Origin: Pirellulaceae bacterium
GTDB taxonomy: Bacteria > Planctomycetota > Planctomycetia > Pirellulales > Pirellulaceae
Reading direction: 5' to 3'
NCBI GenBank assembly: GCA_023382975.1
Contig: JAHDXO010000002.1
Coordinates: 23,434 to 87,433 of the forward strand
DNA length: 64,000 bases
Below are positions 1 to 64,000 of the stretch, piece by piece. A model generated the notes under the pieces. That model ran no database searches and was not told where the DNA came from. It saw only the letters and a list, made by a program, of their open reading frames with translations. Made by a program: the position numbers and the translations under genes. Positions within the stretch are counted from its first letter, which is position 1. Every line of letters begins with the position of its first letter.

Positions 1-198
1 TCGCGGAGCGTCTGGCGCAGGCGGAGCCGGATCGTGCGGACTACCAGCGCGACCTCTCGGTGTTGCACAACAAGGTGGGCGACCTGTACCGCGCCCTGGG
101 CCAGGGCGAGCCGGCCCGCGAGGCCTACGTGAAGTCGCTGGCGATCGCGGAGCGTCTGGCGCAGGCGGAGCCGGATCGTGCGGACTACCAGCGCGACC
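1..198 (+). repeat. Tandem 144-bp coding repeat (TPR array)
   Basis: The ~54 bases at the very start of the window recur at about 145-198 with essentially no change, giving a 144-bp (48-codon) period inside the TPR gene. Identity at DNA level, including third codon positions, points to recent unit duplication or gene conversion. More copies probably lie upstream of the window. Confidence 0.8.
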
Positions 199-383
199 TA
201 GTCGTATCACTGTGGCGGTTGGGCCAAGCAGATGCTGCCGGGGGCGAGGTGCATCTGCGGCGGGCGTTTGACATTTTGACGTCGCTGCAGGAATCCGGTC
301 GGCTCAATCCCGTGGACGAACCGTATCTGCGCCAATTGCGGGAACTGCTGCAGCTTCGCGGCGTCACCCCTTCGAGATCGTGA
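3..383 (+). CDS. Tetratricopeptide-repeat protein, C-terminal part (5' end outside window)
   Basis: The reading frame is open from the first bases of the window and stops with TGA at 381-383, so only the last ~126 residues are visible. They contain repeats of the type GDLYRALGQGEPAREAY followed by SLAIAERLAQAEPDRADYQ, a TPR variant with a 48-residue period. In planctomycetes such arrays often form the C-terminal part of large proteins, some with Ser/Thr kinase domains; whether that holds here cannot be seen. TPRs are protein-binding scaffolds. A GTG at 60 is an internal codon, not a convincing start. The last ~50 residues (from about 220) leave the repeat pattern. Function of the whole protein is unknown. 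Confidence 0.8.
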   Translation, partial: AERLAQAEPDRADYQRDLSVLHNKVGDLYRALGQGEPAREAYVKSLAIAERLAQAEPDRADYQRDLVVSLWRLGQADAAGGEVHLRRAFDILTSLQESGRLNPVDEPYLRQLRELLQLRGVTPSRS

Positions 384-470
384 AAGAATGCGGCTGGCGT
401 CTGCTCGGCCTGGGGGCTCCGCGACGCGGATGCCGAACGTCGACCGTGATTTCCGCGGGATCGTAGCGAA

Positions 471-2078
471 TCACTTTCGCTGGAAGGTCAGGCGGCGTTG
501 CCAGGCGGGGGTTTCGGTTTGCGGAAAGTCGGTGCGGTAATGGACGCCGCGGGATTCCGTGCGTTGCAGGGCCGCTTGGACGATGACGCGCGCGACGGTC
601 AGCATGTTCTGCAGCTCCCAGCCTTCGGGCTCGCAAAACTGCCGAACGAGCACGTATTTCTGCCAGTGCTGGACGGAGTGCAGCGATTCCAGCAACTCCT
701 GCTCCGTTCGCCGCACTCCGACCGAACGCCACATCAGGCTCTTCAGCGCATTGCGGATGTCCGCCAGATCGAGCGATTCATCAGGTTCGGCCAGCGGCGG
801 ATTGATCAGGGGTAGGGCATGGAAGTCGTCGTGCAATTCGGACGCCGCCGCCGAGGCGCCGTGCCCGGCATGGGTGCCGTAGACCAAACCTTCCAGCAGG
901 CTGTTGGAAGCGAGGCGATTGGCCCCGTGCAGACCGCTCGACGTGACTTCGCCCGCGGCCCACAGCCCCGGCAGCGACGTGCGGCCTTCCAAGTCGACGG
1001 TCACCCCGCCGATCATGTAGTGCGCGCCCGGACGAACCGGGATGCGGTCGCAAGTGATATCGAGACCGAACTTGGCGCAGGTGGCGGCGATGCCCGGGAA
1101 CCGGCCCTTGACGAACGCCGGGTCCAGGTGGCTGAGATCCAAGAACACGTTGGAAAAGCGGGTCTTGTCCATCTGGCTGACGATGGCCTGCGATACGACA
1201 TCGCGCGGAGCGAGTTCCCCGCGTTCGTCGTAATCGAACATGAACCGGTAACCGTTTCGGTCGACCAGATACGCGCCCTCGCCGCGAATCGCTTCGGTGA
1301 TCAGGCTGCGACTGCTGCCGGCGATGTACAGCACCGTGGGATGGAACTGCATGAACTCCATGTCCCGCACTTCCACCCCAGCCCGGTAGGCCATCGCCAG
1401 TCCGTCCCCGGTGGCGACAGCCGGGTTCGTCGATTCGCGATACAACTGCCCGGCGCCGCCCGTGCAGAGGATGGTCTGCTTGGCCCACACCAGGATCGCT
1501 CCGTGGGACGGATGGACGACGATGGCCCCGCGACACTTCTGGTTGCAAGTCAACAGATCCAGCGTGAACGTGTTCTCCCAGAACCGCACGTTCCGCAGCT
1601 TGCGTGCCCACGCGATCACGGCCCGGATGACTTCTTGCCCCGTTGCGTCGCCCAACGCGTGGACGATGCGAAAGTGACTGTGTCCGCCCTCGCGCCCCAG
1701 CACCAGATCCTTGCCGTCGCGGTCGAACCGGGTGCCCCACTGCGCCAATTCGCGAATCCGCAGCGGCGCCTCGCGGACGACCATCTCCACGACTTGAGGG
1801 TCACAGAGGTCGGCGCCGGCGACCAGCGTGTCGCGGACGTGATTGTCGAAGGAATCCTCGGGGTCCATGACGCCCGCGATTCCCCCTTGCGCGTACGTGC
1901 TGTTCGATTCCTCCAACTCTCCTTTGGTCACCACCAGGGCCGATAGCTTCGAATCGACCGCAATCGCGGCGCGCAGTCCTGCCAGACCTCCGCCAATCAC
2001 CAAGACGTCGGTGAAGAAGTGAGGCAGACTCTTGGGATGAAAGGGGACCAGGTATCGGGGTGTGTCGGTTTCATTCAT
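471..2078 (-). CDS. nadB: L-aspartate oxidase NadB
   Basis: This is a 535-residue flavoprotein that oxidises L-aspartate to iminoaspartate, the first step of de novo NAD synthesis; the product is normally passed to quinolinate synthase NadA, which is not in this window. A Rossmann FAD motif GGGLAG lies at residues 29-34. Succinate dehydrogenase/NadB family motifs follow: STYAQGGIAG, HSHFRIVHALGD, FMQFHPT, AIRGEGAYL and the FAD-contacting GANRLASNSLLEGLVYG. The frame extends 55 codons upstream, but the ATG at 2078 gives the normal NadB N-terminus and length and overlaps the preceding gene's stop by 8 bases, which suggests translational coupling. Confidence 0.93.
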   Translation of the reverse strand: MNETDTPRYLVPFHPKSLPHFFTDVLVIGGGLAGLRAAIAVDSKLSALVVTKGELEESNSTYAQGGIAGVMDPEDSFDNHVRDTLVAGADLCDPQVVEMVVREAPLRIRELAQWGTRFDRDGKDLVLGREGGHSHFRIVHALGDATGQEVIRAVIAWARKLRNVRFWENTFTLDLLTCNQKCRGAIVVHPSHGAILVWAKQTILCTGGAGQLYRESTNPAVATGDGLAMAYRAGVEVRDMEFMQFHPTVLYIAGSSRSLITEAIRGEGAYLVDRNGYRFMFDYDERGELAPRDVVSQAIVSQMDKTRFSNVFLDLSHLDPAFVKGRFPGIAATCAKFGLDITCDRIPVRPGAHYMIGGVTVDLEGRTSLPGLWAAGEVTSSGLHGANRLASNSLLEGLVYGTHAGHGASAAASELHDDFHALPLINPPLAEPDESLDLADIRNALKSLMWRSVGVRRTEQELLESLHSVQHWQKYVLVRQFCEPEGWELQNMLTVARVIVQAALQRTESRGVHYRTDFPQTETPAWQRRLTFQRK

Positions 2079-5000
2079 CGACGCGGGCCGTTCCCTTCCT
2101 AAACGCGTTGAATTGCTCCAGGTACTTGGCGGGCGGATTGCTCTGCGTGCCCGCATCGCGCAGCCCTTGCAGCGGATCGGCCGGCGCGGTGATCCGGCGG
2201 GTGGCCTGCTGGTCCGGACGCAAGCCCAGGCTCCGCAGCGCATCGTTCAATTCGCCCTGACCGCCGTCGTTCGCCGCCGAACGCCGCAGATTCTCCCAGC
2301 GGTCGAGGAACTGCCGCAGGTCGTCCTCGGTCCAGCGCAGCCGTTCCAGCAGGTTCGGATCGGGCTTCTGCTGCTGGTCCCGCAGGTACTCCAACACCAG
2401 ATCGGTCGTTCGCCGCGCGTAATCGAGATTCGGTTCCTCGCCGGCGGGCACCTCGCGAGTCAGGTCGAAACCTCTCGGATCGGCTTCGCCCGGCCGACCG
2501 CCCCCCAGCGGCAGGCCCTGGCCGCGGTTTTCCGTGGCGCCGGGACTTGGCGGTCCGCTTGTTCGTTCGACTGTCCGTGAATCGGATTGGCTGTCCGAGG
2601 CGGCGCCGGGGCCTTGGCCACCTGGCGCGGGCTGCGTGCTGCTGCCGTAGCCTTTCTGTGTGCCGGGCGTGTTCGTCGGGTCGTCGGCCGTCTGTTGGCT
2701 GCCGGGCCGCGACGCGGTGTCTCCCGAGCCGGATTCCTGGGCCGCCCCGCTGCCTTGGTCGGCCGCGGTCTGGCTGCCGCTGCTGCCGCCGCCCTGCTGC
2801 TGCGAGCCCTGCCCGCCTCCCTGTCCGCCGCCGCCGCTCTGGTCGCCCTGCGAGTCGCCTTGCGAATCGGACTGTCGGCCGCTTTGGCTGGGCGATTGGG
2901 CTCCTTCGGACGGCTGCTTTTGGCCGCCGCCGGTGCTGCCTTGCTTCGGCTGATCCGCGTTTCCTTGTTTCGACGAAGGCGATCCGGATTGGTCCTGGCT
3001 GTCTTGCCCTGCGCCGGATTGCCCGTCTTGGCCCTGTCCACCCTGTTTGGGCTGGCCGCCCGATGATCCCTGCTGGCCGGATTCCGGACGCGTTTGCGTC
3101 GGCCCTTGCGGATCGCCGCTTTGGCCTGCCGAGCCTTCCTGCTGAGCGCCCGCCCCCTGATTCCGATCTTCCTGTTGCTGGCCACCGCCGGTCGCGGAAG
3201 CATCGCCCTGCTGCTGGTTGGGTTGCTGCGACGGCATCGCGCCCTGATCGCCGCCGCTGTCCGACGATCCGCCGGACTGAGCGTCCTCGGGCTGGCCCGG
3301 TCCACCACCGGTTTGTTGCGGGCGTTCGCCCTGCGTGCCGCCCGAAGCGGACTCGGACGGCTGGCCAGCGGCGTCGCCGGCCTGTCCCGACTCAGGCTGA
3401 CCGGCATTCTGGCGACCGGCTGGCTGGTCGGAGTTTCCGCCCGACTGCTGCGACTTCATGTGTTCGAGCGTCTGCTCGATCACCTCGCCGTCATGCAACG
3501 GTTCGTTCCCCGATGCCTGCTGCCCCGTCGCCTTGGCCGTTCCGCCGGTCGGCGAATCCGACTGTCGTCCGGTGGCATCCTGGCCCGGACTTGGCGACGA
3601 CGATGATTCGCCAGCGCCTGACATCGACGAGCCCTGCGATCCGCCCTCCTGGCCGCTTTGCGAGCCGGAGTCGCCGCTGGCCGCCTGGCCTCCGGCACCC
3701 GACGCACCTGAACCGGAAGGATCGGAACCCGACGTTTCCGAGCCGGACGAGGAGTCACTCGCGCCACCACTTGCCGAATTCCCGCTGCTGCCGCCGGAGT
3801 TGGACGACGAGCCTGCTTCGCCGGCCGAGGAACTTGAGTCGCCCGAGCCTGCCGAGGGATCGCTGGCCCCGCCGCTGCCATCGGTTCCGCTGTTGCTCTG
3901 GCCGTCCGACGATTGGCCGTCCGACGACTGGCCGTCCGACGACTGCTCGGACGCGCCGCCTTGCTGTCCTTCGGATGTTTCGGGTTGGTCGGGACCGCCC
4001 GCTTGGTCCGACGACGATCCCGCATCGGTATCGCCACTCATCGGCTCGGCCGCCTGTTGCGGCGAGGCGTTGGGATCTTCGGACGGGTCGGCGAGTGTCG
4101 GTTCAGGCCCGCCAGCCGCCGGGTTTTCGGGCGGCAGGATCGTGACATGGTAGGTTTTGGTCCGAGCCACGTTCGGTTCGGGTTGACCGGTCTGCGGCGA
4201 GACTCGGTTGTCAGCGGCCACGGCCCAGAAAGTGAAGGCGTCGCCCGGTCGCAAGGCATGCTTCCAGGGTTCGAATCGGTAGCTCGAGATGACTTGGCCG
4301 ATGCGTCCGTCGGCGTCGTCCAGCAGCGTTTCGGTCAGCAGGTCGGCGCCACCCGCCACGGTCCGCAACTGGACGGTCTTCAGACCGAAATCCGGATCGA
4401 TCGCCCGCACTTCGATCGGCTGGCCGCGGTCGACCGGCAGCTCGATCCGTTCCTGCACCGGAGTCAGGATTTCGATCTCGGGCGTCAGATCCCGCGTGAC
4501 CTCGATGCGATACATTGGCGCCCGAGAGTTCGACTGGCCGCCTTCGGTCTCGAACCGCAGCAGGTAGGCGGTGTGTTTGGGGCGGAGCCCGTCGGGCTGC
4601 ATTTCGAGCGTCATCGAGCCCCATGCCTGTTGGCCGTCATGCTGCATCGAGATCAACTCGGACGAACCGTTGCCGTTCGAGACGGCTGCGGGCGTGTCGG
4701 CGGTGGCATCGCCGCTAGCCTGCGGATCCAAGACGATGGTCGCCCAGCGGATGGGCTGATTCGCTTGAGCGCGGATGGTCACCCGGGTTCCTTCGACGCC
4801 TCGCAAGTCGCCCTGCCGCTCGACGATCCGCTTCGGTTGTGCCGTGTAGCTTGGGTACTCGTACTCGACCTGTTGGACGAGCAGCGCCGGGGCCGGCACC
4901 ACGGTCAGTCGGTACGAGCCAGTGACGGCATCCCCCGCCTCGATCCGGTAGATCAAGTCCTGCTGGATGCCGTCCTCGCCCGGAGGCAGCCGGCCTTCGT

Positions 5001-5814
5001 ACAGCAACCCCGTCTCGGATCGGTTCAAGGATACGGTCTGATCGCTGATCCGTCCGTCCAGCGTCGAGTAGAACAGTGTCACGGGTTCCTCGCCGCGCAG
5101 ATCGTAGCAGACGGCGGTAACTTGCACGCGGTCTCCATGAAAGACCTGTGCGTTGCCTGGCTGGACGTCTTCGATGCGGACTCGCGTCGGCGGCGCGATG
5201 TCCGCCCAGGGCAGGATGACGCGCCGCACGGTCTGCAGCGGATTCTTCGGCGACAGGATCGTGTAGGCGGCAAACAGGGCGAGGATCGCACTCAGGGCGT
5301 AACCAATCCGGATCAAGCGAGTCCGGTCCACCGCGGATTCCACGGGTACATTGGACAAATCCGCCGCGGCCTGCTGCTTCAACGCTTCGTAAATTCCCGC
5401 TCTCAGTCCGGCGCGGTCCTCGCGGAACATCAGGTAATTGATCAGGCTGTTCTTCAGCGACGGTTCGCTCTGCTCGATCGTCCGAGCCGCAAAAACCGGA
5501 TTGATGCGGCCCACCAGCAAAGGAATGACAACCGTCACAGAATACCAAACGGCCGCGGTTGCCATGCCGCCCAGAAATAACCAGCGAGCCCAGACGCTCA
5601 GCGGCACGAGCCAGTGATCGATGACTGCGATCACCAGCAGAAACCCTACGACCCCAGCCGCCAGCACCATCAGGGCGCCGAACAGATCGACCAATTTCAC
5701 GTCGCGGCGGGTTCTGTCCAGTTGAGCTTCGATGAACTGATCGGCCACGATGCCGCCGCCAGGAGGCATCGGCGTTGGTCGAACCGGTGATCGAGCGACG
5801 GTGTTCGCGGCCAT
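2071..5814 (-). CDS. Giant membrane protein with long Ser/Gly/Gln-rich segment
   Basis: A 1247-residue protein. Hydrophobic segments lie at about residues 43-66, 78-101 and 169-187. A large soluble, probably extracytoplasmic region of beta-sandwich character follows to ~570, then ~500 residues of Ser/Gly/Gln/Asp-rich low-complexity sequence (including a tandem SSDGQ motif), and finally an ordered, charged C-terminus with Tyr/Leu-rich helices. Proteins of this build are common in planctomycetes, sometimes beside MoxR/Bat-type operons; that comparison is from memory. The ATG at 5814 is preceded by GGAAG at good spacing, so the 29 codons upstream are excluded. It overlaps nadB by 8 bases. Its function is unknown; a cell-envelope role is inferred. 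Confidence 0.75.
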   Translation of the reverse strand: MAANTVARSPVRPTPMPPGGGIVADQFIEAQLDRTRRDVKLVDLFGALMVLAAGVVGFLLVIAVIDHWLVPLSVWARWLFLGGMATAAVWYSVTVVIPLLVGRINPVFAARTIEQSEPSLKNSLINYLMFREDRAGLRAGIYEALKQQAAADLSNVPVESAVDRTRLIRIGYALSAILALFAAYTILSPKNPLQTVRRVILPWADIAPPTRVRIEDVQPGNAQVFHGDRVQVTAVCYDLRGEEPVTLFYSTLDGRISDQTVSLNRSETGLLYEGRLPPGEDGIQQDLIYRIEAGDAVTGSYRLTVVPAPALLVQQVEYEYPSYTAQPKRIVERQGDLRGVEGTRVTIRAQANQPIRWATIVLDPQASGDATADTPAAVSNGNGSSELISMQHDGQQAWGSMTLEMQPDGLRPKHTAYLLRFETEGGQSNSRAPMYRIEVTRDLTPEIEILTPVQERIELPVDRGQPIEVRAIDPDFGLKTVQLRTVAGGADLLTETLLDDADGRIGQVISSYRFEPWKHALRPGDAFTFWAVAADNRVSPQTGQPEPNVARTKTYHVTILPPENPAAGGPEPTLADPSEDPNASPQQAAEPMSGDTDAGSSSDQAGGPDQPETSEGQQGGASEQSSDGQSSDGQSSDGQSNSGTDGSGGASDPSAGSGDSSSSAGEAGSSSNSGGSSGNSASGGASDSSSGSETSGSDPSGSGASGAGGQAASGDSGSQSGQEGGSQGSSMSGAGESSSSPSPGQDATGRQSDSPTGGTAKATGQQASGNEPLHDGEVIEQTLEHMKSQQSGGNSDQPAGRQNAGQPESGQAGDAAGQPSESASGGTQGERPQQTGGGPGQPEDAQSGGSSDSGGDQGAMPSQQPNQQQGDASATGGGQQQEDRNQGAGAQQEGSAGQSGDPQGPTQTRPESGQQGSSGGQPKQGGQGQDGQSGAGQDSQDQSGSPSSKQGNADQPKQGSTGGGQKQPSEGAQSPSQSGRQSDSQGDSQGDQSGGGGQGGGQGSQQQGGGSSGSQTAADQGSGAAQESGSGDTASRPGSQQTADDPTNTPGTQKGYGSSTQPAPGGQGPGAASDSQSDSRTVERTSGPPSPGATENRGQGLPLGGGRPGEADPRGFDLTREVPAGEEPNLDYARRTTDLVLEYLRDQQQKPDPNLLERLRWTEDDLRQFLDRWENLRRSAANDGGQGELNDALRSLGLRPDQQATRRITAPADPLQGLRDAGTQSNPPAKYLEQFNAFRKGTARVDE

Positions 5815-5953
5815 TAGATCTTCCGTACAATCCGGGGCTGACTCAATTATACCGGACGAATTGACATCCCCGTCCAAATCGGCGGTTCTGCCGGTTGCCA
5901 AAGCATGTCAGACACCCGTCCGCTTGTCTATTATAGCCAACCGGAGCGAAGTC

Positions 5954-6901
5954 TCAGTGATGGAACGCGGTATTCAACGCGCTCAGGTACAGGAGTGACG
6001 ATTCCCGCTGGGGCGTCACCTCCATCAGTCGATGGGTGGCCGCCAACACGTCTCGGCGGCTGACTTGCCCAACCAGTTTGCCCTCCCGAATCACAGGCAG
6101 ACGCCGATACGGGGTATGCAGGAAAACTTGGGCGATGCCCAGCAGATCGAGTTCCTCGTCGATCGTCTCCGCCTCGATGTCCAAGAAATGCCGGACTCGG
6201 TCCAGTACCACGCTGGTGTCCGAGCCGTCCTGCTCGGTCCCCTCCGGCGGCGCAGTCAGCGTCACCGCGCGGTCCTGGATCATCGACGCCAAGGCGTTCG
6301 AATTGCGGAGCACGTCCCGGCGGCTGACCAAGCCGACCAACTGCCCCCCGCGAACAACCGGCAGACGCCGATAGTGCGTTTCGCGAAAGATGCGGGCACA
6401 GTCCAGGAAGCTGGCGTCTTCGAGGATCGTACGGCCGAGATCCGTGTCCATAAACGCGGCGACTTCGGTCGACGGCAGTTGCTCGTAGGCCGCTTGGACC
6501 AGGACGCTCATGCTGCTCTTTTCGGAGAACACCCCAAGAAAACGCCCGTCCTGGTCGACGACCGGAGCGCCCGAGATGCGGTGCTTGAGCAGGTCGCCAA
6601 TCGCCTTGACCACGTCTGTCGAAGGACTCAAGGTCACCAGCTTCGTCGACATAATCTGCCGGGCGTCCGGCAGCGTGGGCAGCGCCACCTGCTGCTGCTT
6701 GGCGGATTGGGCGATCGCGTCGTACAGCTTCATGCAGCATTTCTCCGAGAAGACGCCCCAATAGTTGCCGTCGGTGTCGACGACGGGAGCCCCGCTGATG
6801 CTGCTCTTGACCAATACGCGGATCGCCTCCGCAACGTCGGAGTCGGGTGGCAACGTCACCAACTTGGTGACCATAATGTCTTTGGCAAGCGGAGGAGTCA
6901 T
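5954..6901 (-). CDS. Four-CBS-domain protein (two Bateman modules)
   Basis: A 315-residue protein made almost only of CBS domains. Two similar ones occupy the first half (TKLVTLPPDSDVAEAI...SGAPVVDTDG and TKLVTLSPSTDVVKAI...SGAPVVDQDG). Two of another subtype occupy the second half (THYRRLPVVRGGQLVGLVSRR and TPYRRLPVIREGKLVGQVSRR). CBS pairs bind adenosine nucleotides such as AMP, ATP or SAM and act as energy sensors; no catalytic domain is attached, so the partner is unknown. The ATG at 6901 has AAGGA at proper spacing. The frame remains open far upstream, opposite the kinase gene, but that extension is a shadow. A candidate promoter lies at 7006-7034. Confidence 0.88.
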   Translation of the reverse strand: MTPPLAKDIMVTKLVTLPPDSDVAEAIRVLVKSSISGAPVVDTDGNYWGVFSEKCCMKLYDAIAQSAKQQQVALPTLPDARQIMSTKLVTLSPSTDVVKAIGDLLKHRISGAPVVDQDGRFLGVFSEKSSMSVLVQAAYEQLPSTEVAAFMDTDLGRTILEDASFLDCARIFRETHYRRLPVVRGGQLVGLVSRRDVLRNSNALASMIQDRAVTLTAPPEGTEQDGSDTSVVLDRVRHFLDIEAETIDEELDLLGIAQVFLHTPYRRLPVIREGKLVGQVSRRDVLAATHRLMEVTPQRESSLLYLSALNTAFHH

Positions 6902-7005
6902 GGTTTCCTTCGTACGGCGAAAGATGCTGAAATTGCCGAGAACGGAAGCAACGCAGCCTCGTTCGATAAGCAAACCGCACCCGCTAGGATATAGCAGGCG
7001 AAGCA

Positions 7006-7034
7006 ATTCTAGCAACGGACCCCGGCGAACGCAA
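7006..7034 (-). promoter_or_regulatory. Candidate sigma-70-type promoter for the CBS gene
   Basis: On the reverse strand TTGCGT (7034-7029) and TAGAAT (7011-7006) are separated by 17 bases. The -10 box is strong and the -35 box weak. Transcription would start near 6999, leaving a leader of about 100 bases before the ATG at 6901. It lies in the gap between the divergent CBS and kinase genes. Confidence 0.4.
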
Positions 7035-7108
7035 AAGCAAAACCAAGGGGAAACAGTTCTTTTTGACGGTCGAGGACAGCAACATTTCACCAGAGAAAGT
7101 CGAATCCA

Positions 7109-8629
7109 ATGACCAAGTATCTGCTGGGCATCGATAATGGCAGCACGGTCGCCAAGGCGGCAATTTTTTCGAGTTCCGGGGACGAAGTTGCCGTGGCTGC
7201 CCGCAAGATCCCATTGTCGTCGCCGCAGCCAGGTTGCAGCGAAGTAGACATGGAGATCCTCTGGCGGTTGACGGCCGAGGCGATTCGCGAGGCGATCCAA
7301 CGTGGTGGGGTGGCCTCCGGCGACATTCTCGGGGTCGCCTGTACCGGTCACGGCAACGGATTGTATCTGGTGGATGCGGACGGTCGCCCCGTGCGGCCCG
7401 CGATCCGCGGCGCCGACACACGGGCTCGCGCTTACATCGACCGCTGGCTGGCCGACGGGGTCGACGTCGCCATCCGCCCCAGGACGATGCAGGCGATTTG
7501 GCCGGCTCAGCCGAATGCCCTGTTGGCCTGGATGCGGGACTGCGAACCTGAGTCGCTCGAACGGGCCGCCGCCAATTTGACGGTCACCGACTTCATCCGG
7601 CTGAAATTGACCGGCGAGATCGGCGCCGAGCTGACCAACCAATCGGGCACCAGCCTGATGAACGTAGGGACCGGTCAATACGACGCTGAGGTGCTGGAAG
7701 CATTCGGCATCCCCGAGATGCAGCGGCTGCTTCCTCCGTTGCGCCGATCCGAGGAGGTCTGCGGGACGGTCACCCGCGCCGCGGCCGAAGCGACGGGACT
7801 GGCCGCGGGGACGCCGGTTGCCGGCGGCTTGTTCGACATCGACGCCTGCGGACTGGCTTCGGGGTTGGTCGACGAAAGCCAGTTGTGCATGATCGCGGGC
7901 ACCTGGGGCAACAACCAGTACATCGCCAAACAGCCCGTCGTCCACCGAGATGTCTTCATGACCACCCGCTACGCCATCGACGGGTACTTTTTGATGCTCG
8001 AGGGCAGCGCGACTTCGGCAAGCAACCTGGAGTGGTTTGTGACCGAGTTCTTCGACGCCGAACGAGCGCAGGCCGAAGCGGCGGGCGATTCGGTGTACGA
8101 GGTCTGCAACCGTTTGGTCGCCGCCACCGATCCGGCCGCCACCGGCATCGTGTTCCTGCCGTTCCTTTACGGCTCGAACGTCAGCTTGGACGGCAAGGCG
8201 TGTTTCTTCGGCCTGGACGGCTGGCAGACCCGCGGGCATATACTGCGGGCGATCTACGAAGGGATCGTCTTCTCGCATCGCTGGCACCTGGACCGGTTGC
8301 TCCAGTTCCGCTCGCTGCCCGCACAGATCCGCTTGTCGGGCGGTGCTGCCCGCAGCCAAGTCTGGTTGCAGATCTTCGCCGACATCCTGCAGGTTCCCGT
8401 CGAAGTGCCATCAGGAACGGAATTGGGTGCATTGGGCGCTGCCATCGCGGCCTCGGTGGCCGCCGGCTGCCACGAGTCCTTGCCGTCGGCCTGCGAAGCG
8501 ATGGTCCGGATCGAGCAAGCATGTCAGCCGAATCCGCAACGGGCCGCGTTGTACGACGACAAGTACGGACGTTACCAACGGCTGCTGCAGGTGCTGGCTC
8601 CGGTCTGGTCGGAACTGGCCTGGAAGTAG
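7109..8629 (+). CDS. lyxK: FGGY-family sugar kinase, L-xylulose kinase (LyxK) type
   Basis: This 506-residue kinase is expected to phosphorylate a keto-sugar, probably L-xylulose or a relative, in the cytoplasm. The N-terminal ATPase fold begins LLGIDNGSTVAKA (residues 5-17). FGGY landmarks follow: GTPVAGGLFDID, the GTWGNNQY region, LPFLYGSN, and the C-terminal signature AIYEGIVFSHRWHL with RLSGGAARSQVW. From memory the overall pattern matches E. coli LyxK well, including the FYG/FFG and RAHLL/RGHIL stretch. Substrate specificity cannot be proven from sequence. The ATG at 7109 gives the usual family start. It is followed by a BMC shell gene, a context in which sugar kinases are known. Confidence 0.8.
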   Translation: MTKYLLGIDNGSTVAKAAIFSSSGDEVAVAARKIPLSSPQPGCSEVDMEILWRLTAEAIREAIQRGGVASGDILGVACTGHGNGLYLVDADGRPVRPAIRGADTRARAYIDRWLADGVDVAIRPRTMQAIWPAQPNALLAWMRDCEPESLERAAANLTVTDFIRLKLTGEIGAELTNQSGTSLMNVGTGQYDAEVLEAFGIPEMQRLLPPLRRSEEVCGTVTRAAAEATGLAAGTPVAGGLFDIDACGLASGLVDESQLCMIAGTWGNNQYIAKQPVVHRDVFMTTRYAIDGYFLMLEGSATSASNLEWFVTEFFDAERAQAEAAGDSVYEVCNRLVAATDPAATGIVFLPFLYGSNVSLDGKACFFGLDGWQTRGHILRAIYEGIVFSHRWHLDRLLQFRSLPAQIRLSGGAARSQVWLQIFADILQVPVEVPSGTELGALGAAIAASVAAGCHESLPSACEAMVRIEQACQPNPQRAALYDDKYGRYQRLLQVLAPVWSELAWK

Positions 8630-8796
8630 CGCCGCTTCGAGTTGATCGCTGCCGACCTTGACAAGGGGCGGTTGCTCCAGTCATCTTGATTCTGCGTCGC
8701 TGCCGGAGAATGTCCGAGTGACGAGCGGCGAGAGATGGAATCGGAAACTCATGCCGGTTGCCTCACGGTTTGGCGACAGGCGGAAGACGGGCGATA

Positions 8797-9450
8797 ATGG
8801 CACCAACGTTCGAGCAGCAGACGCTGGGGATCTTGGAAACCACGGGGCTCACCCCTGGGCTGGTTGCCCTGGACGTCATGGGCAAGACCGCCGAGATTCG
8901 CGTCCTGCAGGCCGAATTGAACGACTTCCTGGGCGTCTGCATCAAGATCCTGGGCCGCTTGGACGCGGTCCAGGCCGCGATCCAGGCTGGACGGGCCATC
9001 GCCGATCGGATGGGAGGCCGGCCGGTAGCGGATGTTATCCAGCGCCCCGAGGCGGTCGCTTGGCCGGCCATCGAGAGTCCCGCCGAGTTCAATCCTCTGA
9101 TCCAGCAAGACGTCGTATTCCATCCGGAGCATCACGCGGTCGCCAACCACGTTCGCAACCAGGAGCCCAGCATGAACCAGCAGGCGTTAGGATTCATTGA
9201 AACCCAGGGATTCACGGCCGTTTTCGAAGCCATTGACACGGCGTGCAAAGCGGCGAATGTCGAAGTCGTGGGCAAGGAGAAACTGGGCGGCGGATACGTG
9301 ACCGTCGTCATCCGCGGCGACGTGGCCGCCGTGAACGCGGCGGTCGCCGCAGGCAGCGCCAAAGTCGAAGGGCTCGGCACGCTGATCGCCGCCCACGTCA
9401 TCGCGCGTCCGAGCAGCACGGTGCTGAGCCTGCTGCCCAAACTCGGCTGA
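8797..9450 (+). CDS. Bacterial microcompartment shell protein with two BMC domains (BMC-T type)
   Basis: A 217-residue protein with two BMC folds in tandem. Domain 1 is at about residues 8-90 (TLGILETTGLTPGLVALDVM; GVCIKILGRLDAVQAAIQAG). Domain 2 is at 128-215 (ALGFIETQGFTAVFEAID; GGGYVTVVIRGDVAAVNAAV; HVIARP). Tandem BMC proteins form pseudohexameric trimers in the facets of protein shells around metabolic enzymes. No other shell gene or encapsulated enzyme is visible, so this is an orphan shell gene or a satellite of a locus elsewhere. Planctomycetes are known for a fucose/rhamnose microcompartment. The ATG at 8797 is chosen over 8758 because domain 1 begins soon after it. An internal start at 9172 is well placed to make domain 2 alone. 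Confidence 0.87.
   Translation: MAPTFEQQTLGILETTGLTPGLVALDVMGKTAEIRVLQAELNDFLGVCIKILGRLDAVQAAIQAGRAIADRMGGRPVADVIQRPEAVAWPAIESPAEFNPLIQQDVVFHPEHHAVANHVRNQEPSMNQQALGFIETQGFTAVFEAIDTACKAANVEVVGKEKLGGGYVTVVIRGDVAAVNAAVAAGSAKVEGLGTLIAAHVIARPSSTVLSLLPKLG
9161..9174 (+). promoter_or_regulatory. Internal ribosome binding site and ATG between the two BMC domains
   Basis: AGGAG at 9161-9165 sits 6 bases before an in-frame ATG at 9172, exactly in the linker between the two BMC domains. Initiation there would give a 92-residue protein with the length and layout of a standard single-domain BMC-H subunit. Use of this site is inferred. Confidence 0.5.
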
Positions 9451-9464
9451 TCCCGGAGTCAAGC

Positions 9465-10730
9465 ATGAAGACAACTCGCGGATTTTCGGACGCCGCTGCG
9501 ACGCGGCGCGGCTTCCTGGCGACGCTGGGAGCGATGGGTGTTGCAGCCAGTGTTCGCGGCGAGTCGGCGGGCGCCGTCGCTTCCGAGGAGCTGTCCCGGA
9601 TCGAGAGCGAACCGCTGCTGAACGTTTCTTTCGTCAAGCAACCGGTGCGGATCGCCTCGATCGAACTGCTGCGCAATGGCCGAGTCTACCTGCTGCGGAC
9701 TCGCTCGACCGACGGCGCCGAGGCGATTACGGTGCCTAATCCAGACCGTATGGCCGTGATGTATCCCTTGCTGCTGAAGCAGGTCGCGCCGTTCTTCATC
9801 GGGCGCGACGCCCGCGATCTGGAGCGACTGTTGTGGGACGTGTACCGCCACAGCAGCAACTACAAGTTGCAGGGGCTGGCGCTGTGGGTCTGCGTGGCCG
9901 CGGTCGAGATGTCACTGCTCGAGTTGATGGGCCAGGTCACTGGACGGCCGATGGCGGACTTTTTTGGCGGAACGTTGCGGCGCGACATTCCCGTCTACGT
10001 GGCCAGCGGCAATCGCGGCAATTCGCCCGAGGCCGAGGTGACGCATCTTCAGCGAATGGTTGCCGAGTCCGGCGCGCGGGCCTTAAAATTCCGGCTGGGC
10101 GGACGGATGAGCCGCAATGCCGATTCCCTGCCCGGCCGCTCGGAGGCATTGATCCCCTTGGTGCGCGACACGTTCGGCGATGACATGATGCTGTACGCGG
10201 ACGCCAACAGCAGCTACGACACCCGCGAAGCCATCCGCATCGGCCGGCTGATGGAAGAACATCGGTACGGGTACTTCGAGGAGCCGTGCGAGTTCGACGA
10301 CCTGTGGAGCACGAAGGAAGTCGCCGACTCGCTGGATATTCCCGTCGCAGGCGGCGAACAGGAATTCAGCATGCACCGTTGGCGTTGGATGATCGCCAAC
10401 CGCGGCGTCGACATCGTCCAACCCGATTTGCATTACGGCGGCGGCATGATCCGCGCGGCCAAGGTCGCCCGGATGGCCGCGGCGGCCGGGATGCAGGTCG
10501 TGCCGCACATGTCCGGCGGCGGTCTGGGCTACCTGGACGTGGTGCAATTCGCCTCGTTTACTCCGAACATTGGCCCATTCATGGAATTCAAGGGCAATAC
10601 GGATTTGCCGGTCTCTTGCGCGACGTCGTCGCTGAAGTGCGAAGACGGCACCGTTCGCTGCCCGACCGGCCCCGGCTTCGGCGTGACGATCGACGCCGGT
10701 TTTGCCAGCCGCGCTCAGCCGGTTTCGTGA
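9465..10730 (+). CDS. Tat-exported enolase-superfamily enzyme (mandelate racemase/muconate lactonizing group)
   Basis: A 421-residue protein starting with a Tat signal (TRRGFLATLG, twin Arg at 14-15). The metal-binding triad of the superfamily is visible: Asp246 in YADANSS, Glu272 in FEEPCE, and Glu298 in GGEQE. A catalytic His348 lies in PHMSGGG, and a K-x-R pair (K208, R210) takes the place of the K-x-K of mandelate racemase. Members of this group abstract an alpha-proton from acid sugars, acting as dehydratases or racemases; the substrate is unknown. It starts 14 bases after the BMC gene with GGAG upstream, so it is probably co-transcribed, though Tat export would place the enzyme outside any cytoplasmic shell. 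Confidence 0.85.
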   Translation: MKTTRGFSDAAATRRGFLATLGAMGVAASVRGESAGAVASEELSRIESEPLLNVSFVKQPVRIASIELLRNGRVYLLRTRSTDGAEAITVPNPDRMAVMYPLLLKQVAPFFIGRDARDLERLLWDVYRHSSNYKLQGLALWVCVAAVEMSLLELMGQVTGRPMADFFGGTLRRDIPVYVASGNRGNSPEAEVTHLQRMVAESGARALKFRLGGRMSRNADSLPGRSEALIPLVRDTFGDDMMLYADANSSYDTREAIRIGRLMEEHRYGYFEEPCEFDDLWSTKEVADSLDIPVAGGEQEFSMHRWRWMIANRGVDIVQPDLHYGGGMIRAAKVARMAAAAGMQVVPHMSGGGLGYLDVVQFASFTPNIGPFMEFKGNTDLPVSCATSSLKCEDGTVRCPTGPGFGVTIDAGFASRAQPVS

Positions 10731-10884
10731 GTTGTCGGAGCGTGCCATCGATCGTACACGGATCTCGTAGCGGATCCGCGCCCCCCTGTTCCTTCGCCGA
10801 CTGCAACCGGCTAAGCTAACCGTGTCGTTGCGGAGCACCCTGCGCAATCGCACGAAGCACCAACCACCAAAGGACCATCGCATC

Positions 10885-11583
10885 ATGAAATTCCGTTATC
10901 TGCCCGTCGCCGCGTGCTTGTTCGTTCTTGCGTCGATTGGAGCCACGCGGGCCATCGCCCAGCAGCAGAGTGTCAAGCCTGGAATCAACAAGAACTTCGA
11001 GAATCCGGATGTCGAGCGTTGGATCAAGAGCTTCGAGCGCGAGGGCCGGGACATCTATGATAAGCGGCATGAGATCGTGGCCGCTTGCGAGCTGAAGCCG
11101 GGCATGACGATTGCCGACGTCGGCGCCGGCACCGGGCTGTTCGTCGAGCTGTTCTCCCGAGCGGTCGGGGCGGACGGACGAGTGTACGCGGTGGACATTG
11201 CCGAGGAATTCGTTCAGTTGATTCGCAAACGCAGCGCCGAACAGGGACTCAAGAACGTCACCGGCATCGTGTGTTCGGCAGACGACGCCAAAGTACCCGA
11301 GAGCGCCGTCGACGTGGTCTTCCTCTGCGACGTCTACCATCATTTCGAGTTTCCCCAGAAGTCGCTGGCCACCCTTCACCGCGCGTTGAAGCCGGATGGA
11401 CGCATCGTGTTGATCGACTTCAAGCGAATCGAAGGGGAGAGCCCCGAGTGGACGTTGAACCATGTGCGGGCCGGCCAGGAGGTGTTCCGCAAGGAGATCG
11501 AAGAGGCTGGCTTCCGACTGATCGACGAGAAATCGCTGTCGGACGAGAAGTACCAGCTCCGCTTTCAGCGGGTGGATCGGTAG
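10885..11583 (+). CDS. Class I SAM-dependent methyltransferase with signal peptide
   Basis: A 232-residue protein. Residues 1-27 look like a Sec signal peptide (hydrophobic core LPVAACLFVLASIGA, then AIAQQQ). A Rossmann methyltransferase domain follows: motif I is ADVGAGTGLFVEL, then VYAVDIAEEF, VDVVFLCDVYHHFEFPQ and KPDGRIVLIDFKR. The fold binds S-adenosylmethionine, which is cytoplasmic in normal cells, so export is odd for this family unless the N-terminus is only a membrane anchor. The frame extends 21 codons upstream, but the ATG at 10885 places the signal peptide at the N-terminus and has AAAGGA upstream. The phosphoesterase gene follows after 7 bases. The acceptor is unknown. Confidence 0.85.
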   Translation: MKFRYLPVAACLFVLASIGATRAIAQQQSVKPGINKNFENPDVERWIKSFEREGRDIYDKRHEIVAACELKPGMTIADVGAGTGLFVELFSRAVGADGRVYAVDIAEEFVQLIRKRSAEQGLKNVTGIVCSADDAKVPESAVDVVFLCDVYHHFEFPQKSLATLHRALKPDGRIVLIDFKRIEGESPEWTLNHVRAGQEVFRKEIEEAGFRLIDEKSLSDEKYQLRFQRVDR

Positions 11584-11590
11584 GTTCGAC

Positions 11591-12244
11591 ATGAAGCTGC
11601 TGTGCATCACCGACCTGCATGGCGACCACGAAGTGCTGGATTACATCCTGGCCGATGCCGGCCGGGTGGATCTGGTGCTGCTGGGCGGCGACCTCACCAA
11701 CTTCGGCACGCCCAATGCGGCGGAATCCGTGGTGCGACAGGTCCAGCGAAGCGGTGTGGACGTTCTGGCCGTCGCTGGCAATTGCGACTCGGCGGCGATC
11801 GATGCGCGACTGGTCGAACTGGGCGTCTCGCTGTTCGGACGCGGCGTGGAACGCAACCAGATCGGTTTCCACGGCGTCTCGGCCATGCCCCCGTGGCATG
11901 GCTCGATGTATGAACTGACCGAGCAAGAGATCGCCGACGCCCTGGAACAGGGCGATTCGCAGTTGATGACGGCGGGGCCTCGCGTTCTGCTGACGCATAC
12001 ACCGCCGCGCGACACGCAACTGGACGTCACTCGCCACGGCCAGCACGTGGGCAGCGAGGCGGTGCGCCGCTTCATCGATCACCGCCAACCGTCGTTGGTC
12101 GTTTGCGGCCACATCCACGAGGCCCGCGGCATCGAAGGATTGGGAACCACCCAAGTCGTCAACTGCGGACCGGCCTATCGCGGCGACTACGCGCTGGTCG
12201 ACATCGATCCGGAAGTGCGGATCGAGCTGCGCAAGGCCGGCTGA
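11591..12244 (+). CDS. Calcineurin-like metallophosphoesterase
   Basis: A 217-residue cytoplasmic protein with all the metal-binding blocks of the metallophosphoesterase fold: ITDLHGD (residues 6-12), GGDLTN, AGNCDS, LLTHTPP and CGHIHEARG. These hold two metal ions and hydrolyse phosphoester bonds. The compact size resembles the predicted phosphoesterases of the YfcE/ICC-like group, whose substrates vary, so none is assigned. The gene begins 7 bases after the exported methyltransferase and may share its mRNA. It converges with fabF, with only 3 bases between the two stops. Confidence 0.9.
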   Translation: MKLLCITDLHGDHEVLDYILADAGRVDLVLLGGDLTNFGTPNAAESVVRQVQRSGVDVLAVAGNCDSAAIDARLVELGVSLFGRGVERNQIGFHGVSAMPPWHGSMYELTEQEIADALEQGDSQLMTAGPRVLLTHTPPRDTQLDVTRHGQHVGSEAVRRFIDHRQPSLVVCGHIHEARGIEGLGTTQVVNCGPAYRGDYALVDIDPEVRIELRKAG

Positions 12245-12247
12245 GCG

Positions 12248-13537
12248 TCAATCCCGGTAGCGGCCGACGCACAGGGTGACGTTTTGGCCGCCGAAGCCGA
12301 AGCTGTTGTTCAGCGCGATCTCACATTTGGCCGGACGCGCCTCGTTGGGCACATAATCCAAGTCGCAGTCCGGATCGGGATTCTCGTAGTTGATGGTCGG
12401 CGGCAGGATCTGGTCGCGGATCGCCAGCAGGCAGACGATCATTTCGGTGACTCCGGCCGCCGCGATCAGATGGCCCATCATGCTCTTGGTGCTGGACACG
12501 GGCACTTGCTTCGCCCGGTCGCCGAACACGACTTTGCACGCCACCGACTCGACGCGGTCGTTCACCGAAGTGCTTGTACCGTGGGCGTTGACGTAGTCGA
12601 CATCGTCGGGATCGCGTCCCGCGTCCTGCAACGACATCCGCATGCAACCGATCGCACCGCGACCCTCGGGGTGGATATCCGTGATGCGGTAAGCGTCGGC
12701 CGTTGAACCGTAGCCTAGAATTTCGCCGTAAATGTGTGCGCCGCGACGTTTGGCATGTTCGAGTTCTTCGAGCACGACCATGGCGGCGCCCTCGCCCAGG
12801 ACGAAGCCGTCGCGCAGCCGGTCGAAGGGTCGCGACGCCCGCTGCGGCTCGTCATTGCGCGTCGAAAGGGCCGTCAGGAGATTGAATCCCGTCACGCCGA
12901 AGGGATGGATCATGCTGTGCGTCCCGCCCGAAATCATCGCGTCCGCGTCGCCGCGGCGGATGATCTCCGTGGCTTCGCCCAGCGCCTGGCTGCTCGCGGC
13001 GCAGGCCGTCAAGCAATTCACGTTCGGGCCCTGGGCCCCAAACACGGCCGCGACGTGACCGGCCGGGACACTCGGCTCCTGCTCCAGTTCCGCCATCGGA
13101 CGCAGCGTGTCCAACCCGGTGCGGATAAACTTCGAGACGTTCAACGAGCCGGGTTCGAGGGCGGCGGTCATCATTCGGCTGAACGACAAGAAGTCCTGGT
13201 TGCCCTCGCCGGCACCCAAGTAGACGCCCAACCGGGTTGGGTCGAGGCCCGAGTCGAGAATGCCCGACGAACCGACCGCCTGCGAGGCGGCTCCGATCGC
13301 GAACTTGGTGTGCCGACCGCGCTCGGCCCAACGCTCGGGATCGTCGACGACTCGTGAAATATCCCAATCCTTGATCTCGGCCGAAATCCGCGTGGGAAAG
13401 CTGCTCGCATCGAAGATGGTTGTGTACCCCACCCCCGAACGGCCTTCCTTCAGGCCGTCCCACATCGTCTCGACGTCATGCCCCATCGGGTTAATGACAC
13501 CGATGCCTGTGATGACCACACGTCGTCTCATCGCCAT
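12248..13537 (-). CDS. Beta-ketoacyl-ACP synthase (FabF/KAS II type)
   Basis: A 429-residue condensing enzyme. The catalytic triad is complete: Cys179 in TACAASSQ, His319 in NAHGTSTS and His356 in MMGHLIAAAG, with the Lys of STKSMMGH before it. It starts with RRRVVITGIGVINPMG and ends in the Gly-rich NNSFGFGGQN block. It elongates acyl chains on a carrier protein. It is the last gene of a reverse-strand set with two dehydratases and a long carrier protein, which suggests a dedicated chain rather than housekeeping synthesis. Two ATGs are possible (13537 and 13531); the first fits the AAAGGTGAG ribosome site better. Confidence 0.9.
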   Translation of the reverse strand: MAMRRRVVITGIGVINPMGHDVETMWDGLKEGRSGVGYTTIFDASSFPTRISAEIKDWDISRVVDDPERWAERGRHTKFAIGAASQAVGSSGILDSGLDPTRLGVYLGAGEGNQDFLSFSRMMTAALEPGSLNVSKFIRTGLDTLRPMAELEQEPSVPAGHVAAVFGAQGPNVNCLTACAASSQALGEATEIIRRGDADAMISGGTHSMIHPFGVTGFNLLTALSTRNDEPQRASRPFDRLRDGFVLGEGAAMVVLEELEHAKRRGAHIYGEILGYGSTADAYRITDIHPEGRGAIGCMRMSLQDAGRDPDDVDYVNAHGTSTSVNDRVESVACKVVFGDRAKQVPVSSTKSMMGHLIAAAGVTEMIVCLLAIRDQILPPTINYENPDPDCDLDYVPNEARPAKCEIALNNSFGFGGQNVTLCVGRYRD

Positions 13538-13546
13538 TCTCACCTT

Positions 13547-14116
13547 TCACAACGGATCGGACTGCGGATCTTGGCTTGCGAACAACCGCTTTTCCGCTTC
13601 CAGCAAATGTGCGGGCACTTCGATCGGCTTGCCGTCCGGACGAATGCCCACCTCGAACAACCGGTACGACCGCAGAATACCAAGAAACGACGCGGGGTCA
13701 AACAACTGGACCCCCGCAAAACGTTCATCGAGGTGAGCGAAGACGATTTCGGCCTCGGCCATCAGTCCCGTTTCCCCGACCGTTTCCAGGTGCGCCGTGC
13801 AATGCACGATCGCTCCCTTGGGTTTCACGCCCTGGATGTCGGCGGTGTAAATCAACCGGTCGCCGGGCGTCGCATACTGGTGAAAAACCACCTTGCCCAG
13901 CTTGGCAAGGATCACCCGCTCGCGAAACCCGCGGTACTCTCCGACTAGAATCCCGGCCGTCTGGGCCATACCCTCGACAATCAACGAGCCCGGCATGATC
14001 GGCATCGACCAGGCGTAGTCCGGAATCTGCTCCTCGGCATAACTGACGTTCTTGACGGCGACCGCCCGACGGCCGCTTTCGAACTCCAGAAATCGATCGA
14101 TCCAGAACCAACGCAT
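13547..14116 (-). CDS. FabZ-like hot-dog dehydratase with catalytic His replaced by Tyr
   Basis: A 189-residue hot-dog-fold protein. Alignment to FabZ through MPIMPGSLIVEGMAQTAG is clear. Glu48, matching the FabZ active-site acid, is kept, but the position of the catalytic His (HFPG in the family) reads DYAWS, with Tyr34. The sister gene at 14651-15133 has His34 in the same column. About 40 extra residues at the C-terminus are not part of the usual FabZ. It may be a non-catalytic partner, an isomerase or a changed dehydratase. The ATG at 14116 is chosen because MRWFWIDRF aligns with the sister protein's MRFTLIDRI. It ends 9 bases before fabF and is probably co-transcribed. Confidence 0.82.
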   Translation of the reverse strand: MRWFWIDRFLEFESGRRAVAVKNVSYAEEQIPDYAWSMPIMPGSLIVEGMAQTAGILVGEYRGFRERVILAKLGKVVFHQYATPGDRLIYTADIQGVKPKGAIVHCTAHLETVGETGLMAEAEIVFAHLDERFAGVQLFDPASFLGILRSYRLFEVGIRPDGKPIEVPAHLLEAEKRLFASQDPQSDPL

Positions 14117-14205
14117 ACCAGTTTCGTACTTCCGGGACTTCAACAGGTCGACCGCGGGGCGAGCAAACCCAACGCGGTCGCGATTGTGAATCCGTCGCGG
14201 CGAGC

Positions 14206-14595
14206 TTATTCGGCGCCGACCTTGCTGCTGACGTAGCGGCACAGGTCTTCGACGGTCAGCATGTTGCCGAACTCCTGCACGGCCGGATTCTCCTTGAATC
14301 TGGAAAGATCCGCAAACGGCATCCGTTTCTCCAGCTCGACCAGGCCGGCCTCGGTCACCTTGCCGTCCTGAACATATTCGGCGCTAGTCAAAACGTCGTC
14401 CGGAAACAGTTCCGCTCGGGGAATCTCGATGCTGAACGCCTTTTCCAGGCGAAACACGATGTCCAAGAAGTCGATCGACTCGGCACCCAGGTCGCCCACC
14501 ATCGTGGCCTCGGGGGTCACTTCGTCGTCGTCCACGCCCAAGGCGTCGACCAGAGCGGTCCTGACTTTTTCGAACACTTCTTCTTTGGTTGGCAT
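14206..14595 (-). CDS. Long acyl carrier protein, AcpXL-like
   Basis: A 129-residue carrier protein, much longer than the ~78 residues of housekeeping AcpP. Ser40 in DLGAESIDFLDIVF is the 4'-phosphopantetheine site. The core is followed by FSIEIP, a charged insert of ~45 residues, and a last helix LTVEDLCRYVSSK. The DFLDIVF block and the VQDGKVT segment recall rhizobial AcpXL, which carries very-long-chain hydroxy acids for lipid A; this comparison is from memory. It lies between two FabZ-like genes and upstream of a ketosynthase. The ATG at 14595 has GGAG 7 bases upstream. Confidence 0.88.
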   Translation of the reverse strand: MPTKEEVFEKVRTALVDALGVDDDEVTPEATMVGDLGAESIDFLDIVFRLEKAFSIEIPRAELFPDDVLTSAEYVQDGKVTEAGLVELEKRMPFADLSRFKENPAVQEFGNMLTVEDLCRYVSSKVGAE

Positions 14596-14621
14596 GAATC
14601 TACTCCGTCTTGGTAAGGAAC

Positions 14622-14664
14622 AAAAAATCCACTCTCAAGCAGAAATCAATCTACCCAGAGTGAT
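14622..14664 (-). terminator. Possible intrinsic terminator or attenuator after the first dehydratase gene
   Basis: On the reverse strand ATCACTCT (14664-14657) can pair with AGAGT-GGAT (about 14635-14627) with one bulged G, followed directly by TTTTTT at 14627-14622. The 5' arm overlaps the last codons and stop of the upstream dehydratase. A leaky terminator here would set the ratio of that gene to the carrier protein downstream. An alternative hairpin, AGAAATCA with TGATTTCT, overlaps it. Confidence 0.4.
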
Positions 14665-15133
14665 TTCTGCGATACAGCATCTCCAAATGCTGTCGCATCT
14701 TCATTCGGGCGTGGTCATCCCACGCCGCTCGCTGGGGCAACCGATCGCTCGCATTGAAACGTTCTAGCACCAGTTTCCCACTAACGGCTGGTTCTCCCGC
14801 GACCACACCCTTTGCTTTCAGCGTGGCCAAGGAGTCATCCATCTTCAGCAACTCGGCATGAACCACCAGAGTTTCACCAGGTCGCACAAAATCGGCGTAC
14901 TTGACGTTTCTCGCTTCTTTCAGCAGGATGGTGGAGTGGTGAAAGTCTTCGGACAAAAATACCAGCATCGCACTGGCTTGATACATGGCTTCCAGCATCA
15001 GGACCCCCGGCATGACTGGAAAACGAGGGAAGTGATCTTGGAGATATTCCTCGGCCAGCGACAATACTTTTAACGCCGTGATGCTCTCGCCCGGTTTAAG
15101 ATCGGAGATTCGGTCGATCAAAGTGAACCGCAT
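14651..15133 (-). CDS. 3-hydroxyacyl-ACP dehydratase, FabZ type (catalytic His present)
   Basis: A 160-residue hot-dog protein with the complete FabZ active site: His34 in LQDHFPRFPVMPG and Glu48 in LMLEAMYQ. It dehydrates 3-hydroxyacyl chains on a carrier protein. It is the first gene of the reverse-strand set dehydratase, long carrier protein, Tyr-type dehydratase, ketosynthase. The set resembles the rhizobial acpXL-fabZXL-fabF cluster for very-long-chain fatty acids and could supply a special lipid of the outer membrane; that role is inferred. Its start at 15133 faces ptsI across 161 bases, which must hold promoters for both directions. Confidence 0.88.
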   Translation of the reverse strand: MRFTLIDRISDLKPGESITALKVLSLAEEYLQDHFPRFPVMPGVLMLEAMYQASAMLVFLSEDFHHSTILLKEARNVKYADFVRPGETLVVHAELLKMDDSLATLKAKGVVAGEPAVSGKLVLERFNASDRLPQRAAWDDHARMKMRQHLEMLYRRNHSG

Positions 15134-15294
15134 GGAATGTCTCGTTACATCCGGGCGATCGGGTATCCTGCATGCTTACATTTTGTAGGAAAGCGGACTA
15201 GTATACTTCCCGTAACCCCCCTACACAACTCAGATTTCAGCCATTGGGCCACGAATTGTCATGGCTCCAGTGGCGCCAGACAGGACGGTGAGCC

Positions 15295-17064
15295 ATGCGA
15301 AAAGGAATCGCCGTATCACCAGGAATCGCGGTTGGAACCGCCTTCTGTGTCAACAAAATCTTCATCGCCCCGGCCGCTCAGCCCGCGGGAACGGTCGACA
15401 TCCAGGCGGAATTGGCGAAATACGATGCAGCCCGCCGTTGTGCCGAGGAGGATCTGATCACTCTCCGGGACCGGGCTGGCGACCAGCTCGGCGCCAGCGG
15501 AGCCGCGATTTTCGACGTTCACCGATCGATTCTGAGCGACACGGGATTTCTGAACCGGGTGCAGGACGGCATTATCGAAGGCCGTTTGAGTGCCCAGGCT
15601 TCGTTGCATCGGGCATTGGACATGTACAGCGATGCCTTCTCGAAGCTGGATGATCGGTATCTCCGCGAACGACTGACCGATATCCGCGACGTTGTCCAGC
15701 GCATCGAAGGCCATCTGGCCGACGTTCACTCGGCTCTCGACGACGACATGCTCTCGTCGAATCCGGTTATCTTGGTTGTAGACGAACTGCTCCCTTCGCA
15801 GGTTGTAGGTTTGGGTGCTCTCAAGATTCGCGGGATTGTGACGCAGTCCGGTTCGGAGACAAGTCATGCCGCCATCGTAGCGAGAAGTCTGGGGATTCCT
15901 GCCGTATCGGGAGTCCGAGACATCCTTGATTTGGTCAAAACGGGTGACTCGCTGGTGATCGATGGCCGCGAAGGGCTGGTCATCATCGGGCCGGACGGTG
16001 AAACCCAAGCCGCGTACTTGAAATTAGAACGCGAGTTTTTCGACTTCAAGGACCATTTGGCCGAGAACCGCGATGTGCCGGCGCTGACCGCGGACGGAGT
16101 CGAAATCGAGTTGCTGGCGAATGTGAACAGCGTGGCGGACGCGAAAGCGGCGGTGGCGATGGGGGCGACCGGCGTCGGTTTGTTTCGCACCGAGTATCTC
16201 TACCTGACTCATCCCACCGTGCCTTGCGAGGAGGAGCAGGTCGAGGAGTACGTCGACGTCATCCAGGCGAGCCCGCACCACCGCGTGACCATCCGGAGCC
16301 TCGATCTGGGCGGCGACAAAACGGTCCCGTTTCTCGGGCGCATGCACCAGGAATCCAATCCCTTCATGGGTTGGCGGAGCATCCGCCTTTGTTTCGAGCA
16401 TCCGGGGTTTCTGAACACGCAATTGCGGGCGGTGATGCGTGCCGCGGCTGTTGCCGAAGACCTCGGGGGTGATGTGCGGCTGATGTTCCCGATGATCACG
16501 ACGCTGGAGGAGATTTGCGAAGTCAGGAAATTGGTCGTGGATTCAGAAAACCAATTGCGGAGCGAGGGCAAACGGTTCGCCCGCGTTCCGCTCGGTATGA
16601 TGCTGGAAGTGCCCGCCGCGGCCATTTCCATCGAATCGATGCTTGATCTGGTCGACTTCGTGTCGATCGGATCCAACGATCTGGTGCAGTACTTGATGGC
16701 GGCCGACCGCGACAATCCCAAAGTGGCGCATCTCTGCCAGCCCTTGGCGCCACCAGTGTTGCAGGTGTTGAAAACAGTGATTCGTTCTTGCTTGGACGCC
16801 AACAAACCAGTGACGCTGTGCGGCGAGATGGCCGGACACACGCTGGCCTATGCCGTTCTGCTGGGCATGGGGCTGAGGAGTTTCAGCATGAGTCCCGCGC
16901 TGGTACCCTACATCAAGGAATTCGCCCGGCATCTCTCGACGCAAACGGCGGAATCGATCTTGCAACATGCCTTGACGATCCGCACGACGCTAGGGGTGAG
17001 GCAGTACCTGTCGGACGAACTGGGCAAACTGGTTCCCGATTTCGAACGGTTCAAGATCACGTGA
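15295..17064 (+). CDS. ptsI: Phosphoenolpyruvate-protein phosphotransferase (enzyme I, PtsI)
   Basis: A 589-residue enzyme I, which takes phosphate from PEP and passes it to HPr. The phosphorylated His191 lies in GSETSHAAIVARSLGIPAV, matching E. coli His189. The PEP-binding barrel has GLFRTEYLYL, SLDLGGDK, VPLGMMLEVPAA and SIGSNDLVQY, and the catalytic Cys509 lies in CGEMAGH. No HPr or enzyme II gene is visible, so the target system is elsewhere; a regulatory role is as likely as sugar import. A TATACT box at 15202-15207 is a possible -10 element. The next gene starts at or just after the stop (GTGA overlap, ATG at 17067), so the two are probably coupled. Confidence 0.94.
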   Translation: MRKGIAVSPGIAVGTAFCVNKIFIAPAAQPAGTVDIQAELAKYDAARRCAEEDLITLRDRAGDQLGASGAAIFDVHRSILSDTGFLNRVQDGIIEGRLSAQASLHRALDMYSDAFSKLDDRYLRERLTDIRDVVQRIEGHLADVHSALDDDMLSSNPVILVVDELLPSQVVGLGALKIRGIVTQSGSETSHAAIVARSLGIPAVSGVRDILDLVKTGDSLVIDGREGLVIIGPDGETQAAYLKLEREFFDFKDHLAENRDVPALTADGVEIELLANVNSVADAKAAVAMGATGVGLFRTEYLYLTHPTVPCEEEQVEEYVDVIQASPHHRVTIRSLDLGGDKTVPFLGRMHQESNPFMGWRSIRLCFEHPGFLNTQLRAVMRAAAVAEDLGGDVRLMFPMITTLEEICEVRKLVVDSENQLRSEGKRFARVPLGMMLEVPAAAISIESMLDLVDFVSIGSNDLVQYLMAADRDNPKVAHLCQPLAPPVLQVLKTVIRSCLDANKPVTLCGEMAGHTLAYAVLLGMGLRSFSMSPALVPYIKEFARHLSTQTAESILQHALTIRTTLGVRQYLSDELGKLVPDFERFKIT

Positions 17065-17066
17065 CG

Positions 17067-18131
17067 ATGGACGACCTACTGCCTGAATCCGAGCCCCGAT
17101 CCGGCCGACCGCTGTCGGTGGACCAACAGGTGGTCGTCGCCGAGGTGGTCGCTCAGGCCGCCGACGCGGGTTTGCCTCTTCCCGATGCGCTGTTGGCCGC
17201 CGCCGACGACATGCCGTCCGCACGCACTGCAGCGGCACTGCGGCAACTGGCCGGACAATTGCAGCAGGGCCGATCGCTGGACGAATGGTGTCAAGACCGG
17301 CGGACAACCCTGTCGTCGTACGTGGCGGGGTTGATCCGCGCCGGGCAGCGCAGCGGCGATTTGGCGGCAACCCTGATGGAATGGATCGACTGCCGCCAAG
17401 CCGTCCGGCAGACTTGGCGCTCGATTGTCGCCGCCATGCTTTACCCGGCGCTGCTGCTGGTGTTGTTGATCGTCTTGATCGGTTGCCTGGACTATCTGCT
17501 GGTGGGGCCGATGCTGGCCATGTTCGATGACTTTGAATTCGAGTTGCCCGCGGTCACCAAGTCCTTGGTCTGGCTTCACCGCGACCTGTTCCCTTGGCTG
17601 CCATTGGGCGGGTTGTCGCTGGTGATCGGCCTGCTGCTGTACCGCTGGCTAGCCGGCGCGGCGCGCTGGCGGCGGACGCTGACCGCGCTGCCGTTGTTGG
17701 GCATGTTGTGGTATTGGACCGGCGTGATGGAGTTGTCGCGGTTGTTGGCCGTGCTGCTGCGCCGCCAATTGCCGCTGCCCGAGGCGTTGCTCCTGGCCGC
17801 CGACGGAGTCCAAGACGCCAACATGCGCGAGATCGGACAGCGGTTGGCTGCTGGGGTGGAACGCGGCGCGGCGCTGTCGGACCTGATCGATGCCACGTAC
17901 CGCTTGCCGGCCAGTCTGGTGCCGTTGGTGCGGTGGGGCGAGCGGACGGGCCAACTGGCCGAGGCTTTTCAATTGGCGGGGCAGATGTACGAAGGGCGTT
18001 CGCGGATGCGTGCCGAGCTGCTGGCCGCCTTGCTGCCGCCGCTGGTGTTCGTCGTGTTGGCGACGGTGATTCCGCTGTTTCTGCTGGGGCTTTACGCGCC
18101 GATGATGAGCATGATGCAGTGGCTCATGTGA
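17067..18131 (+). CDS. Type II secretion/type IV pilus inner-membrane protein, GspF/PilC-like (first of two)
   Basis: A 354-residue protein with two T2SSF-type repeats. The first has ALRQLAGQLQQGRSL and GLIRAGQRSGDLAATL; the second has LRRQLPLPEALLLAADG and LVRWGERTGQLAEAF. Transmembrane stretches are at about residues 125-150, 175-195 and 325-345. GspF/PilC proteins form the inner-membrane platform on which pseudopilins are assembled. The start is ATG 17067, or GTG 17061 overlapping the ptsI stop. It is one of two adjacent GspF-like genes; no GspE ATPase or GspD secretin gene is in the window. Confidence 0.85.
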   Translation: MDDLLPESEPRSGRPLSVDQQVVVAEVVAQAADAGLPLPDALLAAADDMPSARTAAALRQLAGQLQQGRSLDEWCQDRRTTLSSYVAGLIRAGQRSGDLAATLMEWIDCRQAVRQTWRSIVAAMLYPALLLVLLIVLIGCLDYLLVGPMLAMFDDFEFELPAVTKSLVWLHRDLFPWLPLGGLSLVIGLLLYRWLAGAARWRRTLTALPLLGMLWYWTGVMELSRLLAVLLRRQLPLPEALLLAADGVQDANMREIGQRLAAGVERGAALSDLIDATYRLPASLVPLVRWGERTGQLAEAFQLAGQMYEGRSRMRAELLAALLPPLVFVVLATVIPLFLLGLYAPMMSMMQWLM

Positions 18132-18159
18132 AGACTCACCGGGGGGAGACGAGTACAAC

Positions 18160-19419
18160 ATGCCATACAATCCCGCAGAATTCCTAGCGGTGGCTCTGGT
18201 CGGCGCCGCCATGCTGTGGACGGTGCGGCTGGTGTACGGCGCGCGCCGCGGCCCCTCCGAAGATCTAGTCAAACGCGTGCTCTTGTTGGCTGGCTGGATT
18301 CTGCTGATCGCCGGTTCGGTGGCGGGCACCGTCGGGCTTACGGGACCGCTGTTGTTGTTGCCCGGAGTCGGATTGTTGATCGTCGGCCTGACCTATTTCA
18401 AGTACATGGCGGCCGAGCGGCGGGCGCTGTTGTGGGCGCTGGCCGTCGCGGCCGAAAAGGGAATTCCGTTGGAACAGGCGGCTCGCGCCTTTGCCGACGA
18501 ACGCTCGGTCCAGATCGGCATGCGGTCGGCACGGCTGGCGGACCTGTTGGAGCAGGGTATCCCGCTGCCGGTGGCGCTGTCGATGTCCCGCAACCCGCTG
18601 CCCGCCGACGCGCTGTTGGCGGCCCGCTTGGGCTCCGAGTCCGGGCGGATGGGCGAGGCCTTGCGGATGTCGTTGGACTACGGCGACCATTTCGAAGCGG
18701 TGCTCCGCGACGTGGCCGCCAAGTATTGCTATTTGCTGGGCATCGTGGCGACTGCATTCGTCATTGTCAGTTTCACGATGCTGAAAATCGTCCCCGTATT
18801 CACGAAGATGTTCCAGGAGTTCGAACTGGAACTGCCAGCGTTGACCATTTCGATGATCGCGGCTTCCGAGTTCTTTGTCGTCTTCTGGTGGTTTGTCGTC
18901 CCGCTTGCCCTGTTTCCGCTGCTGGCCTTGCTGGCGGCCGGAGTCACGTTCTACTTGGGATCGTCGCGGTACGAACTGCCCCTGCTGCAGCGGATTTGGT
19001 TGCGGTGCGACAGCGCGTTGGTGATGCGAGCCTTGGCGGTTTCGGTCCGCCAGCAGCAGGATCTGGCTGCGGCCGTGTATCGCTTGTCGCGCCAATACCC
19101 GCGCAACAGCATCGGCAAACGGCTGGCCAAAGCGTCGCAACGGATCGATAATGGCCAGTCGTGGACCGAAGCGTTGCAGCAAGTTGGGCTGATCCGGATC
19201 GCGGATCGCGCCGTGCTCGAATCGGCGCAGCGGGTCGGCAATCTGGCCTGGGCGTTGGACGAAATGGCGGACAGTACGCTGCGGCGGTTCGCGTATCGGC
19301 TGCGGGCGGTGATTCAGGTCGTCTTTCCGCTGGTGATTGTCGGATTCGGCCTACTGGTCTTCTGGTTCGTCACCGGGTTGTTCCTGCCGCTGATTGCCAT
19401 GATAGAGGGCTTGTCATGA
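18160..19419 (+). CDS. GspF/PilC-like inner-membrane protein (second of two)
   Basis: A 419-residue protein of the same family as its neighbour but with a longer N-terminus holding three hydrophobic segments (about residues 8-25, 44-60 and 63-80). GspF-type blocks are ALAVAAEKGIPLEQAARAF, RLGSESGRMGEALRMSL, ALAVSVRQQQDLAAAVYRL and SAQRVGNLAWALDEMAD, with a transmembrane segment after each half. Two GspF-like proteins in a row suggest a heteromeric platform. Its stop overlaps the next start by four bases (ATGA at 19416-19419), beginning a run of coupled pseudopilin genes. Confidence 0.85.
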   Translation: MPYNPAEFLAVALVGAAMLWTVRLVYGARRGPSEDLVKRVLLLAGWILLIAGSVAGTVGLTGPLLLLPGVGLLIVGLTYFKYMAAERRALLWALAVAAEKGIPLEQAARAFADERSVQIGMRSARLADLLEQGIPLPVALSMSRNPLPADALLAARLGSESGRMGEALRMSLDYGDHFEAVLRDVAAKYCYLLGIVATAFVIVSFTMLKIVPVFTKMFQEFELELPALTISMIAASEFFVVFWWFVVPLALFPLLALLAAGVTFYLGSSRYELPLLQRIWLRCDSALVMRALAVSVRQQQDLAAAVYRLSRQYPRNSIGKRLAKASQRIDNGQSWTEALQQVGLIRIADRAVLESAQRVGNLAWALDEMADSTLRRFAYRLRAVIQVVFPLVIVGFGLLVFWFVTGLFLPLIAMIEGLS

Positions 19420-19835
19420 TTAGGAATCGCAAACCGCGAGGAGCGACGTTCATCGAGTGTATGGTGGCCCTGGTCATCCTGGGCGCGGCCATCGTGGCGG
19501 CGGCTCAGATGACCGTCACCGTCATGGGCCAGCAGCGCCAGGCGACTCAACGGCAACTCGCGCGGCAGGAAGCGGCCAATCTGATGGAAGAGGTCTTCGG
19601 GATGTCCGACCAGCAGTTGACGGAATTCGCCAGCGACGGGCGCGATCTCGAATTGTCCGAAACGGCTCGGCGTTGGCTGCCCGAGGCCGTGGCAACGGCA
19701 AGGGTGGAAACGGTGGAGGAGTCGCCATCCGGCAAACGCATTCAGGTGGAAGTCCGCTGGACAGACAAGTCTGGCCAGCCGGTGCGGCCGGTGCAGATCG
19801 TCGCTTGGCGCTTCGACCGGGAGACGCAGCCATGA
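19416..19835 (+). CDS. Type IV pilin-like/pseudopilin, minor (GspI-like position)
   Basis: A 139-residue protein with a prepilin leader RNRKPRG and the class-III cleavage site before ATFIECMVALVILG, with Glu at +5 of the mature chain, then a hydrophobic helix. A prepilin peptidase would cut and methylate it, after which it joins a pseudopilus built on the GspF platform. The C-terminal half is a small globular part with many charged residues. The start and stop overlap both neighbours through ATGA, so translation is coupled. Assignment to GspI rests on gene order only. Confidence 0.82.
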   Translation: MIRNRKPRGATFIECMVALVILGAAIVAAAQMTVTVMGQQRQATQRQLARQEAANLMEEVFGMSDQQLTEFASDGRDLELSETARRWLPEAVATARVETVEESPSGKRIQVEVRWTDKSGQPVRPVQIVAWRFDRETQP

Positions 19836-20410
19836 ACCGCCACCGCCACGGGATCACGCTGGTCGAGATGCAAGTCGTCATCACGCTGATGGGCGTCCTG
19901 CTGGGACTGTCCGGTGTCTGCCTGCATACCATGTACCGCGCCCAGGCACGTCTGGAAGGCAACATCCAACGGCGTGCAGCGTTGGACCGCTTGGCACTGC
20001 AATTGCGCACCGATGCCCACTCGGCCGTCGCGGCCCGGTTGCTGAACGACAATGCGACACGAATGCTGGTACTCACCGCGCCGGACGACGTCGAAATCGT
20101 CTATCGAGCGCAGCAGACCGATGTGAGCCGCACGGTCAGAGCTAAGGCGGCGGAAGAAGCGGAACAGTCGCCGCGCGCCGATTTCCTGCATCGCGACACC
20201 TTCCGATTGTCCGGCGCGGCGGGGGTGGAATGGCAACTGTCCGACGATGCCCAGCCGGTCGTGTCCATGACCGTTTTGCCGGCCGACGGCTTGGCGAGAA
20301 ACGGAACGGCCGTACCGACGACGATCCGAACCAGCGTCGGCTGGCAAGCCCAACGCCAACAGATCTCCACGCACCACCGCGCCAGCGAATCCGGAGGTGC
20401 CGAGCCATGA
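19832..20410 (+). CDS. Type IV pilin-like/pseudopilin, minor (GspJ-like position)
   Basis: A 192-residue protein with leader NRHRHG and cleavage before ITLVEMQVVITLMGVLLGL (Glu at +5), the standard prepilin motif. The rest is a soluble domain with a region of the type ALQLRTDAHSA that resembles minor pseudopilins of the GspJ class; gene order supports this. It overlaps the preceding and following genes by ATGA at 19832 and 20407, so the four pilin genes are probably made as one unit. Confidence 0.8.
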   Translation: MNRHRHGITLVEMQVVITLMGVLLGLSGVCLHTMYRAQARLEGNIQRRAALDRLALQLRTDAHSAVAARLLNDNATRMLVLTAPDDVEIVYRAQQTDVSRTVRAKAAEEAEQSPRADFLHRDTFRLSGAAGVEWQLSDDAQPVVSMTVLPADGLARNGTAVPTTIRTSVGWQAQRQQISTHHRASESGGAEP

Positions 20411-21042
20411 GTCGATTTAACACCCTTCACATCAAGAAAATGGAATTTGAACGACTAACTGAGCTTTTCGACGTTGCGCCCCGTCTCCGCCGAGCTTGCT
20501 CGGTGGGACGACGATTTTGCGCCACATTGCTTCCACCGAGCAAGCTCGGCGGGGAGCGGAGAACGCGGGGATTCGCCCGTTTCGTGCAGAATCACCGCAC
20601 CACCGAGCAAGCTCGGCGGGGGCGAAGCCAGACATTCTCCGCCCGTCGGTCGGGTGCGATTCTGGCGATGACGTTGGTTTGCTTGCTGGTCGTGGGAGCG
20701 TTGGGCGCGATGCTCGTGCGATCTGCGTTGCGCGAGGCCCAGCAGTCCCGGCAGCGCGAGCAACAGTTGCAGACACTCTGGCTGGTCGAGTCGGGATTGG
20801 AACGCGGGCTGGCTCGTCTGGCCGCCTCGGCGGATTACAAAGGCGAAATTTGGCAAATCCCGGCCGATGCGCTGGGTGGAGGCGATGCGGCCACGGTCGG
20901 CATCGTGGTCGAGACGATCGAAGAGAACACGGCCGCGCGGCGGATCGCAGTCGAGGCCATTTATCCCGACGATTCGCAGCGGCGGATCGTCCAGCGTCGC
21001 AACATTCAAGTCGAACTGCTTCCCACGGGAGGAGAATCATGA
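20407..21042 (+). CDS. GspK-like membrane protein with N-terminal insertion of palindromic repeats
   Basis: A 211-residue protein. From residue ~81 it reads RRSGAILAMTLVCLLVVGALG followed by a helix and ESGLERGLARLA, the pattern of GspK or PilX-type minor pilin proteins, where the hydrophobic helix is normally at the very N-terminus. The 80 residues before it match nothing I recognise and are largely encoded by three copies of a 20-bp palindromic repeat (20487-20619) with the DNA between them. The insertion keeps the frame. The start ATG at 20407 overlaps the upstream stop (ATGA) and the stop overlaps the next start. If the long N-terminus is made, prepilin processing would have to occur at an unusual internal position. 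Confidence 0.7.
   Translation: MSRFNTLHIKKMEFERLTELFDVAPRLRRACSVGRRFCATLLPPSKLGGERRTRGFARFVQNHRTTEQARRGRSQTFSARRSGAILAMTLVCLLVVGALGAMLVRSALREAQQSRQREQQLQTLWLVESGLERGLARLAASADYKGEIWQIPADALGGGDAATVGIVVETIEENTAARRIAVEAIYPDDSQRRIVQRRNIQVELLPTGGES
20487..20619 (+). repeat. Three copies of a 20-bp palindromic repeat inside a coding sequence
   Basis: CCACCGAGCAAGCTCGGCGG occurs at 20533-20552 and 20600-20619, and in exact inverted form at 20487-20506. Each copy is itself nearly palindromic (CCGAGCAAGCTCGG). Copy 1 is read as RRACSVG, copy 2 as PSKLGG and copy 3 as TEQARRG, so the copies sit in different frames or orientation, as expected for inserted elements rather than a duplicated protein motif. 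Confidence 0.85.
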
Positions 21043-22106
21043 AACGGCGTACTCGATTCGTAGGCACTCAACCAGTCGGATTTACCCTGGTCGAGTTGTT
21101 GGTGGTGATCGCCATCATCGGCATCCTGGTCGCGCTACTGCTGCCGGCCATTCAAGCGGCCCGCGAGGCGGCGCGGCGAATCCAATGCGCCAACCAATTG
21201 GCTCAACTGATCGTGGCGGTCCACAACTACGAGATGGGCCACACTTTCTACCCGCCGGGCACCATTGAGGCGCAGGGGCCGATCCAGAACCACGCCTGGG
21301 GCTATCACCACAACTGGATCATCCAGTTGCTGCCGTACATGGAGCAGAGCGCGAAATACAATCACATCGACCGGTCGGTCGGCGTCTACCATCCCAACAA
21401 CTTTCCGGTTCGCATTCTGACGATGGAAACGCTGATCTGCCCTTCGCAGGCTTCCGTCTCGTCCGGCTACAGTTCGTACGCGGCCGTGCATCACGACGTC
21501 GAAGCGCCGATCGACGCGAACAACAACGGCGTGTTTTTCTTGAACAGCCGCATCGGCTATCAAGACGTCAAGGACGGGTCCGCGTGGACGATCTTCCTGG
21601 GCGAGAAGCTGATCGAGCAAGGCGATTTAGGTTGGATGTCGGGCACCAATGCTACGTTGCGGAACACGGGCGTGTCTCCCGTGGGATCGGGGTGGGGAAC
21701 CGGGGCACCGAGCCGAAACAACGAGACTTTGGAACAGGCCATCCGACGTGAGGCCGCCGAACGAGGCTACCGGTTGCCTAGTGGCTATGGAAGGGAAGGC
21801 ATGTTTGACGAGGATGGTTATCTGATAGGGCCCGGCGGATTTTCCGCCGACGGCGGTGACGGGACCTACGAGCCGCAAGGCGCGGAGGATGGCCGCAAAC
21901 CGCCCGTGAAACTGCCCGACCCGCCACCGCCCGCGGCACCGGGGCCGGTGTTGCCCATCGGCGGCTTCGGCAGCGAGCATCCCGGCGGCTCGATGTTCGC
22001 CATGGGCGACGGGAGCGTGCGGTTCATTACCCGATCGATTTCCGCTCAGGTATTTCAGCAATTGGGCCACCGGGCCGACGGGAAACTGCTGGACGATTCG
22101 TTCTAG
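21039..22106 (+). CDS. DUF1559 family pseudopilin-like protein (planctomycete type)
   Basis: A 355-residue protein with the prepilin motif after QPVG: FTLVELLVVIAIIGILVALL with Glu at +5, followed by PAIQAAREAARRIQC, the hallmark of the DUF1559 family expanded in planctomycetes. The C-terminus has the H-x9-DG motif (HPGGSMFAMGDG). Members are thought to be exported pseudopilin-like surface proteins. A Gly/Pro-rich insert around residues 265-315 precedes the H-x9-DG block. It is the last gene of the coupled run starting at 17067, its ATG overlapping the GspK-like stop. Confidence 0.93.
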   Translation: MKRRTRFVGTQPVGFTLVELLVVIAIIGILVALLLPAIQAAREAARRIQCANQLAQLIVAVHNYEMGHTFYPPGTIEAQGPIQNHAWGYHHNWIIQLLPYMEQSAKYNHIDRSVGVYHPNNFPVRILTMETLICPSQASVSSGYSSYAAVHHDVEAPIDANNNGVFFLNSRIGYQDVKDGSAWTIFLGEKLIEQGDLGWMSGTNATLRNTGVSPVGSGWGTGAPSRNNETLEQAIRREAAERGYRLPSGYGREGMFDEDGYLIGPGGFSADGGDGTYEPQGAEDGRKPPVKLPDPPPPAAPGPVLPIGGFGSEHPGGSMFAMGDGSVRFITRSISAQVFQQLGHRADGKLLDDSF

Positions 22107-22182
22107 AGCATGATTTCTCGAATTGTGTCATTCGAGTGATTCGTGTTCTTTCGACCGTTCTTTCAGTAGGCGACTGGGTTGT

Positions 22183-22677
22183 ATGTCCGACGTTCCTCGC
22201 ACCCCGAATATCGACCATAGCTATCCGCTCAGCACACTGTTCCTGCTGACCGCGGCCTGCGCGTCGGTCTTGGCCTTGATCACGCCGTTGGTCCGCGGCC
22301 GGGTTGGTGAGGACATCGGACTGGAAGACTTCGCGGTCTCCGTGATCGTGGGCGGCATCGTGCTGGGCGCGGTCGGCGCCCTGCTGGGGTTGCTCCACTA
22401 CCGGCGGCTGTTCAGTTCGCTGGTCGGACTGATGATCGGAATCATCCTGGGCACCTTGGTCGCGCCGCTCGGCTTCGTTCCCACCGAGGACTTTGCCTAC
22501 GTCCTGCTGTCTGCGGGCGGTGGCAGCCTCGTCATGCTCGCGCTGGCCGCCGTCGTTCGCCTGCGCGGCGACGGCTGGCACAAAGGCGATCTGCGCGGAC
22601 TGGCGACGAGACCCCAACAACCCAAACGCCACCCGCTCGATCCCGATCCCGAGGACGAACCGCCGAGCGAAGCGTAA
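22183..22677 (+). CDS. Small membrane protein of unknown function
   Basis: A 164-residue protein with about four hydrophobic helices between residues ~17 and ~125 (STLFLLTAACASVLALI, SVIVGGIVLGAVGALLGLL, LVGLMIGIILGTLVAPLG, VLLSAGGGSLVMLALAAVV). The helices are rich in GxxxG-type packing motifs. The C-terminal tail is charged and Pro-rich. I do not recognise the family. It lies 76 bases after the DUF1559 gene, on the same strand. The ATG at 22183 is preferred because 20 Cys/Ser-rich codons upstream look non-coding. Confidence 0.6.
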   Translation: MSDVPRTPNIDHSYPLSTLFLLTAACASVLALITPLVRGRVGEDIGLEDFAVSVIVGGIVLGAVGALLGLLHYRRLFSSLVGLMIGIILGTLVAPLGFVPTEDFAYVLLSAGGGSLVMLALAAVVRLRGDGWHKGDLRGLATRPQQPKRHPLDPDPEDEPPSEA

Positions 22678-22692
22678 TTGTGGAGAAGTGGC

Positions 22693-22992
22693 ATGAACAC
22701 CTTGGTTGACCACGTCAGGTCTGCGATCTATCAGGACGGATACATCGTTGTGTCCATGATGAGTGGGATCGAGATCCGCTTTCCTGTTGCCCGCAATCCT
22801 CGGCTTTCGAACGGGACGTCTGAACAACTCGGCAACATTGAGATATCGCCCTACGGTCTGCACTGGCCCGATCTTGACGAGGATCTGTCATTTCGCGGGT
22901 TGTTCGAGGGCGACTATGGCCAGTCGAGATCCTGTCGCGCAATCAGGAATCGCGGCGTCCCATCGACTGACACGGTACAGCATCCAGCATGA
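22693..22992 (+). CDS. DUF2442 protein with altered C-terminus
   Basis: A 99-residue protein. Residues 20-75 carry the DUF2442 pattern: IRFPVARNPRLSNGTSEQL, then GLHWPDLDEDLSFRGLFEG. DUF2442 genes are often found next to DUF4160 genes in toxin-antitoxin-like or mobile contexts; no such partner is here. The family usually ends soon after the second block, but here ~25 further residues rich in Ser and Arg follow, possibly a changed reading frame or read-through into former non-coding DNA. It begins 15 bases after the membrane-protein gene. Confidence 0.7.
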   Translation: MNTLVDHVRSAIYQDGYIVVSMMSGIEIRFPVARNPRLSNGTSEQLGNIEISPYGLHWPDLDEDLSFRGLFEGDYGQSRSCRAIRNRGVPSTDTVQHPA

Positions 22993-22996
22993 TGCG

Positions 22997-23065
22997 CGAC
23001 GAAGCGGGAAGCTCCGGGACTCGCGCCACCCGGCCTCGGAGATTCCCGGCCGCGTGGCTTCGTCG
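22997..23065. terminator. Inverted repeat between convergent genes
   Basis: CGACGAAGC (22997-23005) can pair with GCTTCGTCG (23057-23065), with more pairing inside (GGGAAGCTCC with GGAGATTCCC). It lies between two convergent genes and could end transcription from both sides, but there is no U-rich tail, so a classical intrinsic terminator is not certain. Confidence 0.35.
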
Positions 23066-23076
23066 GTTCGACCGGC

Positions 23077-23469
23077 TCAGTATCCGAGTTCCTCCAGATC
23101 GTCTTCGTCCAGGCCGTGGTAGTGGCCCAGTTCGTGGAGCAGAGTGATGCGGATCTGGCGGAGCAACTCTTGTTCCTCGATGCGGCCGCGCCGGTCGCGG
23201 GCCATTTCGAGGATGCCTTCGCGGTACAGATAGATGGCGTCGGACAGCACGCCCGAGATCTCGACGTGCCGCTCGGTCAGCGGGATGCCGGTGTACAAGC
23301 CGCAGAGCCCGCGGCGGCTGCGCACGCCCATCTGCTGCATGACGCGCCGCGACGGATGGTCCTCGACGTACATCGTCACTTCATCCAGTAATTCATGGAC
23401 GCGCGGCGGCGCATCGGCCAGCACCCGGTCGACCTGCTCATCGAAATATCGCCGCAGTGATTCTTTCAT
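23077..23469 (-). CDS. Zincin-like metallopeptidase family protein (PF06262 type)
   Basis: A 130-residue protein ending with the family signature HELGHYHGLDEDDLEELGY; the HExxHxxGxxxxD arrangement supplies two His and an Asp as zinc ligands and a Glu as catalyst. Other family landmarks are LCGLYTGIPLTER and IYLYREGI. Proteins of this size and pattern are a widely conserved minimal zincin of unknown substrate. The ATG at 23469 is chosen because the N-terminus KESLRRYFDEQVDRVL fits the family start; upstream codons do not. It lies 78 bases after the nucleotidyltransferase gene on the same strand. Confidence 0.88.
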   Translation of the reverse strand: MKESLRRYFDEQVDRVLADAPPRVHELLDEVTMYVEDHPSRRVMQQMGVRSRRGLCGLYTGIPLTERHVEISGVLSDAIYLYREGILEMARDRRGRIEEQELLRQIRITLLHELGHYHGLDEDDLEELGY

Positions 23470-23547
23470 GCTTGATGTTTCTTCAGCGAAGCCTGAAGCT
23501 TGAAGTACCTGACCTCGGTCGCGTGAGTGCTTTGGCAAGCGGAATCC

Positions 23548-24174
23548 TCAAAAGTCCTCGTCATCGTCCTCGGACACGAATTCTTGGGCGACCAAGTCCC
23601 GCCACGCGGAAAGGGCCGCTTCCGAACCGGCGCCGCGGAGCAAGTCGAAAACAGGCCCCTGCTCCCGCTTCAATTCCGGAAAGGTCAAGAGCAACCGCCG
23701 AAGATCTGCGGCATCGGTCATCCCCTTGGCCGTGTTCAGGCGGCTGACCATGCTCAACACTTTGCGGCTGATCAATTCGGGCGGTGTCAGCACGAGCACC
23801 TCTTCCAATCGATTGCAGTCCGGAATCCGGTCGACGCCGCGCAGATCGACAAGATGACGATTCTTGGGTTGGCGCACCTGGTAGATACGGTATCCGGCAC
23901 CCCCAGCCGCTTCGCGGACACGCACTGCGATGTGAAACCGTTCGTGCAGATGCGAACGCAACTGCTCGGCGAGTTCCGCAGCACCGACACACAGGATATC
24001 GACGTCCTGAGTCATCCGCGGCTGTTCGACATAGGCATTGACCGCTTGTGCGCCGAACACGGCCGCATCGTCGCGGCCTCGCAGGAAGTCGAACACCGCT
24101 TCATGGATGCTAGCCAGCGATACCGTTTCGCGCATCACGAATTCCCGGAATGTGAGAGAGCCTTCGCCGAACAT
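23548..24174 (-). CDS. Nucleotidyltransferase of the AbiEii/MNT type
   Basis: A 208-residue protein with a minimal nucleotidyltransferase core: AAVFGAQAVNAYVEQPRMTQD followed at once by VDIL, the G-x-x-A...R-x-T-x-D-x-D pattern. Further matches are VDLRGVDRIP and LEEVLVLTPPELISRKVLSM. Relatives include AbiEii-like toxins and many predicted nucleotidyltransferases; no AbiEi-type antitoxin gene is adjacent, so a toxin role is not claimed. The C-terminus is a short acidic tail. The ATG at 24174 has GAGG at good spacing; a longer form from 24255 would share its CATG with the opposite gene's start. Confidence 0.75.
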   Translation of the reverse strand: MFGEGSLTFREFVMRETVSLASIHEAVFDFLRGRDDAAVFGAQAVNAYVEQPRMTQDVDILCVGAAELAEQLRSHLHERFHIAVRVREAAGGAGYRIYQVRQPKNRHLVDLRGVDRIPDCNRLEEVLVLTPPELISRKVLSMVSRLNTAKGMTDAADLRRLLLTFPELKREQGPVFDLLRGAGSEAALSAWRDLVAQEFVSEDDDEDF

Positions 24175-24253
24175 GATTGCCTCGCCGTTATCCCCAACTT
24201 GTACCTTGCGGGCTGTCAATTTATCGTACAGGGAACCGAACGGAAAGGCGACC

Positions 24254-27200
24254 ATGTCCCGGCGACGATGGAACTTCAGTGTCCTGCAACTGCTGCTGCT
24301 GACCGCCCTGTGCGGCCTGTGCGCCGGCGTCGTCGCCATGTCGCGGCAGACGGCCGCCAACGCCTATTTGGAAAACCTGTTGTTCTCCCCCGACGGACAA
24401 TGGCTGGCCGCATGTTACCACGGCGGCCGCGTGCGTGTTTGGGATGTGCATCGGAGACGTGTTCACTCAAGCCCGTCGCCCTTGGCCAGCGATTCGCATT
24501 ACGTTGATTTCAGCGGGGCAGGTTTCGTCGATGGAGACACGCTGGCCGTGTTGCGCTGCGACTACGATGGACAAGGCCGTCGGGAACTGGTGCTGTGGGA
24601 TGTTCAGCAAAACAAACTGAAGACGACGATTCCGACGGTACCTTGGGTGTACCGATATTGCGTTTCGCCAGCAGGCAAGGTGGTGACGGTCCATGGGGAA
24701 CAGCCGTCGGCGGCGTGGGGTCCAAATACGATCGTGATTCAGGATCTTTCCAGCGGCCAGACCGATTCCGTCGTGAAACCCGATTGCTACTTCAATCAAT
24801 TGCTGCTTTCTTCGGACGGCAAGACGCTTGTTGCGCGAGTGGCGCGTCGTGGTTCCGATGGAATCGTCGCCTTTCACTTGAACATCAGGGACATTTCCGA
24901 TAACTCGAAGCGTTCCCCCAAGACGCCAATCGATGGCTACGTACTGGCGATCTCCGACAATGGAGAACGAGTGTGTATCTTGAACGCGGGCGACGGTTCA
25001 TCCGCAATATGGGACTTGGAGACCGGCAACCAAATCAGCGAGTTTCATTGTACCGGCTATCTTCCCACGACGGTTGAATTCTCTCCGGACGGCGACCGGT
25101 TGATCACTTGCTATTCCGAGACCCAAGTGCGGGATGTCGCCAACGGGATGGAGGCCACAGGCTTTGCCGGTTCTGATCTGGCAAGCCAACAGCAAGTGTA
25201 CATTGCCCGTTATTCTCCCGACGGCCGCTGGATCGCGACCGGTTCGGATCGCATGATCTCGCTGTGGGACGCGAAGACGTTTGCCCATGTCGCCGATCTG
25301 TACCGTGACCGACGGGGGTGGGCTGGCCTCGCGTACATTTTCGGCTTTCTGGCGTGGGCCACGGCCTGGGGTTGGCTGGCGCGGCGGCAGCGGGCGCGGG
25401 ACAAGGACCGTGTCGAGCAACCGACCGAGGCAACCGCGCGGCCGCTTCCCAGGATCGTCCGTGCCGGGCTTCAGCCGCGCCAGACCTGGTTGCGGCTGCT
25501 GCTGATCGCGGTGGGAGTCGGTCTCGCCTTGGCCTGGGTGTTCGCCGACGGTGTGCAGCGGCAATTCGGCTGGAGCTATCCGGCCACGCTGCTCGCGCTC
25601 GTGCCGATATGTGCCGTCGCATTCCTTACGGCGGTGATTGGACTGGTCCTGGGCTCGAACATCATCCCGGCGACGATCCGACGTTGGCGAGGCGTTCCCT
25701 TCGCGGCGGCGATCACGCGGGCCGAACGAGCGGCGGGCATGCCGGCCCGACGCATGCAACTGGGGCCGGTCACGGCCTGCTTTTTCGGCCAATCGCATTT
25801 GGAAGCCACGTTGGCCGAGGATTTCGACGTCGCACGGCGACGCTTCGCAGCGTTGTTCGGAACGTCGGTCGAGTTGCGGCGGCCATTGACCGTACTGGTC
25901 TTCGAACGCTCCGATTGGTACGACGCGCATCTGGACGGCCACCTGCCGATGGCCGGCGTGTACTGGATGGGAATCGACCGCCAGATCACGATCTGCGAGG
26001 AAACGTGCCTGCGCTGGCTGACCGAGCCGCGCTGGATCTGGCGGCAATTGCTGGCGCGTTATCTCTTCGAGCAGCATAAGGGATTTCCGCCGTCGTCGGG
26101 ACTGGCGGGGATTCTGTCGTGTTCGCTGCTGCTGGACTTGGACGAACATCTGCCGCAGCGAGTGCATAGCCGGCTGCAAGCGATGTTGCGCCGCGGCGAT
26201 CCGGTCGGGACGTTCGATGCGCTGAACTGGAACGACCGCCAGTTGATCTCCGCCGCGCTCGATCAGCAGAATCGAGAGTCCTTTCTGACGATGGCCGCCT
26301 ATTCGACTCAGAGTCTGTCCTTGGCGGAATTCCTGTTGGGCGACGCGGCGGGCGAACGCGCGGAGCGTTTTCAACGCCTGGTGCGCCAGTGGCAGCGGCG
26401 CGATTCACTGCCAGATCGCCTGCAACATCACTTCAGCCTGGACGCGGATACCTTGCAGCAGTGGCCCGCGGGCGCCGAACGCGGGTCGAAACCCGCCGAC
26501 CACTCGAGCAGGAATACGGAGGCATTTCAACAGGCTTGGCGGCAGTGGATTCTGGATCATCCGACCCAGCCGTGCGGACGTCCCATGCCGCGGATCGAGC
26601 GTTATTTCCAAACTCGCATGTTGCCGCTGATCCTCGACCGCAGTGCTTCGCTGTCAGATCGCGCGCTCGCGATTCGTCACTTGGGCTTGGATGGCTACGA
26701 ATTGGGCATCGACGCGCTGATCGAACTGTTGCAGGACAGCCAGTCGGCCAGACTGCGCCCCGACGTGATCTGGACGCTGGAATCGATCTCCGGCCGGTTG
26801 CACGGCAGCGACGCGGCGGCTTGGCAGCAGTGGTGGAACGAGCGTCGTGAGCAGATCTTTGGCGCGCCGCCCGCTGGATCGACGGAAGACGAGGCCGACG
26901 TGTTCGTGGCGGCGCTGGCCGATGATGACCGGCAACCGGTGACGGCGGAACTGGTAGACGAACCGTTGACGGCGGTGAAGGTTGAAGACAGTAAAGAGCC
27001 GAGGGAAGACGACGATCCGCCCCGAGATGGCGAGCGAGGTGGGCGAGCCAAGGATGATGGGGGAAAGGTCGGAATTCTCACGAATTCGGCCACGGAGGAT
27101 GTCGGAATTCTCGCGAATTCGGCCACGGAGGAGGTCGGAATTCTCACGAATTCCGCTACGGAGAATGTGGTGCCGCCCATGCGACTCAGGACAGTTCGGA

Positions 27201-27388
27201 TTCTGTTGGGGATCGGCGGGCTGATCGCCGTTGTGTGGTCGGTATACGTGACGCTGTACCTGGGCGAAGAACTGGCGTTCGTGAGTGTGCTGGGCATGCT
27301 GGCCGGCGTGTACGCCATGACTCGCTGGACGGGCGCCGAAACACATGGCTTGACCGCCGCCGCGCGATTGCTGGCATCGCGCTGCTGA
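24254..27388 (+). CDS. Large membrane protein with WD40-like propeller, degenerate peptidase-like region and inserted repeats
   Basis: A 1044-residue protein. After an N-terminal membrane anchor (VLQLLLLTALCGLCAGVVA) comes a WD40-like propeller with blocks such as LLFSPDGQWLAACY, VEFSPDGDRLITCY and ARYSPDGRWIATGS. Transmembrane helices follow at about residues 355-380 and 415-475. A soluble region around 515-790 looks like a peptidase-MA-type domain (LTVLVFERSDWYDAHL; WIWRQLLARYLFEQHKG), but no HExxH is seen. A HEAT-like stretch follows, then three 11-residue repeats (939-971, VGILTNSATED type) from inserted DNA, and a membrane helix pair. The end appears frameshifted: a third frame continues the membrane domain to 27471. 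ATG 24254 has AAAGG upstream. Function unknown. Confidence 0.7.
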   Translation: MSRRRWNFSVLQLLLLTALCGLCAGVVAMSRQTAANAYLENLLFSPDGQWLAACYHGGRVRVWDVHRRRVHSSPSPLASDSHYVDFSGAGFVDGDTLAVLRCDYDGQGRRELVLWDVQQNKLKTTIPTVPWVYRYCVSPAGKVVTVHGEQPSAAWGPNTIVIQDLSSGQTDSVVKPDCYFNQLLLSSDGKTLVARVARRGSDGIVAFHLNIRDISDNSKRSPKTPIDGYVLAISDNGERVCILNAGDGSSAIWDLETGNQISEFHCTGYLPTTVEFSPDGDRLITCYSETQVRDVANGMEATGFAGSDLASQQQVYIARYSPDGRWIATGSDRMISLWDAKTFAHVADLYRDRRGWAGLAYIFGFLAWATAWGWLARRQRARDKDRVEQPTEATARPLPRIVRAGLQPRQTWLRLLLIAVGVGLALAWVFADGVQRQFGWSYPATLLALVPICAVAFLTAVIGLVLGSNIIPATIRRWRGVPFAAAITRAERAAGMPARRMQLGPVTACFFGQSHLEATLAEDFDVARRRFAALFGTSVELRRPLTVLVFERSDWYDAHLDGHLPMAGVYWMGIDRQITICEETCLRWLTEPRWIWRQLLARYLFEQHKGFPPSSGLAGILSCSLLLDLDEHLPQRVHSRLQAMLRRGDPVGTFDALNWNDRQLISAALDQQNRESFLTMAAYSTQSLSLAEFLLGDAAGERAERFQRLVRQWQRRDSLPDRLQHHFSLDADTLQQWPAGAERGSKPADHSSRNTEAFQQAWRQWILDHPTQPCGRPMPRIERYFQTRMLPLILDRSASLSDRALAIRHLGLDGYELGIDALIELLQDSQSARLRPDVIWTLESISGRLHGSDAAAWQQWWNERREQIFGAPPAGSTEDEADVFVAALADDDRQPVTAELVDEPLTAVKVEDSKEPREDDDPPRDGERGGRAKDDGGKVGILTNSATEDVGILANSATEEVGILTNSATENVVPPMRLRTVRILLGIGGLIAVVWSVYVTLYLGEELAFVSVLGMLAGVYAMTRWTGAETHGLTAAARLLASRC
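27068..27166 (+). repeat. Three tandem 33-bp in-frame repeats built on a GAATTC palindrome
   Basis: Three consecutive units start at 27068, 27101 and 27134, each with GGAATTCTCACGAATTC or a one-base variant, then GGCCACGGAG. Each unit encodes 11 residues (VGILTNSATED, VGILANSATEE, VGILTNSATEN). The core TCCGAATTCTCACGAATTCG also occurs in non-coding DNA at 49829-49852 and, as an inverted pair, at 55402-55488. Confidence 0.85.
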
Positions 27389-27471
27389 ATGTGCCGAGTT
27401 GTCTGATCGGAGCCATCGCTGCCTGGAAACTCCGACATCCTCAGGTCCGCCAATATCTGCGGAAACCGTGA
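27364..27471 (+). other. Out-of-frame continuation of the preceding membrane protein
   Basis: In the frame ending with TGA at 27469-27471 the sequence reads AIAGIALLNVPSCLIGA then WKLRHPQVRQYL, a typical last membrane helix and tail of small planctomycete membrane domains (which often end with a DPEV...YF-like motif). The annotated gene shifts away from it in the run GCCGCCGCGCG at about 27353-27365 and stops at 27388. A one-base indel or a sequence error there would explain both. Confidence 0.5.
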
Positions 27472-27505
27472 AGGGTTAGCGTCCCGGCCCAACGCTTCGG
27501 CTTCA

Positions 27506-29008
27506 TCATTCGTTGGACTGTGCCGGTGGGCGGAGCGAACGCCAGCCGGCGTGGAGCAAGGTGGCCAGTTCTTTCTGTGGCTCGGCCGTTGCCGGATGGT
27601 CGGCGAGATTGATCGTTTCCCAGGGATCTTGCTTCAGATCGTACAGTTCCTTGATCAGTTCGCCCCGGTGTTGCCATTCGGTGTATCGATAGTCTTTGGT
27701 GCGCAACGAATGGTAGCCGCCGTCATTGCCGAAAACGGTCAACGCGCCTTTCTTCCAAGGCTGGTCGGGTTGCCGCAGCAAGGGTACAAAGCTGGTGCCT
27801 TCCAGACTGGCGGGAAGATCGATGCCGGCCAGCTCACCCAACGTCGGCAGCACATCGACCAATTCGACGATCTCGCGGCACACCGCGCCTCGCGGTGTCA
27901 TGCCGGGAACCCGCACGATCAGGGGAACGCGAGTGGACTGTTCAAACAGCGTGTACTTCGACCAGTGACCATGTTCGCCGAGATGGAATCCATGGTCGGC
28001 GAAAAAGATCACGATCGTGTTGTGGGCCAATCCCGAACGCTCCAACGCGTCGAAGACCATGCCGAGTTGCGTATCCAGGAAGGTGACGCAAGCGTAGTAC
28101 GCCGCGATCGCTTCGCGAGTTTCCCGCGGTGTGGGTTTCCGCGTCATGAAGATGTCCGCGCTGTTTCCGAAGCGAACGGCAAGATCGGGAACTCCCCGAT
28201 CCAGCTCGCGCGGCGCTTGAGGCATCGGAATCTTGTCCGGATCGTACAGGTCCAGGTACTTTTTCGGACAGATGAGCGGCGTGTGAGGTCGCGAGGAACC
28301 GACGGACAGGAAGAAGTGCCGCTGGTTGGCGGCGAACTCGTTCAACAAGGCGGTCGCGATCCGTGCGATCCGCCCGTCGGGCTCGTGCTCGTCCGTCAAA
28401 CCCGAATCGCCGTAACGATCGGAGCGGCGCTGGCGGTACTCGTTGTATTCCTTCGTTCCTTTCTTTGGCGCCGGGCTGAAGTCGGCGGTTCTCGGAACCG
28501 GCGGAAAGGTGAGAATCGGGTCCGGTCCTTGCCATCCCGGCGGCTTGCTCTGCAGTTCGATCCGATCGAACGCTCGCATGTCCTCGTGGTTCATGTTGCC
28601 GCCGTCGTGGAACAGCTTGCCGACGTTCGCCGTGTAGAAGCCGGCCCCCTTGAACCATTGAGGCAAGCTTCTGGTGCCCGGCGGTAGCTTTTCGCGCGAG
28701 TTGTCTGAGTTGGAGAGCACGCCGGTTGAGTGTGGACGCAAACCCGTCAGGAACGACGAACGCGAAGGGTTGCAGCAGACGTACTGGCAGTAGGCCAGAT
28801 CGAAGCGAACGCCTTCCGCTGCCAGACGGTCGACGTTCGGCGTCTTGCAGATCGGATTGCCGTAGCAGCCGAACACGTCCGCCCGGCAATCCTCGATGTC
28901 AATCATCAAGACATTCATCTTGGCTGTATCGGCGGCACGTGCGGAACCCGCAACCGTCGTCGTCACGATGAACACCAGACTCCAAGCCATAATTGGATAC
29001 CTACGCAT
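27506..29008 (-). CDS. Exported sulfatase, iduronate-2-sulfatase-like
   Basis: A 500-residue arylsulfatase-family enzyme with a signal peptide (MAWSLVFIVTTTVAGSARA). The active-site motif is C-x-P-S-R at 79-83 (CNPSR), where Cys79 would be converted to formylglycine by a maturase encoded elsewhere. The following SSFLTGLRP, the KLFHDGG block, DHGFHLGEHGHWSKYTLFE and a C-terminal TKDYRYTEW segment fit the iduronate-2-sulfatase subgroup. The usual N-terminal metal-binding Asp-Asp pair reads Glu39-Asp40, a mild variation. Planctomycetes carry many such enzymes to strip sulfate from algal polysaccharides. ATG 29008 has an excellent GAGGTGAG ribosome site. Confidence 0.92.
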   Translation of the reverse strand: MRRYPIMAWSLVFIVTTTVAGSARAADTAKMNVLMIDIEDCRADVFGCYGNPICKTPNVDRLAAEGVRFDLAYCQYVCCNPSRSSFLTGLRPHSTGVLSNSDNSREKLPPGTRSLPQWFKGAGFYTANVGKLFHDGGNMNHEDMRAFDRIELQSKPPGWQGPDPILTFPPVPRTADFSPAPKKGTKEYNEYRQRRSDRYGDSGLTDEHEPDGRIARIATALLNEFAANQRHFFLSVGSSRPHTPLICPKKYLDLYDPDKIPMPQAPRELDRGVPDLAVRFGNSADIFMTRKPTPRETREAIAAYYACVTFLDTQLGMVFDALERSGLAHNTIVIFFADHGFHLGEHGHWSKYTLFEQSTRVPLIVRVPGMTPRGAVCREIVELVDVLPTLGELAGIDLPASLEGTSFVPLLRQPDQPWKKGALTVFGNDGGYHSLRTKDYRYTEWQHRGELIKELYDLKQDPWETINLADHPATAEPQKELATLLHAGWRSLRPPAQSNE

Positions 29009-29119
29009 TCTCACCTCAACAGTTCTTCGGTTTGCCTTGAACAACACCACTATGCACTCACGCCATTCGGGGACCGTGCAGGTCGCGATGCCCGTGCCGT
29101 CACTTCGCTACTGCCGTTA

Positions 29120-32100
29120 TCAATCGCCCACGAGGCAGGCAACCTGTCCGCTCTCCTGCGCGAGGAACAGCCTCCCTTCCGCGGCTGCCAGGCCATCGAA
29201 TACGGGCGGGCTGTTCAGGGGGATTCGAGCTTGGACGCTGCCGTCGGCTGTCGAAGCGGCAAGCAGCATGCCGGTGTCGGAGACTCGGGGCATTCCGGAC
29301 CGTTCGCCTCCTTCGACCGGGGAACCGGCGACGAACAGCAGATGGCCCGCTCGCACCACCGCTCGAACATGCACCGGCAGAGTAACGCTCCAACCTGCCT
29401 TCCCGGCTTGTCGCGGCGCGGCGAACAACCGGTACGGACCGTCCTCCAGTTGATTCGACCAGTGGACCGTCGACCTGCCGTAGCCGTACACGGTTTGGTC
29501 ATCGAAGACCAGCAGTCGGCCGTAGACCAAGTCCCGCGCGCGGCTGCTGCAACCGGTTGCCAGCGAGGATTTCGTACCGAAGATCCAGTACGAACGGTGC
29601 GACCAGGCATCGTCCAGCATACCGGTCACCGCGAACAGATGCGGATTGCCGTCGTGGCGGACCATCCGCGTCCCGTCGAATGCGGACTCCTGCAAATACA
29701 CGTGTTCGTCGTCGCTCGACAAGATGTCATTGCGCGAACCGGGCATGGTGTTGGCATCGTACTGCTCCGGTTGGCGGCCGGTTTCCCGGTCGGGGCTGAA
29801 GACGGCGCTCCGCGACAGCAGTGTGCCGGTTCTCGGATCGATTCTCAAGACATCGAGCCCGCTGTCCAAGTACGACGAACGTCCGGCCGTTGCGTACAGG
29901 GCGCCGTCTCGCAGCAACACGCTGCCGTGGCACGGCGCCACCGATTCCAATTGGCCGTCCGCGGGCACTCGCCGATCGTTGCGAGCAGCCAGCAAACGCC
30001 ACGCCAACCGCCCGTCCGCAACGGCGACACTGTACACGTATCCGTCGCGGGCGCCGAACAGCGCGCGGCCTCCGGCGATCGTTGGCGGAGAATCGATGCG
30101 GGCGCCAGCCATGGCGTTCCAAGCCGGCTGACCGGACGCCGAATCCAAGGCACACACGCGGTGGGCATCGACGTCGGCTACGAACACCTTGCCTTCGGCC
30201 ACGGTCAGCGCGCTCAATCGGCCCCCAACCGCCGTCTGCCACGCGATCCTCAACGCCGCGGGCAGGGCCATGTCCGTGGAACCGCTCCGCGCGGCGTCGC
30301 ACCGATAGGTCGACCAAGCGTCCGCTGGCGGAGAAGCCGCGTCATCCAACGTCGCGTCGTAGGCAGGTCCGCGCTGCGGTTCCGGCTCCGCCGCGGGCAG
30401 TTCCGCGTCGGCCAAATTCCTCGCCGCCAGCGCGAAGAAGCCGGTTGTCTTGACCATTGTGTAGCAGCCGCAGGCGTGGGGCGGAGCGTACAGCAGTCCG
30501 TTGCTCGGCATCACACCATACTTACAGACGCCGCGCACCCAACTGTTCCAGAGCACTTCGCCCGATTGGAGGTCGATGAACTCGGTGCCGCGCCGCCCGC
30601 CGAGGATGTAACGGTCGGTGGCCTTGTTCGAGTAGCAGCGGTGGTGATGGCCCGGGTTGTCCGGTTCGACCTGCATCAGCACCTTGCCGGTTCGCAGATC
30701 TCGCTGCACGGCGAAATACGGTCCCCAACTCGGTCCCGTGTGCTGACGGCCCGTGTCGTACGGCTTGAATCCCCCGATCCACAACGAATCGTCCACCACG
30801 AAGGCGTCCAGAATCGAACTCAGCAGCGGCTTCTGCTGCCAGAGTTCTTCGCCCGTTGCCAGCGACCGTGCCTCGATGGCCGTGTTGCCTGCACAGATCA
30901 CGTACTCGCCGGACACCAACCGCAGAGGGGCCGCTGACTTCGACCATTGCTCGTCGCCCGTCCGCAGATCGACGCACACAATCTGCGTCCCTTTCTGATA
31001 GAGGGCGTGGTCCGCCGCCGCTCGCAACGACAACTCGCGGTAGCCGTCGATGCCGCCGGGACCGGTGCGCCACAGCGTCCGGCCCGAGCTGGCGTCGATG
31101 GCGTGGATCGATTGCTGGCCCGACGATTCGATCTTTCGCAGCCGCTGCACGAAACGCTCGATCGTATCGCGCTTGTCCAGGTCGGGCTGTTGCAGTCCCT
31201 GGGTTTCCGTCCACTCGCCCCATTCCCTCAGCTCCGCGATCCGTTGGTCCGTCACGCTCCGCACCATCGTTAGCAGAACGCCGTCGTGGACGATCAACTC
31301 CTCAGCCCCCAGCGTGTCGTCGTAGGTTTGAACGGCCTGGCCCGTCGCGGCGTCGATGGCCGTCAGCGGAGCGTGCAGGCCGAGGGTGACGTAGACGCGG
31401 TCGCCCACGGCCACCAGTCTGCGTTGCAGATGGCGCGGCGTGCTGCCCCAGCCGACGAAGTGCGGAAACCACTGGCCGATCGGCTGCTTCCAAAGCAAGG
31501 TTCCGTTGAACGCATCGCGCGCCACCAACTGCCAATCGGGCGGAGCACGCAGGGCGCCGACCTCCGCGTCGTCCTGGATATAGTAGATCCGTCCACCGGA
31601 CGACACGACACAGTAGATCCCTGGTACATGTTCGTGGCTGCGGGTGTACCGCGGCCCGGCGATCCACTGCACGCGTCCGGGCGGCCCGACCACTTCGTCG
31701 CGGGCCACGGGATTGCCGCTGGCGTCGTACAGGGAATGCGTCCATTCGTCGATGTTTTCCGGGCGTGGCTTGACCATCTTGTCGGTGATCTCGGTTCCAT
31801 CGTCCGAGGTGAAGATCGCTGCACCGCCCGGGCAAAGAACTCGCAGAAGTTCTGCTCTCGCGACGCTCGCCGAATCGCTGACGACAAGCAGATTCACGAG
31901 GTTGTCCGCGTACGGCAGTCGCTGGCCGTCGTACGAATCGACCGATGCCCGGCCGTATCGCCCGAGCTGGTGCAGATGCTCGCGAGCGGTCTGGACTCGC
32001 GCTGCGTCTGTGTCCAATCCATGTACTAGGCCGTTGCCGGGCGCCGCCAACGCGGCGGTCACACGTCCGTCGCCGCAGCCCAGATGGACGATCACTCCGC

Positions 32101-32230
32101 CCTGGAAACCGGTCGCGTCGAGCAGGCCGGAAAGACCATGCGGCTGCGCATCGGCGCCTCGCACGTCTGGCGACATCAAGGCAAGCAGTCCGACGATAGG
32201 GAGACAGCGAACGACGGTGGCCTGGATCAT
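29120..32230 (-). CDS. Exported fusion of a methyltransferase-like domain and a PQQ-type beta-propeller
   Basis: A 1036-residue protein. A signal peptide (VRCLPIVGLLALMSPDVRG) is followed at residues ~40-160 by a Rossmann methyltransferase-like domain (VIVHLGCGDGRVTAALAA; GLDTDAARVQTAREHL; LRVLCPGGAAIFTSDDG). The rest, from ~200, is a PQQ-like propeller with repeats such as DAFNGTLLWKQPIGQW, DAATGQAVQTYDD, DASSGRTLWRTG, DLRTGDEQWSKS and LATGEELWQQKP. Such propellers bind PQQ or act as scaffolds. Fusion to a SAM-binding fold outside the cytoplasm is odd, and the methyltransferase part may be a non-enzymatic fold. It lies upstream of the sulfatase on the same strand with 111 bases between. Confidence 0.85.
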   Translation of the reverse strand: MIQATVVRCLPIVGLLALMSPDVRGADAQPHGLSGLLDATGFQGGVIVHLGCGDGRVTAALAAPGNGLVHGLDTDAARVQTAREHLHQLGRYGRASVDSYDGQRLPYADNLVNLLVVSDSASVARAELLRVLCPGGAAIFTSDDGTEITDKMVKPRPENIDEWTHSLYDASGNPVARDEVVGPPGRVQWIAGPRYTRSHEHVPGIYCVVSSGGRIYYIQDDAEVGALRAPPDWQLVARDAFNGTLLWKQPIGQWFPHFVGWGSTPRHLQRRLVAVGDRVYVTLGLHAPLTAIDAATGQAVQTYDDTLGAEELIVHDGVLLTMVRSVTDQRIAELREWGEWTETQGLQQPDLDKRDTIERFVQRLRKIESSGQQSIHAIDASSGRTLWRTGPGGIDGYRELSLRAAADHALYQKGTQIVCVDLRTGDEQWSKSAAPLRLVSGEYVICAGNTAIEARSLATGEELWQQKPLLSSILDAFVVDDSLWIGGFKPYDTGRQHTGPSWGPYFAVQRDLRTGKVLMQVEPDNPGHHHRCYSNKATDRYILGGRRGTEFIDLQSGEVLWNSWVRGVCKYGVMPSNGLLYAPPHACGCYTMVKTTGFFALAARNLADAELPAAEPEPQRGPAYDATLDDAASPPADAWSTYRCDAARSGSTDMALPAALRIAWQTAVGGRLSALTVAEGKVFVADVDAHRVCALDSASGQPAWNAMAGARIDSPPTIAGGRALFGARDGYVYSVAVADGRLAWRLLAARNDRRVPADGQLESVAPCHGSVLLRDGALYATAGRSSYLDSGLDVLRIDPRTGTLLSRSAVFSPDRETGRQPEQYDANTMPGSRNDILSSDDEHVYLQESAFDGTRMVRHDGNPHLFAVTGMLDDAWSHRSYWIFGTKSSLATGCSSRARDLVYGRLLVFDDQTVYGYGRSTVHWSNQLEDGPYRLFAAPRQAGKAGWSVTLPVHVRAVVRAGHLLFVAGSPVEGGERSGMPRVSDTGMLLAASTADGSVQARIPLNSPPVFDGLAAAEGRLFLAQESGQVACLVGD

Positions 32231-32505
32231 GACGCGTACACTCCTGCGGGAATGAAGGTTCCATCTGCGGCGAGAAAACGGGGCTGGCACGGGACGTCCA
32301 TGCTCCGGAGCCAAACACGTTTCGGCGCAATCAGCGTGAGTCTACGCCTGTCTCCCGTATCGCGTCAACAAGCCGTTCCACGGTGCGGACCTTTCCCCGC
32401 GCCAGCGGGCGAGAGGCACGGCGCGTTGACAAGCTGCCAAGGCAACTCCACACTGAGGGCGTCGGATTCCGAGCCAAATCTACCCGAGCGACAAGCGAGA
32501 CGATC

Positions 32506-33396
32506 GTGCGCCGAGTCATTTTCCTGACCTTTACTTTGGCACTGTCCGGCGTCGCGGGCACCACGGACGCCGTGGATTTGATCGATGACATTTCCTTCCA
32601 ACAGGCGTCCAAAACCGCCTTGCTCGACTGGCTTGCCCAGCCCGATCACGTTTCGGCGACCACCTTGGTCGGGCAACTTGACTCGAAGCTTCGCGATCCG
32701 ATCAGTCTGCCGTCGGATCAGGAACCGCGTTTGCTGACTCCGGGGGAAGTTTACCGGGCGCGGCGGGACAGCGTGATGGCGCTCGCCTATCTGTACAAGT
32801 GCCCGCGTTGCGACGACTGGCACAGTTCGATCGCGGGCTGCGTGATGCTCACGGCGGACGGGGTAGGGGTGACGAACTACCACGTGATCGACCAGAACAA
32901 GGACGAATCGAAAGCCGTGTTCGGCATCGTCACATTCCACGGCTGCTTCTATCCCATCATCGAGATTCTCGCCGCGTCGCGGGCCGACGACCTGGCGGTC
33001 TTCCGGGTTCGAGGCGAAGGATTCACGGCAGCGCCACTGTCGGCGGGCGACGAGCCGGGCGAACCTGTCACGGCGATCAGCCACCCTTCAGGGAATCTGT
33101 ACATGGTGACGACTGGCATCGTCGCCCGAAACTATCGCGAACGCGGGCCGGGACCAGCAGCGGGGCGTACACGCATGGCGATCACGGCCGAATTTGCCAA
33201 GGGCTCCAGTGGCGCGGGAATCTTCAACGCCCGCGGCGAACTGGCAGGGGTCGTGGCGTCGACTCGGTCGATCTACTACAGCCGCGAAGGCGGAATCGAC
33301 CGGAACCTGCAGATGGTGCTGAGGATCGCGATTCCAGCCGCCGCGATCCGCGAATTGCTCGCTTCCAGGGCGGAAGAAACGCAACCGATTCCTTGA
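32506..33396 (+). CDS. Secreted trypsin-like serine protease
   Basis: A 296-residue protein with GTG start at 32506 and a short signal peptide (RRVIFLTFTLALSGVAG). The trypsin/DegP-type triad looks complete: His in GVGVTNYHVIDQ, Asp in SRADDLAVFRV and Ser in KGSSGAGIFNARGELAG. It lacks a PDZ domain. The motif YKCPRCDDWH before the His suggests a metal-binding or disulfide pair. The frame is open 41 codons upstream with no good start; GTG places the signal peptide first. It is 62 bases before the K+ channel gene on the same strand. Substrate unknown. Confidence 0.78.
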   Translation: MRRVIFLTFTLALSGVAGTTDAVDLIDDISFQQASKTALLDWLAQPDHVSATTLVGQLDSKLRDPISLPSDQEPRLLTPGEVYRARRDSVMALAYLYKCPRCDDWHSSIAGCVMLTADGVGVTNYHVIDQNKDESKAVFGIVTFHGCFYPIIEILAASRADDLAVFRVRGEGFTAAPLSAGDEPGEPVTAISHPSGNLYMVTTGIVARNYRERGPGPAAGRTRMAITAEFAKGSSGAGIFNARGELAGVVASTRSIYYSREGGIDRNLQMVLRIAIPAAAIRELLASRAEETQPIP

Positions 33397-33458
33397 CTGG
33401 CTGGCGACCGCCGTACTACCTGCCCCGGAAACGCTGAGAAACACTGGAGCCGATTGCG

Positions 33459-35144
33459 ATGAAGTCCCTGCCGGTAGCCTTGAGCTTTCTGACCAATCCC
33501 GGGCGACGCCGCAATCTGCTGGTGTTGGCCCGCTTGTTGGTCGTGTTCGCGCTGCTCGTTCTGGTATTCTCCGTCGCCTTCCACGTGCTGATGGTGATGG
33601 AAGGGCAGCAGCACAGTTGGGTGACCGGTGTGTACTGGGTGATGGTCGTGATGTCGACGCTGGGCTTCGGCGATATCACATTCCACTCCGATCCGGGACG
33701 GATTTTCTCTGTCGTCGTGCTGTTGTCGGGGACCGTGTTCATGCTGGTCCTGATGCCGTTCATGTTCATCCAGTTTTTCTATGTGCCTTGGATGGAGGCG
33801 CAGGCCGCGGCACGGGCGCCGCGTTCGCTGCCCGCCAAGGCCAGCGGCCATGTGATCCTGACCGGCGTGGACGCGGTCGAGGCGGCGTTGATCCGTCTGC
33901 TGGACCGTTCCCAGCATTCCTACGTGGTGTTGATCTCCGACCTGACCGAAGCGTTGCGTTTGCACGACGACGGCTACCGCGTCATGCTGGGCGACTTGGA
34001 TGATCCCGAAACCTACCGTCGCGCGCGGGGCGACCGTGCGGCCCTGGTCGTCACGACCCGCTCGGACACGACCAACACGAACGTGGCGTTCACCGTGCGG
34101 GAGATTTGCGAATCGGTGCCGATCGTGGCCACGGCCGCCTCGAACGCCTCGATCGATATTCTCCAGTTGGCCGGCTGCAACCAGGTGCTACAGTTCTCCG
34201 AGATGCTTGGTCAAGCGCTGGCCCGGCGGATTCTCGGACGCGATGCCAAGACCCATGTCGTGGGCCAGTTCGACGAGGTGCTGATCGCGGAAGCCACCGC
34301 CCTGCACACGCCGCTCGTCGGCCGCACGCTGCAGGAGATCCGTTTGCGCGACCATGCGAATGTCAATGTCGTGGGCGTCTGGGACCGCGGTCGATTCCAG
34401 ATCGCAGGCCCGAACACGATGGTCCGAGCGTCCTCGGTGCTGGTGTTGGCTGGCTCGCGAAAGCAGTTGGACGTCTACGACGAACTGTTCTGCATCTACG
34501 AGGCATCCGACAAACCTGTCTTGATTATCGGCGGCGGCCGAGTGGGCCGAGCGGTCGCGGAAACGCTGCGGCAGCAACAGATCGACTACCGGATCGTCGA
34601 ACGCCACCCGGAACCGGGACTCGACCCTGCCAAGCTTGTCTGCGGCGATGCCGCCGAGTTGGAGGTGTTGGAGAAGGCCGGGATCCGCGACTCGTCGACC
34701 GTCGTCATCACCACGCACGACGACGACATGAACGTCTATCTTACGATCTATTGCCGTCGCCTGCGGCCGGACGTTCACATCCTGGGCCGCGCGAACCTGG
34801 AACGCAACGTTTCGACGCTGCACCGAGCCGGCGCCGATTTCGTGATGTCGTACGCGACGATGGGCGCCAACGTGTTGTTCAATCTGCTCAAACGCGCCGA
34901 TATCCTGGTGCTTGCCGAAGGACTGGACGCGTTCCGGATTCCCGTTCCGCCTGCTCTGGCAGGGCGAACGCTGGCCGAGAGCGCCATTCGCGAGAGCACC
35001 GGCTGCAATGTCGTCGCCGTGGTGCAAGGGGCGCAGTTCGACGTCAATCCGGACGCCAGCGCCGCGTTGCCTGCCGACGCCGAGTTGGTGCTGATCGGAG
35101 ACATCGAATCCGAAGCCCGCTTCTTTGCCCAGTTCAGCCTGTAG
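33459..35144 (+). CDS. Potassium channel with two RCK (TrkA-N/TrkA-C) units
   Basis: A 561-residue protein. Two transmembrane helices flank a pore loop with the K+ selectivity filter STLGFGDI (residues ~66-73). Then come two cytoplasmic RCK modules. The first has GHVILTGVDAVEAALIRLL, VVTTRSDTTNTNVAF and a TrkA-C part (HTPLVGRTLQEIRLRDH). The second has PVLIIGGGRVGRAVAETL, VVITTHDDDMNVYLTIYCR and a TrkA-C part (LAGRTLAESAIRESTG). RCK domains bind nucleotides or Ca2+ and gate the pore. Only the second Rossmann motif is canonical GGGRVG; the first (GVDAVE) has lost the Gly pattern and may not bind nucleotide. Confidence 0.9.
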   Translation: MKSLPVALSFLTNPGRRRNLLVLARLLVVFALLVLVFSVAFHVLMVMEGQQHSWVTGVYWVMVVMSTLGFGDITFHSDPGRIFSVVVLLSGTVFMLVLMPFMFIQFFYVPWMEAQAAARAPRSLPAKASGHVILTGVDAVEAALIRLLDRSQHSYVVLISDLTEALRLHDDGYRVMLGDLDDPETYRRARGDRAALVVTTRSDTTNTNVAFTVREICESVPIVATAASNASIDILQLAGCNQVLQFSEMLGQALARRILGRDAKTHVVGQFDEVLIAEATALHTPLVGRTLQEIRLRDHANVNVVGVWDRGRFQIAGPNTMVRASSVLVLAGSRKQLDVYDELFCIYEASDKPVLIIGGGRVGRAVAETLRQQQIDYRIVERHPEPGLDPAKLVCGDAAELEVLEKAGIRDSSTVVITTHDDDMNVYLTIYCRRLRPDVHILGRANLERNVSTLHRAGADFVMSYATMGANVLFNLLKRADILVLAEGLDAFRIPVPPALAGRTLAESAIRESTGCNVVAVVQGAQFDVNPDASAALPADAELVLIGDIESEARFFAQFSL

Positions 35145-35197
35145 GACATGAACATCGGGACAAGCACCGGTCGTTCAGGATCGGAACCGGTTCCGGG

Positions 35198-36694
35198 TCA
35201 ATTCGCGATCTTGGCCCAATCGCGGCGTTGACGCGAGCCGGGGATGCCCATTTTCTGGCGGTACTTGGTGATGGTGCGGCGAGCGACTTTCAGACCGTGG
35301 CGTTCGAGTTGACGGACCAAGTCCTCGTCGCTGTAGGGATTCGACTTGTCTTCCTGGTCGACGACTTCCTGCAGCTTCAGGCGGATCGTGTCCCAGGCGA
35401 CTTCCTCGCCATCGCTGCTCTGCGTCCCGCCCACAAAAAACCGCCGCAACGGCAGAATGCCGCGCGGAGTCTGGATCCATTTATCGTCCACGGCACGGCT
35501 GATGGTGGTGACGTGGACCCCGACCTTCTCGGCGATCTGCTGCATTTTGAGCGGCTCGATGAACTCCGGGCCTTCGTCCAGAAACCGCTGCTGGTAGTTG
35601 ACGATCTCCTGAGCGACTTTCGCCAGCGTGTTGCGCCGCTGTTCGATCGAGTCGATCAGCCACTGCGCGGCGTTCAGCTTGCGGCGGATGAACTCCTTCT
35701 CTTCGTCGGTGGCCGTTCCGTTGGCCAGCCGGCTGCGATAGTACTCGCTGATTCGCAACTGCGGCGTGCGGTATTCGTCGACGACCACGTGGTAACGGCC
35801 GTCTTCACCTTTCTCCACCTGAACGTCCGGCGTGACCGTCGGCACGTGCGTCTCGGCAAACCCGGCCGCCGGCTTGGGGTTCAATTTTCGCAGCTCGTCC
35901 CAGGTCGCCTGAATGTGCTCGATCGAGTATCCCGTCTTGCGTTTGATCTGCGGCAAACGATTGTCGCGGAGGTCTTCCAGATGGCTGGTGATGATCGTCT
36001 TCAGCTCTTCGTAAAACGGCATGTCGGGGGTCAACTGCAGCAACAGGCACTCCCGCAGGTCGCGCGCGGCGATTCCCGGCGGATCGAGCGATTGGACCAC
36101 GCTCAGGGCCTCGCGAGCCAGTTTGATTTGTTCCCGGTCGGCATGAGGCGGCAAGAGGTCTTCCAAGCTGCTGCGGAAGTAGCCCCCGTCCTGCGAATCC
36201 AGACAAGAAACAATCCGCTCGGCGATCTCGCGCACGTCGGGATGCAGATCCAGTTCGCCCAGTTGATGCAGCAGGTGATCATGCAGCGACTCGGGCCGAG
36301 CCGCGATATTCGCGATCTGGTCGTGCTTGCGGTCGGCGTCCTCGCTCATTTGATTGGCCGACCGCCGCGGCGATTCGTCGAAGAATTCGGGCAGTTCGCG
36401 GTCCAATTCGTCGAGCCGCTCGAAATCCTCGGCGTTGTCCTGCTTCTCGTCGACCACCAATTCCTTCTCGGATTCGGCGGGCGCGTCGGGACTCTCGGCC
36501 TCGGCGTATGGATCTTCCTGGAAATCCGTCTCGGGATCTTGCATTTCCAGCAGCGGGTTTTCGCTCATCTCCAGCTCGATCCGTTCCTGCAGTGCCATCT
36601 GCGCCAACTGCAGAATCTCCATCGACTGGATCATCCGCGGAGCCAGTTTCTGGACTTGGACCTGTCGTGCTTCGAGACCGAGTGAAAGTCGCAT
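35198..36694 (-). CDS. rpoN: RNA polymerase sigma-54 factor RpoN
   Basis: A 498-residue sigma-54. Region I is present at the N-terminus (LSLGLEARQVQVQKLAPRM; QSMEILQLAQMALQERIELE), followed by an acidic region II. The core-binding part includes GYFRSSLEDLL and LDPPGIAARDLRECLLLQL. The C-terminal DNA-binding part has VHVTTISRAVDDKWIQTPRG and the RpoN box ARRTITKYRQKMGIPGSRQRR. It directs transcription from -24/-12 promoters together with AAA+ activators, classically for nitrogen genes; amt-glnB-glnD lies ~4 kb away on the other strand. It is downstream of recR on the same strand with 158 bases between. Confidence 0.97.
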   Translation of the reverse strand: MRLSLGLEARQVQVQKLAPRMIQSMEILQLAQMALQERIELEMSENPLLEMQDPETDFQEDPYAEAESPDAPAESEKELVVDEKQDNAEDFERLDELDRELPEFFDESPRRSANQMSEDADRKHDQIANIAARPESLHDHLLHQLGELDLHPDVREIAERIVSCLDSQDGGYFRSSLEDLLPPHADREQIKLAREALSVVQSLDPPGIAARDLRECLLLQLTPDMPFYEELKTIITSHLEDLRDNRLPQIKRKTGYSIEHIQATWDELRKLNPKPAAGFAETHVPTVTPDVQVEKGEDGRYHVVVDEYRTPQLRISEYYRSRLANGTATDEEKEFIRRKLNAAQWLIDSIEQRRNTLAKVAQEIVNYQQRFLDEGPEFIEPLKMQQIAEKVGVHVTTISRAVDDKWIQTPRGILPLRRFFVGGTQSSDGEEVAWDTIRLKLQEVVDQEDKSNPYSDEDLVRQLERHGLKVARRTITKYRQKMGIPGSRQRRDWAKIAN

Positions 36695-36852
36695 GTTGTT
36701 CCGTGTGGAATCCCGCCAGGTTCGCCCGCTGCTGCGAGCCGAATCTGTGCTAGTCTACCTTGTGTTTCAAGCACCTATGCAATCGCATGGAGCGATGGAC
36801 ACGGTGCCAAATTCTTCAGAACCCGTACAGGCTGGCAGCCTGTGCTACGTTG

Positions 36853-37452
36853 CTAAAACTTCTGCCGACCCACGAGGGCGTCGGCCAATACCTCTTTGTT
36901 GGTGTATTCCAGAATGCTGCCGGTCGTGACACCTCGAGCCAAGCGGGTGATTTGGATCGGCAGTTCCGACAGCAGATTGGAGATAAAAAGCGCCGTCCCG
37001 TCGCCTTCGACCGTTGGATTCGTCGCCATGATTACTTCGCGAAAGCCGCCTGCCCGCACTCGCTCGACCAACGCATCGATCGTCAATTGTTCGGGACCGA
37101 TGCTCTCCAGCGGGGCGATGCGGCCCAGCAGCACGTGGTACAGACCCTGGTACACGCCGGATTGCTCCAGTGACATCAGATCCCGCGGCTGCTCGACGAC
37201 GCACAACAGCGACGAATCGCGTTTGAGATCCCGACAGATCGAGCAGCGTGCCGTCTCGGACAGATTGAAGCAGATCTCGCAATACCGCACGTTTTCGCGG
37301 ACGTTGCGAATGGCGTCCGCCAAGGCCAACGCCTCGTTCTTGTGAACTCGCAGAACGTGGTAAGTCAGCCGTTCGGCCGATTTGCGACCGATTCCGGGCA
37401 ACTTGGCGAATTCGTCGATTACCTTGGCAACCGATTCGCTGAGCAGGGTCAT
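36853..37452 (-). CDS. recR: Recombination protein RecR
   Basis: A 199-residue protein of normal RecR length: helix-hairpin-helix [18 protein letters not shown], the four-Cys zinc motif in [16 protein letters not shown], and a Toprim domain ([34 protein letters not shown]). RecR acts with RecO (and RecF) to load RecA on single-stranded gaps. It is the last member of the conserved dnaX-ebfC-recR order, with 11 bases between ebfC's stop and its start. Confidence 0.97.
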
Positions 37453-37463
37453 GGCATCCTCCG

Positions 37464-37835
37464 CTACTTCTGCTCAGAATCATCCTCGGGATTCGAAATC
37501 TGGGCGATGGCTTCGTCCAAGCCGGCAATGTTCAGCCCGTCGGTGATCGATTTCATGGCTTCGAAGTGGCACTGCTTCGCCTTGGCCAGCGCCTGGTTGA
37601 TGGCCCCCGGCAACAGATCCTCGATCATCTCTCGCTCGCCGCGCTCGACCAGCGTTGCATCGATTTTGACACGCAGCACTTCGCCCAATCCGTTCGCCTC
37701 GACATCGATCATCCCGCCCCCGGTGCTGGCCGAGACGCGCTGCCCCTTCAGCCGGTCGTTGACGGCTTGCATCTTGCCGCTGAATTGCTGAGCCTGCCGC
37801 AGGAGCGACGCCAGATTTCCTAGTCCTTTGAACAT
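37464..37835 (-). CDS. ebfC: YbaB/EbfC family nucleoid-associated protein
   Basis: A 123-residue protein with the YbaB fold: start [22 protein letters not shown], central strand block [19 protein letters not shown], and [20 protein letters not shown]. These proteins form DNA-binding dimers and are almost always between dnaX and recR, as here. The C-terminus is a short acidic tail (NPEDDSEQK). Confidence 0.95.
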
Positions 37836-37862
37836 GTCCGATTTCCTCGCCAGCGCTGCCGG

Positions 37863-39803
37863 CTACGCTTCTTGTCTCTCGTCCACCCGCACAATTTCGG
37901 CGTCGAACAAGGCCATCGTTTCTTGTATCAGGGGATGCCGCTCAATTTCGCGCATTTTTTGAACTTGGTTTCTCCCGCTGGCTCGTCGCGCGGCGGGCCG
38001 TGGACTGGCCTCCTCGGCCACCGCAAAGTCGATGCGAATCGTCCGACCAGCCAGTCGGGCGAGCGTCTGTTCCAGTTTTCGCTTGACGTCAGCACGCTCG
38101 CACCACTCCTTGTTATACGTCGCTTTTAGCCCGACTACCAGGACGTTTGGCGCGGGAATTGCTAACGATTCGTAATTTCCAGCGATATCGGAAGTCATGC
38201 CCCCAATTTCGTCCACGGCGCGGCGATACTGCTCTTCCGCCAACTCGCGTGTCCATTCGGGCGATCCAGCCGCCGAATAGGTTGCTCGTTCCTCTTCGAT
38301 TGGGGCAGGAACCGGGGGTTGTGCAGCCGCTTCGTTGGGGCGCGTGACCGATTGGCGCTCCTGCTGCCGTGGTGAGGAAGCAACAGGAGTCGGCATCTCG
38401 GGCCCGTCGTCCGGCACATTCTCGCGACTCTGGTTCGCATTCAGCCCTGCTTCTTTGACCTCTTTCGAAGCATCGACGGACCGTGCCGCGGATTCGGGTG
38501 AAGCGGGCGAGCGAACGGTCAGTGATTCATTTTTTTTTTGATCGCCGCGCGGTGCGGGGGCTGCCGGAGGCATTTGCGAGGCAGCAGGACCGCCCGAAGG
38601 AGTCATGGGCACGCCCTGTTGAAAATGAGCGATCAGCGCTGAAAGATCGTCCAGACGTTCGAGGTGGCAGACGCGGACCAGGGCCATCTCGACCAGCGTT
38701 CTGACCTGAGTGGTCTGCCTCATGCGGGCGAGCGCCTGATCCAGGATCTGAACCGCCGCCAACAGGGTCTCCAGACCGTACTGCCGACCGGTCTCGGCCA
38801 ACTGAGCGTGATCGGCGGTGGCCGCGTGCAGCAGCAGATCGGCCGGACAGCCGACCACGGCGGTCATCATATCTCGGAAGTAGCCGAGCAATTGTTCGGC
38901 CATCTGTCCGATATCGACACCCTCTCGGACGGCCGCATCCACCTCGGCCAACGCCCCGGCGGCTTGTCGATCGATCAGATGCCGCGCGATTGTCGCCAGA
39001 CGACCGCTCTGCGCCGTGCCCAGCATCGAATGGACATCGTACTCGGTAACCCGATCACCGCAGAAGGACAGCAGTTGCTCCAGCAGGGATTGGCTGTCGC
39101 GCATCGAACCGCCCGCGCGCCGAGCCAGCAAGTGCAACGCCGCATCTTCCGCTTCGCGCCCTTCGGACGTCACGATAAACCGCAGTCGCTCGACGATCTC
39201 GTCGGTGGCGACCGGCGCGAAATCGAATCGCTGGCAGCGCGACAGCACCGTGATGGGAATCTTGTTCGCTTCGGTCGTGCAGAACACGAACTTGACGTGT
39301 TCGGGCGGTTCTTCGAGCGTCTTCAGCAGCGCGTTGAAGGCCGCCTGCGTCAGCATGTGGACTTCGTCGATGATATAGATCTTGAAGTGTGCGCGGCTGG
39401 GTCGGACGTTGACGTTCGAGCGCAGCTCACGGATCTCGTCGATCCCCCGGTTACTGGCCCCGTCAATCTCCAGCACGTCCACATCGTCGCCCGACGCGAT
39501 GCTCAGGCAACTGTCGCACTGGCCACAAGGGTCCGCGGTCGGTCCTTCGACGCAATTCAGGCACTTGGCGAAAATCCGCGCCGTCGAGGTCTTGCCAACT
39601 CCGCGTGCTCCGGTGAACAGGTAAGCGTGCCCCACCCGGTTGGTCAGGATCGCGTTGCGCAGGGCTTGGGCAACCTGGTTTTGGCCGACCAATTCAGTGA
39701 AACTCTTTGGCCGATATCGGCGGGCAACGACAACATACTCGCCCGCCTTGTCCGAGGTGGGGATACTCGCGTCACTTCGGAGGGATGCAGAGTCGCTGGG
39801 CAT
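37863..39803 (-). CDS. dnaX: DNA polymerase III subunits gamma and tau, DnaX
   Basis: A 646-residue tau form. The AAA+ clamp-loader domain carries Walker A GARGVGKTS, a Cys4 zinc module (CVEGPTADPCGQCDSC region), the DEVH box in IYIIDEVHMLT, and the SRC motif in VLSRCQRFDF. Domain III follows to about residue 385, then a Pro/Ala/Glu-rich linker and a tau-specific C-terminal domain (about 515-646). At codons 422-425 the coding strand has ten A in a row, where either frame slip meets a stop within five codons, giving products of 425 or 427 residues, the length of E. coli gamma. ATG 39803 is chosen; the 17 codons upstream overlap the SRP RNA 3' region. Confidence 0.96.
   Translation of the reverse strand: MPSDSASLRSDASIPTSDKAGEYVVVARRYRPKSFTELVGQNQVAQALRNAILTNRVGHAYLFTGARGVGKTSTARIFAKCLNCVEGPTADPCGQCDSCLSIASGDDVDVLEIDGASNRGIDEIRELRSNVNVRPSRAHFKIYIIDEVHMLTQAAFNALLKTLEEPPEHVKFVFCTTEANKIPITVLSRCQRFDFAPVATDEIVERLRFIVTSEGREAEDAALHLLARRAGGSMRDSQSLLEQLLSFCGDRVTEYDVHSMLGTAQSGRLATIARHLIDRQAAGALAEVDAAVREGVDIGQMAEQLLGYFRDMMTAVVGCPADLLLHAATADHAQLAETGRQYGLETLLAAVQILDQALARMRQTTQVRTLVEMALVRVCHLERLDDLSALIAHFQQGVPMTPSGGPAASQMPPAAPAPRGDQKKNESLTVRSPASPESAARSVDASKEVKEAGLNANQSRENVPDDGPEMPTPVASSPRQQERQSVTRPNEAAAQPPVPAPIEEERATYSAAGSPEWTRELAEEQYRRAVDEIGGMTSDIAGNYESLAIPAPNVLVVGLKATYNKEWCERADVKRKLEQTLARLAGRTIRIDFAVAEEASPRPAARRASGRNQVQKMREIERHPLIQETMALFDAEIVRVDERQEA
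38530..38539 (-). other. A10 slippery run in dnaX (probable programmed slippage site)
   Basis: The coding strand reads C-A10-TGA across Gln422-Lys-Lys-Asn. One added A puts TGA directly after the run (425 residues). One lost A gives Met-Asn-His then TGA (427 residues). Thermus thermophilus dnaX uses a comparable A-run for transcriptional slippage to make gamma. Placement after domain III and before the tau-only region fits this exactly. Confidence 0.7.
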
Positions 39804-39826
39804 GAAACCACCTATCGCAAGAAAAA

Positions 39827-39940
39827 GACGTCTGCCCGAGTGCGCCCCCCGCACAAGAGTACCCCGCTTATGGCTGCTCCTGTTACGGCCTGACCAGGTT
39901 CACGGATCCCCCTCGCGAGGGACGCACTCCGACAGACGTC
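39827..39940 (-). ncRNA. ffs: Signal recognition particle RNA (4.5S-type)
   Basis: On the reverse strand the S-domain core reads GGTCAGGCCGTAACAGGAGC followed by AGCC, matching the conserved 4.5S apical region (GGTCAGG...GGAAGCAGCC). The ends pair perfectly: GACGTCTG at 39940-39933 with CAGACGTC at 39834-39827, continued by GGAGTGCG with CGCACTC, giving one long hairpin of about 114 bases. TTTTT at 39825-39821 just after it completes a terminator-like 3' end. The gene sits between infC and dnaX; SRP RNA beside dnaX is also the order in Bacillus. It binds Ffh to deliver nascent membrane proteins. Confidence 0.93.
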
Positions 39941-39962
39941 CTGATTTTCGTCCGACTCGATA

Positions 39963-39991
39963 GTTGTACGCGGTGAGCCGCCGCGCGTCAA
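39963..39991 (-). promoter_or_regulatory. Candidate promoter for SRP RNA and dnaX
   Basis: Reverse strand TTGACG (39991-39986), 17-base spacer, TACAAC (39968-39963). It lies immediately after the infC stop. Transcription would begin near 39956, about 16 bases before the predicted mature 5' end of the SRP RNA, leaving a short leader for processing. Confidence 0.5.
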
Positions 39992-39997
39992 ACGGCT

Positions 39998-40546
39998 TTA
40001 CTTGGGAGCGATGGTGCAGATCATCCGTCGCGCGTGCTGCGCGGGCGCCGATTCCACTTTGCCGTACTCCAGCAGATTGGCAATCACTTCGTCCATCACC
40101 TTGCGTCCCTCCTCGATGTGCGCCATTTCGCGCCCGCGAAAGACGACGGTCACTTGAACCTTGTCCTTCTCCTGGAGGAACTTGATTGCCCGCTTGACTT
40201 TGAACTCGACGTCATGTTCGCCCGTTTTTGGCCGCAAGCGAATTTCTTTGGTCTTGATTTGGTGTGCGCCGTGTCCGGCCCGCTTCTTCTTTTCGTACTT
40301 GTATTTGCCGAAATCCATGATTCGACAGACGGGCGGCCGCTCGTTCGGCGCTACCTCGACCAGATCCAACTCGGCTTCGCGAGCTCGGTCCAACGCCTTG
40401 TCGGTCGGCATGATCCCCAACTGTTCGCCGGTCTCCGAGATCACTCTGATTGGAGAAACACGAATTTGATCGTTGACCCTGTTCTGGATGCGTTCGATCG
40501 TAGTCACCCTTTCCTGCAAGAACCTCGACGCCTTTTTTTGCCTCAT
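39998..40546 (-). CDS. infC: Translation initiation factor IF-3
   Basis: IF-3 with all family blocks: [38 protein letters not shown] (residue block at the end of the N domain), KYEKKKR linker, [16 protein letters not shown] and [12 protein letters not shown]. It binds the 30S subunit and checks start codons. The start is uncertain: ATG 40546 (182 residues) has a poor ribosome site, while ATC at 40498 follows AGGAAAGGG at ideal spacing and would give 166 residues. IF-3 genes often use rare start codons such as ATT for autoregulation, so ATC is a serious option. The usual rpmI and rplT partners do not follow; SRP RNA and dnaX do. Confidence 0.95.
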
Positions 40547-40925
40547 CAGCCCCGCACCGCGCGAATAGGCTTCGACTGCCCAGACGTCAACCTTGGTAAA
40601 ACATGCACAGAGTATCGGCAACGGGATGGGCAGTCGTCAACTAGGATTTGGCGTTTTTTCTTCCCATTCGAGGGGCTAATTATGCGAGTTTTTTCCAAAA
40701 TTCACTTTGCTCTTGCTTCGGGGCGATGTGACTCGCTTTACAACGCCAAGGGTTGCCGGTAACTTGTGACGTCTGGAATCGGCAACCTGCGTCAGGCAAT
40801 CGGCAGAGATGCGAATCTCTGCCAAGCGGGCGGCCGAGGCAGACGGGACAAGGATGGCAGGAAAACCATCAGGCGGCTTGCCCTTCTGCGTGGCGAATCA
40901 TTCGTTGATGAATGGGTGATGTTCG
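40547..40925. other. Intergenic region between divergent infC and amt, with two hairpins
   Basis: This 379-base gap holds no gene. On the infC side is the promoter at 40611-40640. On the amt side, GGTTGCCG (40751-40758) pairs with CGGCAACC (40780-40787), and GGCAGAGAT (40802-40810) pairs with ATCTCTGCC (40815-40823) around the tetraloop GCGA. These could be a structured leader of the amt mRNA. I looked for a -24/-12 sigma-54 promoter before amt and found none with the required GG-to-GC spacing. No known riboswitch motif was recognised. Confidence 0.5.
40611..40640 (-). promoter_or_regulatory. Candidate sigma-70-type promoter for infC
   Basis: Reverse strand TTGACG (40640-40635) and GATACT (40616-40611) with an 18-base spacer, 5/6 and 4/6 matches to consensus. 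The expected start near 40604 gives a leader of ~58 bases to ATG 40546 or ~106 bases to ATC 40498. Confidence 0.5.
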
Positions 40926-42374
40926 ATGCGCAGAATTGACTTGCGGGTACTAGTGTTTGGCGGTTGGTTGTTGGCGGCTCTCTTGACCGGGCCGTTGCTG
41001 GCACAGGACGATGCCGGCGGGACGGATACGAGCACATCGTTGGCGGAACTCGAGGCCAAGGCGAACGAGGCCCTGCTCGCGGGGCACAACGGGTGGATGC
41101 TCACGTCGTCGGCGTTGGTGCTTTTCATGACCGCGCCGGGTTTGGCGATGTTTTATTGCGGCTTGGTCCGCAAGAAGAACGTGCTGGGCGTGATCATGCA
41201 GTGTCTCTTCTTGATGGGGCTGATGACCGTGATTTGGGCCCTGTGGGGTTACTCGCTGGCCTTTGGCGGATCGGGCGCCTGGATCGGCAACGGCGAGTAC
41301 CTGTTCATGCAGAACGTGGCTCGATCGTGGGACGAGACGGCCAACGCACCGTACACACCGATGTGGGCCGAGGGCACGAACGCCCAGATCCCGCTGCTGA
41401 CGCACATGCTGTTCCAGGGCATGTTCTTTATCATCACGCCGGCGCTGATCTGTGGCGCGTTTGCCGAGCGGATGAAGTTCAAGACGATGGTCGTCTTCAC
41501 GGTGCTGTGGGGAACGCTGGTCTACTGCCCTCTGTGCCACTGGGTATGGGACGGGGGGATCTTGGCATTCGTGCCGACCGGCGGGACGGGACACGGCTGG
41601 GCCGGCGGCGCCTTGGATTTTGCGGGCGGCACGGTGGTGCATATTAGTTCGGGGGTGTCGGCGCTGATCGTGGCGTTGCTGATCGGCAAGCGATTGGGAT
41701 ACGGCCGCGATCCGATGCCGCCGCACAACCTGACCTACACGGCGCTGGGCGCCGCGATGCTGTGGGTTGGCTGGTTCGGTTTCAATGCGGGCAGCGAATT
41801 GGCGTCGGACGATCTGACGAGCAGCGCGTTCGCCGTCACGCATTTTTCGGCGGCCGCGGGCGCGGTGGCGTGGGCGGCGATGGAATGGTTGACGCGCGGC
41901 AAGCCGTCCGTTCTCGGTACGGCATCGGGAGCGGTAGCGGGACTGGTGTGCATCACCCCGGCGGCCGGTTTTGTCAATCCGATGCCGGCCCTGATATTCG
42001 GGCTGGCCGCGGGTGTGGTCTGTTTCGTCGCCTGTACCACTTTGAAGTCCAAGTTCGGCTACGATGACTCGTTGGACGCATTCGGTGTCCATGGTGTCGG
42101 CGGCACGCTGGGCGCCGTGTTGACGGGCGTTTTCGCGACCCGCGCCTGCTGGAATATCGACGAAGGGAATCCGCTCGGTGTGATCGAGGGCAGCACTCGG
42201 ATCTTGGTGGGTCAACTGGTCGCGGTGGCGGTCACGGTGGTGTTCGCAGTCGCGGTGACGTTTGTGCTGCTGAAGATTCTGGATGCGACGATGGGGTTGC
42301 GAGTGTCGCAGCAGGAGGAGACTCAAGGTCTCGATCTGAGCCAGCACGGCGAAGAAGGTTACATCTTTATCTAA
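40926..42374 (+). CDS. amt: Ammonium transporter Amt
   Basis: A 482-residue channel that imports ammonium. A cleavable signal peptide (VLVFGGWLLAALLTGPLLAQ) precedes a linker and eleven transmembrane helices. The twin pore histidines are His205 (CHWVWDGG) and His389 (GVHGVGGTLGAVLTG). Amt signatures AGGTVVHISSGVSAL and FNAGSEL are present. The C-terminal cytoplasmic tail ends QQEETQGLDLSQHGEEGYIF, close to the usual PII-interaction tail. glnB follows after 18 bases and glnD directly after that, so uptake, sensing and signal modification are made together. Hairpins lie upstream at 40751-40823. Confidence 0.97.
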   Translation: MRRIDLRVLVFGGWLLAALLTGPLLAQDDAGGTDTSTSLAELEAKANEALLAGHNGWMLTSSALVLFMTAPGLAMFYCGLVRKKNVLGVIMQCLFLMGLMTVIWALWGYSLAFGGSGAWIGNGEYLFMQNVARSWDETANAPYTPMWAEGTNAQIPLLTHMLFQGMFFIITPALICGAFAERMKFKTMVVFTVLWGTLVYCPLCHWVWDGGILAFVPTGGTGHGWAGGALDFAGGTVVHISSGVSALIVALLIGKRLGYGRDPMPPHNLTYTALGAAMLWVGWFGFNAGSELASDDLTSSAFAVTHFSAAAGAVAWAAMEWLTRGKPSVLGTASGAVAGLVCITPAAGFVNPMPALIFGLAAGVVCFVACTTLKSKFGYDDSLDAFGVHGVGGTLGAVLTGVFATRACWNIDEGNPLGVIEGSTRILVGQLVAVAVTVVFAVAVTFVLLKILDATMGLRVSQQEETQGLDLSQHGEEGYIFI

Positions 42375-42731
<357 letters not shown>

Positions 42732-42733
42732 CC

Positions 42734-45379
42734 ATGTCGTTTGCCAACCTGCGCCCAGCCGTTCTCCAGGCTCGGGACAAACTGAAAACGGGTCGCGAGA
42801 AACTGCGCCAGTTGCACGACGGAGGTGCGCTGGGCGTTCAGGTCAGCAATTATCTGACCGAATTGATCGACGCGGTCGTGTTGGATTTGTACACGGCCGC
42901 GTTGCAGGACTTGGGCGATCCGGAACTGCCGTCGCTGCTCGCGCTGGTGCCTTACGGGGGCTACGGCCGCCGCGATGTGTCGCCGTTTTCCGACGTGGAC
43001 CTGATGCTGTTGGCAGCGGACGACACGGAACCTCGAGTGCGTCCGCTGGCGGCCCGGTTGGTGCAGGACATCTGCGACTCGGGCCTGGTGTTGGGGCAGA
43101 GCCTGCGCACGCCGGGCGAAGCCTGCAAGTTGGCGATGGAAGACGTGACGATTTTCACCTCGATGGTCGAATCGCGATACCTGACAGGCAACGAGCGGCT
43201 TTTCTCCCGCTTTTTCGAGCGGTTCCGCGGGGATGCCCGGCGGCGTCACCGGACGCTGATCGAGGCGATCGAAGCCTCGCGATTGGACGAGCGAAACCGC
43301 TACGGCGAAACGGTCTTTCTGCTGACTCCCCACATCAAACGATCGTATGGCGGTCTGCGAGACATCCAGTTGGTGCGCTGGATCGCCTTCGCCCGCTACG
43401 GCGAGAAGGATCTACAGACGCTGCAGCAACTGGACGCCATCGACGCCGAAGACCGGCGGCAATTGATCGAGGCCCACGAGTTCCTGCTGCGGGTGCGCAA
43501 CGAAATGCACTTCCACGCCGGCAAGGCTCACGATCTGCTCGATCGCTTCGAACAGGTGAGGCTGGCCGAGTGGTACGGTTGCGTCGGCGACGAGGGCCTG
43601 ATCCCGGTCGAGCAATTCATGCGGGAGTACTTTCGCCACACCGGCCACGTGCGGTACGCGACAAGCCACTTCCTGGCCTCGGCCAAGACTCGCACCGGCA
43701 TCCGATCGTTCCTGAACGCGGTGGCCAGTCACGATGTCGAGGGGGACTTCCGCGTCGGACCGATGACCATTGGAGCCACGCGGCGCGGGATCGAGAAAGT
43801 TTCCAAGGATCTGTCTCAGGTGCTGCGGTTGATGGATCTGGCGAACCTGTACGACAAGCGGATCGATCACCGCACCTGGCGGACCATCCGCCAAGCGATG
43901 GCGCAGACGCCGGATTTCGAACTGACCGCCGAGGTCCGGCAGCGGTTCTTGTCGTTGATCTCGCAACCGGGGCCACTGGCGGACCTGCTGCGCCGCTTGC
44001 ACGAACTGCGGGTGCTGGAAAAGATCATCCCGGGCATGAGTCACGCTCGGTCCCTGCTGCAGTTCAACGAATACCACAAATACACGGTCGACGAACACTG
44101 CCTGCGGGCGGTCGAGGCCGCGACCGGGTTTCTGGACCATCCCGGCCCGTTGGGCGATGCTTACCGCCGGCTGAAGAACAAGCGGACGCTGCATCTGGCA
44201 CTGTTGATCCATGACTTGGGCAAGGGATACGCCGAGGACCACAGCGAAGTCGGCCTGCGTCTGGCCGACGATACGGCCAAGCGGCTCAAGCTGTCCGACG
44301 ACGACGCGGAACTGCTCCGCTGGCTGGTCCACAAACACTTGCTGTTGTCCCACTTGGCTCAGTTCCGGGACGTGAACGATCCCGCCGTCGTGGTCGATCT
44401 GGCCGTCCAGGTCGGAACGCCGGAAGCGCTGCGGATGCTGTACGTGCTGACGTGCGCCGATCTGGCCGCAGTCGGCCCCGGAGTCTTGAACCAATGGAAA
44501 ATGGAGGTGTTCACGCAACTGTACCGAAACACGCTTCGGCAACTGACCGGCGACCCCTTGGCCGAAAGTTCGGACGAGGAACACGACCGGCGGCGCGAGG
44601 AACTGCGCCGCAAGACGCGCTCGCGCAACGACGATTCCTGGTGGGACCGCCAGATCGACGCGCTGCCGCCGTCGCTGCTGGTCAACGGACCGGCCAGCCG
44701 CATTCTGGACGATCTGGAAACGCTGCGCAACCTGCCTCGTGATCAGGCGGTCGCGTCCGGACGGTACGTCCCAGAATACCGGGCGGTCGAATACACGATC
44801 GGCACGTTCGAGGACATCGCGCCCGGGATCTTCCACCGCCTGACCGGTGTGTTGACCAGCCAGCGCATGGAGATTCTGTCCGCCGAAATCAATACGCTGG
44901 CCGACGGTCTGGTTCTGGACCGCTTCTACGTCCAGGACCGGGATTTCGACGGTGCGCCCGCGGTCGAGCGTTTGACCGACGTCAGCCGGCGGCTGGTCGA
45001 ATCGTTGAAACACCCATCCGATTCCCCGCCTAAGTTCTCGCGGTTCTGGGGCGAGAGTTCCGCGGGCAAGGGACCGCAACTGCCGAAGCCGCCCGTCCAA
45101 GTCCGTATCGACAACAACACCTCGGACCGTTTCACGATCATCGACATTTTCGCCCTGGACCGGACGGGGTTGCTGTACACCGTCACCCGCATGTTGTTCG
45201 AATTCGGCCTGTCCGTCCACATGGCCAAGATCGGTACGCACCTGGACCAGGTTGTCGACGTGTTCTACGTTACCGACGCCGAAGGCCAGAAAGTCATGGA
45301 CGAAGCCCGCCTGCACCACATCCGCCAACGGCTGCTGGAACGGATCGTCGAGTTCGAAGAAAAAGGCATCGGCAGCTAG
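42734..45379 (+). CDS. glnD: PII uridylyltransferase / uridylyl-removing enzyme GlnD
   Basis: An 881-residue bifunctional enzyme that adds UMP to PII when glutamine is low and removes it when high. The nucleotidyltransferase motif GGYGRRDVSPFSDVD lies at about residues 75-90. The HD hydrolase domain has LALLIHDLGKGYAEDHSEVG near 490. Two ACT domains sit at the C-terminus: one around FEDIAPGIFHRLTGVL and one around IIDIFALDRTGLLYTVTRML. It forms an operon with amt and glnB. Its stop shares the CTAG at 45376-45379 with the stop of the convergent DJ-1/PfpI gene. Confidence 0.96.
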   Translation: MSFANLRPAVLQARDKLKTGREKLRQLHDGGALGVQVSNYLTELIDAVVLDLYTAALQDLGDPELPSLLALVPYGGYGRRDVSPFSDVDLMLLAADDTEPRVRPLAARLVQDICDSGLVLGQSLRTPGEACKLAMEDVTIFTSMVESRYLTGNERLFSRFFERFRGDARRRHRTLIEAIEASRLDERNRYGETVFLLTPHIKRSYGGLRDIQLVRWIAFARYGEKDLQTLQQLDAIDAEDRRQLIEAHEFLLRVRNEMHFHAGKAHDLLDRFEQVRLAEWYGCVGDEGLIPVEQFMREYFRHTGHVRYATSHFLASAKTRTGIRSFLNAVASHDVEGDFRVGPMTIGATRRGIEKVSKDLSQVLRLMDLANLYDKRIDHRTWRTIRQAMAQTPDFELTAEVRQRFLSLISQPGPLADLLRRLHELRVLEKIIPGMSHARSLLQFNEYHKYTVDEHCLRAVEAATGFLDHPGPLGDAYRRLKNKRTLHLALLIHDLGKGYAEDHSEVGLRLADDTAKRLKLSDDDAELLRWLVHKHLLLSHLAQFRDVNDPAVVVDLAVQVGTPEALRMLYVLTCADLAAVGPGVLNQWKMEVFTQLYRNTLRQLTGDPLAESSDEEHDRRREELRRKTRSRNDDSWWDRQIDALPPSLLVNGPASRILDDLETLRNLPRDQAVASGRYVPEYRAVEYTIGTFEDIAPGIFHRLTGVLTSQRMEILSAEINTLADGLVLDRFYVQDRDFDGAPAVERLTDVSRRLVESLKHPSDSPPKFSRFWGESSAGKGPQLPKPPVQVRIDNNTSDRFTIIDIFALDRTGLLYTVTRMLFEFGLSVHMAKIGTHLDQVVDVFYVTDAEGQKVMDEARLHHIRQRLLERIVEFEEKGIGS

Positions 45380-45912
45380 CGGCATTCTCCGTTCATGACT
45401 TGCAGGATACCGCGGCAGAAGTCGGGCAGATCGTCCGGCTTGCGGCTGCTGACAAAGTGGCGGTCGATCACGACGGGAGCGTCTTCCCAGACCGCACCGG
45501 CATTGATCAAATCGTCCTTGATTCCCGGCGAGCCGGTCACGCGGACTCCTCGGTAGACGCCGGCCGAGATCGGAATCCAACCGCCGTGACAGATGGCGGC
45601 GACCAGTTTTCCCGCGGCGTCGAAGCCGCGCACCAAGGCCAGCACCTGCGGATCTCGCCGCAGTTTGTCCGGCATGAACCCGCCCGGCACGATCAGTCCG
45701 TCGAAGCCATCGGCGGCGACCTCCGCAATCGCGGCATCGGACGGGCACGGATACCCGTTCTTGCCCGCGTACGAGCGTCCAGCTTCCGGCCCGGCCATAA
45801 CGACTTCGGCACCGGCTTCGATCATGCGCAGTTTCGGATACCACAATTCGAGATCTTCGTAGATATCACCCACAAACATCAAGATCCGCTTGTTCTGCAA
45901 CGGTTGGTCCAC
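45376..45912 (-). CDS. DJ-1/PfpI superfamily protein
   Basis: A 178-residue class I glutamine-amidotransferase-like protein. The nucleophile Cys sits in the elbow AAICHGGW, with GLIVPGGFMPD before it and VTGSPGIKDDL after, the pattern of the PfpI/YhbO subgroup (proposed glyoxalase or deglycase/protease activities). N-terminus KRILMFVGDIYEDLELWYP. GTG at 45912 is chosen: AAGGAGAG stands 6 bases ahead, while the 56 codons further upstream do not look coding. It is convergent with glnD, sharing CTAG. Confidence 0.88.
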   Translation of the reverse strand: MDQPLQNKRILMFVGDIYEDLELWYPKLRMIEAGAEVVMAGPEAGRSYAGKNGYPCPSDAAIAEVAADGFDGLIVPGGFMPDKLRRDPQVLALVRGFDAAGKLVAAICHGGWIPISAGVYRGVRVTGSPGIKDDLINAGAVWEDAPVVIDRHFVSSRKPDDLPDFCRGILQVMNGECR

Positions 45913-46143
45913 CGTGTCTCTCCTTCGATTTGTATACGTTTTGACTACTGATTCAACGCCGCCATCTCGCTCCTCGCCGCTGTTTGTCCCCACGACCGGG
46001 CGATTGGTGGTTTGCTCCACCTGCGGCCTTGCCCGCGGTGTGCCCTGGACGATGCTCTGTCCATCATCCGGCCACTGCACTCTAGGGGATCAGATGGCCA
46101 GGTCAAGGCGAGTCTCGACGAAGACGCAAAATCCGCGAACGAC

Positions 46144-47490
46144 TCACCGCCGCAACTGCTCGACCTGTTGCTGCAGTTCGCGAATCTGGATGTCGGTCTG
46201 CTGTCGCTGCTGCTCTTGTTGTTGCAGACGCTGCTGCAAGACGAGGATGGCCTGCTGATACCGTTCCAAAGCCCGTTCCAGCAACTGGATCTTCTCGGCC
46301 GCCGATGCGGGACGGTCGCTGTCCTCCGCTGAACCGGCGGAGTTCTGCGGGGCGAATACTTCGCGCATGGTGTCCGGACCTCGCCGCGCCGCATACGATC
46401 CCTCGCCGACCTGTTGAACATCCAGCGTCGGCCGCAGGTACTGCCGGACGTTGGCGAACGGAGCCGACGGCAATTCGATGCCGCCGCCCAGAACGACACT
46501 CGTTTCGAGCGTCTTGCCGTCGCGGTCGATCAAGAAGAGCATCTTGTCGCCGGGCTGCTTGTACAGCATCGGTCGAACGGCCTGGTAGACCGAACGGATC
46601 ATCACGCCATCGGCCGCGATGATCAGATCCCCCACGCGAATCCCGGCCCGCTGGGCCGGGCTGTCGTCGAACACCCGGCTGACGACGACGGTTTCGTTTT
46701 CGCCGTCCAACACCATCCCGACCACCGGACGCCGCCGTTTGAGAATGACGACGCCGGTACGGTTGCGCTCCTCGTCGCGGACGGTCAACAGCCGTTGCAC
46801 GTGCGAGGCCGGAACGGCGTAGGTCCATCCACGGCTGCCGTGCTCGGCGTCGGTCGCGACCACGATGCCGATCAAGCGGCCTCGGCTATCGACCACTCCG
46901 GCGCCGCTGGAGGTTTCGGCAGTGCGGAGATCGCATTGCAGCAACGGCGGGTAGTTCGTGCCTGCCAACGTGCGATCGCCGGCGCCTAGAATGCCGACCG
47001 AAACCGCAGGCCGCTCGGTGCCCCAGGCCGCCGCGCTCAACACCCAACCGCCCACCGCAGGCAACTCGTCGGTCCACGTCACTCGGGCCGGCAGTTCGCG
47101 ATCGGTTTCCAGCAGGGCCAGACCGGTGTACTCGTCCAGTACCCGCAAAGTCGCCGTCGTCTGCTGGCCACCGGGGACCGTGATCCGAATTTCCGAGTCC
47201 GACGCGGCAAACACGGGACTGACGACCAAACGCGAGTCGACCGCCACCCCCGAGCACACGGTAACCTTTGGACTGGCTGTGTTGACATCGGCCGCATCGG
47301 GCACGACCGGCTCAGCGGGCTCGACGGGCACTTCGTCGTCCAGCAGCGGATTCCGCACGCGCACCGTCACCGTCGCGCCAAGCAGGATCCGCGAGGCGTC
47401 TTCCAGCGACGGCAACTGCGTCTGTTGGGCGGTGGCAGGCAGACCAGCCGCCGTCAACAACAGCACGACAACAAAGCAAAAGGAACGCAT
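46144..47490 (-). CDS. Exported trypsin-like/PDZ protein with lost catalytic residues and a coiled-coil tail
   Basis: A 448-residue protein with signal peptide (FCFVVVLLLTAAGLPATAQ). The trypsin-like domain aligns with DegP/HtrA but the His position reads VVSPVFAAS (His to Phe) and the Asp position TGLALLETD (Asp to Gly). Ser is kept in AETSSGAGVVDSRGRLIG. A PDZ domain follows (SRVFDDSPAQRAGIRVGDLIIAADG). The last ~60 residues are a Gln-rich coiled coil. It is probably a non-catalytic sensor or chaperone. It follows the sigma and anti-sigma genes on the same strand, 18 bases after the anti-sigma stop, so a role in envelope-stress sensing is inferred. Confidence 0.85.
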   Translation of the reverse strand: MRSFCFVVVLLLTAAGLPATAQQTQLPSLEDASRILLGATVTVRVRNPLLDDEVPVEPAEPVVPDAADVNTASPKVTVCSGVAVDSRLVVSPVFAASDSEIRITVPGGQQTTATLRVLDEYTGLALLETDRELPARVTWTDELPAVGGWVLSAAAWGTERPAVSVGILGAGDRTLAGTNYPPLLQCDLRTAETSSGAGVVDSRGRLIGIVVATDAEHGSRGWTYAVPASHVQRLLTVRDEERNRTGVVILKRRRPVVGMVLDGENETVVVSRVFDDSPAQRAGIRVGDLIIAADGVMIRSVYQAVRPMLYKQPGDKMLFLIDRDGKTLETSVVLGGGIELPSAPFANVRQYLRPTLDVQQVGEGSYAARRGPDTMREVFAPQNSAGSAEDSDRPASAAEKIQLLERALERYQQAILVLQQRLQQQEQQRQQTDIQIRELQQQVEQLRR

Positions 47491-47508
47491 CGAGCAGTCG
47501 ACCTCGGC

Positions 47509-48054
47509 CTAAATCGATAGTCGGGTTCTTTCCGGACGTTCGTCTTCCCACAGATCCAACAATGCTTCTAACTCGGGATCGGATACGTCGAGCAAAAAGA
47601 CCGGCGACTCCGATTCCGTCATGGAGACCGGTGCGTGGCTGGCGACCAACGGGGGAAACGGAAGTGGCTCCGAAAATGGGACTGCCTCCGGAGCACGGAC
47701 GCCCTGTCCCTGTTCCGCCTTCGCTGGCTCGGGAGCAGCGACGCTCGCCGCGCTGACCACCTCGCGACCGGGGTGCTGTCCTACCCGATTGGCATCCCGC
47801 AGCCGCGGCGATACCGCGATGGCGATGACGGCCGCGGCAGCCAACGTGATCACCCAAGCGGCGTTTCCAAGAGACCGGCGAGTTGCCGGGACGGCGATGA
47901 TCTGAGGCCGCGTTGCGGGATACCGGCCTGCCAGTCGCACGGACTCGCGGTGCAACCGCGCGCCGAGTTCGTCCAGACACCGATCCACCTGCGGATCGCC
48001 GGTATCCGGGGTCTCGTGTTCGTCGGAGAATGTCCTTCGACGCTCAGACCGCAT
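47509..48054 (-). CDS. Putative anti-sigma factor, single membrane span
   Basis: A 181-residue protein with one membrane helix (NAAWVITLAAAAVIAIAVS, about residues 63-81), a 60-residue cytoplasmic N-terminus (DRCLDELGARLHRESVRLA) and an extracytoplasmic Pro/Glu-rich part. No zinc-binding HxxxCxxC motif is visible, so it is not a standard ZAS-type anti-sigma. Its ATG overlaps the end of the ECF sigma gene by 11 bases, the usual layout for a sigma/anti-sigma pair. The assignment comes from position and topology rather than sequence similarity. Confidence 0.65.
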   Translation of the reverse strand: MRSERRRTFSDEHETPDTGDPQVDRCLDELGARLHRESVRLAGRYPATRPQIIAVPATRRSLGNAAWVITLAAAAVIAIAVSPRLRDANRVGQHPGREVVSAASVAAPEPAKAEQGQGVRAPEAVPFSEPLPFPPLVASHAPVSMTESESPVFLLDVSDPELEALLDLWEDERPERTRLSI

Positions 48055-48646
48055 AACTAAGATCCTCGATGAATTTCGGATACATCGCAGCCGCCGTGTC
48101 CCCGTCCGCTTCCAGCAGTTGCCGCAGCTTCAACAAACCGTGATGAATGCGTGATTTGACCGTCCCCAACGGACAGCCCAGAACTTCTGCGATCTCTTCG
48201 TACTGCAAACCCTCGCTGAACCGCAGCACCAGCGTCTGGCGTTGGGCGTCGGGGAGCCGAGCCACTTTGGACCACAACCCTTCCTTCCACTCGGCCACAT
48301 GCAACGCCAAGTCGGCGGCAGGCACGGACTGGGACCGCGGATCGTAGCGTTCGTAAAGTGCATCCAGCTTGCGCCGCCAAGTCCCGTGGCGGCGGCGATG
48401 CCGGCGCTCGACGTTCAGCAAGACCCCGTAAAGCCACGTGTAGGGCGCACTGTCGCCCCGAAAACCGTGGAACTTCCGCGCGGCCAGCAGAAAAGTCTCC
48501 TGCGCCAGATCCTCCGCATCCCAGGGGTTCCCGGTCAGCACCAAAGCGGCCCGGTGAATCCGCTCGAAGTGATCGGTAACAAGTTGCTGGACGTCCAAGC
48601 TGCTCACTTCAGATTCACCCTCGCCACCGAATTCGCCTTCGCTCAC
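48044..48646 (-). CDS. ECF-type RNA polymerase sigma factor
   Basis: A 200-residue sigma-70 family factor with only regions 2 and 4. Region 2 has NPWDAEDLAQETFLLAARKF and SAPYTWLYGVLLNVERRHRRR. Region 4 has LPDAQRQTLVLRFSEGLQYEE then LGCPLGTVKSRIHHGLLKLRQ. It recruits RNA polymerase to stress-type promoters. The start is GTG at 48646 with GGAAG about 10 bases upstream. It overlaps the putative anti-sigma gene by 11 bases and is followed by the exported PDZ protein. Divergent galT lies across 169 bases. Confidence 0.92.
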   Translation of the reverse strand: MSEGEFGGEGESEVSSLDVQQLVTDHFERIHRAALVLTGNPWDAEDLAQETFLLAARKFHGFRGDSAPYTWLYGVLLNVERRHRRRHGTWRRKLDALYERYDPRSQSVPAADLALHVAEWKEGLWSKVARLPDAQRQTLVLRFSEGLQYEEIAEVLGCPLGTVKSRIHHGLLKLRQLLEADGDTAAAMYPKFIEDLSYAV

Positions 48647-48815
48647 GGCCGAGTTCTTCCGAATTCGGACTCCGTTGTCCGTTCATCCAAAGTCTTCCGA
48701 CTTCGGCTATTCACCATCACATTCCGCTCATTATACTGCAACGCCGCGGCAAATCCCACCGAGTTTGGTGCCATTGGACCAAGATAAAGTTCATCCGCCG
48801 CAGGATGTCAAACGC

Positions 48816-49817
48816 ATGTCAGAGTTCCGCAAAGATCCGCTGTCCGATCATTGGGTGATCATCGCGCCGAACCGTGCGGAACGCCCCGAGCAGTTCGAGA
48901 TCGGTTCGTCCAAGCGAACTCCAGGCCGCTGCCCCTTCTGTCGGGGGCACGAGGAGGACACGCCCGAGCAGACTGCTGCGTATGATGCGTCGGGGAAGAT
49001 GATCGAGCAGGGAGCCTGGCAGATCCGGGTGATCCCCAACAAATACCCGGCGGTCGAGAATGTTCGCCAGTCGCGTCCGGCCCGGAACGACTTCTTCGAG
49101 ACGCGGCACGGCGTGGGAATCCACGAAGTGATCATCGAATGCCCCGATCACGTCACGGCCTTCAGCCAACTGAACGACCAGCAAGCCGCCCTGGTTTTTC
49201 GCGCCTATCGGGACCGGATGGCCCATTGGCGCGGGGATCCCCGCTTGGCTTATGCTCAGATTTTCAAGAATTCAGGAGCCTCCGCCGGCGCGTCGCTGGA
49301 GCACGCCCACAGCCAACTGATCGCCACGCCGGTCGTGCCGACTCAGTTGGAAACCGAGCTGCATCGATCGGCGGAGTACTTTCAGCTACATCGGCGATGC
49401 GTGTTTTGTGAGATGGTCGATCGCGAACTAAAGGAAGAATCGCGACTGATTACTCAGACGGAAGACTTCGTTGCATTTTGCCCATTCGCCAGTCAGTTTC
49501 CCTATGAGATGTGGGTTCTTCCGCGTCAGCACAGCAGTCATTTTGAATTTGCGGAGGATGGGAAGCTTGCAGGGCTTGCGGCCGTCGTTCGGGATCTTGT
49601 GGGTCGAGTGGAATATCTCTTGAACGAACCCGGATTTAACTATTTAATTCACACATCGCCGTTTGGCTCGACGCATCTGCGGCACTATCATTGGCACGTT
49701 GAGATCTTTCCGCGAGTTTCCAGGACCGCCGGCTTCGAATGGGGAGCCGGCGATTACATCAACATCGTGACTCCGGAACAGGCGGCTGCCATGCTGCGTT
49801 CGGCCCAAATGCCCTGA
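48816..49817 (+). CDS. galT: Galactose-1-phosphate uridylyltransferase
   Basis: A 333-residue GalT of the HIT superfamily, moving UMP between UDP-glucose and galactose-1-phosphate in the Leloir pathway. The active-site motif is EHAHSQ (His163-Ala-His165), equal to E. coli His164-Pro-His166. A zinc-binding CPFC is at the N-terminus and a second pair in CVFCEM. The N-terminus SEFRKDPLSDHWVIIAPNR is typical. A related activity such as ADP-glucose phosphorylase cannot be ruled out. ATG 48816 is chosen; the 47 codons upstream are Ser/Pro-rich and not family-like. The glucan enzyme follows after 50 bases. Confidence 0.87.
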   Translation: MSEFRKDPLSDHWVIIAPNRAERPEQFEIGSSKRTPGRCPFCRGHEEDTPEQTAAYDASGKMIEQGAWQIRVIPNKYPAVENVRQSRPARNDFFETRHGVGIHEVIIECPDHVTAFSQLNDQQAALVFRAYRDRMAHWRGDPRLAYAQIFKNSGASAGASLEHAHSQLIATPVVPTQLETELHRSAEYFQLHRRCVFCEMVDRELKEESRLITQTEDFVAFCPFASQFPYEMWVLPRQHSSHFEFAEDGKLAGLAAVVRDLVGRVEYLLNEPGFNYLIHTSPFGSTHLRHYHWHVEIFPRVSRTAGFEWGAGDYINIVTPEQAAAMLRSAQMP

Positions 49818-49828
49818 TCGACACCCTG

Positions 49829-49852
49829 TAGCCGAATTCGAGAGAATTCGGA
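49829..49852 (+). repeat. Dispersed 24-bp GAATTC palindromic repeat
   Basis: TAGCCGAATTCGAGAGAATT then CGGA at 49829-49852 differs by one base from the copies at 55402-55488 and is related to the in-frame units at 27068-27166. It lies between galT and the GH57 gene and can fold on itself through CCGAATTC with GAATTCGG. Confidence 0.75.
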
Positions 49853-49867
49853 TGGAAATCGCGTTTC

Positions 49868-52039
49868 ATGAACAACTCCATTCGCCTCTGTCTTGTCCTG
49901 CATAACCATCAGCCGATCGGCAATTTCGACGATGTGTTTGAACACGCCTATCGGGACAGCTATCGCCCGTTTCTGGATGTATTCGAGGGCTACGAGCATC
50001 TGCAGATTTCGCTGCACACCAGCGGGCCGCTGATCGAGTGGCTGAACGACCGCCACCCCGAATACCTGGATCGGCTGGCGCGGTTGGTCGATGCCGGGCG
50101 AGTGGAAATCGTGGGCGGCGCCTTCTACGAGCCCATTCTGACGATGATCCCATCGCGGGACCGAGTCGGGCAGATCACCTCGTTCACCGATTGGCTGGAG
50201 AGCCGGCTGGGAGGCAAGGTTCGCGGGGCTTGGGTGCCGGAGCGGGTCTGGGAGCAATCGTTGACCAGCGATCTGAGCGAAGCCGGAATCCAGTACACGG
50301 TTTTGGACGACTTCCATTTCCGCAGTGCCGGTCTGACCAACGACCAGTTGCACGGCTACTACGTGACCGAGGACGACGGTCGGATCCTGAGCATCTTTCC
50401 GGGCAGCGAGCGTTTGCGCTACTTGATCCCATTCCGCAGTCCCGAAGAGAACATCGATTATCTGCGCGAGGTCGCCAATCAGCATCCCAACTCGGTGATT
50501 GTCTTCGGCGACGACGGCGAGAAGTTTGGAACGTGGCCCGAGACGAATAAGCACTGCTACCACGATGGTTGGCTGCGGCGATTCTTCGATGCTCTGACCG
50601 CGAACCGCCAATGGCTGAAAACAACCACGTTGTCCGAGGCCGTCGACAACGTCCTGCCGGTCGGCAAGATCTATCTGCCGGATGCCAGCTACCGCGAGAT
50701 GACCGAATGGGCGTTGCCCGTGAACCGGCAACTGGCCTACGACAAAGTCGTCCACGATCTCCAGGAAGATCCTCGCTGGGAGCAGATCAAGCCGTTCGTG
50801 CGCGGCGGATTCTGGCGCAATTTCCGTGTGAAGTATCCCGAAGCGAACGAGATGTACAGCCGCATGATGATGGTCAGTCGGCGGGTGGCCGCGGCGGAAG
50901 ACCAAGGCGTCGGCGGCGAAGACCTGTACTGGGCGCGGCGCGAGCTGTATCGGGCTCAGTGCAATTGCAGTTACTGGCACGGCGCGTTCGGCGGCATCTA
51001 TCTGCCTCACCTTCGCAACGCCGTGTACAACCATCTGATCGCCGCCGACAACCTGCTGGACCGGGCGTGCGACCGCGGTGATTCCGTGTTGGCGATCCAA
51101 GACGAGGACTTCGATTTCGACGGTCGGCGCGAGGTGCGGTTGGCAAACGAACGGCTGGTCGCCTTGCTGGCGCCTGCCTGCGGCGGGCATTTGTACGAGT
51201 TGGATGTCCGCACGATCTGCCACAACCTGTTGGCCACTCTGACGCGGCGTCCCGAGGCATATCACCGCAAAGTGGTCGTTGGCCCGACGGGCGACGGCGA
51301 CGATTGCGCCAGCATCCACGACCGCGTGGTGTTCAAGCAGGCGGGGCTCGAACGCGAACTGCAATACGATTTGTACCCTCGCAAGAGCATGGTCGATCAC
51401 TTCTTCGACAACGACGCGACGTTGGAAGCGGTCAGCCGAAACGAAGCGATGGAACGCGGTGATTTCGCGGCCGGCGTATACGATGCGAAACTGCGCCGCA
51501 GCGCCGACCGCGTCCAGGCCGTGATGACCCGGCAGGGCAACGCCTGGGGCATTCCGCTGACGATTACCAAGGGCGTCAAATTGGGCGCGGGCAGCTCGAA
51601 GCTGGAGATCGCCTATTTGATCGAAGGCCTTCCGCCGGACGCCGAGCTGCACTTGGCCATCGAATTCAACTTCGCCGGGCTGCCATGGAAGGCCGATGAT
51701 CGGTACTTCGCGCAAGGCGCCGATCGCCGCTTGGGCGATCTGGGCAGCAAGCTGGATCTGCGCGATGCGGACCGACTGGATCTGGTCGACCAGTGGCTCG
51801 GCATCAGCGCCCAGTTGACCACCAATCGTCCCACGGGCTTCTGGACGTTCCCCGTCGCGACGGTCAGCCAGTCCGAATCGGGCATCGAGCTGGTCCATCA
51901 ATCGGTCGCCGTCCTGCCGCACTGGTTGGTCCGCGGCGACAGCGAAGGCCGCTGGAGCGTCACCCTGCAACTGGATCTAAACACCGCCGCCGCCGAATCC
52001 CGCCAATCCCACCCCGCTGCCGTGGCCGCCACCGTATGA
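49868..52039 (+). CDS. GH57 glycoside hydrolase, 4-alpha-glucanotransferase type
   Basis: A 723-residue family 57 enzyme acting on alpha-1,4-glucans. The N-terminal block CLVLHNHQPIGNFDDVFEHAY is diagnostic. The nucleophile is Glu125 in WVPERVWEQ and the acid/base Asp215 in VFGDDGEKFG, in nearly the same places as Glu123 and Asp214 of the Thermococcus litoralis 4-alpha-glucanotransferase. After a helical middle domain (RREVRLAN region near 420), the C-terminal half matches the DUF1926-like beta domain of that enzyme group. There is no signal peptide, so it probably remodels glycogen or maltodextrin in the cytoplasm. galT is immediately upstream. Confidence 0.92.
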   Translation: MNNSIRLCLVLHNHQPIGNFDDVFEHAYRDSYRPFLDVFEGYEHLQISLHTSGPLIEWLNDRHPEYLDRLARLVDAGRVEIVGGAFYEPILTMIPSRDRVGQITSFTDWLESRLGGKVRGAWVPERVWEQSLTSDLSEAGIQYTVLDDFHFRSAGLTNDQLHGYYVTEDDGRILSIFPGSERLRYLIPFRSPEENIDYLREVANQHPNSVIVFGDDGEKFGTWPETNKHCYHDGWLRRFFDALTANRQWLKTTTLSEAVDNVLPVGKIYLPDASYREMTEWALPVNRQLAYDKVVHDLQEDPRWEQIKPFVRGGFWRNFRVKYPEANEMYSRMMMVSRRVAAAEDQGVGGEDLYWARRELYRAQCNCSYWHGAFGGIYLPHLRNAVYNHLIAADNLLDRACDRGDSVLAIQDEDFDFDGRREVRLANERLVALLAPACGGHLYELDVRTICHNLLATLTRRPEAYHRKVVVGPTGDGDDCASIHDRVVFKQAGLERELQYDLYPRKSMVDHFFDNDATLEAVSRNEAMERGDFAAGVYDAKLRRSADRVQAVMTRQGNAWGIPLTITKGVKLGAGSSKLEIAYLIEGLPPDAELHLAIEFNFAGLPWKADDRYFAQGADRRLGDLGSKLDLRDADRLDLVDQWLGISAQLTTNRPTGFWTFPVATVSQSESGIELVHQSVAVLPHWLVRGDSEGRWSVTLQLDLNTAAAESRQSHPAAVAATV

Positions 52040-52207
52040 ACCGGCCGACCAATCGTCGCACAAAGCGCTAGCCGCGCACTAGCTCTACTGTCCGCCAAGC
52101 AAGTCGCTTGGCGAACGGGCAGCAAACGAAGCGAGAGGAAACGTTGATTGAAGCAGCGATCCTGAGTATCTACGACTTCGTGAGCAACCGCAAGACGGTT
52201 GTCCGGC
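52040..52207. other. Intergenic region with hairpin
   Basis: CGCCAAGC (52093-52100) pairs with GCTTGGCG (52106-52113) around a 5-base loop; there is no U tract after it, so its role as a terminator is uncertain. From 52144 a TTG preceded by GAGGAAA opens a short frame (IEAAILSIYDFVSNRKTVV) that runs into the opposite gene; I do not recognise it and do not call it a gene. Confidence 0.35.
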
Positions 52208-53074
52208 TCATGCCAGGGGCTTGTCTTGTTGGCAGCGGGTCAGGTGGTCGTGCAGTTGGATGATGGGTTCGAGTTCGGGGTGGACGCGGGGATTGCCGAT
52301 CGTGCCTAACAGTCGGCAGGTGGCGTAGGATTCTTGACTGGCCGCGTATTGAGCTTCCCAGCGTTCGAAGAGCGTCTGCGGCGCGGGCTCCTCGCGTGGC
52401 CAGGCAACGCGGTTCGGTTCGCATCCGCAGCGCCATGGCTTTGGACTCAGTCGCGCCCGGAAGCAGCCTTGGCCTTTACATAGCCGGACGTACAGCGGAT
52501 CGGCTTGCAGGCGTTCGAGCATGGCGAGCGTCGTCGGCGAGGCGGGATCGAACAGATCGCCGGTGGCCAGCGCCCGCACCCCGGCGCAGGTGCGGTAGAC
52601 GCGGAATCCGCGCTCGGGACGTTCCGCGGCGTACTGCTCCAGCCGAGTCCAGATCTCCGCCTCCTGCTGCGACTCCGGCGACGCGGCCGGCTTGCCCCAC
52701 CACCGCGTGAACAGCGAGCGGACCGTTGCCGCGGCGGTCGCTGGTGGAAAGTCCATATCGATGAAAGCGGCTCGAGCCGTATTGAGGACGATCGCACCGT
52801 AGCGGTTCCGCGTGACGGCGACCAGGGGCTCGCCCGTCGCGTCGCGGAGTTCGTTCAGAACCTCCTCGCGCAGCGGCGTCTGGCCATAGGCGTAGTGGTC
52901 CAAGCGGTCGCCGCGCAACAGGCTGGCGACCGCCCGCTTCGCCGCGGCCAACGCAGCTTGCTGGGCCTGTGACTGACTTTCGTCGGCCCAACGCCAGCAG
53001 GAGACGGCGATCTTGCGGCCTTCACGGTCGGTTTCTTCCGCTTCCGCTTTGGCCCAGTATTTCGGGATCTTCAT
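52208..53074 (-). CDS. Conserved hypothetical protein, 288 residues
   Basis: A soluble 288-residue protein with no signal peptide. Recognisable features are an N-terminal KIPKYWAKAEAEETDREGRK, a Trp/Ala-rich helix, a Tyr-rich active-looking segment (RNRYGAIVLNTARAAFIDMDF), and a Cys-containing block KGQGCFRARLSPKPWRCGC. The conserved character (Trp, Cys and Arg clusters) suggests an enzyme or nucleic-acid-binding protein, but I do not recognise a family. It starts 20 bases after the oxidoreductase stop and probably shares its transcript. Confidence 0.7.
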   Translation of the reverse strand: MKIPKYWAKAEAEETDREGRKIAVSCWRWADESQSQAQQAALAAAKRAVASLLRGDRLDHYAYGQTPLREEVLNELRDATGEPLVAVTRNRYGAIVLNTARAAFIDMDFPPATAAATVRSLFTRWWGKPAASPESQQEAEIWTRLEQYAAERPERGFRVYRTCAGVRALATGDLFDPASPTTLAMLERLQADPLYVRLCKGQGCFRARLSPKPWRCGCEPNRVAWPREEPAPQTLFERWEAQYAASQESYATCRLLGTIGNPRVHPELEPIIQLHDHLTRCQQDKPLA

Positions 53075-53094
53075 CGTGGTGGAAACGGTGCCAA

Positions 53095-54432
53095 TCAGGC
53101 GTATCGCGGTTGATGGATTGGTTTATCGATCAACGAGTCGGCTTCGGCATCGTCGGCGAACCGTTCCGCATCGGGATCCCACGTCAGTTTGCGACCCGTG
53201 TGGATGGCGATGTGGCCAAGATGGCAGAGCGACGTGACGCGGTGTCCCACTTCGGCCGGCTCCAAGGTCTCTTCCCGCGATTTGACACTGTCGATGAAAT
53301 CCTGCTTGTCGGTCTTCAATCTCAGCACTTTATCGTTCGGGCCGGGCGTCCAGGTTAACAGCGACTCCGGCTCGGCTTTGATCTCGCGGAAGTCCGCCCA
53401 CACCCAGCCCTCGCTGCCTTCGATCTTGAAGTACGGTTTTTCGGCACGGTAAATCCACTCGACTCCGTTGGCGAACCGGTACTTGATTTCAAAGTTCAGC
53501 AGCACGTTCCAAAAACTCTCTTGCGGCGGATACGTGCCGCGACCTTCGATTTCGACCGGGCCGGTTCGTTCGAGTCCGGTGGCCCACATCGCGCCATTGT
53601 TCATGTGGGTGCCCCAGTTGGTGATCATGCCGTCGCAGTAGTACAGATGCCGCATCCAACCGGGCCGCCCTCGAACGTCCTTCGGCGGATGAACGCGGTT
53701 CAACGTGTACGGGGCGCGCGGAGCCGGACCTTGCCAACGCTCGTAGTCCAGTTCTTCGGGAACCGGCATTTCCGGCTGCGGTGGACAAGGCACATCGCTC
53801 GCCGGGACGCCGACTGTCACCGAACGGATCTCGCCGATCAGGCCGTTCTGGACGACGGTCGCCGCCTGGTGGACGCAACGCTGCGAGCGGAATTCGCTGT
53901 CGACTCGGAAAATGCGTCCCAACTGGCGGCTCAGATCGCTCAGTTGCCGCCCCTCGGCGATCGTCCGGGTGATCGGCTTTTCCAGCGAGACATCCTTGCC
54001 CGCTTGCATCGCCGCGACGGCCATTGGGGCATGCCAGTGATCGGGTGTCGAGATCAGCACGGCATCGATGTCGGCGCGGGCCAGCAGTTCGCGAAAATCC
54101 AGATGCAGGTCGCAGCCCTTGTACACGCCGCTTCGAGTCGCATCGCCGTAGCTCTGCTCGATCGCTTGCTTCGTATGATCCATGCGCCAGCGGTCGACAT
54201 CGCTGACGGCGACCACTTGGACATCGCCCATGCCGAGGAACTGCTTGAGACTGACTTGGTACGCTTGGCGTCCGGCGCCGATCATGCCGACCGCGATCCG
54301 GTCGCTGGGAGCGACGCGGCCTTCGCCGCCCAAAGCAGTTGCGCGGACAAACGCAGGCGCCAAAGCGCCGGCAACGGCTGTGCCTGCGGCACGCTGCAAG
54401 AAACGACGTCGGGACAATTGGAATCGTGTCAT
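53095..54432 (-). CDS. Tat-exported Gfo/Idh/MocA family oxidoreductase
   Basis: A 445-residue NAD(P)-dependent oxidoreductase. The N-terminus is a Tat signal (SRRRFLQRAAGTAVAGALA). The Rossmann fold has VGMIGAGRQAYQ, then DVQVVAVSDVD and VLISTPDHWHAPMAV, and the family motif EKPITRTIAEGRQLSDLSR. The C-terminal domain contains YCDGMITNWGTHMNN and LRLKTDKQDFIDSVKSREET. Such Tat-exported forms are abundant in planctomycetes and are presumed to act on sugars; the bound cofactor is exported with the folded protein. AAGGAGA precedes the ATG. It is divergent from the DUF4058 gene. Confidence 0.9.
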   Translation of the reverse strand: MTRFQLSRRRFLQRAAGTAVAGALAPAFVRATALGGEGRVAPSDRIAVGMIGAGRQAYQVSLKQFLGMGDVQVVAVSDVDRWRMDHTKQAIEQSYGDATRSGVYKGCDLHLDFRELLARADIDAVLISTPDHWHAPMAVAAMQAGKDVSLEKPITRTIAEGRQLSDLSRQLGRIFRVDSEFRSQRCVHQAATVVQNGLIGEIRSVTVGVPASDVPCPPQPEMPVPEELDYERWQGPAPRAPYTLNRVHPPKDVRGRPGWMRHLYYCDGMITNWGTHMNNGAMWATGLERTGPVEIEGRGTYPPQESFWNVLLNFEIKYRFANGVEWIYRAEKPYFKIEGSEGWVWADFREIKAEPESLLTWTPGPNDKVLRLKTDKQDFIDSVKSREETLEPAEVGHRVTSLCHLGHIAIHTGRKLTWDPDAERFADDAEADSLIDKPIHQPRYA

Positions 54433-54596
54433 GGCAGATGTTCTCCTTGGTTTGTCTACTTATCCCAGAACGCACCGGGAAATGCAAGACTTGGTGCTGC
54501 GAGGTTTGATTTGCAGTCAAGTACCGCCACCGCTAGAATCATTTTTGGCGTCACAGCAATTGGCCCAGTTGTAGCATAGTTCGGCATCGAGGTTCG

Positions 54597-55376
54597 ATGA
54601 TGGAAAGCCCATTTCCAGGCATGGATCCGTATCTCGAAGAGCATTGGCGAGACGTTCACCATCGGTTCTTGACGTATGCCTGCGACGAATTGCAGGACCA
54701 CTTGCCAGACGATTTGCGAGCGCGGTTGGAGGAGCGTGTTTTCGTCGAACCGGAATTCGGCGAGGGGCGGGGCATCCACACGGACATTCGAGTCGTCGAG
54801 CATCCAAGCCGCGGAAGTGAAATCGCGCTGACCTCCGATGTCGCTATCGCCGAACCCTTGATCATTTGTGCGGAAAGCGAACCGGCCACGGAGGGCTTCA
54901 TCGAGATCATCGACGTCGGCAGCGGCAATCGCGTGGTGACGGTCATCGAGTTGTTGAGCGATTCGAACAAGCAGCCCGGCGAAGGGCAAGACCTGTACCG
55001 AAAGAAACAACGCGAGTGCTTGCTGGGCGGCGCGAACCTCGTCGAGATCGACTTGCTGCGATCCGGCAAACGAGTCTTGGCCGTACCGTCGACACGGATT
55101 CCGCCCTCGCATCGCACGACCTACCAGATTTGCGTGACCCGCGGTTCCCTGCCACGGAAATACGAAGTGTATCGCGCTCCGCTGGCCGAACCGCTGCCGG
55201 TGATCCGAGTGCCGCTGCGATTGGACGATGCCGACGTTCCATTGAATCTGCAAGTGTTGATCGACCGCTGCTACCGCCACGGACGCTACGACGACATCGA
55301 CTATCGCGCCGCCCTCGTTCCGCCGCTCGAACCGGCCGAGGCCGCATGGGCCAGCGAGCTGCTCGCAGCCCGCTAG
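54597..55376 (+). CDS. DUF4058 family protein
   Basis: A 259-residue protein with the DUF4058 start ESPFPGMDPYLEEHWRDVH. Other features are IHTDIRVVEHP, VVTVIELLSDSNKQPGEGQD then LYRKKQRECLLGGANLVEIDLLRSG, reminiscent of PD-(D/E)xK-like nuclease folds (E-x-L-S...K), though this is only a resemblance. The family is common in planctomycetes and cyanobacteria with no settled function. GAGG stands before the two candidate ATGs at 54597 and 54600. A long inverted repeat lies just after its stop. Confidence 0.85.
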   Translation: MMESPFPGMDPYLEEHWRDVHHRFLTYACDELQDHLPDDLRARLEERVFVEPEFGEGRGIHTDIRVVEHPSRGSEIALTSDVAIAEPLIICAESEPATEGFIEIIDVGSGNRVVTVIELLSDSNKQPGEGQDLYRKKQRECLLGGANLVEIDLLRSGKRVLAVPSTRIPPSHRTTYQICVTRGSLPRKYEVYRAPLAEPLPVIRVPLRLDDADVPLNLQVLIDRCYRHGRYDDIDYRAALVPPLEPAEAAWASELLAAR

Positions 55377-55401
55377 GCCTGCTTCCAGTGCCTGAAGTGG
55401 C

Positions 55402-55488
55402 GAGTAGCCGAATTCGTGAGAATTCGGACGCGTTTCGCTGGGGACGGCCACCAACCGAGAGTCCGAATTCTCACGAATTCGGCTACTC
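55402..55488. repeat. Inverted pair of the GAATTC palindromic repeat, 28-bp perfect stem
   Basis: The 28 bases at 55402-55429 are the exact reverse complement of 55461-55488, separated by 31 bases. Each arm contains CGAATTCGTGAGAATTCGG. Transcribed RNA could form a very stable hairpin between the DUF4058 gene and the RND pump. The core is the same as at 49829-49852 and the in-frame units at 27068-27166. Confidence 0.88.
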
Positions 55489-55693
55489 CCCCCGTCGAGA
55501 ATCGCAACTTCGAGGTTTCCAAGGCCGTTTGTTCGGCGAAGCGATCTCGTCGACTGGCGGGCGGTTCGCAGGCGAGCTACACTCATGATAGAAGGAGATC
55601 GCCCGAGGAACCCACTCTCCATCCGGCGGTACCCGCGCTCGCCCCCGAAACAACCCGGACAATCCCTCCCTCCCCCCAGCAGGAGCTTGCTTC

Positions 55694-58600
55694 GTGGACT
55701 TGATCCGCTTTTCGATCGATAATCCGGTCAAGGTGACGGTCGGCGTGATTCTCGTGCTGTTGTTCGGCGCGATTTCGCTGAACGCCATCCCCATCCAGTT
55801 GACTCCCGACATCGAACGCCCCGTCGTCACGGTGCGGACCGAGTGGCCGGGACGCAGTCCGGAGGAGATCGAGAACTCGATCTTGATCGAGCAGGAAGAG
55901 AAGCTGAAGACGCTCCAAGGGCTGTACAAGATGATCTCGACGGCCGAACTGGGGCGGGCGAACATCACGCTGGAATTCAATCTGGGCTACGACATGTCCC
56001 GCGCGCTGCAGGAAGTGGCCAACCGCCTGGACGAAGTGCGGGCCTATCCAGTGGATGTCCGGCGGCCGGTGATCCGGGCGTCGGACACGGCCAGCGACGA
56101 CGCCGTCGCGTATTGTCTGCTGCAGGCGGAGGATCGCGATTTCGATGTCGCCCACTTTTACGATTCGACGGACCGGTTCTTGAAGCCGGCTTTGGAGCGG
56201 ATTCCTGGAGTGGCCGAGATCGGCATCTTCGGCGGACGCGAACACCAGTTGCAGGTCCGTTTCGATCCCGTCGCGTTGGCTCAGCGCGGAATCAGCGTGA
56301 CCGAACTGCGTTCGGCGCTGCAATTGGACAATCTGAACGAATCGGCCGGCGACATGGCCAGCGGCCGCCAGGACGTGCGGTTCCGCGTGGTGGGTCAGTT
56401 CGACTCGCTAGACCCACTGCGGCAGACGATCGTCAAGTACGACGACCGCGGAGTCCCGATCCGTGTCGCGGACATCGCCGACGTGGAATTGACGCTGCAG
56501 AAGCCGGTGTACTTCGCCCAGTGCAAAGGTTCGTCGTCGATGACCATGTACGTCAAACGCGAGGTCGGTGCGAACGTGCTGGATCTGATGAGCCAAGTCC
56601 GCCAGGTGATCGATGAACTGAACGCTCCCGGCGGCATCCTGCGGTCCTACAAGAACGATCGTTACGGGCTGCGGTTGCGGCTGGTCGTCGACGACACGTA
56701 TTACATCCACCGCGCGGTCGGCCTGGTCCGCGAAAACCTGTTGCTGGGCGGCGGCTTGGCGGTGCTGGTGTTGCTGCTCTTCCTGCGCAGTCCCCGCCCG
56801 ACGCTGATCGTCGCGATCGCGATTCCGATTTCCATCATCGGAACATTCGTGGTGATGGCCCTGACGGGCCGGAACATCAACGTCATTTCGCTGGCCGGGC
56901 TGAGCTTTGCCGTGGGCATGGTCGTGGACAACGCCATCGTGGTGTTGGAGAACATCGACCGGCACTTGGCGCTGGGCGAGCGGCCGCGCGAGGCGGCTTA
57001 TCGAGGGGCTCGCGAAGTGTGGGGGGCTATCTTGGCTTCGACGCTGACGACGATCGCGGTGTTCGCTCCCGTGCTGACCATCCAGGACGAAACGGGCCAG
57101 TTGTTCTACGACATCGCCTTGGCGATTTGTGCCGCCGTCATGTTGTCGCTGCTGGTGTCGATCAGCGTGATCCCCGCGGCGGCGGCGAAGTTCCTCCGCC
57201 CTCGCTGCTCGGAGCGAGGCCCCGTTCTTCGCGCCGTCCATTCGCTGTTCGGCATCGCTCCGCTGCTGTCGTGGTGCGCCGACGCGTTCTCCCGCACGAT
57301 CTATTGGATGGCCCATCCCAGCTTGGCCGGCATGTGGCTTCGCGTGGTCGTGGTTGTGACGATTACCGGCGCCGCGTTCGTGGCCAGTCGAGCCCTGATG
57401 CTGCCGGCCAGTTACCTGCCGGACGGCAACAAGAATCTGACCTTTGGCCAAATCTTCACGCCGCCGGGTTACTCGCTGGAACAAAACGCATCCGTCGCCA
57501 AACGCGTGGAACAAGCGGTCCAGCCCTACTGGGAAGCGAAGACCAGCGAACAAGCGGCGGCGATCGCACCGCTGGTCGACACGCAAACGGGACAGCCGAT
57601 CGAGTCCGTTCCGGCGCTGGACGAGTACTTCTTCACCGTATCGCGCGGCCGTGTCTTCATGCTGACGACCAGCAAGGATCCGGAGAACGTCAAGCCCGTC
57701 AAGGACATCCTGAAGCGAGCGATGGGCCAGATCCCCGGCAGCCACGGCTACGCTTCGCAGCGATCGATTTTCGGCCGCAACGTGGGTGGTTCGAATTCTG
57801 TCGAGGTCGAGGTCGCCGGAACCGATATGCAGCGGTTGATCGACAGCGCGGCCTATCTCCAGGAAAAACTGTGGAACGAATTCTCGAAATTCGATGTCCG
57901 CAGCGATCCCATGTCGTTCAGCGAGTCGGGCCCCGAGCGGCGAATCGTGATCGACCAAGTGCGTGCCAAGGAACTGGGACTGAACGTTCAGGATTTCGCG
58001 GTCTCCATGCGCGCGATGGTCGACGGCGCGATCGCCGGAGATTTCAGCTTCGAGGGCGACAACATCGACCTGGTGATCATCCGCGATCCACGCATCGAGT
58101 TGACGCCCGATCAATTGGCGGAAGTTCCATTGGCGGTGACCGAAGAGAATGGCCAAGTCACGATTCTGCCCCTGGGCGAACTGGTTCGCTTTGTCGAAGG
58201 CGACGCGTCACAATCGATCCGCCGGGTCGAACAGCGGCGAGCCATCTCGTTCACCGTGAACCCGCCGGCGACGATGGCGTTGGAACAGGCTCAGGACCGT
58301 ATCTCGCAGTTGGTGGCCGAGTCGCGATTGACGGGCGGGATGACCCCCGACGTCCAGGTGAAGCTGTCCGGGAACTCCGACAAGCTGACGCAAGTCCGCA
58401 CGTCGCTGCTCGGACACTGGGACGGTTGGAACGTCGCTTCGCTCACCAGCGTCGGACTCAGCCGCCTGTTCCTGGCACTGTTGATCACCTATCTGTTAAT
58501 GGCTGCCCTGTTCGAGAGTTTCCTGCATCCGTTCGTGATCCTGTTCAGCGTCCCGCTGGCCACGGTCGGCGGATTCGTCGGTTTGCGTCTGGTCCGCTTG

Positions 58601-59095
58601 GTCGAGCCGACGCAGCAGTTGGACACGCTGACGATGCTGGGGTTCGTGATCCTGATCGGCGTCGTCGTGAACAATGCGATTCTGCTGGTTCACCAGGCGC
58701 TGAATTTCATGCGGGGGCTGGGCGAGGGGGAGCAAGACGTCCGCGAGCCGCTGCCGCCGCGCGAGGCGATTCGTCAGTCCGTCAAGACGCGGATCCGCCC
58801 CATTCTGATGACGACGGCCACCAGCGTGTTCGGCATGTTGCCTCTGGTGCTCGCTCCCGGTGCTGGCAGCGAATTGTACCGCGGCCTGGGCGCCGTGGTC
58901 GTCGGAGGCTTGGTCTGCTCGACCCTGTTCACTTTGGTGGTCGTTCCGTTGCTGTTTAGCTTGGTCTTGGATGCTCAGCCGATGCTGCGCGGCTGGCTGC
59001 CCAAGCGGTGGAGTGCTCGTTGGGACAACCCGCTTCCGACGCCTCAATCCGTCGACCGTCCAGCCGATGATTGGGAACCGATTACTGCCCCCTGA
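55694..59095 (+). CDS. RND-family efflux transporter (AcrB-like inner-membrane subunit)
   Basis: An 1133-residue pump protein with GTG start and AGGAG 9 bases upstream. It begins IRFSIDNPVKVTVGVILVLL and has twelve transmembrane helices in two halves around large periplasmic loops. Family blocks are TEWPGRSPEEIEN, the helix-4 motif GMVVDNAIVVLENID, and in the second half VVNNAILLVHQALNF and TTATSVFGMLPL. Extra residues occur in the loop after helix 6-7 (SEQAAAIAPLVDTQTGQ region). It pumps substrates using the proton gradient. No membrane-fusion or TolC-like gene is adjacent, so partners must be elsewhere. Confidence 0.93.
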   Translation: MDLIRFSIDNPVKVTVGVILVLLFGAISLNAIPIQLTPDIERPVVTVRTEWPGRSPEEIENSILIEQEEKLKTLQGLYKMISTAELGRANITLEFNLGYDMSRALQEVANRLDEVRAYPVDVRRPVIRASDTASDDAVAYCLLQAEDRDFDVAHFYDSTDRFLKPALERIPGVAEIGIFGGREHQLQVRFDPVALAQRGISVTELRSALQLDNLNESAGDMASGRQDVRFRVVGQFDSLDPLRQTIVKYDDRGVPIRVADIADVELTLQKPVYFAQCKGSSSMTMYVKREVGANVLDLMSQVRQVIDELNAPGGILRSYKNDRYGLRLRLVVDDTYYIHRAVGLVRENLLLGGGLAVLVLLLFLRSPRPTLIVAIAIPISIIGTFVVMALTGRNINVISLAGLSFAVGMVVDNAIVVLENIDRHLALGERPREAAYRGAREVWGAILASTLTTIAVFAPVLTIQDETGQLFYDIALAICAAVMLSLLVSISVIPAAAAKFLRPRCSERGPVLRAVHSLFGIAPLLSWCADAFSRTIYWMAHPSLAGMWLRVVVVVTITGAAFVASRALMLPASYLPDGNKNLTFGQIFTPPGYSLEQNASVAKRVEQAVQPYWEAKTSEQAAAIAPLVDTQTGQPIESVPALDEYFFTVSRGRVFMLTTSKDPENVKPVKDILKRAMGQIPGSHGYASQRSIFGRNVGGSNSVEVEVAGTDMQRLIDSAAYLQEKLWNEFSKFDVRSDPMSFSESGPERRIVIDQVRAKELGLNVQDFAVSMRAMVDGAIAGDFSFEGDNIDLVIIRDPRIELTPDQLAEVPLAVTEENGQVTILPLGELVRFVEGDASQSIRRVEQRRAISFTVNPPATMALEQAQDRISQLVAESRLTGGMTPDVQVKLSGNSDKLTQVRTSLLGHWDGWNVASLTSVGLSRLFLALLITYLLMAALFESFLHPFVILFSVPLATVGGFVGLRLVRLVEPTQQLDTLTMLGFVILIGVVVNNAILLVHQALNFMRGLGEGEQDVREPLPPREAIRQSVKTRIRPILMTTATSVFGMLPLVLAPGAGSELYRGLGAVVVGGLVCSTLFTLVVVPLLFSLVLDAQPMLRGWLPKRWSARWDNPLPTPQSVDRPADDWEPITAP

Positions 59096-59113
59096 AAGCT
59101 GGTCGAGACGCCC

Positions 59114-59635
59114 GTGAGTCCGGATTTCGCTGACTCTCATCCCGCCGCGCTGCCGATCGAGCAATTGCTCAAGCACTGCGAGATGCGCCGCGGGCGCCGG
59201 CGAGGCCCGGGCGGCCAGCACCGCAACAAGGTGGAGACGGCCGTGGTGGTCACGCATCTGCCGACGGGAGTGCGTGGCGAAGCGAGTGAACGCCGCAGCC
59301 AGTTGGAGAACCGCCAGCAGGCCATCTTCCGGTTGCGAGTCAATCTGGCCCTCGAAATTCGCTGCGCACGGGACGACTCGACGCCGCTCAGCGAACTCTG
59401 GCGTAGTCGCTGCCTTGGTGGGAGACTTGCCGTCAGCCCCGTCCACGAAGACTTTCCCGCTCTGTTGGCCGAAGCCCTGGACGTCCTGGCTGCCTGCGAC
59501 ATGCATCTGACGGTCGCGGCCCGAGCGTTGCAAGCCACTGCCTCGCAACTGACACGATTCTTGAAAATCGAGCCGCGAGCCCTGCAACTGGTCAACGACC
59601 GCCGCCGCAGCGCAGGCCACCCCCCGCTCCGCTGA
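59114..59635 (+). CDS. Release-factor-like protein with GGQ motif (ArfB/PrfH-type)
   Basis: A 173-residue protein with GTG start. It carries the peptidyl-tRNA hydrolysing motif GPGGQHRNKVETAVVVTHLPT at about residues 34-54 and lacks the stop-codon recognition domain of full release factors. The C-terminus is a helical region rather than the Arg/Lys-rich tail of E. coli ArfB, so it may be another class of RF-1-domain rescue factor. It would release stalled peptides from ribosomes. It starts 18 bases after the RND pump stop. Confidence 0.85.
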   Translation: MSPDFADSHPAALPIEQLLKHCEMRRGRRRGPGGQHRNKVETAVVVTHLPTGVRGEASERRSQLENRQQAIFRLRVNLALEIRCARDDSTPLSELWRSRCLGGRLAVSPVHEDFPALLAEALDVLAACDMHLTVAARALQATASQLTRFLKIEPRALQLVNDRRRSAGHPPLR

Positions 59636-59745
59636 ACCGCCCGTCGATCGGTTGTGGACGCGCCCTGGGAAGTTCCCGAAACCGTGCTATACTGCGATCC
59701 AGCGGGACTTTTTACGACAGGGCTCTTGCGTTCTGGACCTTGCCG

Positions 59746-61059
59746 ATGATCACTAACCTGTACTATGCCGAATTTGCCGACGAGATTTTCGTCATCCAGG
59801 CCGAGGCGGAAGCCGTCGAGAACTCGATCATCACCCGCACGATCCTGCGCGGCATCCGCGATCTGCTGTCCCACGGCATCCGCGTCGCCTTGGTGTTCGG
59901 CAAGGGCGATGAATTCACTCGCGAGTTGTGTACCCGCTTCGGCGCTCGGCAGCATCCTGAAACGAACCGGCTGATCGTTCCGGAACATGCCTTGCCGCGC
60001 ATGCAGCAGGAACGCCAACGCATTGCCGGCGAGATCGCCGCGTTTTGCGAAGCGGTGGACGTTCCCTACTCGGTGCTGCCCGAGACAGCGATTCGCGCCG
60101 AGCGCCGGATCGGGCACGAGAGCACGGGGATCATTACCGGTATCGACTTGGCGCCGATCCGCACCGTGCTGGACGATCGCCGTCTGGCGGTCATCGGATT
60201 TGGCGGCTGGGACGATCACCAGCGGTTCTTGCACGTGCCGTCCGTCTCGCTGGCGGCCGATCTGGCCGTGGAAATTCGCGCCTGCAAACTGATGCTGCTG
60301 ACGCATATCGACGGGATCTTCGTTCCGGGCCGCAAGGGTGGCTTGCTGCAACTGAGTTTTGCCGACATGGAAGAATTGCTGTGCGTGCTGCCGCGGCGCG
60401 ACGCGAACGGCGGTCCGCTGCTGGCCGAGACGATGGTGCCCAAGGTCCACGCCAGCATCCGCGCCGTGGCGGGCGGAGTCCGCCAAGTCCACCTCGTTTC
60501 GTATTCGCAGATGCTCGAGGAAATCCTCACTCGCACCGGGGTGGGGACGATGATCGAGCGGCAGCAGAGCCACCACGTGGACTACGCGCAGCCGGAAGAC
60601 CTGGACGAAATCGAGCGACTGCATCAGGAATCGCAGCGTTATACGACGGTCTACGGTACCCCGCTGGTCAAGCCGCTGGACCGCGGGGCTCTGGAGCGTC
60701 TGCTGCCTCACACGCTGGTGCTCAGCCACCGCGATATCCTGATCGGCAAGCTGCACGCGACCGAACTGCCCGAGGCGCCGCAAACCCAGTTGATCAGCGG
60801 CTTCGTCATCGGCGAGAACCACCAGGATTCGCAACACGGTCAACTGTTATTGATCGAGACCTTGGGTCGCCTGCGAGAGCGAGGCTACTCGGCCGCAGTC
60901 GCCATCACCGCGTCGGACCGCGCGAAGCGTCTGTTCCAACGCAGCGGCGGAACCGCCGCCGCCAGTGGCGTCTGGCAGATGCAACGCCTGTCCCAATCCC
61001 GCCAACGCTACCACCCCGCCGAACGCGACTCGGTGCAACTGTACGAGTTCCAGTTGTGA
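59746..61059 (+). CDS. argA: Amino-acid N-acetyltransferase (N-acetylglutamate synthase, ArgA)
   Basis: A 437-residue protein with an amino-acid-kinase-like N-terminal domain (ILRGIRDLLSHGIRVALVFG; STGIITGIDLAPIRTVLD; VSLAADLAVEIRACKLMLLT) and a C-terminal GNAT domain (PEDLDEIERLH; LVLSHRDILIGKLH; LGRLRERGYSAAVAITASD; RLFQRSGG). It makes N-acetylglutamate, the first step of arginine synthesis. ATG 59746 is preferred over TTG 59740. A TATACT box at 59688-59693 may be its -10 element. The region from residue 237 to the stop is duplicated at 63269-63874. Confidence 0.92.
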   Translation: MITNLYYAEFADEIFVIQAEAEAVENSIITRTILRGIRDLLSHGIRVALVFGKGDEFTRELCTRFGARQHPETNRLIVPEHALPRMQQERQRIAGEIAAFCEAVDVPYSVLPETAIRAERRIGHESTGIITGIDLAPIRTVLDDRRLAVIGFGGWDDHQRFLHVPSVSLAADLAVEIRACKLMLLTHIDGIFVPGRKGGLLQLSFADMEELLCVLPRRDANGGPLLAETMVPKVHASIRAVAGGVRQVHLVSYSQMLEEILTRTGVGTMIERQQSHHVDYAQPEDLDEIERLHQESQRYTTVYGTPLVKPLDRGALERLLPHTLVLSHRDILIGKLHATELPEAPQTQLISGFVIGENHQDSQHGQLLLIETLGRLRERGYSAAVAITASDRAKRLFQRSGGTAAASGVWQMQRLSQSRQRYHPAERDSVQLYEFQL

Positions 61060-61086
61060 TGCTCGAACTTTCTTACGTGCGAACCC

Positions 61087-62067
61087 ATGACTCTATCTCG
61101 CCGCCGCATTCGAATCATTCTCTTCCTGGTAGCAGTGACTGTGCTGTTGCCCTACCTCACGAGTCGAATTAGCAGCCCTTGGCGACGCGTTCGATTGTAT
61201 TCGTCACTCGATGCCGCCTCGCGCGTTGGCTCGACGGAAGAAATCCGAATCGCGTGCTACAACATTGCACACGGGCGCGGCATCGCGTCGTCCAACTGGG
61301 AAGGCGGGAATGCTCGCGAGCGTCTAGCGCGACTGGATGCAATCGCTGACTTGCTTCGCACCATGGATGCGGATGTGCTCGTTCTCAACGAAGTTGACTT
61401 CGACTCTAGTTGGAGCTACTCCATGAACCAAGCCCGCTATCTGGCCCAGCAGGCGGGATATCCGTACTGGGTTGAAGCGCGGAATTTGGATTTTCGTGTC
61501 CTTGTCTGGAAGTGGCGTTTCGGAAATGCCATCTTGTCAAAATACCCCATCGTCGAGGCACGCGTCGTGGATCTCCCAAATTACTCGACGCTCGAAACGC
61601 TGCTGGCAGGCAAGAAACGCGGCATCCTCAGTCAAATCCGTGTACACGATCGCACGATCCAAGTGATCGGTGTTCACCTGTGCCATCGAAGCGAATTGGT
61701 AAGGGTTCAGTCGGCTTCCGAGATTTCGTCGATCGCAAGAAAAAGTTCGTTTCCCACGTTTGTTGCGGGTGACCTGAATTCAACACCGCCGAAATTTCCG
61801 GAACACTCCACCGACGGCGAGGGGCGCAATGCCATCAGCCTCTTCGACCAGTCCAAGATTTTTCGCCGTCACCCAATTTTGCCACCGACCGATGAATCGC
61901 AGTTCACCTTTCATTCGGTCGAGCCCGCTTGCGTAATCGATTGGGTTTTGGTTCCCGAGGATTCGGAGTTTTCACAATACGAGGTAGTATCGTCCCAGTT
62001 ATCTGATCATCGACCCGTCTACGCGGATGTGACGCTCAAACCGGCACCTCGCTTGAACAAAAACTGA
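61087..62067 (+). CDS. Endonuclease/exonuclease/phosphatase-fold protein, membrane-anchored
   Basis: A 326-residue protein with an N-terminal membrane helix (IILFLVAVTVLLPYLTS). The EEP fold shows ACYNIAHGRG, VLVLNEVDFD with the metal-binding Glu, GDLNSTPP and the final SDHRPVYADV. These enzymes cut phosphodiester bonds in nucleic acids, lipids or inositol phosphates; the membrane anchor suggests an extracytoplasmic or membrane lipid substrate. Base composition is lower in GC than its neighbours (e.g. 61741-61800), which may mean acquisition by transfer. There is no good ribosome site at 61087. Confidence 0.85.
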   Translation: MTLSRRRIRIILFLVAVTVLLPYLTSRISSPWRRVRLYSSLDAASRVGSTEEIRIACYNIAHGRGIASSNWEGGNARERLARLDAIADLLRTMDADVLVLNEVDFDSSWSYSMNQARYLAQQAGYPYWVEARNLDFRVLVWKWRFGNAILSKYPIVEARVVDLPNYSTLETLLAGKKRGILSQIRVHDRTIQVIGVHLCHRSELVRVQSASEISSIARKSSFPTFVAGDLNSTPPKFPEHSTDGEGRNAISLFDQSKIFRRHPILPPTDESQFTFHSVEPACVIDWVLVPEDSEFSQYEVVSSQLSDHRPVYADVTLKPAPRLNKN

Positions 62068-62172
62068 GACATCCCAGCATCCGAACCCGACCATCCGATT
62101 CCGCCCGTCCATTGGGCGCAAGGAATATTCGCCGCTCTGTGCAACTCCTTGGGAAAGCAGCATCGCAGACGC

Positions 62173-62604
62173 TCAATGGGATACTGCATAAGGGGGCGGA
62201 TGTTCGCCGATGCCGCGCAGCAGCCGTCGGAGGTTGACGACGGTCTCGCGATTGAGCTTGAGTTTTTCGACCGTTGCGCGCCCGGTCGGCGTGAGACCGC
62301 AGATCGTCAAGAAGTCGGCGGACCAGACAAAATGCTTGTCCCAGTGGTCCCGTCGGGGATGGTACAGTGGGACGACTCTACCGGTCAGGGGGTCCGCTGC
62401 CTCGACGCTCACGAATTTTCGGTTGTTGCAGCCTTGGCACGCGAGCGCCAAGTTCGACAAGGCTTCAGTCCCGCCCCGCACACGCGGAATGATATGCTCC
62501 ACCGAGAACGAATCGGCAGAATACGCCGATTGACTCTGGCAGTATTCACAACAGCCGCTGGCTCTTGCTAAGACCAGACGCCGTTGTTCGAGATGGACGG
62601 CCAT
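62173..62604 (-). CDS. HNH endonuclease family protein
   Basis: A 143-residue protein with the HNH zinc-finger nuclease motif: two Cys pairs (CEYC and CQGC) around SVEHIIPRVRGGTEALSNLAL, ending CNNRKF. The His of EHIIP and the Asn of SNLAL are the active-site residues. The second half (TVEKLKLNRETVVNLRRLL) follows the small-HNH pattern seen in cyanobacteria and planctomycetes. Start ATG 62604 lies one base after the stop of the upstream small gene, so the two are translated together. The substrate is DNA in known HNH enzymes; the biological role is unknown. Confidence 0.85.
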   Translation of the reverse strand: MAVHLEQRRLVLARASGCCEYCQSQSAYSADSFSVEHIIPRVRGGTEALSNLALACQGCNNRKFVSVEAADPLTGRVVPLYHPRRDHWDKHFVWSADFLTICGLTPTGRATVEKLKLNRETVVNLRRLLRGIGEHPPPYAVSH

Positions 62605-62605
62605 G

Positions 62606-63013
62606 TCACGCCACCGACACTGGATGAATCCCAAGCTGGTCCAGCAAGGCCGGTAACGTCGTGTTCCGCAGCTTCGCCAATTGACTGAGCAGTTCCAGGC
62701 GTCGAACGTTCAGCCGTTCCATACGATCCGAGAGGCTCGTCAATTCGACAAGTTCTTCCGCGGTCAACTGTTCCGCCCGGCGTTTCTCGATCAATTGCCG
62801 ATAGCGGCTCCAGTCCCCTTCCGAAAATCCCCGGTTGATTTCGTCGAATAGTCGAGATTCGGCAGCGCTCAGGCAGGGCGGGTCCGTTGCCGGTGGACGC
62901 AGCCGTTGACGCAGCGTTTCCAGCACGTACTCGGGCGGCTCGACGCCCTGCCCGGCCGCTGCCTCGCGTAATTTGGATTCAAGTTCTGGCGCTAAATCAA
63001 GTGTTACTACCAT
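62606..63013 (-). CDS. Small helical protein paired with the HNH gene (antitoxin-like layout)
   Basis: A 135-residue protein. The N-terminus VVTLDLAPELESKLREAA with EPPEYVLETLRQRL resembles a ribbon-helix-helix or VapB-type DNA-binding start. The C-terminal half (ELTSLSDRMERLNVRRLELL; LAKLRNTTLPALLDQLGI) is a helical motif I recall from small proteins next to HNH genes in cyanobacteria. It ends one base before the HNH start. An antitoxin-like or regulatory role is inferred only from this layout. ATG 63013 is chosen because the coding pattern begins there. Confidence 0.72.
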   Translation of the reverse strand: MVVTLDLAPELESKLREAAAGQGVEPPEYVLETLRQRLRPPATDPPCLSAAESRLFDEINRGFSEGDWSRYRQLIEKRRAEQLTAEELVELTSLSDRMERLNVRRLELLSQLAKLRNTTLPALLDQLGIHPVSVA

Positions 63014-63104
63014 AACATGACTGTACCACGAGCTGGACCTGCGATGCAACCGATCCAAATGCAGAATCGTCGTGCCGTGGAACTTGGCAGAAACGGCGCG
63101 ACAT

Positions 63105-63268
63105 TCATGAAATAGAAGCCGCACTGGTTGTTCGGATGCGGCGGATGGCTAGGTCGGTGACGATCAGCAGCAGTGCGGCGAGCACCAGGTAGCGCCAGGG
63201 GCTGCGGCGGCGCTGGACGGTGCGGCCGTCGGGAGCCAGTAGCGATTCGGGGGTTGGTTCGGGACCGA
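63105..63268 (-). pseudogene. Truncated C-terminus of a membrane protein
   Basis: On the reverse strand an open frame with no start reads PDGRTVQRRRSPWRYLVLAA then LLLIVTDLAIRRIR and stops at 63105-63107. It looks like the final membrane helix and tail of a planctomycete von Willebrand-A/BatA-type membrane protein. Its upstream part would lie beyond 63268 but is replaced by the argA copy, so the gene is broken at this junction. The family assignment is an inference. Confidence 0.5.
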
Positions 63269-63874
63269 AGCATCCGCGCCGTGGCGGGCGGAGTCCGCCA
63301 AGTCCACCTCGTTTCGTATTCGCAGATGCTCGAGGAAATCCTCACTCGCACCGGGGTGGGGACGATGATCGAGCGGCAGCAGAGCCACCACGTGGACTAC
63401 GCGCAGCCGGAAGACCTGGACGAAATCGAGCGACTGCATCAGGAATCGCAGCGTTATACGACGGTCTACGGTACCCCGCTGGTCAAGCCGCTGGACCGCG
63501 GGGCTCTGGAGCGTCTGCTGCCTCACACGCTGGTGCTAAGCCACCGCGATATCCTGATCGGCAAGCTGCACGCGACCGAACTGCCGGAGGCGCCGCAGAC
63601 CCAGTTGATCAGCGGCTTCGTCATCGGCGAGAACCACCAGGATTCGCAGCACGGTCAACTGTTGGTGACCGAGACCTTGGGGCGCTTGCGCGAACGAGGC
63701 TACTCGGCCGCCGCCGCGATCACCGCGTCGGACCGCGCGAAACGCCTGTTCCAGCGCAGCGGCGGAACCGCCGCCACCCGCGGCGTCTGGCAGATGCAAC
63801 GCCTGTCCCAGTCCCGCCAACGCTACCACCCCGCCGAACGCGACTCGGTGGAACTGTACGAGTTCCAGTTGTGA
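63269..63874 (+). pseudogene. Partial duplicate of argA (GNAT half only)
   Basis: These 606 bases match 60454-61059 without gaps, with 22 differences counted by eye. The first ~268 bases are identical and all differences lie in the last ~340. The copy lacks the amino-acid-kinase domain and any start of its own; the frame is extended upstream by foreign sequence (ATG at 63173 inside the broken membrane gene). The similarity ends exactly at the stop codon. It may be silent, or a donor for gene conversion with argA. Confidence 0.9.
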
Positions 63875-63973
63875 AGTCTGATAGAACAGAGTGGAGTTGG
63901 CCGAACGATCGTGGCAGAATGATCTGAACAAGTCGATGCGAGGATCGGAGCGCGTCTGGCGGCATCCGACGAC

Positions 63974-64000
63974 ATGTCGACAATCATCGGCCGGCTGAAG
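63974..64000 (+). other. Possible start of a gene running out of the window
   Basis: An ATG at 63974 opens a frame (MSTIIGRLK) to the last base. The 99 bases before it show no gene. Too short to identify. Confidence 0.2.

Follow-up and report, generated by a model that had tools for sequence, protein, structure and literature searches.

The dnaX locus and its A10 run

The window, a stretch of 64,000 nucleotides from the genome of a Pirellulaceae bacterium, carries on its reverse strand a dnaX gene with a small SRP RNA gene directly upstream. The model TIGR02397 (dnaX_nterm) scores above its cut-off in the window's genome, and Pfam places DNA_pol3_delta2 at residues 40-198 of DnaX, DNAX_ATPase_lid at 202-249 and DNA_pol3_gamma3 at 252-386. 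Codons 422-425 hold ten consecutive A's, past the end of clamp-loader domain III at residue 386 and before the tau-specific region. From codon 422 onward the coding strand reads CAA AAA AAA AAT GAA TCA CTG A, the run starting as xAA at codon 422 and ending as AAx at codon 425. The features are as follows.

37863..39803, reverse strand: dnaX, full-length (tau-type) product of 646 aa (ORF, Pfam, TIGR02397)
38530..38539, reverse strand: A10 run, codons 422-425 (CAA AAA AAA AAT), T10 on the forward strand
38527..38529, reverse strand: TGA closing the frame with one A added (A11), an immediate stop giving 425 aa
38519..38521, reverse strand: TGA closing the frame with one A missing (A9), after Met-Asn-His, giving 427 aa
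38540..39803, reverse strand: segment common to both products, three clamp-loader domains and the start of the linker (Pfam end residue 386)
37863..38529, reverse strand: remainder of the linker and tau-specific C-terminal region, unslipped product only (the tail aligns with relatives)
39835..39929, reverse strand: small SRP RNA gene (Rfam RF00169, 50.8 bits)

Reading the sequence confirms what the original prediction had said of the run, namely an A10 at codons 422-425 with alternative products of 425 and 427 aa, and the Pfam domain limits bear out its placement between the clamp-loader domains and the tau-specific domain. The predicted gamma would thus comprise the 38540..39803 segment plus 4-6 residues. 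Given that an alternative GTG-started dnaX ORF of 663 aa overlaps the small SRP RNA gene, translation probably starts at the ATG at 39803 (646 aa), so that the earlier codon numbering of the run stands. Downstream of dnaX, short ORFs read like ybaB (37464-37835) and recR (36853-37452).

As had also been claimed, the run is the longest homopolymer of the window, which is 62.4% GC and has a single T7 as runner-up. In 100 dinucleotide shuffles of the window, the mean number of A10 or T10 runs was 0.06, with at least one run in 4 of the 100. Pattern searches of the 10.46-Mb genome found runs of A10 or longer at four places and isolated A9 runs at 15, the dnaX run being the only A10+ place inside an identified gene. 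The other three are poor coding candidates, the third of them an A15 in low-complexity sequence on scaffold C60. The remaining two, at G000 contigs C5:108827 and C60:38641, adjoin N stretches, and their homopolymer quality is doubtful.

Conservation of the run and of its flanking stops

We searched three same-genus genomes and found a dnaX match in two, both 85-86% identical over the N-terminal 400 residues. Both relatives have an A10 at codon 422 in the same phase, written GAA AAA AAA AAG and followed by other stops, at 427 and 430. The linker protein on either side of the run is hardly alignable between the window and these relatives; the length and position of the run have outlasted the neighbouring sequence.

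The survey was extended to 139 non-redundant dnaX genes of the window's class, 135 of them decidable, and took in a few named planctomycete records from a second collection; the genes are those closest to the query out of 297 sampled genomes. In 113 of the 135 genes, an A-run of 9-11 occupies the corresponding position shortly after the clamp-loader domains, at codons 402-459; this frequency of 84% applies to the nearer half of the sampled genomes. The run is A9 in 64 genes, A10 in 47 and A11 in two, and A8 was found in none of the 135. A run of A9 or longer occurs with tau in the 0-frame in 112 genes and with gamma in the 0-frame in one (L040), while the remaining 22 are run-less, their longest A-run measuring 3 to 7. 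Neither A-runs longer than 7 before codon 380 nor T-runs longer than 8 in the linker were seen in the surveyed class genes. The comparison with related genomes proposed in the original prediction thus finds the run unbroken, at codon 422 in each same-genus relative and at the corresponding position in the 113 class genes, and the erosion by synonymous G that it had named as a refutation is not seen, as genes hold either 9-11 A's or at most 7.

The run is nevertheless not universal, since it is absent from dnaX of Ca. Anammoximicrobium (L042), the nearest sister genus sampled. The linker of that gene has a tandem PVSGA/PVSGT repeat instead. With no run in L042 or in 21 further class genes, a slippage-made gamma would be dispensable in places. 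In a FastTree phylogeny of the N-terminal domains, with weak support for many inner branches, run-bearing genes group strongly together, and 16 changes fall within the class. This most naturally suggests a single ancestral run that was lost repeatedly, while change counts alone cannot separate gain from loss. L040, a class member with A11, has a 0-frame that ends at the run and a 626-aa frame with one A fewer, which reflects either a reversed register or a homopolymer assembly error.

Synonymous resampling by each gene's own codon usage kept a run of A9 or longer in 9.6 of the 112 genes; outside the run, the lysine codons of these genes number 802 AAA and 1173 AAG. After the run, the median distance to the first stop is 3 codons in the frame with one A more and 5 in the frame with one A fewer, compared with 26 and 24 codons, respectively, at control positions elsewhere in these linkers. 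Within 12 codons, 77% of genes have a stop in both wrong frames, versus 7% in the control (maximum of 5000 draws, 17%), and among 74 representatives below 75% identity, the share is 76%, against 12% after codon-order shuffling and 17% after synonymous resampling. The excess of stops in both wrong frames, together with the resampling result, indicates that the run and its two stops are selected as a unit, and the flanking stops, whose comparison across relatives had likewise been proposed, are strongly selected in both alternate frames.

RNA polymerase or ribosome

On this sequence evidence, the A10 run is very probably a programmed transcriptional slippage site of the Thermus type, with a predicted gamma of 425 or 427 aa, about 46 kDa in size, and a tau of 646 aa. 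RNA polymerase would sometimes add or drop A's at the run, yielding a mixed pool of dnaX mRNA. Unslipped mRNA, or mRNA changed by a multiple of three, would give the 646-residue tau, whereas any other change of frame would lead to a stop within a few codons and to a gamma-type subunit of 425 or 427 residues, which would keep the AAA+ and collar domains without the tau-specific C-terminal region. The slippage site would be ancestral to the class and lost several times. That it is RNA polymerase rather than the ribosome that slips we infer from the considerations below; the proportion of gamma to tau and any use of gamma by the window's organism are inferred likewise.

The known system closest to this proposal is dnaX of Thermus thermophilus, for which transcriptional slippage at an A9 is described (Larsen et al. 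2000, as related in PMC1088944 and PMC5009743). The two genes share a single tau ORF, an A-run of at least 9 past the clamp-loader domains, near stops in both non-zero frames and two tRNA-Lys, and neither needs a Shine-Dalgarno (SD) motif or a hairpin. They differ in phylum, in the run itself (A10 in the window's genome, A9-A11 over the class) and in its position, codon 422 of 646 or about two thirds along in the window versus seven-eighths along in Thermus, by the account in PMC1088944; in the window, moreover, slippage is predicted from the sequence. The claim of a Thermus-like device in this lineage is very probably right, given the anatomy, the A9 threshold, the conservation and the selected stops, with the correction that the run is not universal.

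Alternatively, the ribosome may slip on the run, gamma being produced by -1 frameshifting at A_AAA_AAA or by sliding on AAA codons. Every run contains the A_AAA_AAA heptamer, at which some ribosomal slippage may occur, -1 frameshifting makes gamma in E. coli dnaX, and a sister family, f23, has the full ribosomal layout at an A7. However, a -1 ribosomal site needs seven A's, while class genes have 9-11 and none has 8, an argument in favor of the polymerase. The stimulators of ribosomal frameshifting are also at or below background, which again favors the polymerase: no SD-like motif lies within 22 nt upstream of the window's run, SD-like motifs upstream of the class runs show no enrichment (10.7% versus 11.5% in the control), the downstream stem-loop at the window's run is not significant (z of -1.3 against mononucleotide shuffles), and downstream folding in the class is weaker than in control windows. 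Both stimulators are present in f23, which serves here as the contrast. Finally, the frame with one A fewer, which is out of reach of -1 shifting, is no less tightly closed than the other, at the median of 5 versus 24 codons given above, and this too argues for the polymerase. Sliding on poly(A) could enter both frames and is the form of ribosomal slippage hardest to exclude; as a whole, we regard slippage by the ribosome as improbable.

E. coli and the window would have in common that tau and gamma come from one gene and part at nearly the same place. E. coli dnaX has A_AAA_AAG with an upstream SD, a downstream hairpin and one closed frame, whereas the window has an A10 without SD or significant hairpin and with both frames closed; its run is followed by T, so that it offers only the heptamer A_AAA_AAA and no in-frame A_AAA_AAG. 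The presence of two tRNA-Lys species has been offered as a reason for polymerase slippage in Thermus (PMC5009743), and both tRNA-Lys CUU and UUU are encoded in the window's genome. Given that tRNA-Lys matches occur in all sampled class genomes, run-bearing or run-less (44 genomes checked), and that run-less genomes also have both species, the tRNA argument does not discriminate.

Slippage by RNA polymerase was further weighed against three readings in which the run is not a recoding site. The first, which takes the run for a side effect of a conserved Lys-Lys(-Lys) motif in the linker protein, draws on the fact that all runs encode KK or KKK in a linker otherwise rich in Pro and Ala, but we rejected it as very unlikely on the synonymous resampling, since the same protein written with each gene's own codons retains the run in only about 10 of 112 genes, and on the codon phases, as the run occurs in all three, with a variable next residue (N, K, T, S or M); the closing stops would also be left unexplained. 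Equally doubtful is a phase-variable tract that toggles tau by replication slippage: homopolymers do mutate fast, and the other register is seen in L040 and in a few genes outside the class, but this reading was rejected because the full-length frame is templated in 112 of the 113 run-bearing class genes, across widely differing sequences. An origin of the run by chance or as an assembly artefact, long homopolymers being error-prone in assemblies, has a negligible probability and is refuted by the recurrence of the run in 113 class genes, including one-contig genomes (e.g., G051, G090, G230, G002, G065 and G136).

Other dnaX layouts and the decoding of dnaX in the phylum

Few genes of the phylum sample outside the class have the run. 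Tau is in frame, with both wrong frames closed, at the A9-A10 of four loci (L264, L268, L294 and L324), and gamma is in frame at the A10 of two (L272 and L280). Gamma is likewise in frame at an A10 in seven of 30 verrucomicrobial loci (L347-L350, L354, L357 and L363), from the class of the Opitutaceae genome L112: the 0-frame stop comes right after the run (398-404 aa), and one extra A leads to a tau of 518-572 aa. The recurrence of this gamma-first A10 layout in seven genomes rules out an assembly error. Antonov et al. 2013 (PMC3711429) described two-ORF dnaX genes with poly-A, for which they proposed transcriptional realignment. Those genes share with the window an A10 in dnaX, but there the 0-frame gives gamma and tau needs a slip, whereas in the window the 0-frame is tau and runs to 646 aa; their gamma-first form is found here in L040, L272, L280 and the seven verrucomicrobial genomes. 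In L269, dnaX ends at 396 aa and a separate tau-like frame with its own ATG begins about 10 nt after the stop, a split gene or an assembly frameshift.

A different layout was found in f23, the sister family from the same phylum. There, exactly A7 precedes the 0-frame stop in 26 of 33 genes, and G_GGA_AAA stands in place of A7 in three genomes of one genus and in L382. An SD-like motif lies upstream in 73% of the 26 A7 genes, and mean downstream folding energy is -21 kcal/mol versus -10 kcal/mol in the window's class. Using an HMM built from C-terminal tails of the tau type, we located the tau domain in the -1 frame in 26 loci and in the +1 frame in none; the HMM missed it in L277-L279, where direct reading reveals a conserved -1 frame of 84 codons, 51-64% identical. 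The cassette (L277-L279, L377-L406) consists, in order, of an SD-like GGAG, A_AAA_AAA or G_GGA_AAA, about 6 nt including the stop, and a GC-rich hairpin. Judged by its sequence, this cassette looks like one for -1 ribosomal frameshifting with gamma as the ordinary product, that is, an E. coli-like cassette in which the roles of gamma and tau are exchanged.

In family f30 (L270, L271, L276, L281, L284, L307, L408-L425), 15 of 18 loci have the tau domain beyond the gamma stop, in the -1 frame. A C_CCN stands no more than one codon ahead of the stop in 17 of 18, a strong hairpin follows directly after it, and no A-run was seen in f30 dnaX. These features possibly mark a different -1 recoding site. 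That the -1 frame encodes the tau domain past the post-stop hairpin in these 15 loci weakens the reading of this hairpin as a mere terminator.

No account of slippage in a planctomycete dnaX turned up in the literature searched, which covered few subscription papers. Devices of this kind have been described before; what appears to be new is that one is conserved across a class of Planctomycetes and that neighbouring families have other devices in its place. We consider it reasonably likely that the whole class inherited gamma formation by slippage as an ancestral trait under selection and that the decoding mechanism of dnaX has been switched repeatedly within the phylum. The devices would then be slippage at A9-A10 in the window's class, -1 frameshifting at A_AAA_AAA or G_GGA_AAA with SD and hairpin in f23, -1 frameshifting at C_CCN before a stop followed by a hairpin in f30, and no visible device in some genomes; in f23 and f30, gamma rather than tau would be the product of ordinary reading.

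The importance of gamma has long been disputed. The class-wide conservation, at the nucleotide level, of a site predicted to make gamma would provide independent evidence for selection on making it, and the natural losses in sister lineages would provide matched pairs for testing its role. Moreover, since neighbouring families reach the same split by apparent ribosomal frameshifting, the phylum may serve as a natural experiment for studying how recoding at the level of transcription and at that of translation substitute for each other.
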